From Candidatus Sumerlaea chitinivorans (GTDB lineage: Bacteria; Sumerlaeota; Sumerlaeia; Sumerlaeales; Sumerlaeaceae): DNA of 64,000 bases. The notes under the pieces were generated by a model, which was not told the DNA's origin, searched no databases, and saw only the letters and a program-made list of their open reading frames with translations. Both the position numbers and the translations under genes were made by a program. The DNA lies in contig CP030759.1 in NCBI GenBank assembly GCA_003290465.1, positions 186,001 through 250,000 of the forward strand, given 5' to 3'. Shown one piece after another: positions 1 to 64,000 of this stretch (position 1 is its first letter; the number at the start of each line of letters is the position of its first letter).

Positions 1-2
1 AT

Positions 3-1040
3 GAGTGGCTCGATCTCATCGCTAAGGAGATCCAGTTGCTGGAGGTGATAGGGGACATCGCAAGAAGCAACCCCGTCGCTACAATCTACTTCGGCGGAGG
101 AACTCCAAGTTTGATCTCCGCCCACAAGATGCACCACTTTCTTCAATGGTTTCGCGAGCACTTCGCATGGGCCAGCGACATCGAAGTCACGGTGGAAATG
201 CAGCCGGGAACTGCGGACGAGCAAAAGATTGCGGAGTATGTTGCGGCAGGGGTCAATCGCTTCTCCATCGGCGCCCAAACATTCAATCCAGCGTTGCTTG
301 CCCGACTCGAACGTCGTCACACTGTTGAGCAAACGTTTGAGCTCATCCGCCTTGCCAAGAAATATGCCTCGACCTCCATTGACCTGATATGTGCGCTGCC
401 CGGGCAAACATTGGCCATGTGGCAACAAGAGCTGGAGACTCTGCTTTCATGGGAGGTGCCTCATGTTAGCGTCTACGAGCTCACCTTTTACCGCGGCACG
501 CGTCTGGGCGAAGCGTTTGAGCGGGGCGACGTCCGACAAAGTGAGGAGGACTTACGCATTGCGATCTTCGAAGCGACTGCCGAGAAGCTCACACGGGCGG
601 GATATGAGCACTACGAAATTTCAAATTTTGCTCAGCCGAGTAAAAGAAGTCGCCACAATGTGAACTATTGGCGGCTTGGCAACTACGTTGGTCTCGGAGC
701 CGGTGCCCACTCGTTCCTTTTTCCGCACCGCTATCTAAATCCTAATAATGTCACGGCCTATCGTGAGTCCATTGAGAAGGGGATTTTGCCGAGGGTGCTC
801 ACCGATCCACGCGACCGCGACGTCCTGCTCATGGAGAATCTTCAGATGGCTCTGCGGCTGCGCGAAGGAGTGTCGCGAACCGATTTTGAGCAACGCTTTG
901 GCGTGGATCCTGTTGAATGGCTGAAGCCGAAACTCGAAGTGCTCAGGGAAACTGGTTTCGCTGATTGGGATGAGACGCGTTGTTGGCTTACCTTTGCTGG
1001 ATGGCTGCGGTTTGATTCCATTCTGGGCTACCTTGCATAA
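3..1040 (+). CDS. hemW: HemW-like radical SAM protein, 5' end off the window
   Basis: The reading frame is open from the left edge (EWLDLIAKEIQLL...), so the start and the radical SAM CxxxCxxC cluster motif lie upstream and 345 residues are visible. It belongs to the HemN/HemW family: FGGGTPSL is the usual SAM-binding stretch after the cluster, and SIGAQTF, DLICALPGQT and YEISNFAQP are family blocks. HemW proteins are haem chaperones, often mis-annotated as oxygen-independent coproporphyrinogen oxidase. True HemN has a longer N-terminus, which cannot be checked here. It converges on the next gene with about 115 bp between. Confidence 0.88.
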   Translation, partial: EWLDLIAKEIQLLEVIGDIARSNPVATIYFGGGTPSLISAHKMHHFLQWFREHFAWASDIEVTVEMQPGTADEQKIAEYVAAGVNRFSIGAQTFNPALLARLERRHTVEQTFELIRLAKKYASTSIDLICALPGQTLAMWQQELETLLSWEVPHVSVYELTFYRGTRLGEAFERGDVRQSEEDLRIAIFEATAEKLTRAGYEHYEISNFAQPSKRSRHNVNYWRLGNYVGLGAGAHSFLFPHRYLNPNNVTAYRESIEKGILPRVLTDPRDRDVLLMENLQMALRLREGVSRTDFEQRFGVDPVEWLKPKLEVLRETGFADWDETRCWLTFAGWLRFDSILGYLA

Positions 1041-1155
1041 TGGAGCACTCGCGACGGAGAAATGGGCTGCCGCCGCTCAGGTCCTAACGCGACTCCTCAC
1101 GAGAAGCCGACGCGACAATAAAAAGATATCATGTTACAGTAGCACGGCGAAGTTG

Positions 1156-2529
1156 CTACGTTTTGCTACCAGCCGTCTGGGTGAGTCGTTCACGTGCGTA
1201 CTGCTTGAGCTCAGCCAATGCTTCTGGGGTGATTGCTCCTGAAGCCCACCAGTAAATGGAGTTGTTTTGGAGGAGGGGTTCGTCAGCAATTGGGAGCTCC
1301 GTCGCGCTCACGGCACGCTGCCATTCTTCTGTGCGTGGGATAGGCGAAAACTCTGCAAGTCGAGGTTCCCCGCCATGCTCGATCACAAAATCGATGGTGT
1401 CGCGGACTTCCTGAAGTGTTTGGCCTGGCACAGCGCACAAAATGTAAACACCGATTTGCTCGCGACGAAATCCAACTGCCAGCAAGTTGCGCATTGCTGT
1501 AACAAAGTGGTGTGGGCCGATACGCCTATTCCATTGTTTGAGTCGCTCGTGATTGGCCGTTTCCAAACTCACTCGAATGGTCTCGAAACCCATGCGCTTG
1601 AGTGCTTCCGCAACGGCGGGCGTGATCATGTGCGCAAACAGGCTATTCGGCGCATGGTAGCGAGCGCGTACTTTCCGACGTTCAAGCTCCTCAGCGATTT
1701 TCTCGAAGTGGGTCTCGTGATTCAGGAGCAAGGCATCGTCGTAGAAAGCGATGTCCTCGGCGCCAAGCTCGCGCACTAAAAACTCAATCTCATCGGCGAC
1801 ACGTTGGGGGGATTTCGCACGCCACTTTGGCACGAGTTGGCCACTGGCACAGTAGGTGCACCGGTACGGACATCCACGCGAGGTTTCCACCGCAGCAGCG
1901 GATGTAGAAGTCATCAGCTCCCACGCCGGAAAGGGAAGTGTGTCAAGGTTCTCGCAGGCCGACGCTGCCCCCAAGCGAGCACGCGCCGAAGCTTTGGTGC
2001 TCAGCTGCTGTGCAAGCTCGCGTATCGCAAGCTCTGCCTCGCCCCCAAAAACAAGATCCGCGCCGGAGTGGCATTGCGCATGCTCGGAACACAGCGTAGC
2101 ATAGGTTCCCCCCAATGCGATCGGAACTCCTGGAAAAACCTTGCGACACAGGGCAACGGTCTCGCGGACACCGGTGTACCAGTAAGTCATGCGTGATGTC
2201 ATGAGAATGACATCAGGCCTGCGGCGGCTTGCCAATTCCTCCTCCGCGATCTCTGGTGGTAGGCCGTAACGTTTGAAGCGTCGTGGTACCCATGCGATTG
2301 CTGCGGGTTTGGGAATCTCCTGAGCGTAGTACTTGCCCGTGTGGAAACGGCGCTCGCGTGGCGGCTTCGGAAGGCGCGGGTGGTGGCGATCGGTGAGGTC
2401 AAACAGTTCGACCTCCCATCCGGCATTGCGCAGCACAGCTCCGAGGCTCAATAACCCAAGCGGACAAGCCCAGAAGTCGTAGGCCGAAAAGTCATGAATC
2501 CACGGAACGATCAGTAAAGCGCGCCGCAT
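1156..2529 (-). CDS. B12-binding radical SAM protein
   Basis: 457 residues from the ATG at 2529 (MRRALLIVPW); 13 codons further upstream are possible but unlike the family. Residues 1-180 form a cobalamin-binding-like Rossmann region (PLGLLSLGAVLRNAGWEVELFD, then IALGGTYATL and FGGEAE). The radical SAM cluster is Cys220, Cys224 and Cys227 in GCPYRCTYC. Such enzymes methylate unactivated carbons or rearrange lipids and natural products; the substrate cannot be told from sequence. The N-terminal domain lacks a clear DxHxxG motif, so cobalamin may bind base-off without the lower His ligand. It stands alone: hemW converges on it and the amidotransferase lies 144 bp upstream on the same strand. 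Confidence 0.85.
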   Translation of the reverse strand: MRRALLIVPWIHDFSAYDFWACPLGLLSLGAVLRNAGWEVELFDLTDRHHPRLPKPPRERRFHTGKYYAQEIPKPAAIAWVPRRFKRYGLPPEIAEEELASRRRPDVILMTSRMTYWYTGVRETVALCRKVFPGVPIALGGTYATLCSEHAQCHSGADLVFGGEAELAIRELAQQLSTKASARARLGAASACENLDTLPFPAWELMTSTSAAAVETSRGCPYRCTYCASGQLVPKWRAKSPQRVADEIEFLVRELGAEDIAFYDDALLLNHETHFEKIAEELERRKVRARYHAPNSLFAHMITPAVAEALKRMGFETIRVSLETANHERLKQWNRRIGPHHFVTAMRNLLAVGFRREQIGVYILCAVPGQTLQEVRDTIDFVIEHGGEPRLAEFSPIPRTEEWQRAVSATELPIADEPLLQNNSIYWWASGAITPEALAELKQYARERLTQTAGSKT

Positions 2530-2673
2530 TGTGCCTATAGAAATCGCAGATCGAAGGCATGCATTCAATCGCGGCTCGCATGAGCGCCGTAAGCTTCCGA
2601 AAGATGAGGTGATTGAGCCCGCGATGACTTTCTCTCGGGTGCTTAGAGTTCCCCTCTTAGGGGCAAAGGCTGG

Positions 2674-3393
2674 TCAAAGGTGGGGAACAGAAATTTGCAC
2701 CGTCTCCCCAAGCTCGAGCGCGCGCGGTTTTCCATAGAGCTGGTCGGGTAGGGGCTCGGTGCTTACAACCGTGCACCCCGAGGACTCCTGCACGTAAAGT
2801 GTGTGATACTCCATGTTTTCGGGCAGGACCGCGCCGCGATGCGCGATCAGCGATTCTCCATCGCTCAGCAGGCAATTCAAAGAGCTTGGTTGAGCTTCAG
2901 CGCTGACGATGGCTTGCGCTGCGCGCTTTACAGCCTCTTGCAAGGAGGTCGTTTCCTTGAGGCTTTCGACCACGAGCGCAAAATAGCGTTCTGAATCAAT
3001 CGCATCGGCAGGTGCCGCGAAAGGAATGCGTTCTGGAATCTTCACTGTGCCGTTGTGGCAGAAAATGAGAGCAGATTCCTTCGCATCGGCGTGTCTCGGG
3101 TCAGGGAGGACAAAAGGATGCACTTTGGTGAGATTGATTGGAGTATTCGGCGATGCCTTACGGGCATGGATGATTCCGATGTTTGAGCAAAGCTCACCCA
3201 GCGCATCAAAGGGGGCTTCCCAAATCGGCAACGCTTGGCGCACCCACAACCAGTGCCCTTCAATCCGGAGAGCCATTCCCCACCCATCGCCGTGGGGACA
3301 CTCACGCCCTTCCCGTGCCTGGAGCGCTAATGCTTTCAGGAACGGAGCAACGGGGATTGCTGTCTTGGACACAAATCCGACCATCCGACACAT
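2674..3393 (-). CDS. class II glutamine amidotransferase (YafJ-like)
   Basis: 239 residues. I chose the ATG at 3393 because it puts Cys2 (MCRMVGF) at the N-terminus after Met removal; class II (Ntn) glutamine amidotransferases use an N-terminal Cys. A longer reading to 3471 would bury it. HGDGWGMA, ARKASP and FCHNGTV are the family's glutamine-binding and catalytic blocks. It is close in length to the roughly 255-residue stand-alone GATase_4 proteins such as YafJ. The acceptor of the ammonia is unknown, and no synthetase domain or partner gene is adjacent. Confidence 0.87.
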   Translation of the reverse strand: MCRMVGFVSKTAIPVAPFLKALALQAREGRECPHGDGWGMALRIEGHWLWVRQALPIWEAPFDALGELCSNIGIIHARKASPNTPINLTKVHPFVLPDPRHADAKESALIFCHNGTVKIPERIPFAAPADAIDSERYFALVVESLKETTSLQEAVKRAAQAIVSAEAQPSSLNCLLSDGESLIAHRGAVLPENMEYHTLYVQESSGCTVVSTEPLPDQLYGKPRALELGETVQISVPHL

Positions 3394-3866
3394 GAGTCTT
3401 GCGTGCCTTTCTCTGATTTTATGAAGCAAAAGTAGCTGCTTCGCGCTTCCGGCATTCCACAAATGCCTCACTCTGAGATGAACTGGGGCACTCCGCCTAG
3501 GGCTCGGCGCAAGTCCCTCCCACCTCGAAAATGTGGTAGAACAACAAATTCAGTAGGAACGCGTGACTGGTGCATGAGCGCACGTATGGCCAAGGCCAAC
3601 CACCTCTCGAACGAATCTGGATTCCAGTGTGCGTCCTGCGTGCCAGATGGGGTTTTGCTGCTGGCCGTCTTATGGCAAACGACGTCACATGCAAAGCATG
3701 TCTTGCGCTATGCAACAGCTTTGCCCCGTGGTGCGAGCCAGTCTGACGTGCCTTACTCCGGCATCTGAGAGGTCCCTTCATTGGTGCCCCTAACTTCCCT
3801 TCGATTCTCTCCAGAATACGCCCGACTTCGTTCGAAGATTGATTCTTTGGAAATCACGCAATGTAA
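3394..3866. other. 473-bp divergent intergenic region
   Basis: Lies between the start of the amidotransferase (leftward) and the start of the parvulin gene (rightward), so it should hold both promoters. Short open frames run through it, but none has a recognisable domain or a good ribosome binding site. A small inverted repeat (CTTCG-TT-CGAAG, near 3830) sits about 35 bp before the parvulin gene. I see no convincing promoter or terminator. Confidence 0.4.
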
Positions 3867-6536
3867 ATGAACTCGCAGTGGTGCGCTGAAAGCGAAAGTT
3901 TTTCAAAAAAGAGGAGTTCCGACTTGCCAGCCAAAGAGAACGATTACGTACGCACTCTGCTGATTGCGGCTGGGGTCCTCGCTTGTCTAATGTTGCTACT
4001 CGTGTTGGCAAGCCCTCCTCGTGCGCGCTACGTTTCGGAGCCTCCACTGCCAAAGCTTGTGACTCATGTTCAGCCCACGCCAACCCGAGCGGTTCAACAG
4101 GCGCGTCTTTCCAGTCATGAAGCTGACGCCGAGCCAAATGGCGGGCTCTCCGAGTCATCAAGCGGAGATGCCGCCGGAGAGCAAATCCATCGGCAGGCGA
4201 ATCGCGTCTCGTCGCTCGAGCAGCAGGGGCACGCAGTGGTCGCGGAATTGGCACAGCCTCAGGCGTCCGCTCCGCCGCCGGCCGTGGATCTTCCAGTGAT
4301 GACGCCGACGCCGAGCGCTGCGGCTTCTCTCCCTAATGCGGGATCAAGTGTGCCGACGAACTCATTTGAAGAGTGGCGAGCGGCGCTTCGCTCGATAAGG
4401 GGCGGGAGCAGTCCCACTGCTCAGCCCACCGCTTCTGCTCCGACCGGTAGTGCTCCCCCGATTGCGGTGCCAAAGGGATTCTCCCAAGGCGCAGCACCTA
4501 CTCCATCACCCACGCCCAACGTCTGGCAACGAGCCCGGAATATCCCATCAAATCTGATTCAAACTCCCTATCCAATTCAGTCGAATTATACGGGTGGGGT
4601 GGGGACCGACGCCGGCCTGCCGCCGACAGATGCTGGCTCGGTCAAGTTTTGGAATTCGCCGCTCAACACGTTGAGCCGTCCGGCAACGGCTGGCGGAGCT
4701 TTCCCGTACACAAACGCTCCCAACGAAACCCCGCCGCCAGTGGCTTCAGGAGGCGCTGGCTTGCAGGAGACGCCGGGCTTCAACGTCTCAAGCGTAGCCC
4801 CATCACCTCAGCCGACATCTACCGGTGTGCGCGACCGAGATGAGGGCAAGCAGGGGGTAGACAGTGTTAGTCAGCCCACACCCGCGCAGCATGCGCCGAC
4901 CCCTGCGCCGACTCCAGAACTCGAAGTCTCTGCTGAAAAGGTGACCCGACTACGCTCCGCGGAGCCGACTCCCAAGGCGATTGTAGCTGAAACACCGCGG
5001 GTGGTTGCTGCCGCAGTATCGCCCCAGATACTGCCTGCAAAACTTGCGGATGCGAGCATTGAGATCGCCCGCCGAGATGATGGGGCGACAACCACCGAGT
5101 TCACCGTGCGAAAAGGCCGCGCCCAGGTCACCTTTTCAAATGTCCCCGCTGCCCTTGTGCGAGCGGAGGCTCCCACATCAATTGCCGCAGGCCAGGGCAC
5201 CTCTGCGCTGGCAAATGAGGCCAGTGCCACGCGGCCGTCTTCTGGCACACAGTCCGAGGCGGCGCCGGAAGCTACAAAACAAACTTCACCGGAGACGGCG
5301 GGAGAGACGAGGGTCGAGCGCGGCGTGGAGCGGCTTGCCCAAGCCACCCCTCGGTCACCCCTTGAGCGGCGCCTATTTAGCCGAGCTCTTGCTGCCAGTG
5401 TCGGCGACACGGTGCTGACTGCCGAGGACATCCAGCGGCGGATTCATGCGATGGAGATTCTTCGAGGGGTGAATTTGAACGAGGATCAACGCCTCGAAGC
5501 GGAAGGAATGATCATTCAGCAGTGGGTAGAGAAGACTGCCATTGCCGCGGAAGCTCAGCGCCAAGGGCTCACTGTCACCGACGAGGAAGTCCAAGAACGA
5601 TTGGAGAAGGTAAAAGCGCGGCTCGGCCAAAACTGGCCAGAGGCCATGCGGCAAGCGGGGTTTACCGAAGCTGAGATCGAGGAAGAAACGCGCAAGACCC
5701 TTCTCATGGAAAAGTTCATTGAGACCGCCTTTGCGCAATTGTTCCCGGAGCAGGAAATCCGAAAAGTCTACGAATCGAATCCGGAACGTTTTCAGCCTTC
5801 GCGGCGGCTTCACGTATATGAGATCTTCAAACGCAAGCAAGGCGCACCGAATGGTTTGATCGAGCGCCAGATGCAGGAGATTCGGCGCAGGCTTCTTGCT
5901 GGGGAAGATTTTAGTGAGATTGCGCGCAAAGAAAGTGAATCCCCAACGAGAGACAAAGGCGGGGATCTTGGATGGATTGATAGCTCCTCTCCCATCGCCC
6001 CGCGCCAAGCGGCTGCATTGGCGGAGGTGCAGGTTGGGCAAATTACTGAGGTGATTGAGCTCACCGACGGATATCAGATTCTGAAATTGGCAGAAGTTCA
6101 GGAGCCACGCCCCGGTTATGAGGGGGCACGAGAACTCGTTGTTGCCCAGCTCAAAGACTACGTCATCGGGCTGGCCTATGAGACGGCTCTGCGACACTTC
6201 ACGGTGAAAGTGCGCAACAAAGAGCAGCGGCCACGCCCCAATGTTCAGGAGTTGCAGTTGCAGGGGGCGAAACAACCACCTACTCAAGCTCCGAAGCAGC
6301 GTGACGAAGGTCCCAAAGCGGCTGCAGACAAGAAGGTGACGAATCCTACAGCTGTAACCAGTCCCGAACGCGGAGCGTCTGCAACTTCCGGTCGGGGGGA
6401 GGGTCAAGAGGTTCGACCCGCAGCACCAAGTGGCCAAGCTGCGACCAAGCCAACGCCGCAGGCAGGGGGCGAACAAAGCAAGAGTTCGAACCCATTTTCA
6501 AAAATCTTTCGTAGGTCATCCAAACAACCGCAATGA
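3867..6536 (+). CDS. membrane-anchored SurA-like parvulin with long Pro/Thr/Ala-rich linker
   Basis: 889 residues. A short basic N-terminus is followed by one membrane helix (about residues 30-48). Then come about 450 residues rich in Pro, Thr, Ser, Ala and Gln (many PTP/APTP repeats) that should be disordered in the periplasm. A SurA-N-like helical chaperone region (about 508-635) precedes a rotamase domain (about 645-740, with ARKESESPTRDKGGDLGW and VGQITEVIEL). A second Pro/Lys-rich tail ends the protein. It is therefore a periplasmic peptidyl-prolyl isomerase/chaperone tethered to the inner membrane. The linker is far longer than in PpiD or PrsA. Its stop overlaps the start of the next gene (ATGA), so the two are translationally coupled. 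Confidence 0.85.
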   Translation: MNSQWCAESESFSKKRSSDLPAKENDYVRTLLIAAGVLACLMLLLVLASPPRARYVSEPPLPKLVTHVQPTPTRAVQQARLSSHEADAEPNGGLSESSSGDAAGEQIHRQANRVSSLEQQGHAVVAELAQPQASAPPPAVDLPVMTPTPSAAASLPNAGSSVPTNSFEEWRAALRSIRGGSSPTAQPTASAPTGSAPPIAVPKGFSQGAAPTPSPTPNVWQRARNIPSNLIQTPYPIQSNYTGGVGTDAGLPPTDAGSVKFWNSPLNTLSRPATAGGAFPYTNAPNETPPPVASGGAGLQETPGFNVSSVAPSPQPTSTGVRDRDEGKQGVDSVSQPTPAQHAPTPAPTPELEVSAEKVTRLRSAEPTPKAIVAETPRVVAAAVSPQILPAKLADASIEIARRDDGATTTEFTVRKGRAQVTFSNVPAALVRAEAPTSIAAGQGTSALANEASATRPSSGTQSEAAPEATKQTSPETAGETRVERGVERLAQATPRSPLERRLFSRALAASVGDTVLTAEDIQRRIHAMEILRGVNLNEDQRLEAEGMIIQQWVEKTAIAAEAQRQGLTVTDEEVQERLEKVKARLGQNWPEAMRQAGFTEAEIEEETRKTLLMEKFIETAFAQLFPEQEIRKVYESNPERFQPSRRLHVYEIFKRKQGAPNGLIERQMQEIRRRLLAGEDFSEIARKESESPTRDKGGDLGWIDSSSPIAPRQAAALAEVQVGQITEVIELTDGYQILKLAEVQEPRPGYEGARELVVAQLKDYVIGLAYETALRHFTVKVRNKEQRPRPNVQELQLQGAKQPPTQAPKQRDEGPKAAADKKVTNPTAVTSPERGASATSGRGEGQEVRPAAPSGQAATKPTPQAGGEQSKSSNPFSKIFRRSSKQPQ

Positions 6537-8494
6537 GCCAAACACCCAGTCCTCTGCGAATATCCAATAAAAAGCAAAGGCGACGGAATAAGCGTCGGAA
6601 CCCAACTCAAAACTTGTCGCCGCACGCTGCTGCGCCCTCTCATCCCAGTCTGCGAGAAAGGGTTGGGCTTACGTGGAACCCCTTGATCCAACCCACGGAG
6701 GCCGTTCCGGTCTCGTGGTTCTGGAAGGTGCTCTTCTTTGCTCTGCCGGTCTACTACTTCGTGGCGTTTGCCCGCTATGGTTTCACGGAGCGCGACGACG
6801 GATTCGTTTTAGCCCTCTCTTGGCGTGTGCTTTTGGGAGAAGTTCCCCATCGGGATTTCATCTACGTGCGTCCCCCCATGCCCGCGTATTTTCATGCGCT
6901 GATCCTGGCGTTGCTGCCGCGATCGATAGAAATTATCGGGGACAGATTCCTGAATTACGTGATCATGGCGGCGGCAAACTATTTCTTTTTCGCGGGTCTG
7001 AGCCGGTGGGTGCCGCTCCAACGTTTTCACCTCAACGTCTGGGTCATGTCTGCCATCGGGTTTATTTACTCCATGCACAATTTCCCACCCATGGCATGGA
7101 CGACGACGGACGGTATTTTCTTCTGTGCGCTGGCCTTCTACCTTCTCACGCGCGGTCCAGAGCCCCGTTGGCTTTTCTTCTCCATGTTGGCGGTGATTGC
7201 TGGATTGCTGTGTAAGCAATCATTTGTGCTAATGCCGCCACTTGCGGTGTTGCTCATTTGGCAGCTTTACGGGTGGCGCCGGGCCGCCGCCGCGGTTGGC
7301 TATGCTGCTGCGATCTCGTTGGTGTTGGCGGCGTACGCGCACAGCATTGGCATGCTGAAACCCTTCTTGGCCCAAACCACGAACACCGTGGGGCGTGGCA
7401 ACGTGTTTGTTTATGCAGGTCTTTTCCCTTACTTTGAGCGTGCGCAGTACTTCTATCCTCTCGTCGGGTTCCTTGTCTTGCGATTCTTGGTAATTCGCCG
7501 GCCCAAGTGGGGAACGCCGCTCTACGGTGTGTTCACCGTTCTTGTGGGCTGTTGGCTCTTCTGGGAAACCATCATGAACTTCACCCCCCTCACCGATGCA
7601 ATCCACCGCTTCAAAGTTGTGTGGGCTGAGACATTCGCAAAGCAAGACGCTTCAGTGTGGCGGGCCGTGCGAGAAGCTTGGGCTGCAGCCAACACGACGC
7701 TGACGAGCTCGGGGGTTTGGACCGACGGCCATTGGTATAATATCCCCTATCACGCTGTTCGAAGTCTGGTCTGGGTGGGAGGCATTTTTACGCTGCTGAT
7801 GTGGGAGCCGCGGCGCGCGCCAGCTTCCCTCCTCCCCATTTATGGGATTGCGCTGGCATGGTCGTGTTCAGCGACGAACGGTTACCCCACGCCAGCTCTC
7901 TATTCGGGGCCCCTCGCCTTTGCGGTTTTCCAAGCCGGCGCGAATGTGTTGGAACGTCGGTGGGGTAAAATTGCGATGCACGCGATGCTGTGGGGAGGCC
8001 TTCTCACTTATAGCTTCGCCAATTGTTTCCCGTATCAATCTGCACCCATTTGGATGTGCAAGAAGCCTATGGGACAGCTCTTCCCCAAAGCATCCTTTAT
8101 CTATGCGGATGACAAAGAGTACGACGTTTATCGAGAGCTCAAAGAGTTGGTGGCCCAATATGGAACCAACTTCAAAACCCTGCCAAATGTTCCGTTGTCG
8201 AACTACCTGACGGACACACGTTCGCCTTGTTTGCTCGATTGGGTCTCGGATTACGAGCTGCCCGGGGTCGAGTGGCAGCCTGTGGCACAACACCTGGACC
8301 GAAGCGGCGCGGTCGTCTTCTTGCGAAAGAACCTTATGGAGGCAGAGCTCTTGCCCTACTTCCAGTTTGGAGGAATGAATTCGACTGTGACCTATTACGT
8401 CACCAAGACATGGAAGCGCGTGGAATCGCGCACTCACTTCGACGTCTATGTAAAGGATGACCAATCCACGGTTTCGGTGGAACAGAAAAAGTAA
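6533..8494 (+). CDS. GT39/ArnT-like polytopic glycosyltransferase
   Basis: 653 residues. A basic cytoplasmic N-terminus (KKQRRRNKRRNP) is followed by about ten hydrophobic helices. FTERDDGFVLALSWRVLLGEVPHRDF is the first-loop pattern of the PMT/ArnT GT-C fold, where an acidic pair binds the polyprenyl-phosphate sugar and metal. It would act in the inner membrane, moving a sugar from a polyprenyl carrier to lipid or protein on the periplasmic side; donor and acceptor are unknown. Coupled to the parvulin by a 4-bp ATGA overlap, which may hint at a shared protein client. Its stop codon directly abuts the CCA end of tRNA-Gln on the other strand. Confidence 0.75.
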   Translation: MSQTPSPLRISNKKQRRRNKRRNPTQNLSPHAAAPSHPSLRERVGLTWNPLIQPTEAVPVSWFWKVLFFALPVYYFVAFARYGFTERDDGFVLALSWRVLLGEVPHRDFIYVRPPMPAYFHALILALLPRSIEIIGDRFLNYVIMAAANYFFFAGLSRWVPLQRFHLNVWVMSAIGFIYSMHNFPPMAWTTTDGIFFCALAFYLLTRGPEPRWLFFSMLAVIAGLLCKQSFVLMPPLAVLLIWQLYGWRRAAAAVGYAAAISLVLAAYAHSIGMLKPFLAQTTNTVGRGNVFVYAGLFPYFERAQYFYPLVGFLVLRFLVIRRPKWGTPLYGVFTVLVGCWLFWETIMNFTPLTDAIHRFKVVWAETFAKQDASVWRAVREAWAAANTTLTSSGVWTDGHWYNIPYHAVRSLVWVGGIFTLLMWEPRRAPASLLPIYGIALAWSCSATNGYPTPALYSGPLAFAVFQAGANVLERRWGKIAMHAMLWGGLLTYSFANCFPYQSAPIWMCKKPMGQLFPKASFIYADDKEYDVYRELKELVAQYGTNFKTLPNVPLSNYLTDTRSPCLLDWVSDYELPGVEWQPVAQHLDRSGAVVFLRKNLMEAELLPYFQFGGMNSTVTYYVTKTWKRVESRTHFDVYVKDDQSTVSVEQKK

Positions 8495-8570
8495 TGGCTG
8501 GGGAGGAAGGATTCGAACCTTCGAATGCGGGTTCCAAAGACCCGTGCCTTAGCCACTTGGCGACTCCCCA
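8495..8570 (-). tRNA. tRNA-Gln (UUG)
   Basis: 76 nt including an encoded CCA. The acceptor stem TGGGGAG pairs with CTCCCCA. The anticodon stem CGGGT/ACCCG encloses the loop CTTTGGA, giving anticodon TTG. The T-arm contains GGTTCGAATCC. It is antisense-convergent with the preceding glycosyltransferase gene, and its CCA end touches that gene's stop codon. Confidence 0.97.
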
Positions 8571-8584
8571 GCGTCTTACCGTGA

Positions 8585-8602
8585 ATTGTGATACATTCGA
8601 GC

Positions 8603-8613
<11 letters not shown>
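8585..8613 (-). promoter_or_regulatory. candidate sigma-70 promoter for tRNA-Gln
   Basis: Reading leftward, TTGTCC (8613-8608) and CACAAT (8590-8585) are separated by 17 bp, each matching four of six consensus bases. The predicted start falls about 8 bp before the mature tRNA. It overlaps the metY leader on the other strand. Confidence 0.35.
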
Positions 8614-10028
<1,415 letters not shown>

Positions 10029-10030
10029 CG

Positions 10031-11248
10031 ATGACAAAGAAGCAAAGCAGAGACGCAACATCCTCACAAGGCAACGAGAGCGTGGCCTCATCAGAACGAG
10101 GAAGTCTTGGGCTCGTCGAGACGCACTCTGTGGATCTATTCGACGAGGACGAGCTTGAGCTCGAAAGCGGCGTGCGCTTTGGGCCCATCACGGTCGCGTA
10201 CGAGACGTACGGCACATTGTCGCCGGAGCGAGACAATGTGATTCTTGTATGCCATGCTCTCTCAGGCGGCGCACACGCTGCCGGTTACCTCCCCGGCCAG
10301 AAAAAGCCCGGTTGGTGGGACATCATGATCGGGCCGGGCAAGGCGTTCGACACCAATCGATATTTCGTCGTTTGCTCCAATGTTCTCGGCAGCTGCTACG
10401 GAACCACCGGGCCTTCCTCCATCGATCCGAAAACCGGTCGGCCGTACGCTTTGCGTTTCCCAGTAGTGACGATCCGCGACATGGTGCAGGTGCAGGCCCG
10501 GTTGTTAGATTACTTGGGCATTCGCCGAGTGCTGTGCGTCACGGGTGGCTCCATGGGCGGCATGCAGGCTCTGCAGTGGGCCGTCAGCTATCCGGAACGG
10601 GTTCGTTCGGTGATTGCAATCGCGACCACGCATCGCCACTCTGCGCAGCAAATCGCCTTCAATGAAGTCGCTCGGCAAGCGATTATGGCGGATCCGGCTT
10701 GGAATGGCGGAGACTACTATGGCACGCCGGGCCCACGCCTTGGCCTCGCGGTAGCACGCATGATTGGCCACATCACCTATCTGTCAGATGTAAGCATGGA
10801 GCGCAAATTTGGCCGGCGCCTCCGCAATCGGGAACGCTATGGTTACGACTTTTCGCTCGATTTCGAAGTCGAAAGCTACCTTCGTTACCAAGGCCAAAGC
10901 TTCGTGGAGCGCTTCGATGCGAATTCTCTCCTCTATCTCACGAAGGCATTGGATTACTTCGATCTTTCGCAGAATCATGGCTCGCTAACACGGGCGTTTG
11001 CCGGATCTCCCAGTCTGTACCTGTTTATCACATTTTCGTCAGACTGGCTCTACCCGCCGCATCAGCTCAAGGAAGTAGCCCAAGCGATTCGCCGGGGCGG
11101 AGGGGATGCGTCGTATTGTGAGATCAATAGCGATTACGGGCATGACGCCTTCCTGCTGGAGTATGCAGCGCAGGAACCCCTGATTCGCTCCTTCCTTGAT
11201 CGCGTCCAGAACACCACGGTAGCAGGAGACACTGGTGAGGGAATCTAA
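10031..11248 (+). CDS. metX: homoserine O-acyltransferase
   Basis: 405 residues with an alpha/beta-hydrolase fold. The catalytic triad is visible: Ser174 in GGSMGG, Asp338 in SSDWLYP and His371 in YGHDAF. It activates homoserine as the O-acetyl (or O-succinyl) ester and so feeds the MetY encoded just upstream. Acyl specificity cannot be decided by eye, but pairing with MetY favours acetyl-CoA. The N-terminal 25 residues are Ser/Gln-rich and unlike the family core. It overlaps metW by 14 bp, a common MetX-MetW arrangement. Confidence 0.94.
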   Translation: MTKKQSRDATSSQGNESVASSERGSLGLVETHSVDLFDEDELELESGVRFGPITVAYETYGTLSPERDNVILVCHALSGGAHAAGYLPGQKKPGWWDIMIGPGKAFDTNRYFVVCSNVLGSCYGTTGPSSIDPKTGRPYALRFPVVTIRDMVQVQARLLDYLGIRRVLCVTGGSMGGMQALQWAVSYPERVRSVIAIATTHRHSAQQIAFNEVARQAIMADPAWNGGDYYGTPGPRLGLAVARMIGHITYLSDVSMERKFGRRLRNRERYGYDFSLDFEVESYLRYQGQSFVERFDANSLLYLTKALDYFDLSQNHGSLTRAFAGSPSLYLFITFSSDWLYPPHQLKEVAQAIRRGGGDASYCEINSDYGHDAFLLEYAAQEPLIRSFLDRVQNTTVAGDTGEGI

Positions 11249-11852
11249 CCGTCAGGCAATTGAGAACTGGATTGTCGAGCACGTACCGGTCGGAGCACGA
11301 GTGCTCGATATTGGTTGTGGAGACGGCTCCCTGCTCGCTCGCCTTGTCCGCGAAAAAAACGTAGCGGCAACGGGAATTGAGCTCTCCGAAAAAGAGGTCA
11401 TGCTTGCCCTGCAAAAAGGGCTCAGCGTCCACCACGGTGACGCCGAAGAAGGGCTGGACCACTATCCCGACCAGTCGTTTGACGTCGTGGTGCTGAGCCT
11501 CACAATTCAAGAACTTGGTCATCCCCAGCGTCTCTTGCAGGAAACGTTTCGGGTGGGAAGACAGGTTGTTGTTGCCTTTCCGAACTTTGCTCATTGGTCG
11601 GCTCGCTGGCAGCTCGCCGTACACGGTCGAGCACCTCATACGCCGTGCCTGCCCTACACGTGGTACGAATCACCTAACCGCCACTATTTGAGCATCCTCG
11701 ACTGGGAAGAGTTTTGCGAGGAGCAAGGTTGGCAAGTGGTGGAATGCGCGTTCATCGCTAATGGATGTTTTATTAAGCTCTTGCCCAATTTGCGTGCGGA
11801 AGCAGCAATCTATCTTTTGGAGAAAAAGGCGAACGCGCAGCCAGGGAATTAG
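11235..11852 (+). CDS. metW: MetW methionine biosynthesis protein
   Basis: 205 residues from a GTG with AGGAG 6 bp upstream. It has a SAM-methyltransferase-like fold with motif I VLDIGCGDGSLLARL and later DVVVLSLTIQEL. MetW is known to pair with MetX and stimulate homoserine O-acetyltransferase activity in several bacteria. The overlap with metX implies stoichiometric synthesis. It converges on the O-antigen-ligase-like gene with only 16 bp between stops. Confidence 0.9.
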   Translation: MRESNRQAIENWIVEHVPVGARVLDIGCGDGSLLARLVREKNVAATGIELSEKEVMLALQKGLSVHHGDAEEGLDHYPDQSFDVVVLSLTIQELGHPQRLLQETFRVGRQVVVAFPNFAHWSARWQLAVHGRAPHTPCLPYTWYESPNRHYLSILDWEEFCEEQGWQVVECAFIANGCFIKLLPNLRAEAAIYLLEKKANAQPGN

Positions 11853-11868
11853 CAGCAAGGGGATCCCG

Positions 11869-13779
11869 CTAACGGCTACTAATTTCTATTCCGAGGCGCT
11901 CGGCCAGCCGACGTAGCCTGACCGCGGTCTGAGGCGTCGACGGCACCACCTGTTTGGCATATTGGTAATAGCGAATCGCGTCGTTGCGCATGTTCCGCGC
12001 GTAGTAGAGTTCGCCTAATTTTAGCAACAACTCCACTTGCTGGGGGGCAACCCGGAAGAGAGCTTGTTTGAGGTGCCAAGTGGCAAGCGCATAGCTGCCC
12101 CCTTTTTCAAGCTCTCGTGCTAAGAGCAACCGCAGAACGAAGTGATTTGGGTTATTTCGCACCCCCTCGCGCAAAGTCTCAAGGGCGCGCGTCGGATTGT
12201 TGGTGTCTTGGTAAAAGAACGCAAGCTGCTCGAAATGTTTGGGCTCGTAAGGATTCCAACGGGTCGCTTGTAGGCACGCTGTCTCGATTCTTGGTGCTAA
12301 ACGCACGAGCTCAATTGCATTGGAGCTGGCCTGCCGTTGCAGTGTTTCAGCGAGAGCAGCCCAACCCTCCGCATAGACTGGAAACACCCGCAACGCTTTT
12401 TCAATTTGCTCGATCCCACCCGCATCTTTTTCCGCAGCTTTTTTGGCTCCCTTGTGTACTAAGAACGCTGCTGCATAAGGCAGACATTGTGCTATCCACA
12501 CTGCTACTGCAAAGGTTCCAATCGCCAACAAACCTAAAAACATAGCGAACCGTGATAGCGGCTGACTTTCGCGAGTAGCGGGGGTACTCTCGGGCCGAAG
12601 AGCAGAATGAACAATGTCGGCCCACAAACTCTGTCTGCGTCCTCCCGCGGTGGCAGAAGCATTTGCTGCCTCATGCTCGTAGAAAATCCGTAGGGGATCC
12701 CGCACTGCCACGAGGCTCACAAACGTTCCATAAACTGTCCATGCGACGACCCATACCCAGCGCTCGTAGAATTCCTTGCTGGTCCACATTCGCACGAAAA
12801 GGACGAGGACAAGCGTCAAGAACACGAGCACGGCCATGCGCAACCGCCGATTGGGGAAGAGGGACCAGTGGCGGAGCGTGAACCATGGCACCCTTAACCA
12901 TGCCACTATCAGAAGAAGAGCTCCCACAGTCCCAATCTCTGGGATGAGTCTCGCGAATGATGGGACCTGATGCGAAAGAATGATTGCGGGGGTCAAGGCA
13001 TAGGCAGGGAACACACTTTCCAGTGTTGCCCACCCTGCGCCAAAAATCGGGAAGGCCGAGACAATGCGCCTCAGGACGTGGCCAATGAGCGCTGGCTCAT
13101 GCAGCCAAATCAACGACCGGTACGAGGCTGCGACATCGAGCCAGAAAAGGAAAAGATTGATCGCCCACAACGCGACGGCGGCCACAACAACCACAATCCA
13201 ACCCGCGAAGACGATATTGGCAGGTTTTCGAAGGGTCAGCACCAGTTGCGCGAGCAAAAAGAACGCCCCCAAAAACACTGCCGTGCGGGCACAACGCCCA
13301 TAGTAGCTGGCATTCTCAGCGATGAGAGCTCCCACGCCTCCGCTTCCCGCAATGCTGGTCACGAGAATGGCTGCGCTCAGAGCTATCATCGTAAGCCCAA
13401 AAGTCCGAAGTCGCCTGAAGAAAAGAAGGCGACCAAGGCAGAAGCCAATTAGACCATCTGCGGCAACGGTGAGTCCGCGGTAGCTGATCCATGGGATTTC
13501 GCTTGTTGTGACAGTAAGGGCAATCCATGCGAAGAAAAGAAAGACCCAAAAATCGAAGTGGGACCAGTAAAGCGGCTTCTTCCCCGAGAAGAAGCGATGG
13601 ACGAGCGTCAACGCTAACGCAGCGACCGAGAGGGTATGAGTGACAACGACAAGTCCGCTTGAATCTGTTCGCGCCAGAAACAGGGCAAACGCTGCAATCC
13701 CAAAGGCGGCCGCGGTCAGCACATCCAGCGAAAACAACGCGACTAAGGGAATAGTACTCTTTGGGGTTCCTTCTGTCAC
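11869..13779 (-). CDS. O-antigen ligase-like membrane protein with C-terminal TPRs
   Basis: 636 residues. About eleven hydrophobic helices fill residues 10-440, with the Wzy_C-type periplasmic loop region (SAFPIFGAGWATLESVFPAY...LIPEIGTVGALLLIVAWL). After a final helix near 410-430, residues 445-630 are TPR-like helical pairs (AEGWAALAETLQR, PKHFEQLAFFYQD, VELLLKLGELYYARNMRNDAIRYYQYA). It belongs to the WaaL/Wzy/PglL superfamily, which move polyprenyl-linked glycans to lipid A or protein. The TPR tail would sit in the periplasm. Whether it ligates O-antigen or glycosylates proteins cannot be told. Confidence 0.75.
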   Translation of the reverse strand: MTEGTPKSTIPLVALFSLDVLTAAAFGIAAFALFLARTDSSGLVVVTHTLSVAALALTLVHRFFSGKKPLYWSHFDFWVFLFFAWIALTVTTSEIPWISYRGLTVAADGLIGFCLGRLLFFRRLRTFGLTMIALSAAILVTSIAGSGGVGALIAENASYYGRCARTAVFLGAFFLLAQLVLTLRKPANIVFAGWIVVVVAAVALWAINLFLFWLDVAASYRSLIWLHEPALIGHVLRRIVSAFPIFGAGWATLESVFPAYALTPAIILSHQVPSFARLIPEIGTVGALLLIVAWLRVPWFTLRHWSLFPNRRLRMAVLVFLTLVLVLFVRMWTSKEFYERWVWVVAWTVYGTFVSLVAVRDPLRIFYEHEAANASATAGGRRQSLWADIVHSALRPESTPATRESQPLSRFAMFLGLLAIGTFAVAVWIAQCLPYAAAFLVHKGAKKAAEKDAGGIEQIEKALRVFPVYAEGWAALAETLQRQASSNAIELVRLAPRIETACLQATRWNPYEPKHFEQLAFFYQDTNNPTRALETLREGVRNNPNHFVLRLLLARELEKGGSYALATWHLKQALFRVAPQQVELLLKLGELYYARNMRNDAIRYYQYAKQVVPSTPQTAVRLRRLAERLGIEISSR

Positions 13780-13925
13780 CGCCTGCTCATTGGCAATCGG
13801 AGTTGCCTCGAACGCAAGGAAATATCCATGTCTTGGGCCGTGCCAATGCCCCAGTCTTTAGTGGATTCCAAGATTGATTTCTCAAACTCGCGGGGCTTGC
13901 ATGGGTCGCCGGGAGATGACCGAAC

Positions 13926-16187
13926 ATGTCCATGCGGGAAGAAGCTCTTGAATACCATCGCCGGCGTCCCGCCGGAAAGCTTGAAGTTACTCCGACCAAA
14001 CCCTGCCTAACTCAGCACGATTTAGCACTTGCCTATACGCCGGGGGTAGCGGAGCCGTGCCGCGAGATCGCCAAAAATCCAGAGGACTCGTTTCGCTATA
14101 CGGCTCGCGGAAACTTGGTAGCTGTGATCAGCAATGGCACGGCTGTGCTTGGACTGGGAGACATTGGCGCCCTTGCGGGGAAGCCAGTCATGGAAGGCAA
14201 GGCGCTCCTGTTCAAGCGGTTTGCGGATATCGACGCGATCGACATCGAAGTGGACACCAAGGATCCAGAGCTTTTCATCCAGACGGTGAAGCTCCTCGAG
14301 CCGACGTTCGGTGGCATTAATCTCGAGGATATCAAGGCTCCCGAATGTTTCGAAATCGAGGAACGCTTGCGGGCAAGCATGGAAATCCCGGTATTCCATG
14401 ATGATCAACACGGCACAGCGATTATTTCCGGGGCCGCTCTTCTCAATGCTCTCACCTTAGTGGGAAAACGCTTGGACGAAGTGAAGATCGTCTTCAGTGG
14501 GGCGGGGGCAGCGGCAATTGCAACGGCGCGCTTCTACGTTCTTCTGGGGGCGCGGCGCGAAAACATCGTGTTTGTGGATTCCAAAGGGGTTGTGTATGAA
14601 GGGCGCACGGAGGGGATGAACCGTTGGAAACAAGAGTTCGCAAGCCCAACTCAGGCTCGAACTCTCGCCGACGCCATGCGTGATGCGGACGTCTTTGTTG
14701 GATTGTCCGTCGCAGGAGCGGTTACGGAGGAAATGCTTCTTAGCATGGCCCCCAAACCAATCGTTTTTGCGTTGGCAAATCCTGATCCAGAAATTCCCTA
14801 CGAAGTGGCGCGTCGCGTGCGGCCAGACGCGATTGTGGCGACAGGGCGTTCGGACTATCCGAACCAAGTCAACAACGTGCTCGGGTTCCCTTTCATCTTT
14901 CGTGGAGCGCTGGACGTGCGAGCTCGCCAGATCAATGAGACAATGAAAATAGCGGCCGCCCACGCACTTGCTGCTCTGGCCCATGAGGAAGTTCCTGAGT
15001 CGGTCGCTCGCGCTTACGGCGTGGAGTTGCTACGGTTTGGCCCAGAGTACTTGATCCCGAAACCGCTCGATCCACGAGTGTTGATGTGGGTTGCGCCAGC
15101 GGTTGCGAAGGCCGCGATGGAAAGCGGTGTTGCACGTCGGCAGCTTGATCTCGATGCATATCGCGAACAGCTCGAAATGCGGTTCGGGCGCTCGCGCGAA
15201 GTCATGCGCATCGTCTTCCACAAGGCTCGCACCAACCCAAAACGCGTGGCATTCGCAGAAGGCGAACATCCCAAAATTGTCCGGGCCGCAGCTCAGCTTG
15301 TTGCAGCACGAATTGCCCGCCCTGTTCTGATTGGCGATGAGTACAAGATTCGGGCGCAAGCTTCGCAATTGGGGCTCGAACTGGAGGGGGTTGCGATTGA
15401 GGACATACGTTGTTCACCCGCCCGCGAGCGCTACATTCAGCGGATTTACGAGCTGCGCTGCCGCAAAGGGGTGACACTAAGCGAGGCGCGCGAGCTGATC
15501 CTCAATCCCAACTATTACGCCGCGGTGATGGTCGAGCAAGGTGATTGCGATGTGATGATTTCGGGTATTGGCTACCACTATCCCGTCGGTTTGCGACCGC
15601 CCCTGCAGATCATTGGCACCTCACCCGAATTTGGGGTAGCTGCCGGCGTTTACCTTGTTGTCACGCGTCAACGCACGCTTTTCTTTGCTGATGCCACCGT
15701 CAACATCGACCTCGATGCGGAGCGTTTGGCAAAAGTGGCGGTTCTGACCGCGCGCTTGGCGCGCAGTTTCGACATTGAGCCTCGCGTGGCGATGTTAAGC
15801 TTCTCAAACTTTGGCAGCGTGCGTCATCCCCGAACCCGTGTCGTTCAGGAAGCCGTAAAAATAGCCAGGCAGCTTGATCCAACGCTGACCATTGACGGCG
15901 AGATGCAGGCGAACACCGCTCTCAATGCCCGGCATCTCTCCGAGACCTACCCATTCAGTTTGCTCAAAGATGAAGCGAATGTGCTGATTTTCCCGGATCT
16001 CGAATCTGGCAACATCGGCTACAAGCTCGTCGCCTGCCTTGCGAACGCAGAAGTGGTCGGCCCCATTCTGGTTGGCATGCGAAAGCCTGTGCACATCTTG
16101 CAACGGGGCGATGAGGTCAAGGATATTGTCAACCTCTGCGCCATTGCAGTGGTGGAAGCGCAAGAGATGCCGTTGCAGGAATCCTAA
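13926..16187 (+). CDS. maeB: NADP-dependent malic enzyme fused to phosphotransacetylase-like domain
   Basis: 753 residues, matching the roughly 760-residue MaeB family. The N-terminal malic domain has [11 protein letters not shown] with the catalytic Tyr, and FHDDQHGTA and [12 protein letters not shown] for metal binding. [14 protein letters not shown] is the nucleotide-binding glycine loop. Residues about 435-753 form the PTA_PTB domain ([41 protein letters not shown]), usually regulatory and acetyl-CoA sensing in MaeB. It decarboxylates malate to pyruvate with NADPH formation. It stands alone, transcribed away from the O-antigen-ligase-like gene. Confidence 0.94.
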
Positions 16188-16408
16188 CCGCTGCGTTGTG
16201 GCGAGAAATCTGCAGCATCGAAGGACTCTTGGGCGTTGGGATGATTGCTGGTGTGTGTGGCCCCACCGCAGGGTTCAAGGGAGGAGAGAATCCCACGAGC
16301 GGAATTCTTTTTGGCATGTCCACGCTTGAGGAAGCAGAATTTCTGTTTGCGGGGAGGCCGCCCGGTGGCGAGGATAAACGTATCTGAGGCCACGGGAGCA
16401 ATCGTCGT

Positions 16409-17335
16409 ATGCGAATTCTGGTGAGTGGAGCAAGCGGGTTCATCGGGCGGCCCCTTGTGGAGACGCTGCGGAAGCATGGGCACGACGTAATTCGGCTGGT
16501 GCGTCGTCCCCCCGCGCATGCGGATGAGCGTTATTGGAATCCACAGCGAGGGGAAATACAGTTGGAGGAGCCTGACGCAGCTCCGCTTAAACTGGATGCC
16601 GTCGTGCACTTGGCGGGTGAGAACATTACAGGTGGGCGATGGTCGCCTGCGAAGAAAGCCCGTATCCGCGAGAGTCGTGTGGTGGGAACGCGCTTACTTG
16701 CCGAGACACTCGCAGGAATGGCCAATCCACCCCGCATTTTTATCTGTGCTTCGGCGATCGGCATTTATGGCGACCGTGGCGAAGAAATGCTCACAGAGGA
16801 CAGTCCACCGGGGCAAAACGGATTTCTTGTGGAGGTGGCCCGCGAGTGGGAGGCCTCCGCAAATGTCGCTCAAAAAGCCGGGATCCGCGTAGTCAACCTG
16901 CGCTTGGGTGTGGTTCTTGGGCTCGGTGGCGGAGCCCTCGCCGCGATGCTTCCTCCTTTTCGATGGGGGCTCGGTGGCCCGCTTGGAAGTGGCCAACAGT
17001 TTATAAGCTGGATTGCTTTGGAGGATGTCCTGGCATGTGTTGAGTTTGTGCTTGCTCAGTCCGCGCTCTCGGGACCTGTGAACTGTGTGGCTCCCAACCC
17101 CGTGACGAACCGTGAGTTTACTCGCGAGTTGGCCCGCATACTGGGGCGCCCCGCTTTCTTTCGCGTACCCGAGCTTGCTATCAAGTTGCTCTTTGGTGAG
17201 ATGGGGCGTGAACTTTTGCTGGCAAGTACACGGGTTTACCCCAAGCGGTTGCTCGATGCAGGATTTCATTTTTCTTTACTGACGCTTGGCGAAGCCCTCG
17301 AAGCCATTCTCAAGAAGGATCAGAAGTCGCGTTGA
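16409..17335 (+). CDS. TIGR01777-family NAD(P)-dependent epimerase/dehydratase
   Basis: 308 residues, an extended-SDR Rossmann protein. GASGFIG (residues 7-13) binds the dinucleotide. VHLAGENITGGRW is the hallmark of the YfcH/TIGR01777 branch, and ASAIGIYGDRGEE carries the catalytic Tyr region. E. coli YfcH and plant SulA/GC1 homologues are linked to cell-division defects when altered, but the reaction is unknown. The 221 bp before it hold no gene I trust. Confidence 0.86.
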   Translation: MRILVSGASGFIGRPLVETLRKHGHDVIRLVRRPPAHADERYWNPQRGEIQLEEPDAAPLKLDAVVHLAGENITGGRWSPAKKARIRESRVVGTRLLAETLAGMANPPRIFICASAIGIYGDRGEEMLTEDSPPGQNGFLVEVAREWEASANVAQKAGIRVVNLRLGVVLGLGGGALAAMLPPFRWGLGGPLGSGQQFISWIALEDVLACVEFVLAQSALSGPVNCVAPNPVTNREFTRELARILGRPAFFRVPELAIKLLFGEMGRELLLASTRVYPKRLLDAGFHFSLLTLGEALEAILKKDQKSR

Positions 17336-17457
17336 AAGAATTGAGTTGATTTTCATGCTGCAGACGATGAGGACAGCCGGCGGGTCGGGAATGCCCAGCA
17401 GCCAAAGAAAAATTTTGGCCGGCCCCAAATATCTTTCAGTAAGGTCGAGGCAGAACA

Positions 17458-18018
17458 GTGGCTGAGAATTTTCCAATCGAACGAGTGATCATGGAAGCGG
17501 ACGATCTGGCGCGCGAGCTTGCACTGCTTGCGGCCACGCTCCATCGCGATTTCCCGAATGACCCAGATCTGGTGCTCCTTGGGATCAAGACTCGAGGGAT
17601 TTACTTGAGCAGACGGTTGGCGCAGCTCCTTGAGGCAAATCACGGGCAGCGGGTCCAAACGGGGGAGATTGATATCACCCTCTACCGCGATGACCTTTCC
17701 ACATTAGGCCCTCAGCCGGTCGTCGGAAAAACTGAAATAGGCTTTGACGTTACCGACAAAAAAATTGTTTTGGTGGACGATGTTATCTATACCGGCCGCA
17801 CGATTCGGGCCGGGCTGGATGAAATCGTAGATTTTGGTCGGCCACGACTGATCCGCCTGTTGGTGGTCGTGGACCGCGGGTTGCGCGAGTACCCAATTCA
17901 ACCCGACTACGTAGCGCGGCGCATCGAGACCGATTATAGTCAGGTGGTCCAAGTCCGCCTTACGGAAGTGGATGGCGAAGACCGCGTCGTGCTTTGCCGC
18001 CTGCCTGCCGGCCAATAG
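17458..18018 (+). CDS. pyrR: bifunctional PyrR: pyrimidine operon regulator / uracil phosphoribosyltransferase
   Basis: 186 residues from a GTG with GAGG 8 bp upstream. The PRPP-binding loop is VLVDDVIYTGRT, and LGIKTRGIYLSRRL and GEIDITLYRDDLS are family blocks. It converts uracil plus PRPP to UMP. In Firmicutes and some others it also binds pyr mRNA leaders to cause attenuation. No pyr biosynthetic genes are adjacent, so the RNA-binding role here is uncertain. Confidence 0.92.
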   Translation: MAENFPIERVIMEADDLARELALLAATLHRDFPNDPDLVLLGIKTRGIYLSRRLAQLLEANHGQRVQTGEIDITLYRDDLSTLGPQPVVGKTEIGFDVTDKKIVLVDDVIYTGRTIRAGLDEIVDFGRPRLIRLLVVVDRGLREYPIQPDYVARRIETDYSQVVQVRLTEVDGEDRVVLCRLPAGQ

Positions 18019-18157
18019 GAAAACAAGCCACTTTGGTTCCAGACTTAGGCGGGTAGGCCTTAAGGTTGATAGCGGAATGTGCTTTCTCCGCGAGCCCTGT
18101 TTGAGGGTCTGAGAAAATAAAGACGCCAGAGGTGTAATAGCCTAAGGCGTTAAGTGA

Positions 18158-18233
18158 GCTGGCGTAGCTCAGCTGGCAGAGCAGCTGACTTGTAATCAGC
18201 AGGTCGTCGGTTCGAATCCGACCGCCAGCTCCA
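18158..18233 (+). tRNA. tRNA-Thr (UGU)
   Basis: 76 nt with encoded CCA. The acceptor stem GCTGGCG pairs with CGCCAGC. The anticodon stem GCTGA/TCAGC encloses CTTGTAA, giving anticodon TGT. The T-arm contains GGTTCGAATCC. Confidence 0.97.
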
Positions 18234-18240
18234 TTTTTTT
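18223..18240 (+). terminator. T-run at the tRNA-Thr 3' end
   Basis: Seven T residues (18234-18240) follow the CCA directly, so the acceptor stem plus T-run could end transcription. The last T is shared with the stop codon of rex on the other strand. Confidence 0.4.
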
Positions 18241-18899
18241 CATGGCGTGGCGCCAGTGGGTTTGTGGCGGAGTTGCACGCAAAGAGCTGCCAAGCTCGCG
18301 GAAAAGTCTGCACGCTCAACGATAACGTTTGGGGGAGCAGAAACTGCCGCCGGAGTAAAATTCCAAATCCCCTGCACTCCTCCCGAGATCATGAGGTCTG
18401 CCACCGATTGCGCTGCTCGCCCCGGCACCGCAAGAACCCCAACCTGTACCCCCTGCTTAGAAATAAAGTCTGCCATATGGCCGACCGGCAGGACCTCATA
18501 GCCATGGACAATCTTGCCTATCTTCTCGGGCGAGGAATCAAACCCCGCAACAATCCGGATTCCCATGCCGGTGAAATCGTATCCCAGAAGGGCGCTGCCA
18601 AGGTTTCCCACCCCCGCCAAGACCGCAGGAATGGCTTCGTTCCAACCGAGGAACTTCTGAATTGCCTCGATGAGCGTGTCAATTTCGTAGCCGATCCGCG
18701 GGCGTCCGACAGTGCCCGTAATAGATAAATCTTTCCTGATTTGTGTCGGGTCGGAGCGCAATGCCTCGGCCAAACGCGTGCAGGAAACGTGGGTTAGTCC
18801 CTGTTGGCGCCAAAGCCTTAGGAGACGCAGGTATTGGGGGAGTCGTCTCACCGAGGGCATGGGTACGTTTCGGGAGGGTGTACGATCTTTCGTCATCAT
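18240..18899 (-). CDS. rex: redox-sensing transcriptional repressor Rex
   Basis: 219 residues from the ATG at 18899 (a second ATG follows at once); longer in-frame extensions carry no family sequence. The N-terminal winged helix (RRLPQYLRLLRLW, VSCTRLAEALRSDPTQIRKDL) precedes a Rossmann domain with GVGNLGSALL that senses NADH/NAD+, plus VPGRAAQSVADLM and GIWNFTPAAV. Rex represses fermentative and respiratory genes until NADH rises. I found no TTGTGAA-N6-TTCACAA operator near it. It faces tRNA-Thr tail to tail with no gap. Confidence 0.94.
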   Translation of the reverse strand: MMTKDRTPSRNVPMPSVRRLPQYLRLLRLWRQQGLTHVSCTRLAEALRSDPTQIRKDLSITGTVGRPRIGYEIDTLIEAIQKFLGWNEAIPAVLAGVGNLGSALLGYDFTGMGIRIVAGFDSSPEKIGKIVHGYEVLPVGHMADFISKQGVQVGVLAVPGRAAQSVADLMISGGVQGIWNFTPAAVSAPPNVIVERADFSASLAALCVQLRHKPTGATP

Positions 18900-19258
18900 C
18901 TTCGTCCCACCGCATTCTCTTCGCGATTTGTTCAGTAGTTGAGCCAACGTTTTAGGTATTTCACAGGATGCGGTCGCGGGCGCCTCCATAGGGTTACGCT
19001 GGTTTGGTGGGCCACTCTGCGCCGCATCCACCTCAACAAAAGCATGTTGAAAAATCGAGAAATGCTTCGCGAAATATTTCTGTCAACGGATATCACACTT
19101 CATGCTGGCGATTCAGAAACGCCTGCTGCAGGAGTTCGCAACGGAACGTAAAGGAACTCCGAACTCAGGCTTTTTTTCGCGGCGGGGACTCGCTTCTTTG
19201 AATTGGAGCGGAGAATCGCAAAGCAAAAATCTTTCCGGGCAACGGATTTTCCCATCCG
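18900..19258. other. 359-bp intergenic region upstream of rex
   Basis: Lies between rex and the corrinoid-protein gene, both leftward. Leftward there is a perfect TTGACA (19086-19081) but no good -10 at 16-18 bp; it may still serve rex. Rightward, two overlapping, mutually exclusive hairpins are possible: GGAGTTC 19131-19137 with GAACTCC 19154-19160, or GAGTTCG 19132-19138 with CGAACTC 19160-19166. They are followed by T7 at 19171-19177. No rightward gene ends here, so this may mark an unannotated small transcript. No coding sequence is evident. Confidence 0.35.
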
Positions 19259-19924
19259 TCATGCGGGAGACAGCTGCTCAAGGAACGCAATGGCGTCCTG
19301 AGGGTCTCTCCCGTACGCAACTTGGATCTCCTGCGCGAACGAATCCGTCACGGGGGCTCCGCCAATGATCACCGGTGTATTCAGGCCCGCCTGCCGCAAG
19401 GCCGCCACGGTCGCGCGCATCTGAAGCATGGTCGTGGTGAGCAGCGCCGATAATCCCACTGCCACAACTTTTTCCTCTTGTGCCGCTTTCACAAATTGCT
19501 CAGGAGGCACGTTGGTGCCTAAATCGATGACTTCCCAACCGGCCCCCTCCACAAGCATCCGCACAAGGTTCTTGCCGATGTCATGAATGTCGCCTTGAAC
19601 ACTTCCCAAAACAAAGCGTCCGCGGGGAGCCGTATTTGCGGCCGCAAGGTGCGGACGCAAAACTTCCATGCCAGCTTTCATCGCTTTTGCCGCCATGAGC
19701 ACTTCGGGGACGAAAATGTGACCGCTGGCAAAGCGTTCCCCCACGGTCCGCATGCCCCGCGCGAGACCTTCATTCACAATGGTCATCGCCGGGACTCCCG
19801 CTCCCAGCGCCTCTGTAACCGCTTCCTGAACGCCGATTTGGCCTACCATCGTCGGTGGATATTTTGATCTGGCGTCAGCCCGACCACAAATGACCAGCTC
19901 TGCGATTTTGGATAGATAATCCAC
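19259..19924 (-). CDS. methyltransferase cognate corrinoid protein
   Basis: 221 residues. An N-terminal helical cap (residues 1-95, with GVPAMTIVNEGLARGMRTVGERF and IFVPEVLMAAKAMKAGM) precedes a cobalamin-binding Rossmann domain. GDIHDIGKN supplies the lower axial ligand His114, followed by the usual GLSALLTTTM and VIIGGAPVT. Such proteins (MtbC, MttC, MtaC and relatives) shuttle a methyl group between a substrate methyltransferase and a second methyltransferase. No such partner is next to it, so the methyl donor is unknown. A short hairpin (ACGGAT/ATCCGT) sits just past its stop. Confidence 0.9.
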   Translation of the reverse strand: MDYLSKIAELVICGRADARSKYPPTMVGQIGVQEAVTEALGAGVPAMTIVNEGLARGMRTVGERFASGHIFVPEVLMAAKAMKAGMEVLRPHLAAANTAPRGRFVLGSVQGDIHDIGKNLVRMLVEGAGWEVIDLGTNVPPEQFVKAAQEEKVVAVGLSALLTTTMLQMRATVAALRQAGLNTPVIIGGAPVTDSFAQEIQVAYGRDPQDAIAFLEQLSPA

Positions 19925-20071
19925 GTTCGCCCCATCCTTTCCTTCGTCAAATACGCCAAGGGGTACTCACGCAAACTGCAACAAGATTTTCTCCCATTCC
20001 GCGAGGCCGCTCTCGCGTGAGGTTACTTGACACGCTTGCCGGATCCGGGAGAAGAGATCCACGAGACCACG

Positions 20072-23059
20072 ATGACCTCACATACGCGGAAACCAAGGAC
20101 ACGATCAGCTGGACGCGGGATCGCGGTGGCACGTGAACTCGCCTCGTGCGCTGTCCTATTGGGCCTCATTTGTGTGTTTTATTTCCCCCGATTTCTCCCC
20201 TCCTCCTCGCTTGTCATGGGCGACTCGCTGGAGCAAAATGTTCAGCACCGTGTGCACGCCACCCTTGCTTTGCAGGCCGGGCGCTTACCGCATTGGTGCG
20301 ATGCTGTTTTCGGTGGCTATCCGTTCCTAAGCGATCCGCAAACTGCCGTGTTCTTCCCGCCATACCTTGCCCTGTCGCTCTTTGGAGTCGAAGCCGGATC
20401 TTCGCTGGTTTTCGATACGATTGCACTGAGTTTTGTTTTTGCGGCGGCGGTGGGGGCATATCTACTGGCACGCGCAATCGGGGTGGGGCGGATTGGGGCA
20501 ATTGGGGCCGGCGTCTTTTTCGGTCTCAATGGTTACATGGTCAATCATCTCAGCCACACCGTGATTACGTCAGCCATTGCCTGCGGTGTGTTTGGGATGG
20601 CCGCTCTGGTGTGGGCACTTCGTCGCGAGGATCGGCGGTGGGCTGCGGTTGCCGCCATGTGCTTTGCTTCCGCGATCCTTTGTGGGCACTGGCAAACGGC
20701 GATGTTTGGATTCTACGCGGCGGGGGTGGGTGCTCTCTTCCTTATCCTGCGCAATGCGCTGGTTGCTCGGTCCTTTAAGCCACTCCGTCGTGGGGTCATT
20801 TTGATCGTTTTGGCCTTCGGACTCGGTGTCCTCGGCGCGACTTTGCAGGTTTTGCCGACACTTGAATTCCTCAAGCATTCCACCCGGGCGAAAGTGAGCC
20901 TCGATTTTGCGACAGCGTATAGCTTGCCCGCGAAGCAGCTTCCGGGGCTTCTGATGCCTTCGCTTTATCAACCGCTCGTGTGGAGGATCCCACCGGAAAA
21001 CCGCTGGGAGCTGTGCTGGAGCACGTGGGGCATTGATGGGTCGTGGGAATTTCAGTTTTGGTGTGGCATTGTTGGGTTTACCTTGATTCTTTTCGGCTGG
21101 TTTGCCCGGGCCACGCGACCCTCTGCATGGCTCCTCTTGGGCTCGGTCGTTCTCACCGTGGTGGCTTCGCTCGGCAAGGATGTGAGGCTTTACGAATGGA
21201 TGTACTACCATCTTCCGGGTTGGCAACAGATCCGCATTCCTCCGCGAATGTTGTGGGTAGGTTTTTTATCTGGAGCGCTGCTTGTCGGGATGGGCTTAGA
21301 GGTCGTTGCAACTCGCCCACGCTGGCCGGCACGGCGCATCGCAGCTCCTCTCACTGCCATTGTGCTCGTGGCATTGGCAATGGGCGGCATGTACATGATT
21401 CTCTGGGCACTTCAGCTCACGGGCACGTGGGCAAGTGCGCTGGAGATGCTCTTCGTGATCAACCCTCTCTATCGTATTGGGGTCCACCGCACTCAAACGG
21501 ACTTCCTGCGCGACATGGCGGAGCAATTTGCCATCGGCGGCGGAACACTTGCGTTGGCCCTTGTGTGGCTTTTCTTGGTTGGCAAGCGACGCCACCCTGC
21601 GCCGCTTCTTGCCTTTACTGCCGTGCTGCTTATGTTTGGCGAGCTGGTCGTCTATGGAGTCCACAAGAACATTGGAGTCGGCAATCCCGGTTACAGCACG
21701 GCTATTACGCCTATGCATGCTGGGCTACCCGAGCGTCCCGCTGGGAGGTTGCACAGTTTCTATCCGGGGCCGTGGGAGAAGAACACTGGGGAGTCCTCTG
21801 GGATTCCCTACACGGGTGGCTACAATCCTCTCCAGCTTGCTTGGGTGAACCCCTTCGTTCCCCCTGAGGAATCAAGTCGTGGCCTCCGAACCCGCGAGAA
21901 CGGGCTGGATGTTTGGAACGTGACGGACATCGCGGTTCCGGCTGGTGGTGTCGATGTGCAATTGGCTTCGGCCTCAGTCCACCTGTCTACGGGGACTCAG
22001 ACTGTGTTGCTCAGCCAGAGCGATCCCCAAGCACCGGACGAATTAACCTTCGATTTTGGGGAAGGGAGGCCACTTAAGCGCGTGCACCTCGTGAGTGGGG
22101 CCATGGGATGTCTCGGTTTCGACGATGGAACGACAGTGGGAATCGTGGAGTTTCTCGGTCCGCAGCATGATACGGTAGCCAGTGCACCACTACGTTTGGG
22201 AATGGAAACCGCCGAGTGGACGTACGACCAGCACGCCACTCCTACTTTGGTCCGCCACCAGCGGCCGCGATCCGCATTTACTGAGTTTAACGCAGGATAC
22301 ACAACCGGAGGGCTCACGTTTTTCCTCGGATCCTTTGAGGTCCCCACGACCGAAGTCCGATCGGTGCGCATTCGCGCCGAACTTGAAGCGCCGCGCTGGC
22401 TCGCCGTGACCCATCTGATCGCGGAGGACGACAGCGGGCAGCTCGACGCTCGGGTGGCATTGGAAGGATTGGGCTACCGGCAGCTTGGCTCAAAACACCC
22501 TGCGTGGATCTATTTACGTCGCCCCGAGCCCCCTGGATGGGCGTGGCTTGTTCCCTCAGCTGTTCCAGTTAGCTACAAGAAGAACTTTCAGTGGGTGATC
22601 CAGCGGTACAATGATCCCGCGTGGGATCCGCGCAAGGTTGTGCTGGTGGATAAGCACCAATTGTTGCGGGTGGGAGAGGTGGCAGCGTTCAACGCAGCGG
22701 AGCCCGAGAGCTTTGCCGGCGAGGTGGAGATTGCGCACCCGGTCCCTGAATACTGGCGATTTCGTATCCGGACGAACGATCGAGGATGGCTTGGGATCTC
22801 TCAGGCGTGGTACCCCGGCTGGCGCGCGACTCTCGACGGCGCGGACGTGACACCGCAATTACTCCGCGCGAACGGAGGGCACACAGCTTTACCCGTGCCT
22901 GCGGGCGAGCACGTGCTCGAGTTGAACTACTCAACGCCATGGTTCTGGCTTGGGGCTTTGCTGTCAGCCTTCGCGTGGTTCTCGATAATACTCGTAGCGC
23001 TCGTACCTCCCCACAGAGCGCCTCCTAATTCCCGGCAGCTTGCTGCGAGCAATTGCTAA
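20072..23059 (+). CDS. YfhO-like polytopic membrane protein
   Basis: 995 residues from the ATG at 20072; a TTG 45 bp earlier is in frame. About twelve hydrophobic helices fill residues 25-540, with the first-loop pattern MGDSLEQN...GRLPHWCDAVFGGYPFLSDPQT seen in bacterial YfhO proteins of the GT-C fold. A periplasmic beta-rich domain of about 430 residues follows, containing ISQAWYPGWRATLDG and VLELNYSTPWFWLG, and one last helix. YfhO-family proteins are implicated in glycosylating lipoteichoic acid or other envelope glycans; the substrate here is unknown. A second family member lies at 58982-61804. Confidence 0.78.
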   Translation: MTSHTRKPRTRSAGRGIAVARELASCAVLLGLICVFYFPRFLPSSSLVMGDSLEQNVQHRVHATLALQAGRLPHWCDAVFGGYPFLSDPQTAVFFPPYLALSLFGVEAGSSLVFDTIALSFVFAAAVGAYLLARAIGVGRIGAIGAGVFFGLNGYMVNHLSHTVITSAIACGVFGMAALVWALRREDRRWAAVAAMCFASAILCGHWQTAMFGFYAAGVGALFLILRNALVARSFKPLRRGVILIVLAFGLGVLGATLQVLPTLEFLKHSTRAKVSLDFATAYSLPAKQLPGLLMPSLYQPLVWRIPPENRWELCWSTWGIDGSWEFQFWCGIVGFTLILFGWFARATRPSAWLLLGSVVLTVVASLGKDVRLYEWMYYHLPGWQQIRIPPRMLWVGFLSGALLVGMGLEVVATRPRWPARRIAAPLTAIVLVALAMGGMYMILWALQLTGTWASALEMLFVINPLYRIGVHRTQTDFLRDMAEQFAIGGGTLALALVWLFLVGKRRHPAPLLAFTAVLLMFGELVVYGVHKNIGVGNPGYSTAITPMHAGLPERPAGRLHSFYPGPWEKNTGESSGIPYTGGYNPLQLAWVNPFVPPEESSRGLRTRENGLDVWNVTDIAVPAGGVDVQLASASVHLSTGTQTVLLSQSDPQAPDELTFDFGEGRPLKRVHLVSGAMGCLGFDDGTTVGIVEFLGPQHDTVASAPLRLGMETAEWTYDQHATPTLVRHQRPRSAFTEFNAGYTTGGLTFFLGSFEVPTTEVRSVRIRAELEAPRWLAVTHLIAEDDSGQLDARVALEGLGYRQLGSKHPAWIYLRRPEPPGWAWLVPSAVPVSYKKNFQWVIQRYNDPAWDPRKVVLVDKHQLLRVGEVAAFNAAEPESFAGEVEIAHPVPEYWRFRIRTNDRGWLGISQAWYPGWRATLDGADVTPQLLRANGGHTALPVPAGEHVLELNYSTPWFWLGALLSAFAWFSIILVALVPPHRAPPNSRQLAASNC

Positions 23060-23226
23060 AAAGCCTTGCTACTTTCGGGACGTGTAGCTACTCGGTGCCG
23101 TGAAGTCTTGCAAATGGGCGAGTTGAAAAGCTGTGTATGGGCTCTTCCTTTAGCCCGAGCAGAAATAGGGATAACACCCCACTCGCTGCGATTCGCGAAA
23201 GCTAAAGCGAAAGCGAGGTTGGCAGC

Positions 23227-26016
23227 GTGTCCGCGATGAGAGAAGGCAATTGCGAATCAAACGGGCAGGCAGGACAAGAAGGCGTGCTGCTGGTCGTAGA
23301 CAAGGACGGTCATATCCAAGCTGTCGAGGGGGGAGCAGGGGAGCTTTTTGGCCGCGAGCCTTCGACTCTGGTAGGGCTTTCGCTCGCGGAGCTGTTGGGT
23401 GAAGAATGTGCAGCTTGGTGGAAGGAAATGCAAGGGCGCGAATGGCGCACCACCGATCCACCTGCCACGTGGACAGGCAGGATTTTGTCTCCGGAGGGCA
23501 GCGAGGTTCAGGTCGAGATTGAATGGAAACCCCTGGTGGGAGCTGCATCAATGGGTGGCTTACTCCAGCTGCGCTTCCCCAACCCCGAGCTCTCAAAATT
23601 GCGTCGTGACAGCCAAGCCAGCCTCCCATCGGGCCTTTCCTGTAGCTCGTGCTGCTTGTTTGTAAATGCTCCTTACGCCGTGGCCCGACACCGCTTGCTT
23701 TACGATGCCAACGACCGGCCGAGCGATTACCTCTTTCTCGAAGTCAATCCGGCCTTTGAGAGGCTGACCGGCTGGGAAAGCTCGAAAGTCATTGGCAAAA
23801 CGGTCCGCGATCTAATGGGGGACGCGGCTGCCCCATGGATTCAACGGTATGGCGAGGTGGTTGCGTCTGGTCGCCATGCTACGTTTCAGGATTTCGCTCA
23901 GAGACTGAACCGGTGGTATTACGTAGTCGCCTATCCAACAGGTGGAGATGAGTTCATAGTAGCGTTTGACGATGTCACGGAGCGTGTTCAGCTTGCCCAC
24001 GAGCGCGAGCTTCTCACCAAACGCTTGGAGCACGTCCTCGATACTACACCCACGGTCATTACCGTGTTAGAACGTCAGAGGGATGAGTTTGTGCCAGTGT
24101 GGGTCAGTCCGAACGTCGAGATTCTTTTTGGCTATACCCCTGAGGAAGCTCTCGTCCCCGAATTCTGGATTCATGCGATTGAGCCCGAGGACCGAGAAAG
24201 AGTACTTCGGCAAACCGAACAGGTATTCCGCAAGGGCGAAAACTGGATGGAATACCGCATGCGGACGAAGTGGGGACGGTTAGTGTGGGTGCAAGACTAT
24301 TCCCGAGTTACCCGCTATGAAAACGGCGAGCCGCAGGAAGTGATTGTTTCTTGGACCGACATTACGCGACGCGTACTCGACGCTCAGGAACTTGAAGAGA
24401 ACCTGCGCGAGCTGCGTGCGATTCTTACGACTGCCCAAGAGTTGGCCACAAGCCTCAATCCCCAGCAGGTTGCAGAGAGCATCGTCCGCCTTTGTGTCGA
24501 GGTCTTGGGGGCGCGCCTGGCTTGGTTGGGAATCGCGGAACCGAGTGGGTATGTCCGTCCCTTGGCTTGGCTCCCCGCTGAAAGCAAGTATCTGCAATCT
24601 ATCCGCGTGCGCCATGACCAGCAACCTAAGGTACAGGGGGCGACGGGGCGGGCAATTCGGTCGGGCCGCGTGCAGCTTACGGAGGATGTGTTCACCGATC
24701 CAAGATTTTCTCCATGGCGCAAACAAGCCATCGAAGCTGGTTTCTGTACGTCTGCAGCCTTTCCCCTCACAAGTCGAGGTCAAACCTTCGGAGCACTCAA
24801 CGTATATTCCGATCAAGCGGGGTTCTTTTCTGCCCGACGTTTAGAGGTCTTTCAGACCTTTGCCCATTTGGCTGCAGCGGCGCTTCAGAACGCGTTCTTA
24901 TATGAAACGGCCCAAGAGCGTCTGGCGCGCCTCGAGGCGCTGCATTCAATCGACATTGCGATGGCGGATCGCGTCTCACTCGCGACCCCTCTCGAGGAAC
25001 TCCTCAAACAACTGCGCGATCGCTTGGGAGTCGATGTGGCCCTGCTTTTCACCTATGACCCTGAACGTCACGAGCTTTTATGTACTGCCTATTACGGGGC
25101 AAACAGCCCTCCGACTCAGCCGATCGTGAAGCTTGGGCATTATTTTGCCGGGACAGCTGCGGCGCAGCAGAGAAGAGTGGTCGTAGAAAATGTGCCAGAG
25201 GCGTTAGACCGCTTTTTTGACGCCAACTGGGTACGCGCTGAAAAGCTTCAGTGGGGGTGTGCTGTGCCCTTACTCAGGGGTACCGAGTTGCTCGGCGTGA
25301 TGGAAATCTTTCAGCGGCGGCCTTTTCAGCCTGATCCCGAGTGGTTTGCTTTTTTGGAAATGTTGGCGGGCCAAGCAGCCATAGCAGTGGATCTCGCTAA
25401 ACAAGCACACGAAGCTGAGGCAGCCGCCATTGCATTGCGTGACGCCTACGACGCAACAATAGAAGGTTGGTCACGAGCCATAGACTTAAGGGATCACGAG
25501 ACTAAAGGACACTCCCAGCGCGTGGCGGACCTCACCGTGCGGTTAGCTTGGGCGGTAGGAGTCGAGCCGGAGCAGATTATCCATATTCGTCGCGGGGCAC
25601 TGCTTCACGATGTGGGCAAACTCGGAGTGCCGGATGCAATTTTGCGAAAGCCGGGGCCCCTCACACCAGAAGAGTGGGAGATCATGCGTAAGCACCCGCA
25701 GTACGCGATGGACATGCTGGGAGAGATCGAATTTCTCCGGCCTGCTCTCGAAATCCCGTACTGTCACCACGAGAAGTGGGACGGAAGCGGCTATCCACGC
25801 GGCTTGAAAGGAGAAGAAATTCCGTTATCCGCGAGACTTTTTGCTGTGGTAGACGTGTGGGATGCCCTTGCCAGCGACCGGCCCTATCGGGCAGCATGGC
25901 CCCACGACTGGATCGTCGAGTATATTCGCGAGCAATCTGGGAAACACTTTGACCCCAAGGTGGTCGAGGTTTTCCTCGAGATGATTCAGAAGCTCTCGTT
26001 GCGGAATCATCGGTAA
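23227..26016 (+). CDS. multi-PAS/GAF sensor with HD-GYP cyclic-di-GMP phosphodiesterase
   Basis: 929 residues from a GTG with GAGG 9 bp upstream. No membrane segment. In order: PAS-like (about 15-125), PAS (about 150-255), PAS/PAC (about 265-385, ending MEYRMRTKWGRLVWVQDYSRV and VSWTDITRRV), GAF (about 395-560), GAF (about 570-725), and HD-GYP (about 740-920). The HD-GYP signature is complete: HDVGKLGVPD near 793 and HHEKWDGSGYPRGLKGEEIP near 843. It should therefore hydrolyse cyclic-di-GMP in response to one or more small-molecule or redox signals. It has no receiver or kinase domain and stands alone. Confidence 0.92.
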   Translation: MSAMREGNCESNGQAGQEGVLLVVDKDGHIQAVEGGAGELFGREPSTLVGLSLAELLGEECAAWWKEMQGREWRTTDPPATWTGRILSPEGSEVQVEIEWKPLVGAASMGGLLQLRFPNPELSKLRRDSQASLPSGLSCSSCCLFVNAPYAVARHRLLYDANDRPSDYLFLEVNPAFERLTGWESSKVIGKTVRDLMGDAAAPWIQRYGEVVASGRHATFQDFAQRLNRWYYVVAYPTGGDEFIVAFDDVTERVQLAHERELLTKRLEHVLDTTPTVITVLERQRDEFVPVWVSPNVEILFGYTPEEALVPEFWIHAIEPEDRERVLRQTEQVFRKGENWMEYRMRTKWGRLVWVQDYSRVTRYENGEPQEVIVSWTDITRRVLDAQELEENLRELRAILTTAQELATSLNPQQVAESIVRLCVEVLGARLAWLGIAEPSGYVRPLAWLPAESKYLQSIRVRHDQQPKVQGATGRAIRSGRVQLTEDVFTDPRFSPWRKQAIEAGFCTSAAFPLTSRGQTFGALNVYSDQAGFFSARRLEVFQTFAHLAAAALQNAFLYETAQERLARLEALHSIDIAMADRVSLATPLEELLKQLRDRLGVDVALLFTYDPERHELLCTAYYGANSPPTQPIVKLGHYFAGTAAAQQRRVVVENVPEALDRFFDANWVRAEKLQWGCAVPLLRGTELLGVMEIFQRRPFQPDPEWFAFLEMLAGQAAIAVDLAKQAHEAEAAAIALRDAYDATIEGWSRAIDLRDHETKGHSQRVADLTVRLAWAVGVEPEQIIHIRRGALLHDVGKLGVPDAILRKPGPLTPEEWEIMRKHPQYAMDMLGEIEFLRPALEIPYCHHEKWDGSGYPRGLKGEEIPLSARLFAVVDVWDALASDRPYRAAWPHDWIVEYIREQSGKHFDPKVVEVFLEMIQKLSLRNHR

Positions 26017-26224
26017 TACTTCAACGTGGACGTCTCCGACATGCTATCCTTTGACAGCCGTAGTTGCGCACCGAGTGGCGCGAAATTTGGCAGATAAAGC
26101 CGCGTAGCTGGGGGAAAAGGCCCTACGGCTTTCGCCCTAATTTCCACGCAAGCGGAATCTCGATTTGGCAATATGCCATAGGATCAAGTGTGTGCCAACA
26201 TCGAGGAAGGACAAAGGGAACGTC

Positions 26225-27007
26225 TCACTTCTTGGACCAGATCCCGCGGCGGGCATCTCGTGCCGCCCGCTCGGCCGCGTAGTATTCTGACAGGTCTTGG
26301 AACGGGAGGAAATCCGCGGGCTCGACATAGCCGTAGCCCTGCTCCAACATGTAGCGATTCAGTTCTGTTCCGTCAGCCAACGTCACTAACCCAAGCAGAT
26401 TGCCGTCCGGATCTCGCAGCGGCTCATCAAAAACAATACGAACTTGCTGGGTGCGCGTCAGTTCGCGGAGTCGTCGCATGCCCTCACGAACATAATAACG
26501 GATCACATCGTCGGGGTCTCGCTCCGAAAACATCCGCACTCCCCGCAAACGCACTTCTTCACCGTTCTCGAGAAGGAGGATGCCACGGTTGAAAACTTCT
26601 ACCACGCGCGTCTCGACTGGCTTATAGCGCGTTATGCCGTCCTCGCCTGTTTCTGGTTGCACAACGCTGCGGACTGGCGAACGGCGCGGGAGTGGCTCAA
26701 GGGGCGGAACCGCCAGCGTAGACAAAATCAACCGCGAGTACTCCAATTCTGTAAGCCGCCGTGTGGGACCAAGAGGTTTGGCGACAGGAGTTTCAATTTG
26801 GGTGACTATGAAAGGACTTAGCTCGTAGCCGTCTTGCCATGACCACTGTTGAGCGTATTTATCGTAAATTTTCTGAGCCTTACGCGAAGGGCCGACCGCG
26901 GAATCACTGCTGCGCCCACTTCGCCTTTCCGCTTGGGCACGGCATTCACTCGCCACGCAAATCCCGAGCACCATCATGACCCAGAAGCATGCCAACTTGC
27001 CCGCCAT
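26225..27007 (-). CDS. secreted SNase-fold protein with degenerate active site
   Basis: 260 residues from MAGKLACFW, which gives a normal signal peptide ending near CRAQA. Residues about 145-260 have the staphylococcal-nuclease fold pattern: LLLENGEEVRLRGV, VRIVFDEPLRDPDGN, ADGTELNRYMLEQGYGYV and ERAARDARRGIW. Against the family, the DGDT calcium-binding motif is replaced by FNRG, the Asp after the RL-GV strand by Arg, and the Arg of the D-YGR turn by Asn. It probably does not cut DNA and may be a binding or structural domain. Residues 30-140 are unrecognised. Its promoter region is shared with the divergent pterin synthase. Confidence 0.72.
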   Translation of the reverse strand: MAGKLACFWVMMVLGICVASECRAQAERRSGRSSDSAVGPSRKAQKIYDKYAQQWSWQDGYELSPFIVTQIETPVAKPLGPTRRLTELEYSRLILSTLAVPPLEPLPRRSPVRSVVQPETGEDGITRYKPVETRVVEVFNRGILLLENGEEVRLRGVRMFSERDPDDVIRYYVREGMRRLRELTRTQQVRIVFDEPLRDPDGNLLGLVTLADGTELNRYMLEQGYGYVEPADFLPFQDLSEYYAAERAARDARRGIWSKK

Positions 27008-27109
27008 TTTCAGCGTTCCTTTAGTAGTTCGGTATTGAGTATGTTTCACCATGACGCGACTGGCAAGCATGTGCAACCTTCAATTGCATTGACCGCGTGG
27101 TACATTCAT

Positions 27110-27123
27110 GAGGCACGTGCCTC
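27110..27123. repeat. 14-bp perfect palindrome between divergent genes
   Basis: GAGGCAC/GTGCCTC lies 102 bp before the SNase-like gene and 119 bp before the pterin synthase gene. It could be an operator, but a few such palindromes are expected by chance in a window this size. Confidence 0.3.
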
Positions 27124-27242
27124 GGTCCAAGTGGCGCAAGCGGCTAGCGACTGGAGGTGGCAAGGCGGGGAACACAACATCGGGGAATAACCCACCGGTC
27201 AGATGGCTAACATTTTCAGGCTTAGAGCTGGAGGTCACATTG

Positions 27243-27680
27243 ATGGTTTACCTCACAAGGCGTGTGGGTTTTTGTGCCAGTCACCGCCTTTTCAATCCAC
27301 ATCTTTCAGATGAAGAAAACGAGAAGATTTATGGCCGCTGCAGCAACCCGAACGGCCATGGCCACAATTATACCCTCGAGGTTACAGTGTGCGGTTCTCC
27401 TGAGCCGCGAACCGGTATGGTCATCGACCTAAAGGAGCTGAAACGCATCATCGTTGAGGAAATCGTGGAACGCGTGGACCACAAACATTTGAACACGGAT
27501 GTGGATTTTCTTCAGGGTGTGATCCCGACTTCCGAGAATCTTGTGATTGCTTTCTGGCAGCTTTTGGAGCGCCGGCTTGGGGGCAGATGTCAGCTGCACG
27601 AAATCCGATTATGGGAGACGGCGAACAACGTTGTAAGTTATCGTGGAGAGGGAGAAAATCTGGTTCGGGTTACTGGCTGA
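27243..27680 (+). CDS. 6-pyruvoyl-tetrahydropterin synthase / 6-carboxy-tetrahydropterin synthase family
   Basis: 145 residues. The ATG at 27243 has GGAGG 8 bp upstream, and this start places the domain at the N-terminus. The zinc histidines are in FCASHRL and NPNGHGHNY. The catalytic Cys is in GRCSNPNG, and DHKHLN and WETANNVVSYRGE supply the other catalytic and pterin-binding residues. The GRCSNPNGHGHNY, TGMVIDL and DHKHLN blocks look more like eukaryotic-type PTPS than short bacterial QueD, so a tetrahydropterin product is possible. No GTP cyclohydrolase or queuosine gene is nearby. Confidence 0.87.
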   Translation: MVYLTRRVGFCASHRLFNPHLSDEENEKIYGRCSNPNGHGHNYTLEVTVCGSPEPRTGMVIDLKELKRIIVEEIVERVDHKHLNTDVDFLQGVIPTSENLVIAFWQLLERRLGGRCQLHEIRLWETANNVVSYRGEGENLVRVTG

Positions 27681-27763
27681 GAGATGACGTGGAATCTGCG
27701 CGCCGCGTGGTGCATTCCAAGCCAAGCCGACTTCTATGGGTGGTAGGGAAAAGTTACTCTCCC

Positions 27764-28543
27764 CTATTTTAGAGCCTCTAATAGTTCATCCGCCGTCCGC
27801 GGCACCAGATGTGGACGGAGGGGGGTGCCATCCGATTTGTAAAAGCCGAGCGTTCCTGCTCGGAATGCCTGTAACTGACGTGCCAGTTCCGCGTCGGTGC
27901 GCATGTCGCATTTCACCGTCAGCCACGAATTCGCGATAGCCGCACGCACTCGTGGATCCTCGAGGATTCTCTTCTCTACGTAGTTACTGTTTTCGGAGTC
28001 AGGATTGGCGAAAAAAACGAGGATTTTCTTTTTCTGCTTTTTGGCAAGATCAAGCGCTGTAGGAATGTCCTTTTGCCAAGTAAGTGGGGGGGCTTGGATC
28101 GGTGGGGTTGGGCCTGTCCCGACGGATGCAGTGGGGGACGGGAGGGGTTTCACCAACCCCAACACGATGTTTGCCGGCTTCTTCACCTGTCCCTGCAGCT
28201 GGCCTCGATACTCTGCGATCAACACGCGAGCTGTGACTTGAGCGCCGACTTTGAGCTGGTCGTGAAACGGGATCTGGTTCCATGTGTCTGGCCAGATCAC
28301 CACGCGAAGACTCCCGGTGTTGTCCTTCAGGACCAAGGAGTGTGGAGCGGTTTCTTTCCACGATGGGGTATAGTTGACCACATTGCCCTCGATGGTGACC
28401 TCGGTGCCGATAAAAGATTTCGTCAGTTCACCGAGCGGCTGAATGACGGATACATCGAACGGAGGCGCGGGAGATTGCTGTGCTTGAAAAACGCTCGCTT
28501 GGATGATCCACACGGCGGTCAGTATCAGGCCTACCCGCTTCAT
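27764..28543 (-). CDS. periplasmic OB-fold plus thioredoxin-fold protein lacking CxxC
   Basis: 259 residues from MKRVGLILTAV, giving a signal peptide ending near VFQAQQ. Residues about 45-140 look like an OB-fold (VTIEGNVVNYTPSW, LVLKDNTGSLRVVIWPD, GAQVTARVLIAEYRGQLQGQV). A Pro-rich linker leads to a thioredoxin-like domain (about 165-259): ALDLAKKQKKKILVFFANPD, LTVKCDMRTDAELARQL and GTLGFYKSDGTPL. The position where CxxC should stand reads NPDSEN, so it is not a redox thioredoxin. The function is unknown. It is divergent from the dehydrogenase gene. Confidence 0.65.
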   Translation of the reverse strand: MKRVGLILTAVWIIQASVFQAQQSPAPPFDVSVIQPLGELTKSFIGTEVTIEGNVVNYTPSWKETAPHSLVLKDNTGSLRVVIWPDTWNQIPFHDQLKVGAQVTARVLIAEYRGQLQGQVKKPANIVLGLVKPLPSPTASVGTGPTPPIQAPPLTWQKDIPTALDLAKKQKKKILVFFANPDSENSNYVEKRILEDPRVRAAIANSWLTVKCDMRTDAELARQLQAFRAGTLGFYKSDGTPLRPHLVPRTADELLEALK

Positions 28544-28813
28544 TTTCTGGATCCTTTCTGCGCTACTCCCTATCCAGAGCGGCGCTGCAAACGTCCGTCC
28601 TTGATCTCTTGAATCGTAACTGTTTGCCATCCTACGGCAAAGAAGGTCAAGCGAAATTCATCGCCAGAAGCTTCTCCGACTCGCTCGGGCTGAACAATAA
28701 CAAGATCCCCGACCAGCCGACAAATGATTTTCGCGTGACAACTTTCCGTGCTCCATTCAACACCCCAGCGACAATAAAGCTCGGATCCCATTCGAATAAA
28801 CGGAGTTCATGAC

Positions 28814-29851
28814 ATGGAGCGTAGCCCAGTTCGCCAACTTGTGGTCATCGAGGGTCGACCTGAGTGGCGAAATGTCGAACTTTCTCCTCTCAAGCCCAAG
28901 TTTCTTCGCGTTCGAACGCTTTTTTCTGGTGTTAGCCAAGGGACGGAACTGCTCGCGTTTGAGTTAAACGCTTCGCCGGACTTGCCCCCCCACCCATTGG
29001 GGTATCAGGTTGCTGGAGAAGTCATTGAGCTGGGGTCGGAAGGGGCAGGTGGCTTCCAAGTGGGTGACCGCGTCGCGTGCTATGGGGCCCCTTACGTCAG
29101 TCACTCGCAGGTGGTAGATGTTCCGTATCTACTGGCCACGCGTGTGCCTCACGCGATGCCACTGCCCCATGCTGCCTTTTGCGGTTTGGGAGCGATTGCG
29201 CTCCACGCTTTCCGTGTCGCCCGACTTTCGCTTGGGGAAGTTGCTGTTGTCATCGGACTTGGCATGCTCGGCAACTTGATTGCGCAGTTTGGCCGAATCG
29301 CAGGTTGTCGGGTGGTTGCAACAGATCTGGCGCAGTCTCGGGCCGAGATTGCGCGATCGGTTGGAATCGAGGTCGCACCTTCGTGGGATTCGCTGGTTGA
29401 TCGCGTGAAAGGTTTTTCAATGGGCAATGGTGCCGACGCGGTGTTTCTTGCCGTGAACCGCTGCTCTGAGGAGTTGCTGAGGCGCGCTACCGAGCTTTTG
29501 CGTTTGCGTGGGCGGCTCGTGATCGTCGGAACGGCTGACGCCCAACTGCCACGAGAAGCGCTCTTCGCGCGCGAAGCCGAGCTCATCGTGTCGCGCGCTG
29601 GAGGGCCGGGACGCTACGATTCCAACTATGAAACCGCATGTGTAGATTATCCCTACGGTTACGTCCGCTGGACAGAAGGTCGAAACGTGGCCGAATATGT
29701 CCGGCTTGCAGCGGAGGGCGCTCTGCAGGTTACGCCGCTCCTCACGGATCTTGTCCCAGTCAGCGAGTTTGCGAAGACGTATGAGAGCCTTTCGTCTGCT
29801 CCTGAGAAACATTTGGGCGTGGTGTTTGATTGGCGCGAGGAAAGTGTTTGA
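28814..29851 (+). CDS. zinc-type medium-chain dehydrogenase (MDR) family protein
   Basis: 345 residues. GroES-like N-terminal domain (SGVSQGTELLAF, HPLGYQVAGEVIELGSEGAGGFQVGDRVACYG) followed by a Rossmann domain with VIGLGMLGNLIAQFGRIAGCRVVATD. The usual catalytic Cys after the first strand is replaced (SGVSQGTEL), a feature of the subgroup acting on bacteriochlorophyllide-like or sugar substrates. The structural four-Cys zinc loop is absent. It is an oxidoreductase of unknown substrate. It ends about 90 bp before the metal transporter operon. Confidence 0.75.
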   Translation: MERSPVRQLVVIEGRPEWRNVELSPLKPKFLRVRTLFSGVSQGTELLAFELNASPDLPPHPLGYQVAGEVIELGSEGAGGFQVGDRVACYGAPYVSHSQVVDVPYLLATRVPHAMPLPHAAFCGLGAIALHAFRVARLSLGEVAVVIGLGMLGNLIAQFGRIAGCRVVATDLAQSRAEIARSVGIEVAPSWDSLVDRVKGFSMGNGADAVFLAVNRCSEELLRRATELLRLRGRLVIVGTADAQLPREALFAREAELIVSRAGGPGRYDSNYETACVDYPYGYVRWTEGRNVAEYVRLAAEGALQVTPLLTDLVPVSEFAKTYESLSSAPEKHLGVVFDWREESV

Positions 29852-29871
29852 GATGCGTAATTGACGATCGC

Positions 29872-29900
29872 CCTTGCGCAAGGATTTGCAGCATTCCTTG
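29872..29900. promoter_or_regulatory. overlapping palindromes before the metal ABC operon
   Basis: A 12-bp perfect palindrome CCTTGC/GCAAGG (29872-29883) overlaps an inverted repeat CAAGGA-N10-TCCTTG (29879-29900), 43-71 bp before the substrate-binding protein gene. The location suits a metalloregulator operator (Zur, MntR/TroR type), but no exact consensus is met. Confidence 0.3.
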
Positions 29901-29942
29901 CTTGTGCTTCAGGATCTGCATTTGCTAAAAACTTCCCACCAA

Positions 29943-30884
29943 ATGCCGAGACAACTGGTTCATAGGTATCTCAAATTTTGTCTGGCGATCGGCTTAGTTT
30001 TCCTCGCCGGCTGCGCGCCTCCGCGCGCGGATCGAACTCCCGGTCAACCTCTCAGGGTAATCGCGACAACGAGCATCATCACGGACACTGTGCGCCAAGT
30101 TGGCGGCGACCGGATTCAGCTCCGTGGCCTGATGGGGCCGGGCGTAGATCCCCATCTTTACAAAGCAAGCGAAGGTGACGTCCAGAGGCTGGCAGAAGCG
30201 GATATTGTCTTTTACAACGGCCTCCATCTGGAAGCCAAACTCACAGATGTCTTCGTGAAGATGGGGCGACACGTGCGAGCTGTGCCAGTGACCCGAGATA
30301 TCCCGCGTGAGCGACTGATTTACCCCTCTGACGCCGAGGAAGCCCCCGATCCTCACGTGTGGTTCGACGTTCAGCTCTGGAAGTTCGCAGTTCAAACCAT
30401 CCGAGACGTTCTTTGTGAGGCGGACCCTGAGAGTTCGGCCGTCTTTGCCCAAAACGCCTCCCGCTACTTGGACGAACTCGAGGTGTTGGATTCGTGGGTG
30501 CGCCGAGAGATGCAAGCCATCCCCAATGAACAACGGGTACTCATCACGGCCCACGACGCATTTAATTACTTCGGTAGGGCATACGATATAGAAGTCCGTG
30601 GCTTACAAGGTATCAGCACTGTCGCTGAGGCCGGCACTGCCGACGTCGAGCAACTCGCCCGGCTGATCGCTCAACGTCGTATTCGGGCGATCTTTGTGGA
30701 AACGTCCGTCCCTGTGCGCACCATTCAGGCGATGCGGCAGACCGTGCGAGCCTTAGGTTGGAACGTAGAAATCGGCGGTGAGTTATTCTCGGATGCTTTG
30801 GGTTCGCCTGACACACCCGCTGCATCGTATGTGGGAATGGTGCGCTACAATGTTGAGACAATCGTGAGGGCGCTGAAACCATGA
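29943..30884 (+). CDS. Mn/Zn ABC transporter substrate-binding lipoprotein (TroA/ZnuA family)
   Basis: 313 residues from the ATG at 29943. That start gives a lipoprotein signal with lipobox LAGC (Cys24). The metal ligands of cluster A-I binding proteins are visible: His in GVDPHLYK, His in PDPHVWF, His in TAHDAF and Asp in LFSDALGSP. It has no His-rich loop of the ZnuA kind, so Mn or Fe is as likely as Zn. First gene of a four-gene importer; its stop overlaps the ATPase start by ATGA. Confidence 0.92.
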
Positions 30885-31711
30885 GTGCTACCCAGAGAAG
30901 AACGGATAAGGATACGTCCTTGATGGGGCCAACCTCAACAAAACCCGAGAATTCCGCTGACCAGTGGGCTGTGGAAGTGAGTGATCTTACGGTTGCCTAC
31001 CATGAGAAGCCAGTCCTTTGGGATGTGGATTTGGTGGTACCCGCCGGCGTTCTCATGGCGATCGTTGGGCCCAATGGTGCCGGGAAATCAACACTCCTGA
31101 AGGCGATTCTTGGACTCGTCCCCATTGCCGCTGGCCGCGTGCTCATCTTCGGGCGCCCGCTGACCGAAACCCGGCATCTTGTGGCCTATATGCCCCAGCG
31201 CGAGAGCGTCGACTGGCAGTTTCCTACGACTGTCCTCGATGTTGTGGTCATGGGGCTTTACGGAAAGCTGGGATGGTTTCGCCGGCCCGGCAGGCGAGAG
31301 CGCGCCCTTGCCTGCGCAGCACTGGAAAAAGTCGGGATGACCGCTTTTGCGCACCGACAAATCAGCCAGCTTTCGGGCGGTCAACAGCAACGTGTGTTCC
31401 TTGCACGAGCCCTTGTTCAGGATGCACAGGTGTACCTTATGGATGAACCATTTCAGGGGGTGGATGCCACCACCGAGCGTGCGACAATCACCCTCCTGCA
31501 GGAACTCCGCGCACAAGGCAAAACCGTTCTTGTTGTCCATCATGATTTGCAGACTGTGCCCGAGTACTTCGACTGGGTCACTCTGATCAATGTTCGTCGG
31601 ATTGCATGTGGCCCGGTGGCAGAAGTTTTTACGGAACATAATCTGCGACGCGCGTATGGCGGACGCCTCTCATTCCTCAGTGAAGTGGCACAAGCAGAGG
31701 GAGGGCGCTGA
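30881..31711 (+). CDS. metal ABC transporter ATP-binding protein
   Basis: 276 residues. Walker [10 protein letters not shown], signature [15 protein letters not shown], Walker B VYLMDEPF and switch [12 protein letters not shown] are all intact. It powers the Mn/Zn/Fe importer. The first 30 residues are a Ser/Thr-rich extension; an internal start is possible but the ATGA overlap with the binding-protein gene favours this one. The first permease begins 3 bp after its stop. Confidence 0.94.
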
Positions 31712-31714
31712 GCG

Positions 31715-32866
31715 ATGCTGGCGCAAGAGACAACGTCTTGGGCGATGGTGCTTACGAGCCACACGCTCCGGACAGTGGCCCTCGGTGCGGCCGTCTTAGG
31801 GGCAGTGAGTGGCGTATTAGGGAGTTTTGCCGTTTTGCGGCGCCAGAGCCTGATCGGTGATACTGTCTCTCATGCGGCGCTTCCCGGAATCGCATTGGCG
31901 TTTCTACTCACAGGGACCCGATCGCCTCTTCTGCTCCTTCTGGGAGCAGCACTGGCGGGACTGCTGAGCACAATGTTTGTGGTTTTACTGCTGAACACAT
32001 CAAAGCTGAAGGAGGACACGGCGCTCGGTATTGTGCTCTCCGTGTTCTTCGGCACGGGCTTGATGCTTCTGACGTTTGTTCAGCGGCTCCCGAACGCGAA
32101 TCAAGCTGGACTGGACCGCTATTTGTTCGGCCAAGCAGCGGCCTTGCTTTACGAGGACATTTGGATCATGGTGTGGTGTGGGGTTGTGGCGCTGGTTCCC
32201 CTGCTGGCCTTCTGGAAAGAGTTCAAGATCATCACCTTCGATCGTCAGTTCGCGGCAAGTATTGGCCTGCCGGTTCAGCGTTTTGACATGCTAATGACGA
32301 CGCTCCTTGTGGTAGCCATTGTCATGGGGCTCCAGATGGTGGGAGTTGTTTTAATGAGCGCAATGATCGTTGCGCCGGGGGCGGCCGCGAGGCAGTGGAC
32401 GAACCGCCTTGGTTGGATGGTTGCGCTTTCTGCTCTGTTTGGCTCGGTGTCCGGCGCCTTCGGAGCGTTCTTGAGCAGCCTTGCGCCGCGCTTGCCGGCT
32501 GGCCCCATTATTGTCCTATGTGCTACGAGTTTTGCCCTGCTGTCGCTCTTATTCGCGCCCGCCCACGGGGTGATGTGGGCTTGGGTTCGACAGTGGATCG
32601 CTCGGCGGCGCTTTGCGGCAGAGACCGCTCTCGTGAATCTCTATGAACTTGCGACGCAGCATGGGGATTGGGCCCATCCGCACAGTACAGGAGCAATTCG
32701 AGCGATGAGCCCGACCGCAGTAGGTCTGCGTGGCTCGTTACGGCGCCTCGTGGCTCAAGGGCTCGTGGTGGCAACCTCAGATGGCAAGTGGGCGCTGACC
32801 AAAGAGGGGCAAGCCGAAGCCGAACGCATCATTCGTTCACTTGGGCAGAGAGAAAGTGTACAATGA
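31715..32866 (+). CDS. metal ABC permease with C-terminal winged-helix-like extension
   Basis: 383 residues. An ABC-3 family permease with about eight membrane helices (LRRQSLIGDTVSHAALPGIALAF is the family signature) occupies residues 1-285. The last 90 residues are soluble and look like a DtxR-type winged helix (VNLYELATQHGDWAHPH, GLRGSLRRLVAQGLV, KWALTKEGQAEAERI). Such extensions occur in TroC-like permeases and may regulate transport by metal. The stop overlaps the next permease by ATGA. Confidence 0.9.
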   Translation: MLAQETTSWAMVLTSHTLRTVALGAAVLGAVSGVLGSFAVLRRQSLIGDTVSHAALPGIALAFLLTGTRSPLLLLLGAALAGLLSTMFVVLLLNTSKLKEDTALGIVLSVFFGTGLMLLTFVQRLPNANQAGLDRYLFGQAAALLYEDIWIMVWCGVVALVPLLAFWKEFKIITFDRQFAASIGLPVQRFDMLMTTLLVVAIVMGLQMVGVVLMSAMIVAPGAAARQWTNRLGWMVALSALFGSVSGAFGAFLSSLAPRLPAGPIIVLCATSFALLSLLFAPAHGVMWAWVRQWIARRRFAAETALVNLYELATQHGDWAHPHSTGAIRAMSPTAVGLRGSLRRLVAQGLVVATSDGKWALTKEGQAEAERIIRSLGQRESVQ

Positions 32867-33972
32867 CGCAAGTGCAGCTTGAAATCCTTCTCATTGCCGT
32901 CATGGTTGCGGTGGGGTGTGCCCTACCCGGTACCTATCTTGTGTTGCGTCGGATGGCGCTGATGAGCGACGCCATCAGCCATTCGATTTTGCTGGGTATC
33001 GTTTTGGCTTACTTTTGGGTTCGCGACTTGAGCTCTCCGTTTCTTGTGGCAGCAGCGACCCTCACAGGGGTCTTGACGGTGACCCTCGTGGAACTGCTGG
33101 TGAACACTCGTCGCATCTACAATGACGCTGCGATCGGGCTCGTATTCCCCGCGTTATTCAGCGTTGGTGTATTGCTCATCTCCCGCAACGCAGCACACGT
33201 CCACTTGGACACGGATGCGGTTCTATTGGGCGAATTGGCCTTTGCCCCCTTCAATCGCTTCGAGGTGGAGGGTCACGATTTGGGGCCTCTATCCGCATGG
33301 GTTATGGGGGGAATTTTGCTCCTCAACGTCCTCTTTGTCACAGTGTTTTACAAAGAGCTCAAGCTGGCGAGCTTTGATGCGGCCCTCGCTGCAGCCCAAG
33401 GCTTCATGCCTACCCTTCTTCATTATTCCTTGATGACGTTAGTGAGCGTGACGGCGGTGGGAGCATTTGACGCCGTTGGAAGTGTTCTGGTCGTTGCGTT
33501 CATGGTGGTCCCTCCGGCAACTGCCCTTCTGTTGAGCGATCGACTGTCGCGAGTGCTACTTTTAGCGGCGCTTTTTGGGGTCGGGAGCGCAGTCGTTGGG
33601 TATTGGGTGGCGCACTTTCTTGACGCCTCCATTGCTGGCTCCATGGCAAGTATGGCAGGCATGATGTTTCTTTTGGTCTACCTCTTTGCACCCAACCGGG
33701 GCTTGGTCGCGCAAGCGCGGAGGCGCGCCGCGCAGCGGCTCGAATTCGCGATTCAGATGCTGGTCGTCCACCTTCTCCATCACGAATTGCGCCCTGAGGC
33801 TGAGACGGAAAACCGAATTGACCACTTGGAGTACCACATTGCTTGGACGAGAGCGTTCGCGCAGGAAGTTGTCCGTCGAGCGGTTGCTATGGGTGTGGTG
33901 ACGGAACGGGACGGCCGACTGTTCCTTACCGACTCAGGGCGTGTGCTTGCCACCCAAACAATGGCGGAATAG
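32863..33972 (+). CDS. second metal ABC permease, also with C-terminal winged-helix-like extension
   Basis: 369 residues from the ATG in the ATGA overlap; an upstream in-frame extension is out of keeping with the family. ABC-3 permease signature LRRMALMSDAISHSILLGIVLAY, with about eight helices. Residues about 285-369 form another helix-rich soluble tail (LLHHELRPEAETENRIDHLEYHI, EVVRRAVAMGVVTERDGRLFLTDSG) with winged-helix character. With the preceding gene it forms a heterodimeric TroCD-like channel. Last gene of the operon; an 8-bp inverted repeat follows. Confidence 0.9.
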   Translation: MTQVQLEILLIAVMVAVGCALPGTYLVLRRMALMSDAISHSILLGIVLAYFWVRDLSSPFLVAAATLTGVLTVTLVELLVNTRRIYNDAAIGLVFPALFSVGVLLISRNAAHVHLDTDAVLLGELAFAPFNRFEVEGHDLGPLSAWVMGGILLLNVLFVTVFYKELKLASFDAALAAAQGFMPTLLHYSLMTLVSVTAVGAFDAVGSVLVVAFMVVPPATALLLSDRLSRVLLLAALFGVGSAVVGYWVAHFLDASIAGSMASMAGMMFLLVYLFAPNRGLVAQARRRAAQRLEFAIQMLVVHLLHHELRPEAETENRIDHLEYHIAWTRAFAQEVVRRAVAMGVVTERDGRLFLTDSGRVLATQTMAE

Positions 33973-34007
33973 GCTGGAGTGGGACTCTAAGGCTTGTTCC
34001 CCCTTCA

Positions 34008-34037
34008 TTGCCTGCGCGCCTTACCCAATGCAGGCAA
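34008..34037. terminator. possible hairpin between convergent genes
   Basis: TTGCCTGC (34008-34015) and GCAGGCAA (34030-34037) form an 8-bp stem with a 14-nt loop, 36 bp after the permease stop and before the convergent TPR gene's stop. There is no T-run, so any terminator role would be weak or Rho-assisted. Confidence 0.3.
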
Positions 34038-34098
34038 CACAGCCCAGCGGCAACGAACAGCCCAGCATAGCCAAGCATCGTACGCTGACCGACGGGTG

Positions 34099-34413
34099 TT
34101 AAGCGTGGCTTCTCTTCTTCTTGAGCTCGGCGGCAGTGGCGAGAGCCGCTTGCGCTTCTTTTTCCACACCTACGTGGCGATAAGCTTCTGCAAGGTGCAT
34201 CCACGCTGCAATGAACTCAGGATTGAGTTCCACACAGCGTCGGAATTCGGCAGCGGCCTCCAGATACATGCCAGCCCGCAAATACTCTCGACCGAGCTCA
34301 AAGTGCGCCCGTTCGTCGAGTGCATCTTGGAGAATCAAATTTCGCCACTTAGCGACGCGGTCCTGACGTAGGGGTTGAACTGCTTCCACGGGGCCCTTCT
34401 CTTTCGTATCCAC
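34099..34413 (-). CDS. small TPR protein
   Basis: 104 residues, soluble. Two helical repeats are visible: DERAHFELGREYLRAGMYLEAAAEFRRCVELNPE and FIAAWMHLAEAYRHVGVEKEAQAALATAAEL. Its start lies 65 bp inside the end of the preceding secreted-protein gene, an unusually long overlap that suggests translational coupling or a later start. Partner unknown. Confidence 0.72.
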   Translation of the reverse strand: MDTKEKGPVEAVQPLRQDRVAKWRNLILQDALDERAHFELGREYLRAGMYLEAAAEFRRCVELNPEFIAAWMHLAEAYRHVGVEKEAQAALATAAELKKKRSHA

Positions 34414-35374
34414 AATTGAGGAATTGGCCTCGAGCCCATTCTACAAAGGGCTGAAGACCTTGCGTCAAATACACCGTTTCGTCGGGAGAATTTGGAATGC
34501 CGTTGAGCTTCTTGAAGTGAGCCAGTTGCGGCATCCAAATGAAATCGCGTGCAAAGAAGAAGTGCGAAATCACCCATCGCCCGCCCTCTTGGATGAGCAA
34601 TGTTTCGTAATCCACTGGCGAACCCGTGGAGTGATCCGTAACACGCGCGACGGCGTATGGTTTGTGGAGTGCTTGCGAGACCTTAGGTTCTTTCTCGGCA
34701 GACTTTGGCATGTTGCGCAAGAAGGCTTGTAGCACAAAAAGTTTGAGTTGTTCGGGGGTGCCTGTGAGCGTACCCGAGCTGAGAAGATCGGCCAAGTGCT
34801 TGTAATTGGCCTCGAACCATTTGACGTCCTCGCTACTGAGTGAAAAATAAAGCTCCTTCACACCGGCGGGGTCCCCAGCTTGAATGCGCTTTACCGCGTC
34901 AAAATACTTTGGCCAGAGCGTGCTGAACGGCACATTCTCAATGTAAGGCAACGGGGTTGGCGTGGGAGTGGGGCTTGGGCTGGCTCCGGGCGCTGCGGGC
35001 GTTGATGCAGGAGGAGGCGTTGCCGGCCGTGGCGCAGGAGCACCGGGTTCGGGTGCAGGTCCTACAGCGTCGGGTGGAACAACCACGTCTGGCCCAAGAG
35101 CGGCAGGGGGGGCTTGAGCTACGACGAAGGCTGGGCGTCCCGCCACGAGCGCTTGCTCTGGCATGCTCCCACTCGCGAACACGGAGAGCGAGTCGTCGGA
35201 CTTATGCGCGGCGTTAGCAGCTGCGGTGCAGCTCAGTACTGACATGCAGAAAAATATCGCCGCGAGAGGCGTCGCCCCCCGGCGATCGGAACTCGGGTAG
35301 AAACTTGCCCCATCGATCAAGAACCGTTTTTGAACCGCATGTCCTATGTGTCTCACCGTGCCGTCCCTTCGCAC
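34349..35374 (-). CDS. secreted Pro-rich protein of unknown function
   Basis: 341 residues from a GTG; the start is uncertain. A hydrophobic stretch PLAAIFFCMSVLSCTAAANA (about 36-55) is a signal peptide or lipoprotein signal, so the true start may be a non-ATG codon after 35374. Residues about 85-145 are Pro/Ala/Thr-rich (PTPTPTP). The C-terminal 195 residues, with WPKYFDAVKRIQAGDPAGVKELYFSLS and YETLLIQEGGRWVISHFFFARDF, resemble an NTF2-like or DUF-type globular fold but I do not recognise a family. Overlaps the TPR gene. Confidence 0.65.
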   Translation of the reverse strand: MRRDGTVRHIGHAVQKRFLIDGASFYPSSDRRGATPLAAIFFCMSVLSCTAAANAAHKSDDSLSVFASGSMPEQALVAGRPAFVVAQAPPAALGPDVVVPPDAVGPAPEPGAPAPRPATPPPASTPAAPGASPSPTPTPTPLPYIENVPFSTLWPKYFDAVKRIQAGDPAGVKELYFSLSSEDVKWFEANYKHLADLLSSGTLTGTPEQLKLFVLQAFLRNMPKSAEKEPKVSQALHKPYAVARVTDHSTGSPVDYETLLIQEGGRWVISHFFFARDFIWMPQLAHFKKLNGIPNSPDETVYLTQGLQPFVEWARGQFLNCGYEREGPRGSSSTPTSGPRR

Positions 35375-35626
35375 TCTGTTGTGCCTTATTGTCTTACCAA
35401 AGCCGATTCGGTAGGAGCCTTGGCCGCTGCCCTATTGTTTCTCTCGCATAAATGGGCTGTAAAGATGCTTTGTGTTAGAATATGCGTTCAAGCGTCAAAT
35501 CTTGGTTTCAACAGGATTTCGCCTTGCCCACTGGCTCCAAGGCATATGAACCCACAAAATCTGAAGGGTGGGTTGTATTTTTATGTTAGAAAATCTTCAA
35601 AAAGGGTAGTGGCATAAGAGTTCGCA

Positions 35627-36241
35627 ATGGGAAACATTCTAAATTCCAGCAACGGAGCACGAGATCGTTATCGGTTGCGGCGCGCTCGATATCGGGAGTT
35701 CTTTGCACAACGCGTCGCGGACGAGCCGAATGTGACGATAGCTCCAGAATTGGTTCGGCAAATCGATATGGCGGCTAAGGCATTAGCGACGGAAAACGAG
35801 CAACTCCGCGAGGCACTCAAGCGCCACAAAGCGGATTTCGATAACTTCCGGCGTCGTACGCAAAAAGAAAAAGAGGAGCTCCGCGACGCAGCAAACGAAG
35901 CTTTTATTGCCAAGCTGTTGCCGGTGCTTGATAACTTCGAGCGGGCGTTAGCAAGCGCGCAAACCGCCACGGACGTGGCCGCTGTACGTCAGGGGATCGA
36001 GATGGTTTCGGCGCAGCTGAATTCTTTGCTCCAGTCCGAAGGACTCACAAGAATTGACGCCGCTGGAGTGCCCTTCGACCCGCAGACGCACGAGGCGCTT
36101 TCCGTCGAAGAACGAACCGATGTTCCCGATGGTCAGGTCGTCGAGGTGCTGCAGGCCGGTTATAAGTACAAGGATCGCGTGATTCGGCCGGCGTTGGTCA
36201 AGGTGGCCAAACATCCGTCGTCGGCCGCTGCGCAGAAATAG
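35627..36241 (+). CDS. grpE: GrpE nucleotide exchange factor
   Basis: 204 residues. A long N-terminal helix (IDMAAKALATENEQLREALKRHKADFDNFRRRT) is followed by the GrpE core LLPVLDNFERAL and the beta domain GVPFDPQTHEAL...VVEVLQAGYKYKDRVIRPALVKVAK. It releases ADP from DnaK in the cytoplasm. dnaK, dnaJ and hrcA are not in the window. I found no CIRCE repeat upstream. Confidence 0.96.
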   Translation: MGNILNSSNGARDRYRLRRARYREFFAQRVADEPNVTIAPELVRQIDMAAKALATENEQLREALKRHKADFDNFRRRTQKEKEELRDAANEAFIAKLLPVLDNFERALASAQTATDVAAVRQGIEMVSAQLNSLLQSEGLTRIDAAGVPFDPQTHEALSVEERTDVPDGQVVEVLQAGYKYKDRVIRPALVKVAKHPSSAAAQK

Positions 36242-36405
36242 TCCCCGCCCAAACCGTCCTTCTGGCGGCGGCGGCGAGGAGGCCCTCTTCCTGTTTCCCA
36301 AAGGGGGGGGCAAGGCATGTTTGCCCATCGAGGTTGGTTCCGGCACGACAAGTCGAGAAGTAGATATGGAATCCGGAGCGCATGTTCGCAAAGCGAGGTT
36401 GACCG

Positions 36406-36819
36406 ATGAGCGAGCAGACATCCGCAAATTTCTATCTACTCGTTCAAACCCACGCGATGCAAGCCCTGCTCGCGTGTCAGGGGGGAACCTTGGGAGATAA
36501 AACTATAGAGCGAGACTTGGGCCTGGCACGTGTGGAGATTTCACTTTTGGAAATGCTGCAGGAGAAAACGCGCGGGAATCTTACTACGGAAGAAGCTGCG
36601 TTTTTGGCAGATGCGCTGCACGAATGTCGGATGGCTTTCGTGCGTGCAGTGGACGAGGAGGCGAAAACCAATCCGAAAGAGAAAACTTCCGCGACAGAAT
36701 CCTCAGGATCTCCGGGTGGCGACGAGCCTTCCGAAGTCGCGGCAGGGGAGGCGCAGGCAGCCGCCAAGGCCACGGCTACCAGTTCCTCGGGTGCGCCGCT
36801 GGATTCTAACGGAGGCTGA
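36406..36819 (+). CDS. DUF1844 family protein
   Basis: 137 residues. The core FYLLVQTHAMQALLACQG and LGLARVEISLLEMLQEKTRGNLTTEEAAFLADALHECRMAF is the DUF1844 pattern. The C-terminal 50 residues are Glu/Ala/Ser-rich and disordered. Function unknown in the family; it is often encoded near translation or chaperone genes, here 164 bp after grpE. Confidence 0.85.
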   Translation: MSEQTSANFYLLVQTHAMQALLACQGGTLGDKTIERDLGLARVEISLLEMLQEKTRGNLTTEEAAFLADALHECRMAFVRAVDEEAKTNPKEKTSATESSGSPGGDEPSEVAAGEAQAAAKATATSSSGAPLDSNGG

Positions 36820-36907
36820 TCCCTGACTTTTCCGGGAAAAGCGGCGGGGACACGACCACTCTGTTTTTGTTTGCTCTTTGGGGTTTTCTCCCCCTTCCTT
36901 GCCACCA

Positions 36908-38041
36908 ATGAATTCGCAGCCCCATGTTGTTCGATTCAATGATGTCAGCGCGACCTATTGGGAGCTCAAGGCCGAGATCGAGGCGGCGATTGCGGAAGTG
37001 CTTCGCCGTGGGGATTTCATCGGGGGCAGAGCGCTCGGCGAGTTTGAAGCAGATTTTGCACGCTATTGTGGCGCCGCGCACTGTGTGGGGGTAGCAAATG
37101 GCACTTGCGCCCTTCACGTCGCGTTGGAGGCCCTCGGAATCGGCCCCGGCGACGAAGTGATTACCTCGCCCATGACCTTCATTGCCACGGCAGAGGCGAT
37201 TACTCACACCGGCGCTAAAGTTGTGTTTGCTGATATCGATGCGGAAACATGGAATCTGGATCCTAAGGCTGTATCAGCAGCGATTACTCCCCGCACACGC
37301 GCAGTCATTTTCGTGCATCTTCACGGGAATCCAAGTGGGCTCTTGGAGGTTGCGGAACTCTGTCAGAAGGCACACCTTGCGCTCATTGAGGATTGTGCGC
37401 AGGCGCACGGGGCGCAAGTCGAGAAAAACGGCGAGCGGCGTCACGTTGGAACATTCGGAGCCTTGGGCTGCTTCAGTTTCTTCCCCGCAAAGAATCTCGG
37501 GGCGTTTGGTGACGCAGGAGCTGTCGTGACCAGCGATGCGGCTCTTGCGGCGATGGTTCGCCAGCTTGTCAATCACGGTCGCGAGGACAAGTACCGCCAC
37601 TTACGCGTTGGCTATAATTACCGGCTCGACACCTTGCAGGCAGCGATCTTGCGCGCGAAACTGCCTGCGCTGGATAGCCATGTCGAACAACGCAATCGCC
37701 TTTGCGACTTTTACGAAGCCCGATTGAGCACGCTTGACGTAAGATTTCAGCGCATGACAGTTGCCGGCCGCCATGGCCGCCACCTTTTTGCGATCTGTCA
37801 CCCAGCGCGGGATGCCCTACAGCAGCATTTGCGCTCCTGCCACATTGAAACAGGTATTCATTACCCTATTCCGCTCCACCTGCAGCCAGCTTATGCACAT
37901 CTTGGCTTGCCCGAAGGCACATTCCCCATTGCCGAGGAACTGGCACGGACCACTTTGTCGCTCCCGCTCTACGCACAGCTCCCCATGTCGGATGTGGAGC
38001 GCGTGTGTGACGTGATCGAGGAGTTCGTTCAGCGGGTATAG
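36908..38041 (+). CDS. DegT/DnrJ/EryC1/StrS sugar aminotransferase
   Basis: 377 residues from the ATG at 36908. PLP enzyme: Lys195 in FFPAKNLGAFGDAG forms the Schiff base, and EDCAQAHGA supplies the Asp that contacts the ring nitrogen. GDFIGGRALGEFEADFARYCGA is the family's N-terminal block. These enzymes aminate keto-sugar nucleotides for envelope glycans or natural products. The exact sugar cannot be inferred. No dehydratase or dehydrogenase partner is adjacent. Confidence 0.92.
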   Translation: MNSQPHVVRFNDVSATYWELKAEIEAAIAEVLRRGDFIGGRALGEFEADFARYCGAAHCVGVANGTCALHVALEALGIGPGDEVITSPMTFIATAEAITHTGAKVVFADIDAETWNLDPKAVSAAITPRTRAVIFVHLHGNPSGLLEVAELCQKAHLALIEDCAQAHGAQVEKNGERRHVGTFGALGCFSFFPAKNLGAFGDAGAVVTSDAALAAMVRQLVNHGREDKYRHLRVGYNYRLDTLQAAILRAKLPALDSHVEQRNRLCDFYEARLSTLDVRFQRMTVAGRHGRHLFAICHPARDALQQHLRSCHIETGIHYPIPLHLQPAYAHLGLPEGTFPIAEELARTTLSLPLYAQLPMSDVERVCDVIEEFVQRV

Positions 38042-38079
38042 AGCCGGTGCACTGATCCGCTGGAATACACGACATGCTG

Positions 38080-39297
38080 TTAGTCGTTTTCAGGATCTAA
38101 CCGGAGGAAACCACGGACGTCCTCAAGCAGCTCCTCGTTGTTCAGGGCCACGAAGACTGCCACGCCTCCGATGCTCAGTAGCGATGCCACCGCACACGAC
38201 GCTATATAGTTGCCAAAGGTGTCGAAGAGTAAGCCGCCACACAGCGGACCAGCAATCCCTGAGGCGCCATAGGCCAGAAAGACAAACGGATAAACGTATC
38301 CCAAGGCCTTGCTGCCGCAACGCGACGCAAGATCGCTTGCATAGAGGACGAAGGCGGATCCGAACAGCACGCCGATGGCAAAGCTTGCTATGAGGAAAAG
38401 TCCTTCGACTCGGAACAAGGGGAGGAATCCCACGACCACGGCTTGCAACAGTAGCGCAGCGGGTAGGCACAGGCGCCCGAAGCGGTCATAGGCTGCTCCC
38501 CAAATAAGCCGACCCAACGAATTACCAATCGCGAACACCCCCACAGCGAGCCCTGCCGTATGCGGCGAGATCCCGTAGCTTAAACCGATCGATTTCAGGT
38601 GACCGATTACCAGTAGCCCCGAAAACGTCGCTGCGAACATTCCCGCCACTAAAGACCAGAAGTATTTTCGATCCACCCTAACTGCAGCCTCTTCTGAGGG
38701 GGAGAGCGTTTCACTCACGGGATGACTTGGCGGTAAGCGGAGCTGTGTAGCGGCGAGGAACGCAATGAATCCGTTCACGAAAGCGAGAAGGCGGAAAAGG
38801 GTCAAAGGATGCCAGCCGTGCTCGAGTAGCATCTCGGTAATCGTGGAAACAAGAAGAGCGCCCGCGCCAAACCCTGCCACCGACAACCCCGTCATCAGTC
38901 CTTTGCGCTCAGGGAACCAAGCAACACTGCACGTAAGAGGAGCGGTGTAGTAACAACCAATGCCTGCGCCCGCAATGACTCCGGCCCCAAGGTAGATCAG
39001 CCAGAAGTTCCCTCCTGAGAAGGAGACGAGACCATAGCCAAGGATAAATAGGAGTGCGCCGGCGATGGCCAATTTCCGTGGTCCGTATCGGGTGACCCAA
39101 CGACCGGCTGGCAACATGACCAATGTAAACGTCGCGATCGTGGTCCCAAAGACCAGGGCCATTTGCGACGCACGGAAGCCGTACTCTTCACGTAAGGCAG
39201 CAGCGAATGTGCTCCAAGCATAAAGCGCCCCCAGGCAAAGTTGCATAAGGACGCCTGATGCAACCGCTAAGTAGGCGACGAACCGATTGTTTTTCAT
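38080..39297 (-). CDS. OFA-family MFS transporter (oxalate/formate antiporter-like)
   Basis: 405 residues with twelve hydrophobic helices. The N-terminal GVLMQLCLGALYAWSTFAAAL, the loop GRWVTRYGPRKLAIAGALL and GAGIGCYYTAPLTCSVAWFPERKGLMTGLSVAGFGAGA are OFA-family blocks. The family moves small carboxylates such as oxalate, formate or pyruvate, usually as antiport; the substrate is not predictable. Its start codon overlaps the stop of the upstream kinase-like gene (ATGA), so the two are coupled and made together. Confidence 0.87.
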   Translation of the reverse strand: MKNNRFVAYLAVASGVLMQLCLGALYAWSTFAAALREEYGFRASQMALVFGTTIATFTLVMLPAGRWVTRYGPRKLAIAGALLFILGYGLVSFSGGNFWLIYLGAGVIAGAGIGCYYTAPLTCSVAWFPERKGLMTGLSVAGFGAGALLVSTITEMLLEHGWHPLTLFRLLAFVNGFIAFLAATQLRLPPSHPVSETLSPSEEAAVRVDRKYFWSLVAGMFAATFSGLLVIGHLKSIGLSYGISPHTAGLAVGVFAIGNSLGRLIWGAAYDRFGRLCLPAALLLQAVVVGFLPLFRVEGLFLIASFAIGVLFGSAFVLYASDLASRCGSKALGYVYPFVFLAYGASGIAGPLCGGLLFDTFGNYIASCAVASLLSIGGVAVFVALNNEELLEDVRGFLRLDPEND

Positions 39298-41234
39298 GGT
39301 AAGATCGCGTATTGCTTAGATAGATTTTCGTAGTCGTGGACTGAACCGCCTTCTAAGCAGCACTGGATAATTTTCTGACCAACCGGATCCAACTTCGGGT
39401 CCTTGGAGTATTTTTCAAGTTCTTGGCGGAAGAACTCCCAGAGCTGTTGCGCACCCGCATCGTACGCTTCTTCCCCGACCTCCGGTTGCGTTTCCACGCT
39501 CAGGAACCAGCGGCTCACCGCGCTCCCTTCGATGTGGAGCGTGTTCAGCTGGTAACCGAGCAGTGAACACCGTGCCGCCGAAAGCTGTTCTGGTCGGAAA
39601 GGTGCCGATCCTCGTCGGGCAAGGTACTCCCTACATAGCCATTGGGGCATGAATCCTACTTTCCACGCCCCGATGTGTTGGTTGGGAATGAGCACGAATA
39701 GCGTATCCTGTGTGGAAAGGATTTGCCGCAAGAGGAGGTTTGCGAACTCAATACGTTTGCCGGTTGCGAAGGGCCAGAAGCTGCCCACGCCTTCGCTCGA
39801 GAGCGCGATTTTGGAGCCGACAATGCTCGGGTTAGCGTAACCGCGCGGCGAAGTGAGACGCCACAACCATGCGAGGGCGGGCGGCAAGATGTGAAAAAGT
39901 CCGAGTATCCCGTACGTGGGGTTGTCCTTCGTGCAGGGAGGGGTCCTGACGCCAAAACTTCGCACGTCCACGATGACGTCCCCATCCACGATCCCCGGAA
40001 CAAGCTTGCGGGGCAAGATCACTCGTGGATTTGGACAGCGTACGCCCGGAGCGTCTTCCTCGTGTTCCCAGATGAGAGCGGTGCTGTGAGGGACCGCATC
40101 AATGCTAAGGAACACAAGTGGTTCGGGGGGATGGATTGTCAGTTCTTCGAGGTGGGGATCCGTGCCATACTTTTGGATGTGGTTAATTCGCACGAACCAC
40201 GCTTGTTCTGCATCGCAGAGTTTCAGTTTTCGGACACCTTTTGGCAGTGTCCGATGGCACAGAGCCATGTCATCGGTCACGGGTTGGAGCTCGCAGCCAC
40301 GTGGAAGGGTGAGGAAGCGTTTTTCACCTGTGAGGATGTTTTGCCCCAACAGCAGGCGTCCATCGCTTTCGCGGTGCGGATACTGGAGCATCTCGGATTT
40401 CCCGCCACCGCTGGCGCCTTCGTGCATGAAGACGATGTGATTGTCGTAGGGCGTGACTACGCGCACGGTTGAACAGTGAGCGGTCACCCAGCCTTCCATC
40501 TCACCTTGTTGAAGCAGCATGCCGTAAACGCCCTTCTTCGCACTCGGCCCCGGGTAGAGGTTATAGCTAAAGAGCTCGTGACGTTGGGGCAGCCGATTAT
40601 GGACGACGATCTGCTTGCCGTTGAAATGAGTGTGCCGGTAGGGTGGGGCCACAAAGATAAACGCCCGGGGACGGAAGTCCTTAGGCAAGGACTCAATTGG
40701 GAGAATCCCCTGAATCATTGCGAGGGATAGCGCAAAGAAACCCGCATTTGCAGGGCAGATGGCAATCGCATCAAAGCTTTTCGGTGCTTTTCCCGACCGA
40801 AACGCGAAGACAGCTAAACGTTGCCGACTTAGCCACGCAAAAGTATCCTCACGCAGTTCTGTGAACGGATAGCCAAAACGATCGATGAACCGCTGCTGAT
40901 CCGTGGGGCCGTCGTCGCCAATCACCATGCAATCACTGTCGCGGCGCCGCATGTAGGGTTCCAAATATCGCACTGAGATTCCGTTGCGAACGCGGCAGAC
41001 ACGTGCTTCGGCCACAAGCCCACGTCCCGGAACCTCGTAGGCGACTTCATGCCAGCCGTCTTTTTCATCGCACACAGCAAGTGCGAGTAATTCGCTCACA
41101 GCGCTTGCGTAAATGACTTCGGGAGCAGTTTGGAGAATGTTGCATACATCAGAAGGAAGGGTTTTGCACAATTTTGTTGCGCGTTTCTGGGAGGAATTTG
41201 AAACTACTTTTGATTCTTCTGTCGTCCCCTGCAT
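39294..41234 (-). CDS. DUF4914-like protein with PEPCK/HPr-kinase-type P-loop
   Basis: 646 residues, cytoplasmic. I recall this family as DUF4914, of unknown function. A P-loop GASGGGKSEM (273-282) matches the GxSGxGKSE form of HPr kinase and PEP carboxykinase. Upstream QGEMEG (243-248) and AHCS (252-255) correspond to GEMKK and MHCS of ATP-dependent PEPCK, and RGCELQPVTDD (312-322) resembles the Asp-Asp kinase-2 strand. The P-loop-to-DD spacing (about 40 residues) is longer than in PEPCK or HPr kinase. I infer a nucleotide-using kinase or carboxykinase fold. First gene of a two-gene operon with the OFA transporter; divergent from a LysR gene. Confidence 0.75.
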   Translation of the reverse strand: MQGTTEESKVVSNSSQKRATKLCKTLPSDVCNILQTAPEVIYASAVSELLALAVCDEKDGWHEVAYEVPGRGLVAEARVCRVRNGISVRYLEPYMRRRDSDCMVIGDDGPTDQQRFIDRFGYPFTELREDTFAWLSRQRLAVFAFRSGKAPKSFDAIAICPANAGFFALSLAMIQGILPIESLPKDFRPRAFIFVAPPYRHTHFNGKQIVVHNRLPQRHELFSYNLYPGPSAKKGVYGMLLQQGEMEGWVTAHCSTVRVVTPYDNHIVFMHEGASGGGKSEMLQYPHRESDGRLLLGQNILTGEKRFLTLPRGCELQPVTDDMALCHRTLPKGVRKLKLCDAEQAWFVRINHIQKYGTDPHLEELTIHPPEPLVFLSIDAVPHSTALIWEHEEDAPGVRCPNPRVILPRKLVPGIVDGDVIVDVRSFGVRTPPCTKDNPTYGILGLFHILPPALAWLWRLTSPRGYANPSIVGSKIALSSEGVGSFWPFATGKRIEFANLLLRQILSTQDTLFVLIPNQHIGAWKVGFMPQWLCREYLARRGSAPFRPEQLSAARCSLLGYQLNTLHIEGSAVSRWFLSVETQPEVGEEAYDAGAQQLWEFFRQELEKYSKDPKLDPVGQKIIQCCLEGGSVHDYENLSKQYAILP

Positions 41235-41254
41235 CTCACTCTCGCTTTATGGAT

Positions 41255-41281
41255 TAACGAAATCCTAGTGCTCTTTCGTTA
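41255..41281. promoter_or_regulatory. candidate LysR operator
   Basis: TAACGAAA (41255-41262) and TTTCGTTA (41274-41281) form a perfect 8-bp inverted repeat with an 11-bp spacer, and contain the T-N11-A core expected of LysR-type boxes. It lies 21-47 bp before the kinase-like gene and 84 bp before the divergent LysR gene. A TTATAA (41279-41284), usable as a leftward -10, overlaps its edge, so binding could repress the operon or be moved by inducer. Confidence 0.55.
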
Positions 41282-41364
41282 TAAGCTCGCAACCTTGCTT
41301 TATTACCACAACGCCAATAAATAGATTGAATAGAAAATTTTGAGAATTTACATAGTCAAAACCT

Positions 41365-42297
41365 ATGGACACTTCGAGGCTTCTAAATTACTCGCATCTC
41401 TATTACTTTTGGGTCATTGCTCGCGAAGGAGGCATTTCTGCCGCTGCGCGCCGACTCCGATTGCGCCAGCCCACACTTTCTGCTCAATTGCGCCAGCTCG
41501 AAAAATCTCTTGGGGTGCCTCTGTTTCACCGAGTGGGGCGTCGTTTAGTACTCACCGAAGCGGGTCAAGTTGCATTTCGATATGCTGAAGAAATTTTTCA
41601 CATGGGAAGCGAATTGCTGGATGCCCTAACCGGGCCCCACCAACTCCTGCACCGTTTGCACCTAGGGATCGCTGATAGCGTCCCAAGGCTGTTAGTGGCC
41701 AACTTACTGAGGGGAACCGTTCAACGCGTGCCCAATCTGTTACCCGTTTGTGCTATCGGGAAGCACACTGAATTGCTCAGGCGGCTAATGAGTGGGACGT
41801 TGGATCTCGTGCTAACCGAACAGCCTCCCAAATCACCGTCCGTTGGGCGCAGTTATTATCATCTTTTAGGTGAGTTTCCGTTAGCCGTCTACGCCGCACG
41901 GAGTCTCGCAAGGCGACTCCGTGCCCGATTTCCTCAATCACTTGAACGAACACCTTTCCTACTACCAGCGAGTGACTCTGCGCTCCGTGCGTGCATCGAA
42001 CGATGGTTTGCCGAACGGAATCTTACGGTGCATGTGGCAGGAGAGTTTGAGGAAAGCTCCCTGTTGAAAGTTTATGCAGAAAGCCGCACGGGGGTGTTTG
42101 TTATGCCTATTGTAGAACATGAAGAGCTGATCAAACGCTACTCCGTCAGTCAGGTAGGAGTCTTGGTCGGCAGCCAAATTGCATACTACGCGGTAACACT
42201 CGAGCGTCGCCTGAAAAACCAAGCCATCATTGCGCTCATAGAATGTGCGAAAAGCCTCTCGCGCTCACTTCCCCATTTACAGCTCTGTGGGGTGTGA
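41365..42297 (+). CDS. LysR-family regulator, NhaR-like
   Basis: 310 residues. The N-terminal HTH LNYSHLYYFWVIAREGGISAAARRLRLRQPTLSAQLRQLE has the LYYFW pattern of the NhaR branch. A LysR substrate-binding domain follows (LHLGIADSVPRLLVANLL, LPASDSALRACIERWF, VFVMPIVEHEELI). It is transcribed away from the kinase-transporter operon across an AT-rich 130-bp region with a LysR-type operator, so it most likely controls that operon and itself. Confidence 0.9.
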   Translation: MDTSRLLNYSHLYYFWVIAREGGISAAARRLRLRQPTLSAQLRQLEKSLGVPLFHRVGRRLVLTEAGQVAFRYAEEIFHMGSELLDALTGPHQLLHRLHLGIADSVPRLLVANLLRGTVQRVPNLLPVCAIGKHTELLRRLMSGTLDLVLTEQPPKSPSVGRSYYHLLGEFPLAVYAARSLARRLRARFPQSLERTPFLLPASDSALRACIERWFAERNLTVHVAGEFEESSLLKVYAESRTGVFVMPIVEHEELIKRYSVSQVGVLVGSQIAYYAVTLERRLKNQAIIALIECAKSLSRSLPHLQLCGV

Positions 42298-42316
42298 GGT
42301 GGGCACATGTTCGTAA

Positions 42317-42610
42317 CTACTCTGCCGGTTGCGGAAGTGATTTCACCATTTCGCGGAATAACTTGCCGGGCTTAAAAACCACCACTGTTTTGGCCGGCAC
42401 CTCGATCTGCTGTTTGCTCTTAGGATTCCGACCAAGCCGCGCCCGTTTAAACTTCGGTTGGAAGGTGCCGAATCCAACCAGCGAGACCTTCTCGCCTTTT
42501 TTGAGCGCTTCCTTGACCGTTTCCAAGAAAAGCTCGACAGCTTGCATCGCTTGGCGCTGGCTCATGCCCGTCCGTTGCCGGAGCTGATTCGCAATTTCCT
42601 GCTTAGTCAT
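42317..42610 (-). CDS. HU/IHF-family DNA-binding protein
   Basis: 97 residues from MTKQEIANQL. The HU signature VSLVGFGTFQPKFKRARLGRNPKSKQQIEVPA includes the beta-arm that bends DNA, with Pro at its tip. FKPGKLFREMV ends the core. A nucleoid protein, homodimer or heterodimer. Convergent with the LysR gene, 19 bp apart. Confidence 0.95.
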   Translation of the reverse strand: MTKQEIANQLRQRTGMSQRQAMQAVELFLETVKEALKKGEKVSLVGFGTFQPKFKRARLGRNPKSKQQIEVPAKTVVVFKPGKLFREMVKSLPQPAE

Positions 42611-42728
42611 TTGCCTCATTCCGCCTTCGAAAGATAGTAGTTCTTCATTCTTTAAGCTTTGCCCAATGTCTTGGGTGTGTCAACCCGAATCCCTCTCACT
42701 GAGAGGCTATGCAGCGCTTACGTGAAAT

Positions 42729-43037
42729 TTAGGCCTGAGGAGATTTGCCGAGAATGCGTTGTACGCTCTCGACTTTTCCCCGCAAACGTCCGGTGCGTCC
42801 CACCGCATCGTCAATTTTGATTGTCGTCGAGACGCGAGGAAATCTCTCGCGCATCAGCATGTGGCATTGGCGAATGACTCCCATGACCTCGTCCCATTCG
42901 CCTTCAACGATCGTGCCCATCGCGTGCAGCTCGTAGGGGAGTCCACTTGCTTCGACGATTTTAATCATCTCGGCCACGATTTCGGAGAGGTGTTCAGGTG
43001 CATCCCTCAGTGGTGCGATTGAGAATTCTGCCAACAT
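42729..43037 (-). CDS. MTH1187/YkoF-like thiamine-binding family protein
   Basis: 102 residues from MLAEFSIAPL. The ferredoxin-like DUF77/Thiamine_BP pattern is clear: SIAPLRDAPEHLSEIVAEMIKIVEASGLPYELHAMGTIVEGEWDEVMGVI. Members bind a thiamine-pyrimidine-like ligand. A much longer upstream open frame (to 43424) has no family sequence, so I rejected it. Confidence 0.85.
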   Translation of the reverse strand: MLAEFSIAPLRDAPEHLSEIVAEMIKIVEASGLPYELHAMGTIVEGEWDEVMGVIRQCHMLMRERFPRVSTTIKIDDAVGRTGRLRGKVESVQRILGKSPQA

Positions 43038-43173
43038 CGGTTCTGCCCTCCGCTGCAGAAGCATTCTGCCATGAAGCATACCAAGACGAGAGGCTTCACA
43101 ATCGGTATTCGACCAAACGGCCGAAACACGGTTGGGCAGGAGAGGTTCTGTGCAACTTTGCCAATTCTGCTTT

Positions 43174-44328
43174 TTAGGGTCGCGCCGAACGAGGGCCGTT
43201 TGGTGCTTTCCGACGGAGGAGGGTTCGGTAAACTTCGGAAGTGCGGCTGACCATTGCCTCAATACTGAAGAGCTCTCGTGCGCGTTGTGCCGCTGCGGAG
43301 GCGAGACGGGATGCAAGATCGCGATCGCGGGCCAACCTTTCGACGGCGTCGGCAAGTGCTGACGGATTCGCAGGTGGAATAAGCAGGGCTTCCTGTTGAT
43401 CACGCACAAGCTCGGGAATGCCACCTACGGCCGTCGCAATAATGGGCAACTCAGCATGCATTGCCTCGACAATCGCTGCAGGGAGGCCTTCCCAATGGCT
43501 CGGTAACATAAAGATGTCAAGTGTGGCTAAGAGTGAGGGCGTGTCGGCAACGTAGCCGAGAAAGCGAATCGCGTGAGCGACCCCTCGCTCGCGTGCGTAT
43601 TGTTCGACTGCTCCGTGACTGTCGTCGCGTCCAGCAAACAGAAAAACGGTTTTGGGGAATTCCGCAAGGATAGCCGGCAAAGCCGCGATCACATCGCGGT
43701 GCCCTTTCATTTCGCGAAGGTTAGCGAGGATACCAACGACAGGATAGGAGTCGGGCCCAACACCATAGCGTTTTCGGAGTTCGTCTCTTTTTTCGCGTGG
43801 GATCGGGCGCTCCGGTACACCACTGTAAATGACGTGAATTTTCTCTGGAGAGAATCCCTCACGCTGCACAGTCGCCTGCTTACCGGCCTCACTGTTGGAG
43901 ATAAACAAATCCACGCACGGCGCAGTGAGGCGATCCAGCCAAACATGCCATAGGCGCCGCCACGGATCAATCGACCGGATGCTGGAGATGACTGCCTGAG
44001 CACCGCCCAGGCGCGCGGCGATTCTCCCGACCGTATCTGCACGAAGGCCGTAGGTCTGCACCAAATCAATTTGTTCGGAGCGAATGAATCGGCTCAGGCG
44101 TGCGATGCCAAGCGGGTCTACGGCGCATCGCAAGCTAAAGTGCTGAGTAGGAATTCCCAGCGCTGAGGCGCGGCGGAGCAGTTCACCGCTTCCGATGAGC
44201 GCCCCCACATACGGCTGAAATTCGCGGCGATCCAAATGCTCGACCAAAAATAGGATCATCCGTTCCGTGCCCCCCATGTCGGACGTTGAGGCGAGCTGCA
44301 GGATCCGCCACGGCCTCTGATCACCCAT
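43174..44328 (-). CDS. GT4-family glycosyltransferase
   Basis: 384 residues, GT-B fold. The N-terminal ASTSDMGGTERMILFLVEHLD, the hinge VVGILANLREMKGHRDVIAAL and the donor-binding LPSHWEGLPAAIVEAMHAELPIIATAVGGIPELV (E-x7-E) are typical. A retaining transferase for envelope polysaccharide, using a nucleotide sugar at the cytoplasmic membrane face. Encoded 26 bp downstream of proS on the same strand. Confidence 0.9.
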   Translation of the reverse strand: MGDQRPWRILQLASTSDMGGTERMILFLVEHLDRREFQPYVGALIGSGELLRRASALGIPTQHFSLRCAVDPLGIARLSRFIRSEQIDLVQTYGLRADTVGRIAARLGGAQAVISSIRSIDPWRRLWHVWLDRLTAPCVDLFISNSEAGKQATVQREGFSPEKIHVIYSGVPERPIPREKRDELRKRYGVGPDSYPVVGILANLREMKGHRDVIAALPAILAEFPKTVFLFAGRDDSHGAVEQYARERGVAHAIRFLGYVADTPSLLATLDIFMLPSHWEGLPAAIVEAMHAELPIIATAVGGIPELVRDQQEALLIPPANPSALADAVERLARDRDLASRLASAAAQRARELFSIEAMVSRTSEVYRTLLRRKAPNGPRSARP

Positions 44329-44354
44329 CTGGCTCGGCCCTCATGCCTGCGACG

Positions 44355-45821
44355 TCAATATGCGCGAGCAAAATAGACATGGAACTTTGCTGGTTGACCA
44401 CACCGGATACAGGATCCCTCGGTCGCGGGTTCGACTTCGTTGCGCTCGTTCAATGGCAGGCACCGGATGGTTGCTTTGGTCTCTTCTTTGATTTTTAGTT
44501 CGCATTCTCCCTCGCCACACCATGGCGCAAAGATGAAACCGCGTTTTTCCTCAATGGTGTTTTGGAATTCTTCGTATGAGGCCACGCGGCGGGTGTTTTC
44601 ATCCCGGAATGCGCGGGCGCGTGCCAAGAGATCCTTCTGAAGCGTGTCGAGCAGTTGTACCACGGTCTCTTCAAGCTGGTCGAGCGGACAGAAAATCTTT
44701 TGCCGATTATCGCGGTGAACAAGCACGCATTGGTTCTTCTGAATGTCCTTGGGTCCCAGCTCCAACCGCAGCGGCACGCCGCGGAGCTCGTACTCATTGA
44801 ACTTCCACCCGGGGGTGTAGTTATCGCGGGCGTCGAGTTTGACCCGTACCTTGTCGCGCAATCGGGCGGCAATTTCCTCTGCCTTCTGCACTACGGTGTC
44901 ACGTGTGGCTGCCTGAAAGATCGGAACGATCACGACCTGAATCGGGGCAATGCGGGGGGGAAGGATCAACCCGTGCTCATCACCGTGGGTCATAATAACG
45001 CCGCCCACCAAACGGGTGCTTACCCCCCACGAGGTTTGCCACACGTACTTGCGTTGGTGGTCCTCGTCCTCAAACATGATCTCGAACATCTTCGAGAAGT
45101 GCTGGCCGAGGTTATGGGAGGTGCCAGCTTGGAGCGCCTTGCCGTCTCCCATAAGAGCCTCGATCGTGTAGGTATAGAGGGCGCCGGGGAATTTCTCGTT
45201 TTCCGTTTTCTGCCCAGCGATCACGGGCATCGCCAGCTCGGTTTCCGCAAATTCTTGGTAAACGCGAAGCATCTTGAGCGTTTCTTCCTGCGCCTCTTCC
45301 ATCGTGCGATGGCACGTGTGCCCCTCTTGCCACAAGAACTCAGTGGTTCTGAGGAAGAGGCGAGTGACCTTCTCCCAGCGGACAACGTTGGCCCACTGAT
45401 TGATAAGGATGGGCAGGTCGCGGTAACTTTGTACCCATTTTGCGTAAATCGAGCAGATAATTGCCTCGGAGGTTGGTCGGATCGCCAAGCGCTCCTCCAA
45501 CGGTTCATTGCCGCCGTGGGTTACCCACGCAACCTCGGGCGCGAAACCTTCCACGTGAGCGGCCTCCTTCTTCAGGAGCGATTCAGGAACGAAGAGAGGA
45601 AAGTACGCATTCTCGTGACCAGTGGCTTTGATGCGTCGGTCGAGTGCATCGCGGATGTTCTCCCAAAGGGCGAACCCGTAGGGTTTGATTACCATGCACC
45701 CTTTGATCGTTGTATAGTCAGCCAGTTCCGCTTTTCGGACGACGTCCACATACCACTGGGAAAAATCAACGCTCTTAGGCGTGATTTCGCGCACGAATTG
45801 TTTGTCCTGTTGCTCGCTCAA
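44355..45821 (-). CDS. proS: prolyl-tRNA synthetase, archaeal/eukaryotic type
   Basis: 488 residues. Class II aaRS motifs: YFPLFVPESLL with HVEGFAPEVAWVTHGG, RPTSEAIICSIYAKWVQSYRDLPILINQWANVVRWE (motif 2) and GGVIMTHGDEHGLILPPRIAP (motif 3). The C-terminal extension ends FARAY and carries a zinc site (Cys in CELKI, CLPL, CIRCG), which marks the archaeal/eukaryotic-like ProRS of about 480 residues and separates it from the bacterial INS-domain type. It charges tRNA-Pro. Confidence 0.95.
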   Translation of the reverse strand: MSEQQDKQFVREITPKSVDFSQWYVDVVRKAELADYTTIKGCMVIKPYGFALWENIRDALDRRIKATGHENAYFPLFVPESLLKKEAAHVEGFAPEVAWVTHGGNEPLEERLAIRPTSEAIICSIYAKWVQSYRDLPILINQWANVVRWEKVTRLFLRTTEFLWQEGHTCHRTMEEAQEETLKMLRVYQEFAETELAMPVIAGQKTENEKFPGALYTYTIEALMGDGKALQAGTSHNLGQHFSKMFEIMFEDEDHQRKYVWQTSWGVSTRLVGGVIMTHGDEHGLILPPRIAPIQVVIVPIFQAATRDTVVQKAEEIAARLRDKVRVKLDARDNYTPGWKFNEYELRGVPLRLELGPKDIQKNQCVLVHRDNRQKIFCPLDQLEETVVQLLDTLQKDLLARARAFRDENTRRVASYEEFQNTIEEKRGFIFAPWCGEGECELKIKEETKATIRCLPLNERNEVEPATEGSCIRCGQPAKFHVYFARAY

Positions 45822-46104
45822 GGTCCTTCACTCCAAAATTGAAGATTTGCGTCTTTGATCCAACGCCACTTTCTGTGGATTTAACCCAGTTGGCACACTA
45901 AGAGTGTGTCCACCTGAGATGTGAAACAAGAACTTGTTCTCGCGCGGGAGAACGCAAGTCAAATCCCCAACGCTCAAAATCGCGGATGCAACCTTGAGAT
46001 TTGTGTTGCAGACACTGGGCGCCTCGTTCAGTGTCTGTCGAGAGTCAAGCGTGTGGGCCGGTTGGGTTCACATTTTATTTTGTCTTCGAAGGTATTGACG
46101 ACCC

Positions 46105-47427
46105 ATGAACAGATTTGTCTGGTTGAAGAAATGGGGCTTCCTATTCGCCGCGGTGTTATTACTTACCGGATGCGTAATCCTCGGCGACAAGGTGGACCAA
46201 TTCCGATGGCATTTCACAACAGTTCCATTCTTCGTCTTTGACAATGCACCCAAGTACAAGCAGCCCCCGCAACCCCGCGTAATGCACAAGCCCGTAAATG
46301 TAACGCTTGCCCTTTCTGGCGGTGGAAGCCGGGCGGCCGTGTTTGCTGCGGGTGTGATGGAGCAACTGGCGTACCTGCCACGCCCAGAGAGTCGGAGTAT
46401 TCTCGAGCAGACTCAGGTGATCTCAGGAGTCTCGGCGGGAAGTTTGGCGGCGACTTATTACGCGCTCTACAAGCCGGAGCGTTTCCGGACTGTAGAGGAA
46501 AAGCAGGCGTTCTTCCAACAGTTCAAGTCTCACATGGCCACCGACTTTTTCATGCGGAGCTGGTTTCATTATCTGAGTCACCCGTGGGAAGCGGTGCTCA
46601 AGCATTACACCCGCTACCGCTTCTCGCAAACGCTTGCCAATACCTTTGACCAGCTAATCTTCCTTGGTGCCACGTTTGGTGACTTATCCAAGCGCGAGGC
46701 GAGTGGGGCCGCACCGCTAACGATCGTCAATGCTGTGGATCTCGATACGGGTTGCCGCTTCCTGATGACGAATCTCAATGTTTCCAAATCGCTGAAAGTA
46801 AATCCATCCGCTTTTCAGGGCGACCCGCTCCTGAGCAGCCTTGCGAAGGCGGCAGCATCCCCAGCCTACTGCGCGACGGGTTTCGACGCGATCGATTCGG
46901 ATATCCTGTCTTTCCGACTTGCGAGCGCGGTGGCAGCTTCCAGTGCTTTTCCAGTGTTGCCCGGCCCTCTTGCCATTCGCAACTACGCCACTGGGGGGTA
47001 CGTCCATCTTGCCGATGGGGGAATCGTGGATAATACGGGAGTGGATAGTATCATCCAACTTTATCTGAGCCAGACGAGAGGCGACACCTCCCGCCGTTTG
47101 GTGGTGATCAGTTTGGATGCCGCCCTACCCGTTGCCCCCATCCACGACAAGGATCCGAACGGATTCGTAAGTGGGATGAAGTACGGCGAACATGCCTTTG
47201 CCACAGCGGCGGCCAAGGGACAAACGCTTGCCTCGATTCTGTACAATCAGGCAGACTCCATTCGTATCATTCGCCTGTCGCTGTGGGAATCGCCGCGGAC
47301 GCAGAAGTTGGATAAGACGACCAACTATTACATCTCTGAGTCCGACTGGCTCACGGTGCTCTGTGCGGCGCAGGAAGTGGTGCAAGCCCACCGCGAGGAA
47401 ATCCTTCAAGCAGTGTATGGCCGGTAA
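46105..47427 (+). CDS. patatin-like phospholipase lipoprotein
   Basis: 440 residues. Lipoprotein signal with lipobox LTGC (Cys23). The patatin catalytic dyad is intact: oxyanion loop SGGGSRAA (71-78), Ser110 in GVSAG and Asp in ADGGIVDNTG. A likely lipid acyl hydrolase anchored in the cell envelope. The 283 bp before it hold an inverted repeat CACACT-AAG-AGTGTG (45894-45908) and no gene. Confidence 0.9.
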   Translation: MNRFVWLKKWGFLFAAVLLLTGCVILGDKVDQFRWHFTTVPFFVFDNAPKYKQPPQPRVMHKPVNVTLALSGGGSRAAVFAAGVMEQLAYLPRPESRSILEQTQVISGVSAGSLAATYYALYKPERFRTVEEKQAFFQQFKSHMATDFFMRSWFHYLSHPWEAVLKHYTRYRFSQTLANTFDQLIFLGATFGDLSKREASGAAPLTIVNAVDLDTGCRFLMTNLNVSKSLKVNPSAFQGDPLLSSLAKAAASPAYCATGFDAIDSDILSFRLASAVAASSAFPVLPGPLAIRNYATGGYVHLADGGIVDNTGVDSIIQLYLSQTRGDTSRRLVVISLDAALPVAPIHDKDPNGFVSGMKYGEHAFATAAAKGQTLASILYNQADSIRIIRLSLWESPRTQKLDKTTNYYISESDWLTVLCAAQEVVQAHREEILQAVYGR

Positions 47428-47475
47428 GATCCCCACGTGGGTAGTCCCACGACTGGAGACGGATTAGGCGAGTTC

Positions 47476-48222
47476 ATGGGAACAAAGAATAAACTCATCC
47501 TTGCTCTGCCGGCGTACAACGAAGCTGCGAACTTACCGGCACTTATCGAATCCGCCCATCGGGTGTTCACGGATAACGAGCTTACGTATGAGATTGTCGT
47601 GGTGAACGATGGTTCGACCGACGCAACTGCGCAGGTGTTGGGTGAGCTTGCCGCACAGTATCCCATTCACGTTGTCGAGCATCCTGAGAATCGCGGCTTA
47701 GGAGCGGCAATCCGAACGCTCCTCCCGGCAGCACTCGATCGGACCTTAGATCCGGACGATGCAGTTGTCTGCATGGATGCCGACAACACGCATGATCCCG
47801 CCTACGTACCCCAGATGGTCGAAAAACTGTGGCGCGACGGCTACGATATCGTCATTGCCTCACGATTTTGTAAGGGGAGCGAAGAGGTAGGGGTTCCGTT
47901 TGTGCGTCGCCTCATGAGCCGCGGAGCACGACTGCTCTTTCGACTTTTCCTCGACCTGCCGGAAGTGCGAGATTACACCTGTGGCTACCGTGCCTACCGC
48001 GCCCAACTACTCAAACAAGCTCTTGCCAAGTACGGTGATCGCCTGATCACCCGCGAGGGATTTGCCTGCACGGACGAGCTATTGGTCCATCTCAGTACAC
48101 TGACGAAGCGCGTGGGTGAGATTCCGTTTGTTCTCCGCTACGATCGTAAACAAGGGAGAAGCAAGCTGCCACTTTTTCGCACAATTCTCGAAACTCTGCG
48201 CATGCTGATTCAAAAGGATTGA
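47476..48222 (+). CDS. GT2 glycosyltransferase, dolichyl/polyprenyl-phosphate mannose synthase-like
   Basis: 248 residues from MGTKNKLIL. GT-A fold: LALPAYNEAANLPALI, VVNDGSTDATAQVL and DADNTHDP (metal-binding DxD-type), then TCGYRAYRAQLL and FVLRYDRKQGRSKL of the DPM1 type. No membrane helices, like DPM1-type enzymes that need none. It would charge a polyprenyl phosphate with a hexose for periplasmic GT-C enzymes. It overlaps the convergent TMTC-like gene by 13 bp. Confidence 0.85.
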   Translation: MGTKNKLILALPAYNEAANLPALIESAHRVFTDNELTYEIVVVNDGSTDATAQVLGELAAQYPIHVVEHPENRGLGAAIRTLLPAALDRTLDPDDAVVCMDADNTHDPAYVPQMVEKLWRDGYDIVIASRFCKGSEEVGVPFVRRLMSRGARLLFRLFLDLPEVRDYTCGYRAYRAQLLKQALAKYGDRLITREGFACTDELLVHLSTLTKRVGEIPFVLRYDRKQGRSKLPLFRTILETLRMLIQKD

Positions 48223-49961
48223 GAGGGCAAAGCTTTTGTAGGGGAGCTTGTTGTGTCCTCAGGGGAGTGATTCGGCGGCGTCGTGGGTAGTTCGGAAGCT
48301 GGTGTTCTTTGCGTTTGCGACGGGGAAGAATCAAGATCCGCCAAGATTCGTTGAGCAAAAGGATGAGAGGGGGCCACTTGAAGTGCTTGGCGCAGGTCGG
48401 TGCGTGCCGCACTCGTGTCTCCAAGCTTGGCCTGTACCGCCCCACGTACCGCAAGGCCCCATGCCGACTTAGGATTCAGTTGGAGTGCTCGCTCCGCATT
48501 TTCCAAAGCCTGTGCGTAAGCTCCGAGCTGGTATAGAACGAACGCTAAGTTTGCGCGTAGGGAGGCATCCTCTGGTTGGATCCGAAGTGCCTGCTCAAAG
48601 TGGTTGCGCGCCTCTTCCCATTGTCCCTCGCGAGCTTCTATCGTACCAAGCATCTGGTGGGCCACCCAGGCGTCGGGGTTGCGACGGACGGTATCTCTTA
48701 GAATTGTCTTGGCCGAGCCAAACATTTCTGCGCGCTGCATCGTCAACCAAGTCCAGAGCACAACAATGCCCCCGACAAGGCCGGCAAGGAGCCCGCGCCC
48801 ATACCGGTTGCCCGCCGCTTGAAACAGACGAACGGCCGCAGAAGCCAAAAGTACGAGCGGACCGATGCTGGCCAAGTATTGGAAACGATCCGCCACATAG
48901 GCGTGCTGCATATAACTAAACGGAATAAGGCCGAGCGTGGGGAGAAGGGTGATTACGTAGAATGCCCACGCGAATGGAATCCCCCTACCGATTCGATGCT
49001 GCCAAGCAAATACCCCCACCATAACCAGAATGGCAAGAAGGGTAGGAATCCAACTGGTGATTCCAAGCCCGGCAAGGTCCCACTTGGCGTAAATGAGCGA
49101 CTGGGGATAAGGAACAAGTAATTTCCAGAGGTAGAACCAAAAGGCGTGTCCCGCCAGCGCCACTCGCTGCACGACTGGGAACTCGGTCGGTTGGCGACCA
49201 CTGCGCATAGCCACGATTAGGTCCAAGGTGGCGAGGAGCCCAGCGATCGCCAGAAGTCCAAGCAGGAGCCGGTGCCGACGTCTGACCTGTGGCATCCCCC
49301 CACGCCACCACTCATAGAGAGCAGCTGCGACAGGAAATGTAATTGCGACACTCTTACTCCATACGGCGAGCACGAAAAGCGCGATACAAGAGATCATGCC
49401 GAGTCGCTGCTGTGTTGAGGTGTGCGAAGAGGCAGTCGTGGAAGAAAGATAAGCGTGAGCTGCCAGTAGATAGAAAAGTCCCGATAAAACGTCTTTAAGT
49501 TCAATTATCCATGCCACACTCTCCACATGGATGGGATGGATGCCAAAGAATAAAGCCCCGAGCCACGCCGCCGGAATCTGCATCCGACGCAGCAACAACC
49601 AGAGCAAGAGTGTGTTGACGACGTGAAGAACAATGTTTGTGAGCCGAAAAGCGAAGGCGTCCATACCCCAGATGCGTGCTTGCAGCCAAAAGACAGTGTA
49701 GGTGACCGGCCAATAATGCTCTTCTAATTCGTTGCGAGGGGGATAATGCCAAAAATCTGCAAGTCCATCGGAACGGTGGAGGGCTGGGGTGCTATGCAGG
49801 CTCCAGTCATCCCACAACCAGCGATCTTCCGGAGTCGTGCGCACAGACAGCGACGGGAAGTACGCTGCCAACGTGACACAGAGCAGGAAAAGGCCTAACA
49901 ATACGAGACGGAGTCCCCTTGGGTGCACACTGGACGGGGGATTTAGGGAGTCCGATTCCAT
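48210..49961 (-). CDS. TMTC/PMT-like membrane glycosyltransferase with C-terminal TPRs (copy B)
   Basis: 583 residues from the ATG at 49961; a longer open frame upstream overlaps the neighbouring gene. About ten helices with the TMTC hallmarks: WDDWSLH..., EEHYWPVTYTVFWLQ, IHPIHVESVAWIIELKDVLSGLFYLLA and YVADRFQYLA. Residues about 425-550 are TPRs (DAWVAHQMLGTIEAREGQWEEARNHFEQALRIQPED...). Eukaryotic TMTC1-4 are ER O-mannosyltransferases with the same layout. I infer a periplasmic O-glycosyltransferase using a polyprenyl-phosphate sugar. Starts 7 bp after copy A. Confidence 0.8.
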   Translation of the reverse strand: MESDSLNPPSSVHPRGLRLVLLGLFLLCVTLAAYFPSLSVRTTPEDRWLWDDWSLHSTPALHRSDGLADFWHYPPRNELEEHYWPVTYTVFWLQARIWGMDAFAFRLTNIVLHVVNTLLLWLLLRRMQIPAAWLGALFFGIHPIHVESVAWIIELKDVLSGLFYLLAAHAYLSSTTASSHTSTQQRLGMISCIALFVLAVWSKSVAITFPVAAALYEWWRGGMPQVRRRHRLLLGLLAIAGLLATLDLIVAMRSGRQPTEFPVVQRVALAGHAFWFYLWKLLVPYPQSLIYAKWDLAGLGITSWIPTLLAILVMVGVFAWQHRIGRGIPFAWAFYVITLLPTLGLIPFSYMQHAYVADRFQYLASIGPLVLLASAAVRLFQAAGNRYGRGLLAGLVGGIVVLWTWLTMQRAEMFGSAKTILRDTVRRNPDAWVAHQMLGTIEAREGQWEEARNHFEQALRIQPEDASLRANLAFVLYQLGAYAQALENAERALQLNPKSAWGLAVRGAVQAKLGDTSAARTDLRQALQVAPSHPFAQRILADLDSSPSQTQRTPASELPTTPPNHSPEDTTSSPTKALPSQSF

Positions 49962-49968
49962 ATTCTTG

Positions 49969-51636
49969 TCACTCCGTGTACTTGTCGGCTCTGTAAAGCT
50001 CCATAATGAGACGTAGGGCAGATGTGGTTTCACCGAGCTGTTCAAGAAGAACCGCACGAGCGATCTTTGCTTGGCTTGCCGATGAGTCCAGCTCACAGGC
50101 ACGTGCAAAGGCTTCCTCAGCGGCCTTGAGCTCCCCGCCCGCGGCGAGTGCCAGCCCCAAATTGAAGAGGGCAGAGGGGTGGTTCGGTGTCTTCTCTAAT
50201 TGAAGACGGGCTTCCTGCAAAAGCGCGTCCTTACGAGGTTCCAAAGCTTTCAGCGATGTCCAGAAAGTGTTCGCGTACTCTTGCAAAACACGAGGATAAT
50301 CCCCACGTTTTGCCAAGGCGTCTGCAAGGTAGTAGCGGGCAACAGTCGCTTCTGGATTTTTCGCAAGGGTATCCCGGGCCAGACGTTCAATGTCAGCGAA
50401 GGTATTGGCGCGGACGAACGTTAGAATGCCAAGGACGCACATCACTGCCGTCGTTAGGAACACGCCAACTCGCTTCCCTTGCGGAACCCATCGAAGCGCG
50501 TTTGCTGTTAGCTCTGTTAGCGCACAAATCATAAAGACGCTTGCGTGATACACAAAACGGTCTGCGACAAACGACTGGCGCTGGTATGAGAAGGGAACGA
50601 CGCCAGTCACGGGCAGGAGCAACAGCACAAACGCTGTGCTCGCCGCAAAGAATCCAGCCGGCACGCTATTGGGGGCCATGCGGGGACGAATGATGCTTCG
50701 AACAACAATCACGGCCGTAGCGGTGACAAGCAAGAACAGAGAGAGAGTCGGGAGGAGACTGAGTAGTAGGCCCATGCGGAGAGGTTGCCACTTCGGATAA
50801 ATCGCGCACAGCGCATCAGGCCAAATCAACTTCAGGACATAAAACCCTACGGTTTGTCCGATAAGCGCTATGCGCTCCACTACGGAGAGATATTCCGTTG
50901 GTCGGCCGCTTCCCTGGACAATCCAGAGGTCGAGGACCACTAAGGCGACGGATAGGCTTAGCCAGAGTGCGAGGCTGGGAATTTCCCGCCGCAAGCGGTT
51001 GGGAAATCTCCACCACGTAAGAAGTCCTGCAATAAGCGGGAGGGGAGCGACTGCGCTCTTGGACCACATGGCCAAGACGTACAATCCGAGTACATCCCAA
51101 GGGAGAGCTCGAGTGGGTGGGTCCTGCTCAACTCTTCGGAGCCAGCGGCCAAGGGCGAGGGCTCCAAAAGTGAACGACAAGACATTCTTCAGTTCCACGA
51201 TCCAAGCAACAGATTCCACGTGGAGAGGATGAACGGCAAAGATTGCGGCTCCGATCCAAGCACAGGAGATTTGAAGTCGCCGCGCGAGCCGGTAAACAAG
51301 GACCGCGTTTGTTGCGTGAAGGACAACATTCAGCAAATGAAATACCCAAGGCGAACCGCCAGCGCCAAGCCGGTGAAGCAGCCAAAACACCGTATACGTC
51401 ACCGGCCAATAATGTTCTTCGAGGGGATCACTTCCGGGGCGAAACCAAATGCGCCCCAATCCAGCAAAGGAGGTTAGGAGCGGATTTTGAAGCGCAGCTT
51501 GATCGTCCCAGATGGTTCCACCCATTAAGGCTGGAACGTACACGAACATGGCGAGTCCCCAGAGGGCTAACGAGGGATTCGTGAGGAAACGTCTTACAAT
51601 CCCGCTTTGCCATAGGTTGGTGCGCTGAACATGCAT
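49969..51636 (-). CDS. TMTC/PMT-like membrane glycosyltransferase with C-terminal TPRs (copy A)
   Basis: 555 residues. Same layout as its downstream paralogue: TIWDDQAALQNP, EEHYWPVTYTVFWLLHRL, VHPLHVESVAWIVELKNVLSFTF, SFVADRFVYHA, then TPRs (NPEATVARYYLADALAKRGDYPRVLQEY, HPSALFNLGLALAAGGELKAAEEAFARACELD). The acidic pair near the N-terminus and the HPxHVESVAWI block are the conserved TMTC active-site region. Tandem duplication with copy B; both follow the downstream pilin gene on the same strand. Confidence 0.8.
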   Translation of the reverse strand: MHVQRTNLWQSGIVRRFLTNPSLALWGLAMFVYVPALMGGTIWDDQAALQNPLLTSFAGLGRIWFRPGSDPLEEHYWPVTYTVFWLLHRLGAGGSPWVFHLLNVVLHATNAVLVYRLARRLQISCAWIGAAIFAVHPLHVESVAWIVELKNVLSFTFGALALGRWLRRVEQDPPTRALPWDVLGLYVLAMWSKSAVAPLPLIAGLLTWWRFPNRLRREIPSLALWLSLSVALVVLDLWIVQGSGRPTEYLSVVERIALIGQTVGFYVLKLIWPDALCAIYPKWQPLRMGLLLSLLPTLSLFLLVTATAVIVVRSIIRPRMAPNSVPAGFFAASTAFVLLLLPVTGVVPFSYQRQSFVADRFVYHASVFMICALTELTANALRWVPQGKRVGVFLTTAVMCVLGILTFVRANTFADIERLARDTLAKNPEATVARYYLADALAKRGDYPRVLQEYANTFWTSLKALEPRKDALLQEARLQLEKTPNHPSALFNLGLALAAGGELKAAEEAFARACELDSSASQAKIARAVLLEQLGETTSALRLIMELYRADKYTE

Positions 51637-51705
51637 TTCCCGTAATTGATGGAATGACGGTGTCTCCCCGCAATGGTTAAATCACAATGGGGGATACCTT
51701 TCAGT

Positions 51706-51730
51706 CATGGGAAGAACAAGAGGTCCCATG
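51706..51730. repeat. inverted repeat between pilin and TMTC-like genes
   Basis: CATGGGA (51706-51712) and TCCCATG (51724-51730) with an 11-nt spacer, in the 209 bp between the downstream pilin and TMTC copy A. No T-run follows on either strand, so it is more likely an operator or RNA hairpin than a terminator. Confidence 0.3.
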
Positions 51731-51845
51731 TAAGGCATACTGGTGAATGGAGGAGAAACAATCTTTTATCGAGAGGTGTTCAACCTATGAAAAGAAGGGG
51801 TGACGCTATAAAGCCGACTGGAGACAAACTCCATAACGCCTCGTG

Positions 51846-52235
51846 TCATTTCACGACATGTGGCTCGTACGGCATGTTGAGAGTACCAATTGAGCAGGTG
51901 GGGTCTGTGCCAATGGGATTGGCTGAGTAAACCCCATTTGCAGGACATTGGGGAACAACTTTGAGGTATCCTTCTCCCACCTTCGTAGTACCCGGCGGGG
52001 AAATCAGATCGTCGGGATATACAATTGTGCTGCCATTGGAAATGTGGAACTCCATGGCGTACTGCTCTTTCGCCTGAGAGATCTTGGCAAGATTCTCCTG
52101 ACATGCCACTCCCCGTGCATTTTCGCGCTGACGCAACCACGTTGGAGCAGCGATCGCGACAACAATGGCAATGATCGCCAACACAATGACAATCTCCAAG
52201 AGTGTGAAGGCGCGATATCGAAGGATTTGTTTCAT
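51846..52235 (-). CDS. type IV pilin-like protein (downstream copy)
   Basis: 129 residues from MKQILRYRAFTLLEIV. The class III signal has Ala rather than Gly at position -1 of the FTLLE cleavage site, followed by a hydrophobic N-terminal helix and Glu5. The C-terminal half (ACQENLAKISQAKEQYAMEF, QCPANGVYSANPIGTDPTCSIG) is a close paralogue of the upstream pilin, with three conserved Cys. Assembled into pili or pseudopili after prepilin peptidase cleavage. It is the last pilin before the TMTC-like genes. Confidence 0.88.
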   Translation of the reverse strand: MKQILRYRAFTLLEIVIVLAIIAIVVAIAAPTWLRQRENARGVACQENLAKISQAKEQYAMEFHISNGSTIVYPDDLISPPGTTKVGEGYLKVVPQCPANGVYSANPIGTDPTCSIGTLNMPYEPHVVK

Positions 52236-52304
52236 GATCTTCCGCCTCACTCTGTCGCCTCGCTTCCTCGCTCGCGCTGTTGCTCCATCCCCACTTCGCT
52301 TCTT

Positions 52305-52349
52305 GTGCAAAAGAAAGGCGGCGGGAGAGCTTTCCCGCTTCCCGCCGCC
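52305..52349 (-). terminator. intrinsic terminator after the upstream pilin
   Basis: Reading leftward, a perfect 10-bp GC-rich stem (52349-52340 with 52326-52317, GGCGGCGGGA/TCCCGCCGCC) has a 13-nt loop and is followed by TTTCTTTTG. A textbook Rho-independent terminator placed between the two pilin genes. Confidence 0.8.
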
Positions 52350-52407
52350 ACGACGTCACCCCCTCGCAAAACTACGCGATAACCCTCACTTAAGTCAGCC
52401 TACCCAA

Positions 52408-52788
52408 TTAGGGCATGATGTGCGGCGTGAACGGTGCGTTGCTCGAGCCGATCGAGCAGGTCGGGTTGGTTCCGATTGGGTTGACGGTGTACGTTCCGCC
52501 CGACGGGCACTGCGGTTCGGCCTTCAGATACCCTTCTTTGTTGCCAGCGGTTGCGCCCGGCGGATCGATCAGCTCGGTCATCGTCACGGTGCCACCGTTC
52601 GACAGCTTGAACTCGAGAGCATATTGCTCCTTCGCGCCGTCGATCTTCGACAGGTTCTCTTGGCATGCCTGGCCACGCGAATTTTCACGTGCACGCAGGA
52701 AGGCCGGTACTGCGATCGCGATGATGATACCGATGATCGCCACCACGATCATAATCTCAACGAGGGTGAAACCCTTGCGAGCCTTCAT
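52408..52788 (-). CDS. type IV major pilin-like protein (upstream copy)
   Basis: 126 residues. The ATG at 52788 has AAAGGAG 8 bp upstream, which decides it over an ATG 18 bp earlier. Canonical prepilin signal MKARKG|FTLVE, hydrophobic N-terminal helix, then ACQENLSKIDGAKEQYALEF and QCPSGGTYTVNPIGTNPTCSIG, three Cys in all. Short pilins of this type are common in Planctomycetes-Verrucomicrobia-Omnitrophica-like bacteria. A sigma-54-type promoter lies 46 bp upstream and a strong terminator just downstream, so it is probably highly and separately expressed. Confidence 0.93.
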   Translation of the reverse strand: MKARKGFTLVEIMIVVAIIGIIIAIAVPAFLRARENSRGQACQENLSKIDGAKEQYALEFKLSNGGTVTMTELIDPPGATAGNKEGYLKAEPQCPSGGTYTVNPIGTNPTCSIGSSNAPFTPHIMP

Positions 52789-52833
52789 AGTTTTTGCTCC
52801 TTTCATGAGCTAAAATTGGATGCACACCGCTAA

Positions 52834-52849
52834 AGCCAACTGCGTGCCA
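52834..52849 (-). promoter_or_regulatory. sigma-54 (-24/-12) promoter of the upstream pilin
   Basis: Leftward, TGGCACGCAGTTGGCT matches TGGCACG-N4-TTGCW with a single mismatch. The invariant GG (-24) and GC (-12) have correct 12-bp register. The start would fall near 52823, leaving a leader of about 35 nt that includes AAAGGAG. Pilin genes are often sigma-54/PilR dependent. Confidence 0.7.
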
Positions 52850-53137
52850 CACGTGGCCCATATAGATTCAACAAAATAGAACGCTGAGAATAAAGGACTT
52901 AAAATAAATTACGTAACCAAAAGATATCGGTGGGAAGCATTAAAATGTGTAAGCCGTTACACATCATGTGAACGCAGGTTCACATATTCCCATGCGGGCT
53001 CAACGTCCGTTGCAACCTAACAGGAAATGCTTGCGCGCACGACATCGTGGCAACGCTGCACCTCGTGAAGTGGCAGTGAAAAATGGGCGAAACTCCTTCT
53101 TGACGCGTTCGCATTCCCACATCACCCATTTGAAACT
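52850..53137. other. control region between the pilin and kdsD-like genes
   Basis: AT-rich divergent region of about 290 bp upstream of the -24/-12 promoter. It contains the tandem palindromes listed separately at 52945-52985, and must also hold the promoter for the rightward sugar-phosphate isomerase gene. No coding sequence is evident. Confidence 0.5.
52945..52985. promoter_or_regulatory. two tandem 20-bp palindromes, candidate enhancer sites
   Basis: ATGTGTAA-GCCG-TTACACAT (52945-52964) and ATGTGAAC-GCAG-GTTCACAT (52966-52985). Each has perfect 8-bp arms and a 4-bp spacer; together they fit ATGTGnAn-N4-nTnCACAT. Centres are 21 bp apart, two helical turns, so two dimers would bind the same DNA face. 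They sit about 130 and 150 bp upstream of the inferred sigma-54 start, a typical enhancer position. Confidence 0.7.
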
Positions 53138-54142
53138 ATGAATGACCAACTAAGTGAAGCCACGTTAAAGCGTGCTCAGCAAGTCCTTAGGGATGAAGCA
53201 GACGCGCTACTCCGACTCGCTGATCGAATTGGTGAGCCATTCCACGCCGCTGTTGAAGCTATTCTGGCATGCAAAGGACGGGTTGTACTCACCGGGATGG
53301 GGAAGCATGGCATTGTCGCCAGAAAAATCGCTGCGACCCTTGCCAGCACGGGGACCCCTGCCTTCTACATGCACCCTGCCGAGGGGGCACACGGCGATCT
53401 CGGCATGATTAGCTCGGACGACCTTGTCATTGCGGTCAGTAATAGTGGAAACACGGACGAGGTCCTTGGCTGCATTCCCTATTTTAAACGCAATCACAAT
53501 CTGCTCATTGCGATGACAGGCCGTCTGGACAGTGAGCTTGCGCGGCATGCTGATATTGTGCTCGATATAGGCGTCGAGCGGGAGGTGTGTCCGCTGAATC
53601 TTGCACCGACCACGAGTACAACCGTTGCCCTTGCGATGGGCGATGCGTTGGCGGTGGTCCTTCTCGAGCGTCGGGGCTTCAATGCCGAGGACTTTGCGCT
53701 CCGGCACCCGAGTGGAACATTGGGAAAGCGGCTCTTGTTAAAGGTGGCGGATCTGATCAAGCCCGACCGGAACCCGATGATATCTCAGGATGCACGATTT
53801 GAGGAGGCGATCGAGGAAATAACCTCGAAACAATGTGGGGCTGTGAGCGTTGTTGATGCAGAGGGCCGCTTGGTGGGCATCATCACCGACGGAGATCTGC
53901 GCCGTATTTTCCAGCGGGAAGCGCGGCAAGGGACGCGGACAGTTGCCGAGGTCCTCAATCGGCCGGTTTCCGCACTCATGACGCGCAACCCGATGTTTGT
54001 GAGCAAGGAAACCCTCGCCGCCAAAGCCCTGAACATGATGGAAGATGGGCCACGGAAAATCTTTGTGCTTCCAGTCGTGGACGACGCCAAGCGCCCCATC
54101 GGAATGCTCCATCTCCACGACCTTGTGAGCGCAGGGGTGTAA
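53138..54142 (+). CDS. kdsD: arabinose-5-phosphate isomerase (KpsF/GutQ/KdsD family)
   Basis: 334 residues. SIS domain (GRVVLTGMGKHGIVARKIAATLASTGTPAFYMHPAEGAHGDLGMI, AVSNSGNTDEV) followed by two CBS domains (about 205-330, with GAVSVVDAEGRLVGIITDGDLRR and IGMLHLHDLVSAGV). It interconverts ribulose-5-P and arabinose-5-P, the first step to Kdo of lipopolysaccharide. In many bacteria it neighbours kdsC, lptC, lptA, lptB and rpoN; here only lptB is near. Confidence 0.93.
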   Translation: MNDQLSEATLKRAQQVLRDEADALLRLADRIGEPFHAAVEAILACKGRVVLTGMGKHGIVARKIAATLASTGTPAFYMHPAEGAHGDLGMISSDDLVIAVSNSGNTDEVLGCIPYFKRNHNLLIAMTGRLDSELARHADIVLDIGVEREVCPLNLAPTTSTTVALAMGDALAVVLLERRGFNAEDFALRHPSGTLGKRLLLKVADLIKPDRNPMISQDARFEEAIEEITSKQCGAVSVVDAEGRLVGIITDGDLRRIFQREARQGTRTVAEVLNRPVSALMTRNPMFVSKETLAAKALNMMEDGPRKIFVLPVVDDAKRPIGMLHLHDLVSAGV

Positions 54143-54279
54143 GGAAACAAGTAGAGCCGTCAGACTTCAGTCAGAGGAATCGCTATCCGCTGACACATAC
54201 GGCGTTCCGCCTTGTGCTAAGCGAGGGGAGAGGAGTGGCCACTTAGCGTGATGTGGAGCAATGGCCGCACCCCCAAAGG

Positions 54280-54834
54280 TTATTTAACGAAACCGACAGC
54301 ATGCGGCGGCCAGTATCGTAAGAAAACTACCCCGACAAGTTGACTCACTGGGATTGGACCATAATCGATACTGTCCACACTGTTATTGCGGTTATCTCCT
54401 ACCACGAAAATCTCACCGACTCCGACGCGCCAGCTTCGGCTTGGCATTCGAATGATTCGTGGGAACTCTGGGTTTTCGGCTCGGCCGTTGATGTAGAGAA
54501 CTCCCTCGACCAGTTCGACAGCGTCCCCCTCAACAGCCACGACGCGTTTCGTAAGAAGTTCACCGGGGTTTTGGGAGTCCTCGAAGGCTACGATGTGTCC
54601 GCGGAGTTGCTCCCCTGCCCGTACCCGGCGAGTCAGAACGTAGTCGCCCACTTTCAGCGTTGGCTCCATGCTGGAAGAAATGACCTTGAAGCTACGCAAA
54701 TCACCGCGCAGGAAACCTGCCCAGATGTATACCAAGAAAACAACCAGGAGAAATGAACTCACCCAACGTATGGCAGATATTCGGTGTGGATATGAACTGA
54801 ATATCGGGCGGTGTTGGGGCGTTCCTTCGTTCAT
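54280..54834 (-). CDS. lepB: signal peptidase I
   Basis: 184 residues with a single N-terminal membrane helix (about 24-41). Catalytic Ser55 in SSSMEPTL and Lys96 in LTKRVVAVEGD form the Ser-Lys dyad. VLYINGRAE and GDNRNNSVDSIDYGPI are boxes C-E of the S26 family. It removes Sec and Tat signal peptides on the periplasmic side. Short, more like Gram-positive or organellar types than E. coli LepB. Confidence 0.95.
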   Translation of the reverse strand: MNEGTPQHRPIFSSYPHRISAIRWVSSFLLVVFLVYIWAGFLRGDLRSFKVISSSMEPTLKVGDYVLTRRVRAGEQLRGHIVAFEDSQNPGELLTKRVVAVEGDAVELVEGVLYINGRAENPEFPRIIRMPSRSWRVGVGEIFVVGDNRNNSVDSIDYGPIPVSQLVGVVFLRYWPPHAVGFVK

Positions 54835-54925
54835 CGGCTTGGTGAAATAGGCGCAATTAAGAAGGAAAAATCACGCAAATAATTTAGTTTGCTAAGCTTC
54901 CACGATATTCCCAAATAGGTGCCCG

Positions 54926-55744
54926 ATGTCACGATTGGCTACAGAAAGCTTGGTAAAAGAGTTTAGCGGACGCCGTGTGGTGGACGGTGTTTCCTTGGAG
55001 CTGCGAAAAGGCGAAATCGTTGGCTTGTTAGGGGCCAATGGCGCCGGGAAGTCGACCACATTCAATATGATTGTGGGCTTTCTGCGACCAACTTCGGGTC
55101 GGATTTTGCTTAATGATCAGGATATCACCGGTCTCCCAATGCACCACCGGGCGCGCTTGGGGATTGGGTATCTGGCGCAAGACATGTCCATTTTTCGCAA
55201 GCTGACCGTCGAAGAGAATATCTTAGCGATCTTGGAAACAACCAAGCTGCCGAGAGAAAAGCAACGCGAACGCCTTGAGATGTTACTTGAAGAACTTGGG
55301 ATTGCCCATTTGGCAAAAAGTCGTGCTTACACGCTTTCGGGCGGCGAGCGGCGGCGCGTGGAGATTGCCCGAGCGTTAGTGCACGAACCCGATTTCATTT
55401 TGTTGGACGAGCCATTTTCTGGGGTAGACCCGAAAGCAGTTGAGGAGCTTCAGGATATCATCTTCCACATGCAGGCACGTGGTCTGGGAGTTCTCATCAC
55501 CGACCACAATGTTCGCGAAACACTGAGTGTGACGGACCGTTCGTACATCATTTTTGAAGGCCGGGTGATGCTCTCTGGCACAGCCGAAGAGCTTGTCAAC
55601 AGTCCTGAGGCGCGCAAATACTACCTCGGGGAACGTTTCTATATGGATGTTTCGCGCATCGAGCAACGCAAGCGTGAGCTGACCCACAAGACCTCCTTGC
55701 CTCCTTTGAAGGCTGATGGTGTAGAAGGCGAACCGAAGCGTTGA
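54926..55744 (+). CDS. lptB: LPS export ABC transporter ATPase
   Basis: 272 residues. Walker A GANGAGKST, Q-loop GYLAQDMSIFRKLTVEENI (characteristic of LptB), signature LSGGERRRVEIARAL, Walker B FILLDEPFSGVDP and switch HDH-type TDHNVRETL. With LptFG it extracts LPS from the inner membrane. A 30-residue tail after the usual C-terminus is Lys/Glu-rich. The WecG-like gene follows 3 bp after its stop. Confidence 0.94.
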   Translation: MSRLATESLVKEFSGRRVVDGVSLELRKGEIVGLLGANGAGKSTTFNMIVGFLRPTSGRILLNDQDITGLPMHHRARLGIGYLAQDMSIFRKLTVEENILAILETTKLPREKQRERLEMLLEELGIAHLAKSRAYTLSGGERRRVEIARALVHEPDFILLDEPFSGVDPKAVEELQDIIFHMQARGLGVLITDHNVRETLSVTDRSYIIFEGRVMLSGTAEELVNSPEARKYYLGERFYMDVSRIEQRKRELTHKTSLPPLKADGVEGEPKR

Positions 55745-55747
55745 ACC

Positions 55748-56542
55748 ATGGACAAATCTGGTGAGGTGACACGCCCCCCCGAAGCAGTGGATTTTTTGGG
55801 GGTCCCGATTGCTCGGCTCACTGCCAAGGAGTTTATTTCTTGGTTTTGTGAAGAGCTGGAAAGGCGAGCCAAGGCTGACCCATGCTTGCGCCCTTTGTTT
55901 GTTACCTATCTCAATGCAGCGTGCTCAAACCTTGCCGAGAAGAACAAACAGTACTGCGAGACTTTACGATCTGCCGACCTCGTCTATGCCGATGGGCAGG
56001 CGATTGTGTGGGCAAGCAAATTCCTTGGAGACCCGCTGCCGGAGCGGGTGAATGCCGCCGATTTTTTCCCGGAGTTTTGCGCCGCCGTCGCACAAAGGGG
56101 ATGGTCGCTTTACCTTGTGGGGTCGCCAGAAGGCGTGGCAGCGGCAGCGGCTGGAACCTTTCAGCAGCTTGTACCTCATCTTCGTGTTTCTGGGACCCAC
56201 CACGGGTATTTCGATCTTGAAGATCAGCGGGTTGTCGAGGCGGTCCGCGCGTCCGGAGCGGATATTCTTGTGGTCGGCATGGGGGTGCCCCGGCAAGAGC
56301 TCTGGGCCAAGCGCCATCTTGAGGCGTTCGGCGTGAAGGCTGTGTGGTGTGTCGGTGCCATGTTTGAGTATTTTGCCGGCTATCGGGCACGTGCGCCCCG
56401 CTGGATGCGACGAGCCGGCTTAGAGTGGCTTTTTCGTCTCGTGCTCGAGCCACGCCGGTTGTGGCGCCGGTACGTGATCGGGAATACGGTTTTCATTTTT
56501 CGGGTTCTGCGAGCAAGGTTCTGGAGCCAGCGTGAGAAGTAA
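55748..56542 (+). CDS. WecG/TagA/CpsF-family glycosyltransferase (GT26)
   Basis: 264 residues. Family blocks: TYLNAACSNLA, ADGQAIVWASKFLG, LVGSPEGVAAAAAGTFQ and GMGVPRQELWAKRH. These transfer N-acetylmannosamine, or its uronic acid, onto a polyprenyl-PP-GlcNAc primer at the cytoplasmic membrane. Operon partner of lptB, which links it to envelope polysaccharide rather than teichoic acid. Confidence 0.92.
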   Translation: MDKSGEVTRPPEAVDFLGVPIARLTAKEFISWFCEELERRAKADPCLRPLFVTYLNAACSNLAEKNKQYCETLRSADLVYADGQAIVWASKFLGDPLPERVNAADFFPEFCAAVAQRGWSLYLVGSPEGVAAAAAGTFQQLVPHLRVSGTHHGYFDLEDQRVVEAVRASGADILVVGMGVPRQELWAKRHLEAFGVKAVWCVGAMFEYFAGYRARAPRWMRRAGLEWLFRLVLEPRRLWRRYVIGNTVFIFRVLRARFWSQREK

Positions 56543-56566
56543 TCCTCTCTTTACCCCGCAGTAGCC

Positions 56567-56827
56567 CTAACGTCCTGCCGAGTAAGCTTTGGCCACGTAG
56601 CCTTTGCCCTCATCTTCCCAGACGTAGATGGTGGTCCCTGTCTGATTGGTGGTGACTATGTAGCGGGGGAGTAGGGAGGCGCCAATGATAGGCGTCTGCG
56701 CCTGAGCCGTAGCTACAAAAGAGCTGGCCACGGGTGGCTGACCCGAGAGCGGAGCAAGCAGGCGTAGGCCAACGTCCAGCGCCAAGAGAGCGGCGATCAC
56801 ACCAAGCATCCATTTTGTCGAGTTCAT
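56567..56827 (-). CDS. small membrane-anchored or secreted protein, unknown
   Basis: 86 residues from MNSTKWMLGV. A hydrophobic helix or signal (about 5-26) is followed by a roughly 60-residue periplasmic part ending TGTTIYVWEDEGKGYVAKAYSAG. I do not recognise it. Convergent with the WecG-like gene. Confidence 0.6.
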   Translation of the reverse strand: MNSTKWMLGVIAALLALDVGLRLLAPLSGQPPVASSFVATAQAQTPIIGASLLPRYIVTTNQTGTTIYVWEDEGKGYVAKAYSAGR

Positions 56828-57025
56828 GGGGTTTTCTCCTGCCGTATGTTTCGCTGCTGAGTCAGGTGGCCTGTTCTCGTCCCCGAATTCCCAGCAGCCG
56901 TATAAGTTTTTGAGGTTGAACTCATGTCGGACTTGACCACAAAAGGTTATTCCTATCAGCAAGAAAATCGCGCGACAATCTGCGATGGGTCGTGCAAGAC
57001 GACAGTTTGGTGAAGGAGATTGACG

Positions 57026-58891
57026 GTGAGCGCTCAGGTCACATCGGCACCACGGAAAGTTCGTAAGAATCCAATGGCAGGCCAAACCCTTACGGGCGCA
57101 GAAATGATTGTGCAGGTTTTAGCCGATGAAGGCGTCGATACAGTATTTGGCTACAGTGGTGGAGCCATTCTTCCAACCTTCGACGCGATTTTCCGCTATA
57201 ACGCAGCCCACTCAAAAGGCAAAAAAGATGCGATCCAACTCATCGTCCCGGCAAACGAGCAAGGGGCCGGCTTCATGGCTGCCGGTTATGCTCGCAGCAG
57301 CGGTAAGGTGGGTGTTTTCATCGTTACCTCAGGCCCCGGCGCCACGAACACAGTTACACCCATTCGGGATTGTATGGCGGACTCAGTGCCTGTGGTCCTG
57401 ATTTGTGGCCAAGTGCCTCGTTCCGCAATCGGGACGGATGCCTTCCAGGAAGCCCCAGTGTTCAACATTATGAGTGCGTGCGCGAAGCACGTGTTTCTTG
57501 TAAAGAACCCCGAGGAACTGGAAGCAACGGTTCGCACGGCTTTCGAGATTGCGCGCTCAGGTCGCCCCGGTCCGGTGGTCATTGATGTGCCCAAGGACGT
57601 ACAGAACTGGTCAGGAGTTTTCCGTGGCGAAGGCCTACTGAATCTGCGCGGTTACCGCGAGCGCATCCAGCATCTCGAAGAATCGCGCATCACGAAGGAG
57701 CAGGCGCGTGACTTTTTCAAGATGCTTCTCCGCTCCGAACGCCCCTTGTTGTATGTGGGAGGTGGCGTGATCAATGCGAACGCCGCTGCTGAACTTCGAA
57801 AGTTCAGCCAGCGTTTCAACATTCCCGTGGTCACGACTCTGATGGGCATCGGGGCCATGGACACGCGAAGCGAACTGTGCCTGCACATGCTGGGAATGCA
57901 CGGCACGGCGTATGCAAACTATGCGGTGGAGGATTGTGATTTTCTGATCGCGGTCGGCGCACGCTTTGATGATCGCGTTGCGGGCAAAGTGGCTGAGTTT
58001 GCTCCCAATGCCCGCGACATTGCTCACATTGATATTGACGCTGCAGAAATTGGAAAAGTGAAGCCGGTGACGTGGAGCCATGTCGGAGATGCCAAGACTG
58101 CCCTTGCGGACCTGCTCGAATACGGTCGGCACTTCAAGAAGGACTTCTCGAAATGGGTCGAGCACGTAAAGGCCCTCAAACGCGACTACCCGCTCAATTA
58201 TGACAGAAAATCCCCTCTCATCCAGCCGCAATATGTGATCGAATGCCTCAACGAAATCACCAAGGGAGAAGCGATCATCACCACAGGAGTTGGCCAGCAC
58301 CAGATGTGGGCCGCCCAATACGGTGAGTTCCGTCATCCGCGCACGTGGCTTACCTCGGGTAGCATGGGAACGATGGGGTTCGGCCTGCCGGCGGCCATCG
58401 GCGCTCAATTCGCAAATCCCGATAAGCTCGTCGTCGATGTCGACGGCGACGGGAGCTTGCGTATGAATCTTGGGGAGCTCGAAACAGTAACCACCTACAA
58501 TCTGCCGGTGAAAGTCCTGCTGTTGAACAACTATGGCGATGGAATGGTTCGCCAATGGCAGAGGTTGTATTTCGGCAAGCGTTTCACCGCGAGTGACAAA
58601 TCCTTGCGCAAGAAAGACTTCATCAAAGCGGCTCAAGCCGATGGCTTTGAATTTGCCAAGCGTGTGACCGACAAGTCGAAGGTGCGCAAGGCGCTTGAAG
58701 AATTCGTTCAGTTCAACGGGCCAGCGTTCCTTGAGGTGATCATTGATCCAGACGCTGGGGTGTTCCCGATGGTCGGGCCCGGGATGGGTTACAAAGAAAT
58801 GGTCACGGGGGATTTCATCAAAGCCCGGCCAGTTCCTCCGAAACCCGTGGATTTGGAAGTGGACATGACGAAGATTCCCGATCTCTTCTGA
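57026..58891 (+). CDS. ilvB: acetolactate synthase, large subunit type
   Basis: 621 residues. I chose GTG at 57026 because GAAGGAG lies 8 bp upstream; a TTG six bases earlier would be too close. ThDP enzyme: GYSGGAILPTFDAI with the catalytic Glu in NEQGAGFMAAGYA, FAD/middle domain, and the ThDP-metal motif GDGSLRMNLGELETV...NLPVKVLLLNNYGDGMVRQWQ. It joins two pyruvates (or pyruvate and 2-oxobutyrate) for branched-chain amino acids. No ilvN regulatory subunit or other ilv gene is in the window. Confidence 0.93.
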   Translation: MSAQVTSAPRKVRKNPMAGQTLTGAEMIVQVLADEGVDTVFGYSGGAILPTFDAIFRYNAAHSKGKKDAIQLIVPANEQGAGFMAAGYARSSGKVGVFIVTSGPGATNTVTPIRDCMADSVPVVLICGQVPRSAIGTDAFQEAPVFNIMSACAKHVFLVKNPEELEATVRTAFEIARSGRPGPVVIDVPKDVQNWSGVFRGEGLLNLRGYRERIQHLEESRITKEQARDFFKMLLRSERPLLYVGGGVINANAAAELRKFSQRFNIPVVTTLMGIGAMDTRSELCLHMLGMHGTAYANYAVEDCDFLIAVGARFDDRVAGKVAEFAPNARDIAHIDIDAAEIGKVKPVTWSHVGDAKTALADLLEYGRHFKKDFSKWVEHVKALKRDYPLNYDRKSPLIQPQYVIECLNEITKGEAIITTGVGQHQMWAAQYGEFRHPRTWLTSGSMGTMGFGLPAAIGAQFANPDKLVVDVDGDGSLRMNLGELETVTTYNLPVKVLLLNNYGDGMVRQWQRLYFGKRFTASDKSLRKKDFIKAAQADGFEFAKRVTDKSKVRKALEEFVQFNGPAFLEVIIDPDAGVFPMVGPGMGYKEMVTGDFIKARPVPPKPVDLEVDMTKIPDLF

Positions 58892-58981
58892 TCTGGGTGT
58901 CTTGCTTTGTGGATAGACTCCGTTGGCTCTGAGTAAAAAGAGCATCATCATGGCAGGGCAGGAGGGGAGGACAGAGTCCGC

Positions 58982-61804
58982 GTGAAGAACTCGGGGAATG
59001 GACGTGTGCTGTGGTGGAAAGATGCTGCCGCGCTCACCCTGATTGTAGCAGCCGTTGCGCTTTTTGACGGGCCGACGCTGCTGGGGCGCATCTCGCTCGA
59101 CAGCGACAATGTGTTTTTCTACATTCCGTTTTACTCATTGGCGCGCGAGGGGGCGCTACTGCTTTGGGATCCGTATTCAGTTTGCGGGCTCCCTCTCTTG
59201 GGAAATTTGCAGTATGCCTTGCTCTATCCTTTGCGCCTAGCCTTCGTGTGGTTTGATGCTTTGCGCGTCTATGGCCCATTCTGTTTCGCCCATTGGGTGA
59301 TCGGTGGCATCGGAGCATATGTTCTCGGCCGGACGATGGGCGTTCGCCGGTTCGCAGCCCTCCTCGGTGCCATCAGTTTTGCATGTGGCGGGTTCATTCA
59401 AGGTCGTGTATCGAATCCCAGCTTGTTTTTCACAGCGGTTTGGTTTCCACTTGTGGTGGCCGCCGCCATCCGGGCCAGTACGATTGCATCTCCCCGAAGT
59501 TCATCCTTTCTCGCGTTTTCGTTTTTCTTACTCGCTGCGGGCGGTTCTCCACACAACACCTTCTTCGCGGTCGTGGCTGTGGGTCTTGCTTTCGTTTTTG
59601 CGCTTGTGGGAAAACCGCTTCGGGTTCAGCCCACTGCCACACCTCCGACCCGAACACGAGTTCTTGGAAGTGGCGTTTTTGCGCTTTGCCTGTCGGTTGC
59701 CATGTTTGCGCCTGTCTGGTGGCATGCCATCGAACTACTGCCGCGCACAATTCGTCGTCAGGCGAGCTTTGCGGACGTCACAGAAGGTGGACTCCAATGG
59801 ACTGAGCTTCCTCGGCTGTGGGTGGGCGGACTGGGAACCCCTGAGTTTGCGGACAAGACAAGTTTTCAAGGTCTCTTGGCTTTAACATTTGTGCTAATTG
59901 CCGGCTGGCAGGTGGTGTCCGCCAAACCCACCGAAAAGCGCCGGTTTTCAGCACATCCTCTTGTGATTTACGCTGTGACCTTATGCGTGTTGGGTATCCT
60001 CACGGCGTTAGGAGCTCGTGGGGGCATCTATCATCTCATTTATGCGATCCCGGGGTTTCGGTTTCTCATCGGCCCGGCTCGCGCACTGATTCTTTTCAAC
60101 ACCGGCTGGTGCATGCTCCTTATGTTGGCGGCTCACCGCGTTCTTCCTTCACTCAAGCTGCCCAAGCTCCTTGTGATGCTGTGTGCTCTGATTGCGGTGG
60201 TGTTTCTTGCCAATGCGTGGCTCGAGTATAGCTTCCGTGGAATTGTTTTCGCATTTTCCCATGTCGGGACGATTTCGCACGTCGACTACCTTCGCATCAT
60301 CGTGCCCTTCTGGCTCGGCGTCGTTGGCTTGGCGTTGTGGGTTGCTTCACGACCGAGGCTACCGTGGCACTGGCGGGCCGCCCTGCTCTTAGCTGTCCAC
60401 GTCGCAAACCTCTGGCATTTTCATCAACGCCAGTATTTGCGTTTTGAAGATACCAACTATTTCGCTCCTTCCCCAACCGTGGAACGCCTACGGGCTCTAC
60501 CTAAAATTGGCGAAAGTCGAATCCTTTGCTACGATCCGCTTCGTTTGCACGTCGTGGATATGAACGATAGCCGCGCGCGGGATTTCCTTATGTCGAAACT
60601 CTCGGACTATTACCGATTGCGAGAAGTCCAGGGTTACGATCCTTTGATTCTTCGGGATTATGTGGAGTTCTTGACTCTCTGCGGCGGGCGGAGCCCTATT
60701 GATGACCCTTTCCGAACCGTTCACGTTGCGGATCCACTATCCTTACTTCCCGATGCGACGGGCGCACGTTACCTTGTCGGGAACCCCTATGTCCGTCTCC
60801 TGACGCGAGACCCATACCAGCGGGAGGTATCCCTGCCACCTCAACGAGCTACGGCGATCCATTTCGTCTCAGTGTGCACGAACTCACAAGCTATGCCGGA
60901 GGGCGCAGTGGTGGGGAACTTCATCATTCAAGGACGCGATGGGGACACCACACGCGTTCCCGTAAGGCTTGGCCGCGAAACGGCCGACATTGTGGCTACA
61001 GACCCGACCACCCGTTGTGCGCACCGACATCCTCCCACGGCGCAACGGTGGCTGGCATACCGCCTGCCCTACAACCGGAAGATTTGGAATGCGAATTATG
61101 TGGGGAGCATTCCTCTTGAAGGCGCTCCGGAGATTGTCCGCATCGGATGGGTGCCGCGAACCGGCACTTTGGCGGATTTTGTCGTGCTGGCGTACGGGAT
61201 CGAGACTCCGCCACAATCCGGCGATCGCTTAGTAAATTTGACGCCGACCGAGGCGGTTGCGCCAATCTATGAAAACTTGCGAGCGGTGCCGCTTGCTTAT
61301 CTCGTGCACGAGACGACCTTGGCGGAGACACTGCGCGACACCGTGGCTGTTTTGCGCGAGCACCGGGACTCGCTGACCTCTCTGGCGGTAGTTCACGATC
61401 CCGCGCATGTGCTGGCTGCGAGCTGGAAAGAGGATCCCACGGACCGCGTGGAAATCCTTGCCCATAGGGGGGGGGACGTGCAGTTGCGGGTAACTGTGTG
61501 GCGTCCCCCAGCTGTACTCGTGCTGACGGAATCCCACTATCCCGGATGGCGGGTGTGGGTGAATGGGCGCGAGCGCCCGCTCCTCCGCGTCAATGGTGTA
61601 TTTCAAGGAGTTCGACTGGATGAAGCTGGGACGAATCTTGTCCGTTTCGCGTACCTCCCACGATCCCTGTTCTGGACTTTCCTCACAGCCTCTCTTGGCT
61701 TTCTCGGTGGGGTGATCGCATTGATGGTGAGCCCGCGAAGACAGCTGAGCAAGGAACCAAGAAACGGGGATGCGCGGAGCACGTTGTCGGCGGGCAACGC
61801 TTAG
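58982..61804 (+). CDS. YfhO-like polytopic membrane protein (second)
   Basis: 940 residues from a GTG with GGAGG upstream. About twelve helices with the first-loop pattern ISLDSDNVFFYIPFYSLAREGALLLWDPYSVCGLPLLGNLQ. The periplasmic beta domain ends LTESHYPGWRVWVNGRERPLLRVNG, then one last helix, as in the other YfhO-like protein in this window (20072-23059). Expected to act in envelope glycosylation from a polyprenyl-phosphate donor; substrate unknown. Follows ilvB by 90 bp with no evident link. Confidence 0.77.
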   Translation: MKNSGNGRVLWWKDAAALTLIVAAVALFDGPTLLGRISLDSDNVFFYIPFYSLAREGALLLWDPYSVCGLPLLGNLQYALLYPLRLAFVWFDALRVYGPFCFAHWVIGGIGAYVLGRTMGVRRFAALLGAISFACGGFIQGRVSNPSLFFTAVWFPLVVAAAIRASTIASPRSSSFLAFSFFLLAAGGSPHNTFFAVVAVGLAFVFALVGKPLRVQPTATPPTRTRVLGSGVFALCLSVAMFAPVWWHAIELLPRTIRRQASFADVTEGGLQWTELPRLWVGGLGTPEFADKTSFQGLLALTFVLIAGWQVVSAKPTEKRRFSAHPLVIYAVTLCVLGILTALGARGGIYHLIYAIPGFRFLIGPARALILFNTGWCMLLMLAAHRVLPSLKLPKLLVMLCALIAVVFLANAWLEYSFRGIVFAFSHVGTISHVDYLRIIVPFWLGVVGLALWVASRPRLPWHWRAALLLAVHVANLWHFHQRQYLRFEDTNYFAPSPTVERLRALPKIGESRILCYDPLRLHVVDMNDSRARDFLMSKLSDYYRLREVQGYDPLILRDYVEFLTLCGGRSPIDDPFRTVHVADPLSLLPDATGARYLVGNPYVRLLTRDPYQREVSLPPQRATAIHFVSVCTNSQAMPEGAVVGNFIIQGRDGDTTRVPVRLGRETADIVATDPTTRCAHRHPPTAQRWLAYRLPYNRKIWNANYVGSIPLEGAPEIVRIGWVPRTGTLADFVVLAYGIETPPQSGDRLVNLTPTEAVAPIYENLRAVPLAYLVHETTLAETLRDTVAVLREHRDSLTSLAVVHDPAHVLAASWKEDPTDRVEILAHRGGDVQLRVTVWRPPAVLVLTESHYPGWRVWVNGRERPLLRVNGVFQGVRLDEAGTNLVRFAYLPRSLFWTFLTASLGFLGGVIALMVSPRRQLSKEPRNGDARSTLSAGNA

Positions 61805-61862
61805 CCGGCGATAGCACGTGCTTCAAGGTGCAACGATATGACAGGTCAGGGAGACCGGGGCT

Positions 61863-62204
61863 TTAGAAGGTCAGTCGAATCAGGTACCAGAGCTGTTCCC
61901 AGAGCTTCGAGGCAATCTCGCGAACGTCGAAGGTGCCCAGCCAAAAATAAAAGACTCCCCAAATAAAGGCCAGCAGAGCGAGAACGACAACAAAGTACTT
62001 CAATTGCGCTTTCAGCGAAAATCGGCTTCGGGGCGGGTTCATCGTCAGGATGTTTGCGCGCCATTGCCGAAACTCCTCGATGCATTCCGAACTACAGAAG
62101 ATTCCCTCGCTCATGAAAATCCGGCACTCTGCGCAAATGGGCGCCAAACACTGTTTGCATTTCGTAACAGCTTTGCGGGTGGGATGATTTTTGCACCACT
62201 CCAT
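61863..62204 (-). CDS. zinc-finger (B-box-like) single-pass membrane protein
   Basis: 113 residues. The N-terminus has Cys4, His7, Cys16, Cys19, Cys24, Cys27, Cys37 and Cys41 (CKNH, CKQC, CAEC, CSSEC), a zinc-binding pattern of the B-box kind. One membrane helix (about 70-90) and a short tail follow. Function unknown; similar small zinc-finger/membrane proteins occur in Planctomycetes and relatives. The secreted NlpC-like gene lies 81 bp upstream on the same strand. Confidence 0.7.
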   Translation of the reverse strand: MEWCKNHPTRKAVTKCKQCLAPICAECRIFMSEGIFCSSECIEEFRQWRANILTMNPPRSRFSLKAQLKYFVVVLALLAFIWGVFYFWLGTFDVREIASKLWEQLWYLIRLTF

Positions 62205-62285
62205 CGCTGTCTATTCCTTCGCCAATTCACGCATCTTGCAAGATCTCGCCACAAAAATACAGCCCACTTGTCTCGAACAAGAGCA

Positions 62286-63896
62286 TTAGTATTCGCGCCA
62301 CTCTTCAATACTGCTTAGTGCTGGGAAAAAGAGCTCAAGCACTCGGTTGGCGAGAGCGGCGCGGGTCGTGCTTGCAGTAATCGCTTCGAATGGGAATCCT
62401 AAGTAGACAATCGAGGCGTTGAGGGTACTCGACCCCACTGGTCCAACGTACATGATTCCCGCACCTTGGGTCGCATTGTACCGCAGGATCAGCGTGGCGC
62501 CCGCTTGCGGGGAGATTACGTCCGGATACAGCACATTGAACATCCCGCCGGAACCGTTGTCGAAAGTCCCCGTGATTCCCTCGAAGGGGGTGCCGGGAAC
62601 CCCCTCAAGGGCATAGCCGTTGCCAGCCGATCCATCGGAAACGTAATTCGCTTTTAGGTAGTTCGTCACAAACGGCACGTCGTTGATCGTGTTGGCTTTT
62701 GCGATGAGATCGTAGAGAAGCTCAGAACCGGAGATAAACAGCTTTCCCCCGCCCTCAAGGTAACGCTGCAATTGGAGCTGTTCTTGATAACTCAGGGCAT
62801 CATCCGTACTGGATTCGTCCCCGAGAAGCCACCACACACAATCGTAATTACGGAGGTCCACGCTCCAATCCACGACCCGCAAATTGTCCACGGAATCAAA
62901 TGCGAGTGGTTTGGCAGCGATGCATTGCGCATCGCGAATTAGAAAACTGTGCGCATTGCCGCCAGATTCCGTTTTGCGCGTCCAGCGGTCGTAACCATTC
63001 ACAAGCAAGACTTTGGGCCAGCCCGAGGCGAGCCGCAGGGGCAAAATGCTCGACGGGGTGGACTCCCCACCCGCATTGAGTGCTGTGACGCGGAAGTAAT
63101 AAACCACGCTGGGAGAAAGCCCGGTCACGGGCGCTTGTTGCGCTTGTGGGCCAAGGGTAGATTCGTCGGCCACCCGTGTCCACGTGGAGAGGTCGGTACT
63201 CATATAAACCCGAAAACCGATATCTGCGGCTCCCCGAAAATCGATTACGGCGCTGGAAGAGCCAGTGGCGGTCGCGCCAATGATAGAAGGCCACGGCACC
63301 ACGTAGTTGTACCTTCGTGGCTCGTAGTTGGCATCCGTCGGTAACACTCTTCGCACGACTCGGCCGGGGCTAACACCTGTTGTACATTCGAGAAGCATCG
63401 TGAGGTTGGTGGCTGTGTATTTCTCGAAGATCCTCACGTGAGAACCTGCGTTGTTCATGAGGTCCCCCGGAGCAATCAGGGCATAGCTCGTCAGTGTTGT
63501 GACTGAGGGAAACGAACTGGTCGTATAGCGGCCCGACTTTAGACACAGTGACGCAAACCCAGAACAATCGTCACCGTAAGTCCCGCTCACAATTGCCGCC
63601 GAATTCGTGTCACCCGCCCATCCGCAATTCGTGACAACGTTTAGCCAAAACGAGTCTCGAGTGTCATAGCCTCCCCATTTGTACGCGATTCCTTGCTTCG
63701 TCCCCGTCGTGGTATATGGGCACGTTGCGTTGGCCACTCCTGAATAGATGTTACAGTCTTTGCAGGGCCATTGAAGCAGGTACATCTCGTAGCCGATTTC
63801 GAGAATTTGATCGCGTGCCATCGTGGCAGGAGCCGCAAGGGCTGCGGCTCCAGAAACCAAAACAGCGAGGGTAAGCAATAGCCGCAGGCGACTCAT
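62286..63896 (-). CDS. secreted NlpC/P60-like protein with FN3 and GATase-like domains
   Basis: 536 residues from MSRLRLLLTL, whose ATG overlaps the TGA of the gene before it. A signal peptide ends near AALAAPA. Cys111 in GDDCSGFAS and His153 in AGSHVRIFEK fit an NlpC/P60-type Cys-His peptidase or amidase core (about 30-200). An FN3-like domain (about 205-300) precedes a flavodoxin/GATase-like domain (about 305-530, KVLLVNGYDRW, DCVWWLLGDESS, LQRYLEGGGKLFISGSEL). I infer a cell-wall or peptide hydrolase. Confidence 0.72.
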   Translation of the reverse strand: MSRLRLLLTLAVLVSGAAALAAPATMARDQILEIGYEMYLLQWPCKDCNIYSGVANATCPYTTTGTKQGIAYKWGGYDTRDSFWLNVVTNCGWAGDTNSAAIVSGTYGDDCSGFASLCLKSGRYTTSSFPSVTTLTSYALIAPGDLMNNAGSHVRIFEKYTATNLTMLLECTTGVSPGRVVRRVLPTDANYEPRRYNYVVPWPSIIGATATGSSSAVIDFRGAADIGFRVYMSTDLSTWTRVADESTLGPQAQQAPVTGLSPSVVYYFRVTALNAGGESTPSSILPLRLASGWPKVLLVNGYDRWTRKTESGGNAHSFLIRDAQCIAAKPLAFDSVDNLRVVDWSVDLRNYDCVWWLLGDESSTDDALSYQEQLQLQRYLEGGGKLFISGSELLYDLIAKANTINDVPFVTNYLKANYVSDGSAGNGYALEGVPGTPFEGITGTFDNGSGGMFNVLYPDVISPQAGATLILRYNATQGAGIMYVGPVGSSTLNASIVYLGFPFEAITASTTRAALANRVLELFFPALSSIEEWREY

Positions 63897-64000
63897 GGGA
63901 CTACCCTTCGCGAGGTAAAGGTGACACCCTGAGGCGTGGTCAGCATCTGCCACAAAGTGCCGTCGGGGAGTACTTCAAATTTTTCGTAAACCGTAGTAAA
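63893..64000 (-). CDS. C-terminal end of an unknown protein
   Basis: The last 35 residues (FTTVYEKFEVLPDGTLWQML...VVP) of a gene that enters from the right edge; its stop TGA overlaps the ATG of the NlpC-like gene. The overlap places them in one operon. Too short to name. Confidence 0.6.
   Translation of the reverse strand, partial: FTTVYEKFEVLPDGTLWQMLTTPQGVTFTSRRVVP

Follow-up and report, generated by a model that had tools for sequence, protein, structure and literature searches.

The region between positions 52834 and 52985 of the analysed stretch, a 64-kb (64,000-nucleotide) window of the Candidatus Sumerlaea chitinivorans genome hereafter called the window, is probably the control region of a pilin gene, in which a sigma-54 promoter is preceded by paired enhancer sites (Table 1). 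The same switch, together with its probable activator, an NtrC-class response regulator, appears from sequence comparison to be conserved across the whole class of uncultured Sumerlaeota bacteria. Candidatus Sumerlaea chitinivorans provided the first complete genome of the phylum, and a type IV pilus system was reported in all genomes of the same study (PMC8092238).

Table 1. Features of the putative pilin switch and its surroundings. Plain numbers are window positions; positions with the prefix C1 refer to the genome.
Feature	Position	Strand or orientation	Basis and remarks
Second prepilin, tandem paralogue	51846-52235	minus	PF07963 2.9e-6; 62% identical to pilin 1
Terminator-like hairpin with T-rich tail, between the two tandem pilins	52321-52338	minus	three such sites in the region vs 1.9 expected
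Prepilin (pilin 1), 126 aa, N-methylation motif GFTLVEIM	52408-52788	minus	PF07963 6.1e-9
Ribosome-binding site AGGAG	52801-52797	minus	sequence
Predicted transcription start	52823	minus	predicted from the promoter element, ~12 nt past GC
Sigma-54 -24/-12 element TGGCACG-CAGT-TGGCT = TGGCACGCAGTTGGCT	52849-52834	minus	sequence; weighted consensus score 15/16
Linker, 95 bp, 65% A+T, proximal site to -24 element	52850-52944	minus	sequence
Proximal candidate activator site ATGTGTAA-GCCG-TTACACAT, also written ATGTGTAAC-GG-CTTACACAT	52945-52964	minus	perfect 8-4-8 palindrome
Distal candidate activator site ATGTGAAC-GCAG-GTTCACAT	52966-52985	minus	perfect 8-4-8 palindrome
kpsF, arabinose-5-phosphate isomerase type, SIS + CBS domains	53138-54142	divergent from pilin	domain matches
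Candidate regulator	C1:375971-377401		domain matches
Histidine kinase, HAMP-PAS-HisKA-HATPase	C1:377418-379022	directly upstream of the regulator gene	domain matches

The -24/-12 element displays its GG and GC in register and departs at one position from the GG-N10-GC core TGGCACG-N4-TTGCW, exactly as a first-pass annotation of this DNA had described it, and when both strands are scored no other position in the window reaches 15/16. The element ends 45 bp ahead of the pilin ATG at 52788, which has a good ribosome-binding site and is taken as the pilin start rather than the upstream ATG at 52806. With translation starting at 52788, the leader from a transcription start near 52823 is therefore approximately 35 nt long, in agreement with the first-pass annotation. 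A looser whole-genome count returned 149 near-consensus elements against 122 in a reversed control, and since such elements are not rare genome-wide the -24/-12 element by itself proves little. Almost all of the class members examined have a counterpart ahead of their pilin.

The two candidate activator sites, whose minus-strand readings are ATGTGTAACGGCTTACACAT (proximal, 52964-52945) and ATGTGAACCTGCGTTCACAT (distal, 52985-52966), start 21 bp apart and are separated by a single base. The centre of the proximal site is located ~131 bp before the predicted start and the second site 21 bp farther. The perfect 8-bp arms, 4-bp spacer and 21-bp offset noted in the first-pass annotation are thus exact at both sites, and its judgement that such a side-by-side pair is unlikely by chance is borne out by dinucleotide-shuffled windows, which contain on average 1.2 perfect 8-4-8 palindromes and an adjacent pair in 0 of 60 shuffles; the window itself holds three, two of which form the pair. 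A search for the exact palindrome pattern found it nowhere else in the 3.29-Mb genome (one contig, 3,289,105 bases).

Conservation of the sites was examined through a de novo palindromic motif search from random seeds in 23 class pilin upstream regions, the window's own included, each cut at a -24/-12 element that had itself been selected by score. The motif aTGkGTAAc-nn-gTTACmCAt was recovered in 22 of the 23 regions, with a log-likelihood of 184.6 against 47.5 or less in 12 dinucleotide shuffles. The linkers between motif and -24/-12 element measure 92-169 bp in the class and, in the relatives, are on average richer in A+T than the DNA upstream. The consensus ATGTGnAn-N4-nTnCACAT initially given to the palindromes is true of the window pair but constitutes a local form of this class motif. 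Similarly, the 21-bp spacing of two perfect sites holds in the window, whereas in the relatives the second site is found 21-24 bp beyond the first and is usually much weaker, its left half standing 22-24 bp farther up in most of them. Because the distal site is weak in most relatives, cooperativity between two full sites may be confined to few genomes.

A matrix built exclusively from other families ranks the proximal site first in the 64 kb, with 26.7 bits (shuffle maximum 22.5 in 200 shuffles), and the distal site second, with 16.9 bits, a value equal to the shuffled second-best maximum of 16.9; leave-one-out matrices recover the sites in the relatives. A sequence-only profile built from 21 paired sites was also searched through 41 whole genomes. 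The pilin promoter tops its own genome (E 9.9e-5), its sequence being itself in the profile, and six held-out matches (G022, G012, G029, G008, G005:C90 and G021:C176) reach E values of 7e-8 to 0.0015. All six stand upstream of pilins or pilin-like genes, those of G005 and G021 being second copies, and each is followed 91-171 bp downstream by a GG-N10-GC-like element that beats shuffles (P<0.05) in four of the six and is no better than chance in G005:C90 and G021:C176. Palindromes and promoter element are kept together before pilins class-wide, and the layout, with tandem dyads on one helix face inside the range of about 80-200 bp upstream that is typical of bEBP sites and conserved with the promoter, suggests that the first-pass annotation was correct in reading it as that of an NtrC-class activator.

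It is improbable that these pilin-promoter sites are bound by another factor, such as a repressor or a CRP/FNR-like protein, with the sigma-54 activator acting elsewhere. The half-site TGTGA/TGTGT does resemble a CRP half-site, and binding of the regulator is a prediction, but the spacing is wrong for CRP, with TGTGA-N8-TCACA here in place of TGTGA-N6-TCACA, and the class core is GTAA-N4-TTAC, so that the earlier rejection of a CRP site stands. Tandem sites 100-200 bp upstream also occupy the usual position of bEBP sites, and presence of the motif tracks one bEBP family, encoded beside the sites in six relatives.

The machinery required for an NtrC-class activator of the pilin is encoded in the genome, which contains rpoN (PF04552 1.4e-63) and nine full bEBPs with strong PF00158 matches, genes whose absence would have spoken against a sigma-54 promoter. 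In six relatives (L024, L026, L031, L036, L038 and L044) the pilin is directly preceded by a co-directed gene for an NtrC-class response regulator ending in the Fis-type helix GISRKSLxNKM. The ortholog in the organism itself, C1:375971-377401 (L145:3972-5402), displays a receiver domain (PF00072), a sigma-54 AAA+ domain with GAFTGA (PF00158) and a Fis-type HTH (PF02954); it matches the six at 53-58% over the full length, carries the same helix and is probably the activator acting at the window palindromes. Its gene lies 137 kb from the pilin. The adjoining kinase has two membrane helices predicted by a simple hydropathy scan, and NCBIfam offers no named equivalog above cut-off for regulator, kinase or pilin. 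In three of the loci where the bEBP gene adjoins the pilin (L031, L036 and L044) the distal site overlaps the bEBP stop codon, GATGAGTAA.

The absence of linkage between this regulator and the pilin, together with the eight further bEBPs of the genome, leaves room for another of the nine as the cognate activator, a reading that we consider distinctly unlikely. Among the nine, C1:375971-377401 is the closest to all six pilin-adjacent regulators, both over the full length and in the DNA-binding domain, and joins them in one clade with 100/100 support in a tree of 44 bEBPs whose deep branches are weak, while none of the other eight has the same recognition helix. The DNA-binding domain of C1:375971-377401 reaches E<1e-9 in 33 genomes, every one a member of the class, and paralogs score far behind it. 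With the cut set at 14 bits and taking the best site within a ~3-kb locus, the motif is present in 21 of the 25 genomes with the domain and in none of the five without it (P 0.0009; the three cuts tried gave P 0.009, 0.0009 and 0.006). This test counts related genomes as independent and some assemblies are incomplete, so the co-occurrence is used as supporting evidence only. In G006 and G035, whose assemblies are 66% and 75% complete, no regulator ortholog was detected and the sites are weak (~13.5 bits).

The palindromes share their intergenic region with the divergent kpsF, whose start is ~150 bp away, and could in principle be operators of that gene, bound by another dimeric factor and unrelated to the pilin. 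Synteny strongly contradicts this, and we regard it as very unlikely: the relatives have another neighbour at this place, often a co-directed bEBP gene, yet the motif keeps its distance from the pilin -24/-12 element. Since the motif is kept whether the neighbour is divergent kpsF, a bEBP gene in the pilin's direction or something else, it tracks the pilin and not the neighbouring gene, and every profile match with E<0.01 in the 41 genomes stands before a pilin. Chance palindromes or RNA hairpins devoid of a regulatory role deserve practically no credence, for although single perfect 8-4-8 palindromes arise about once per shuffled window, the sequence motif is conserved at a set place class-wide, and the palindromes, being upstream of the promoter element, fall outside the predicted pilin transcript and have no T run after them.

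The predicted regulon of the pilin activator looks restricted to the pilin. Under strict filters, which weak sites may escape, the genome contains no further site within one mismatch of the motif. Ten two-mismatch sites besides the pilin's were found, a number similar to the reversed control, and none of the ten has a -24/-12 element within 260 bp; no second target was found in the genome. As all E<0.01 matches in the 41 genomes are also at pilins, the circuit looks dedicated to pilin, whereas PilR regulons are broader (PMC6058289).

Homologs of the window pilin extend across the class, from 93% down to ~50% identity, and were found in 59 of the 61 genomes searched. The tandem arrangement of two pilins is seen in relatives too. 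In the family of L038 and L039 (G016 and G022) the switch precedes the first gene of a tandem pilin pair, beside the bEBP gene, and the second gene of the pair is the one closest to the window pilin. The hairpin between the two pilins might permit an excess of pilin 1 over pilin 2, although the terminator call is weak because three terminator-like sites are present where 1.9 are expected. An Rfam scan of the window returned tRNAs only. After the pilin pair, on the minus strand, 48210-51636 encodes two large proteins with multiple membrane segments and TPR repeats at the C-terminus. One of them has a weak mannosyltransferase match (PF13231), and the two are possibly pilin glycosylation genes.

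Taken as a circuit, these elements very probably compose a sigma-54 pilin switch running from the kinase C1:377418-379022 through the regulator C1:375971-377401 and the two palindromes to the pilin. The sequences show directly the DNA elements, their conservation together with their spacing, the linkage and distribution of the regulator family and the presence of rpoN; from these we infer binding of the regulator to the sites, its phosphorylation by the neighbouring kinase, looping of the DNA and the activating nature of the control. Sigma-54 RNA polymerase would sit on the -24/-12 element, unable to open the promoter alone. In response to a signal the membrane kinase would phosphorylate the regulator, whose dimers would bind next to each other at the two palindromes, on the same helix face, and assemble an active AAA+ ring. 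This ring would contact the polymerase through looping of the ~95-bp A+T-rich linker, and ATP hydrolysis would then open the promoter, leading to pilin synthesis. The window linker contains no exact IHF site, and because among the relatives only two have one in the linker, no role of IHF is claimed.

The predicted switch resembles the PilS-PilR/pilA systems of Pseudomonas, Geobacter and Myxococcus in its two-component NtrC-class regulator, sigma-54 promoter, upstream sites and pilin target. Geobacter pilA follows directly after pilR (PMC2725144), a gene order that matches the six Sumerlaeota relatives and differs from Candidatus Sumerlaea chitinivorans, where the regulator is unlinked to the pilin. 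The activator "such as PilR" suggested at the outset agrees in role, but PilR ancestry is not supported by comparison with two deltaproteobacterial, pilA-adjacent PilRs, the only PilRs in the tree: these pair elsewhere with 100/99 support (the deep branches being weak), and their recognition helix is RSMRYRL against RKSLHNKM here. The kinase, with its two predicted helices and HAMP/PAS, would also differ from Pseudomonas aeruginosa PilS, which has six membrane helices (PMC6058289). The PilR sites of P. aeruginosa contain TGT-N11-AGA and GTCT elements (PMC6058289) and differ from the Sumerlaeota motif, which the Geobacter PilR-site motif may yet resemble.

Similar half-sites are found in other bEBP systems. 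GcsR of Pseudomonas and TyrR of Escherichia recognize sites with the half-site TGTAA(C), namely TGTAACG-N4-CGTTCCG, in tandem, and TGTAAA-N6-TTTACA, respectively (PMC4894688); in contrast, the arms here are 4 bp closer (TGTAA-N4-TTACA), the outer TGkG is part of the motif and the target is another. The sigma-54 activator CbrB of Pseudomonas putida, with half-sites TGTTAC/GTAACA in contiguous sites centred 20-25 bp apart (PMC6296734), is comparable in half-sites and site spacing, but it uses loose 6-bp subsites of varied orientation, whereas an 18-20 bp palindrome and a pilin target are found here. NmpR of Myxococcus xanthus is NtrC-like, has palindromic sites in pairs ahead of a sigma-54 promoter and is linked to type IV pili via pilR (PMC11841059); its consensus is GCGCA-N5-TGCGC, however, and its target is pilR, so that any effect on the pilin gene is indirect. 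In Desulfovibrio vulgaris the sigma-54 response regulator DVU2114 likewise has a conserved motif ahead of pilin genes (PMC3333781, PMC4641369), but the pili it controls are of the Tad type. A literature search for sigma-54 systems with a GTAAC/GTTAC motif returned GcsR and CbrB and no pilin case, and in the literature covered, mostly outside subscription journals, no account of the motif or circuit in Sumerlaeota was found.

The circuit thus looks like a PilSR-like switch, of a known type in a new lineage, with an apparently new operator code and its own regulator branch. A further proposal, which we hold to be evenly balanced between right and wrong, is that a regulator family other than PilR was recruited in the ancestor of the Sumerlaeota class for essentially the pilin only, using TGkGTAAC-N2-GTTACmCA as its DNA code and another type of sensor. 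If true, the system would correspond to PilSR without being orthologous to it, and would have persisted as long as the class itself, even in genomes where the regulator and pilin genes have become separated. The circuit provides a regulator, an operator and a target, all testable, for a phylum with no reported pure culture (PMC8092238, 2021), and pairs the DNA-reading helix of a bEBP with its probable DNA code. It also suggests that sigma-54 control of pilin may have arisen via different bEBP branches.
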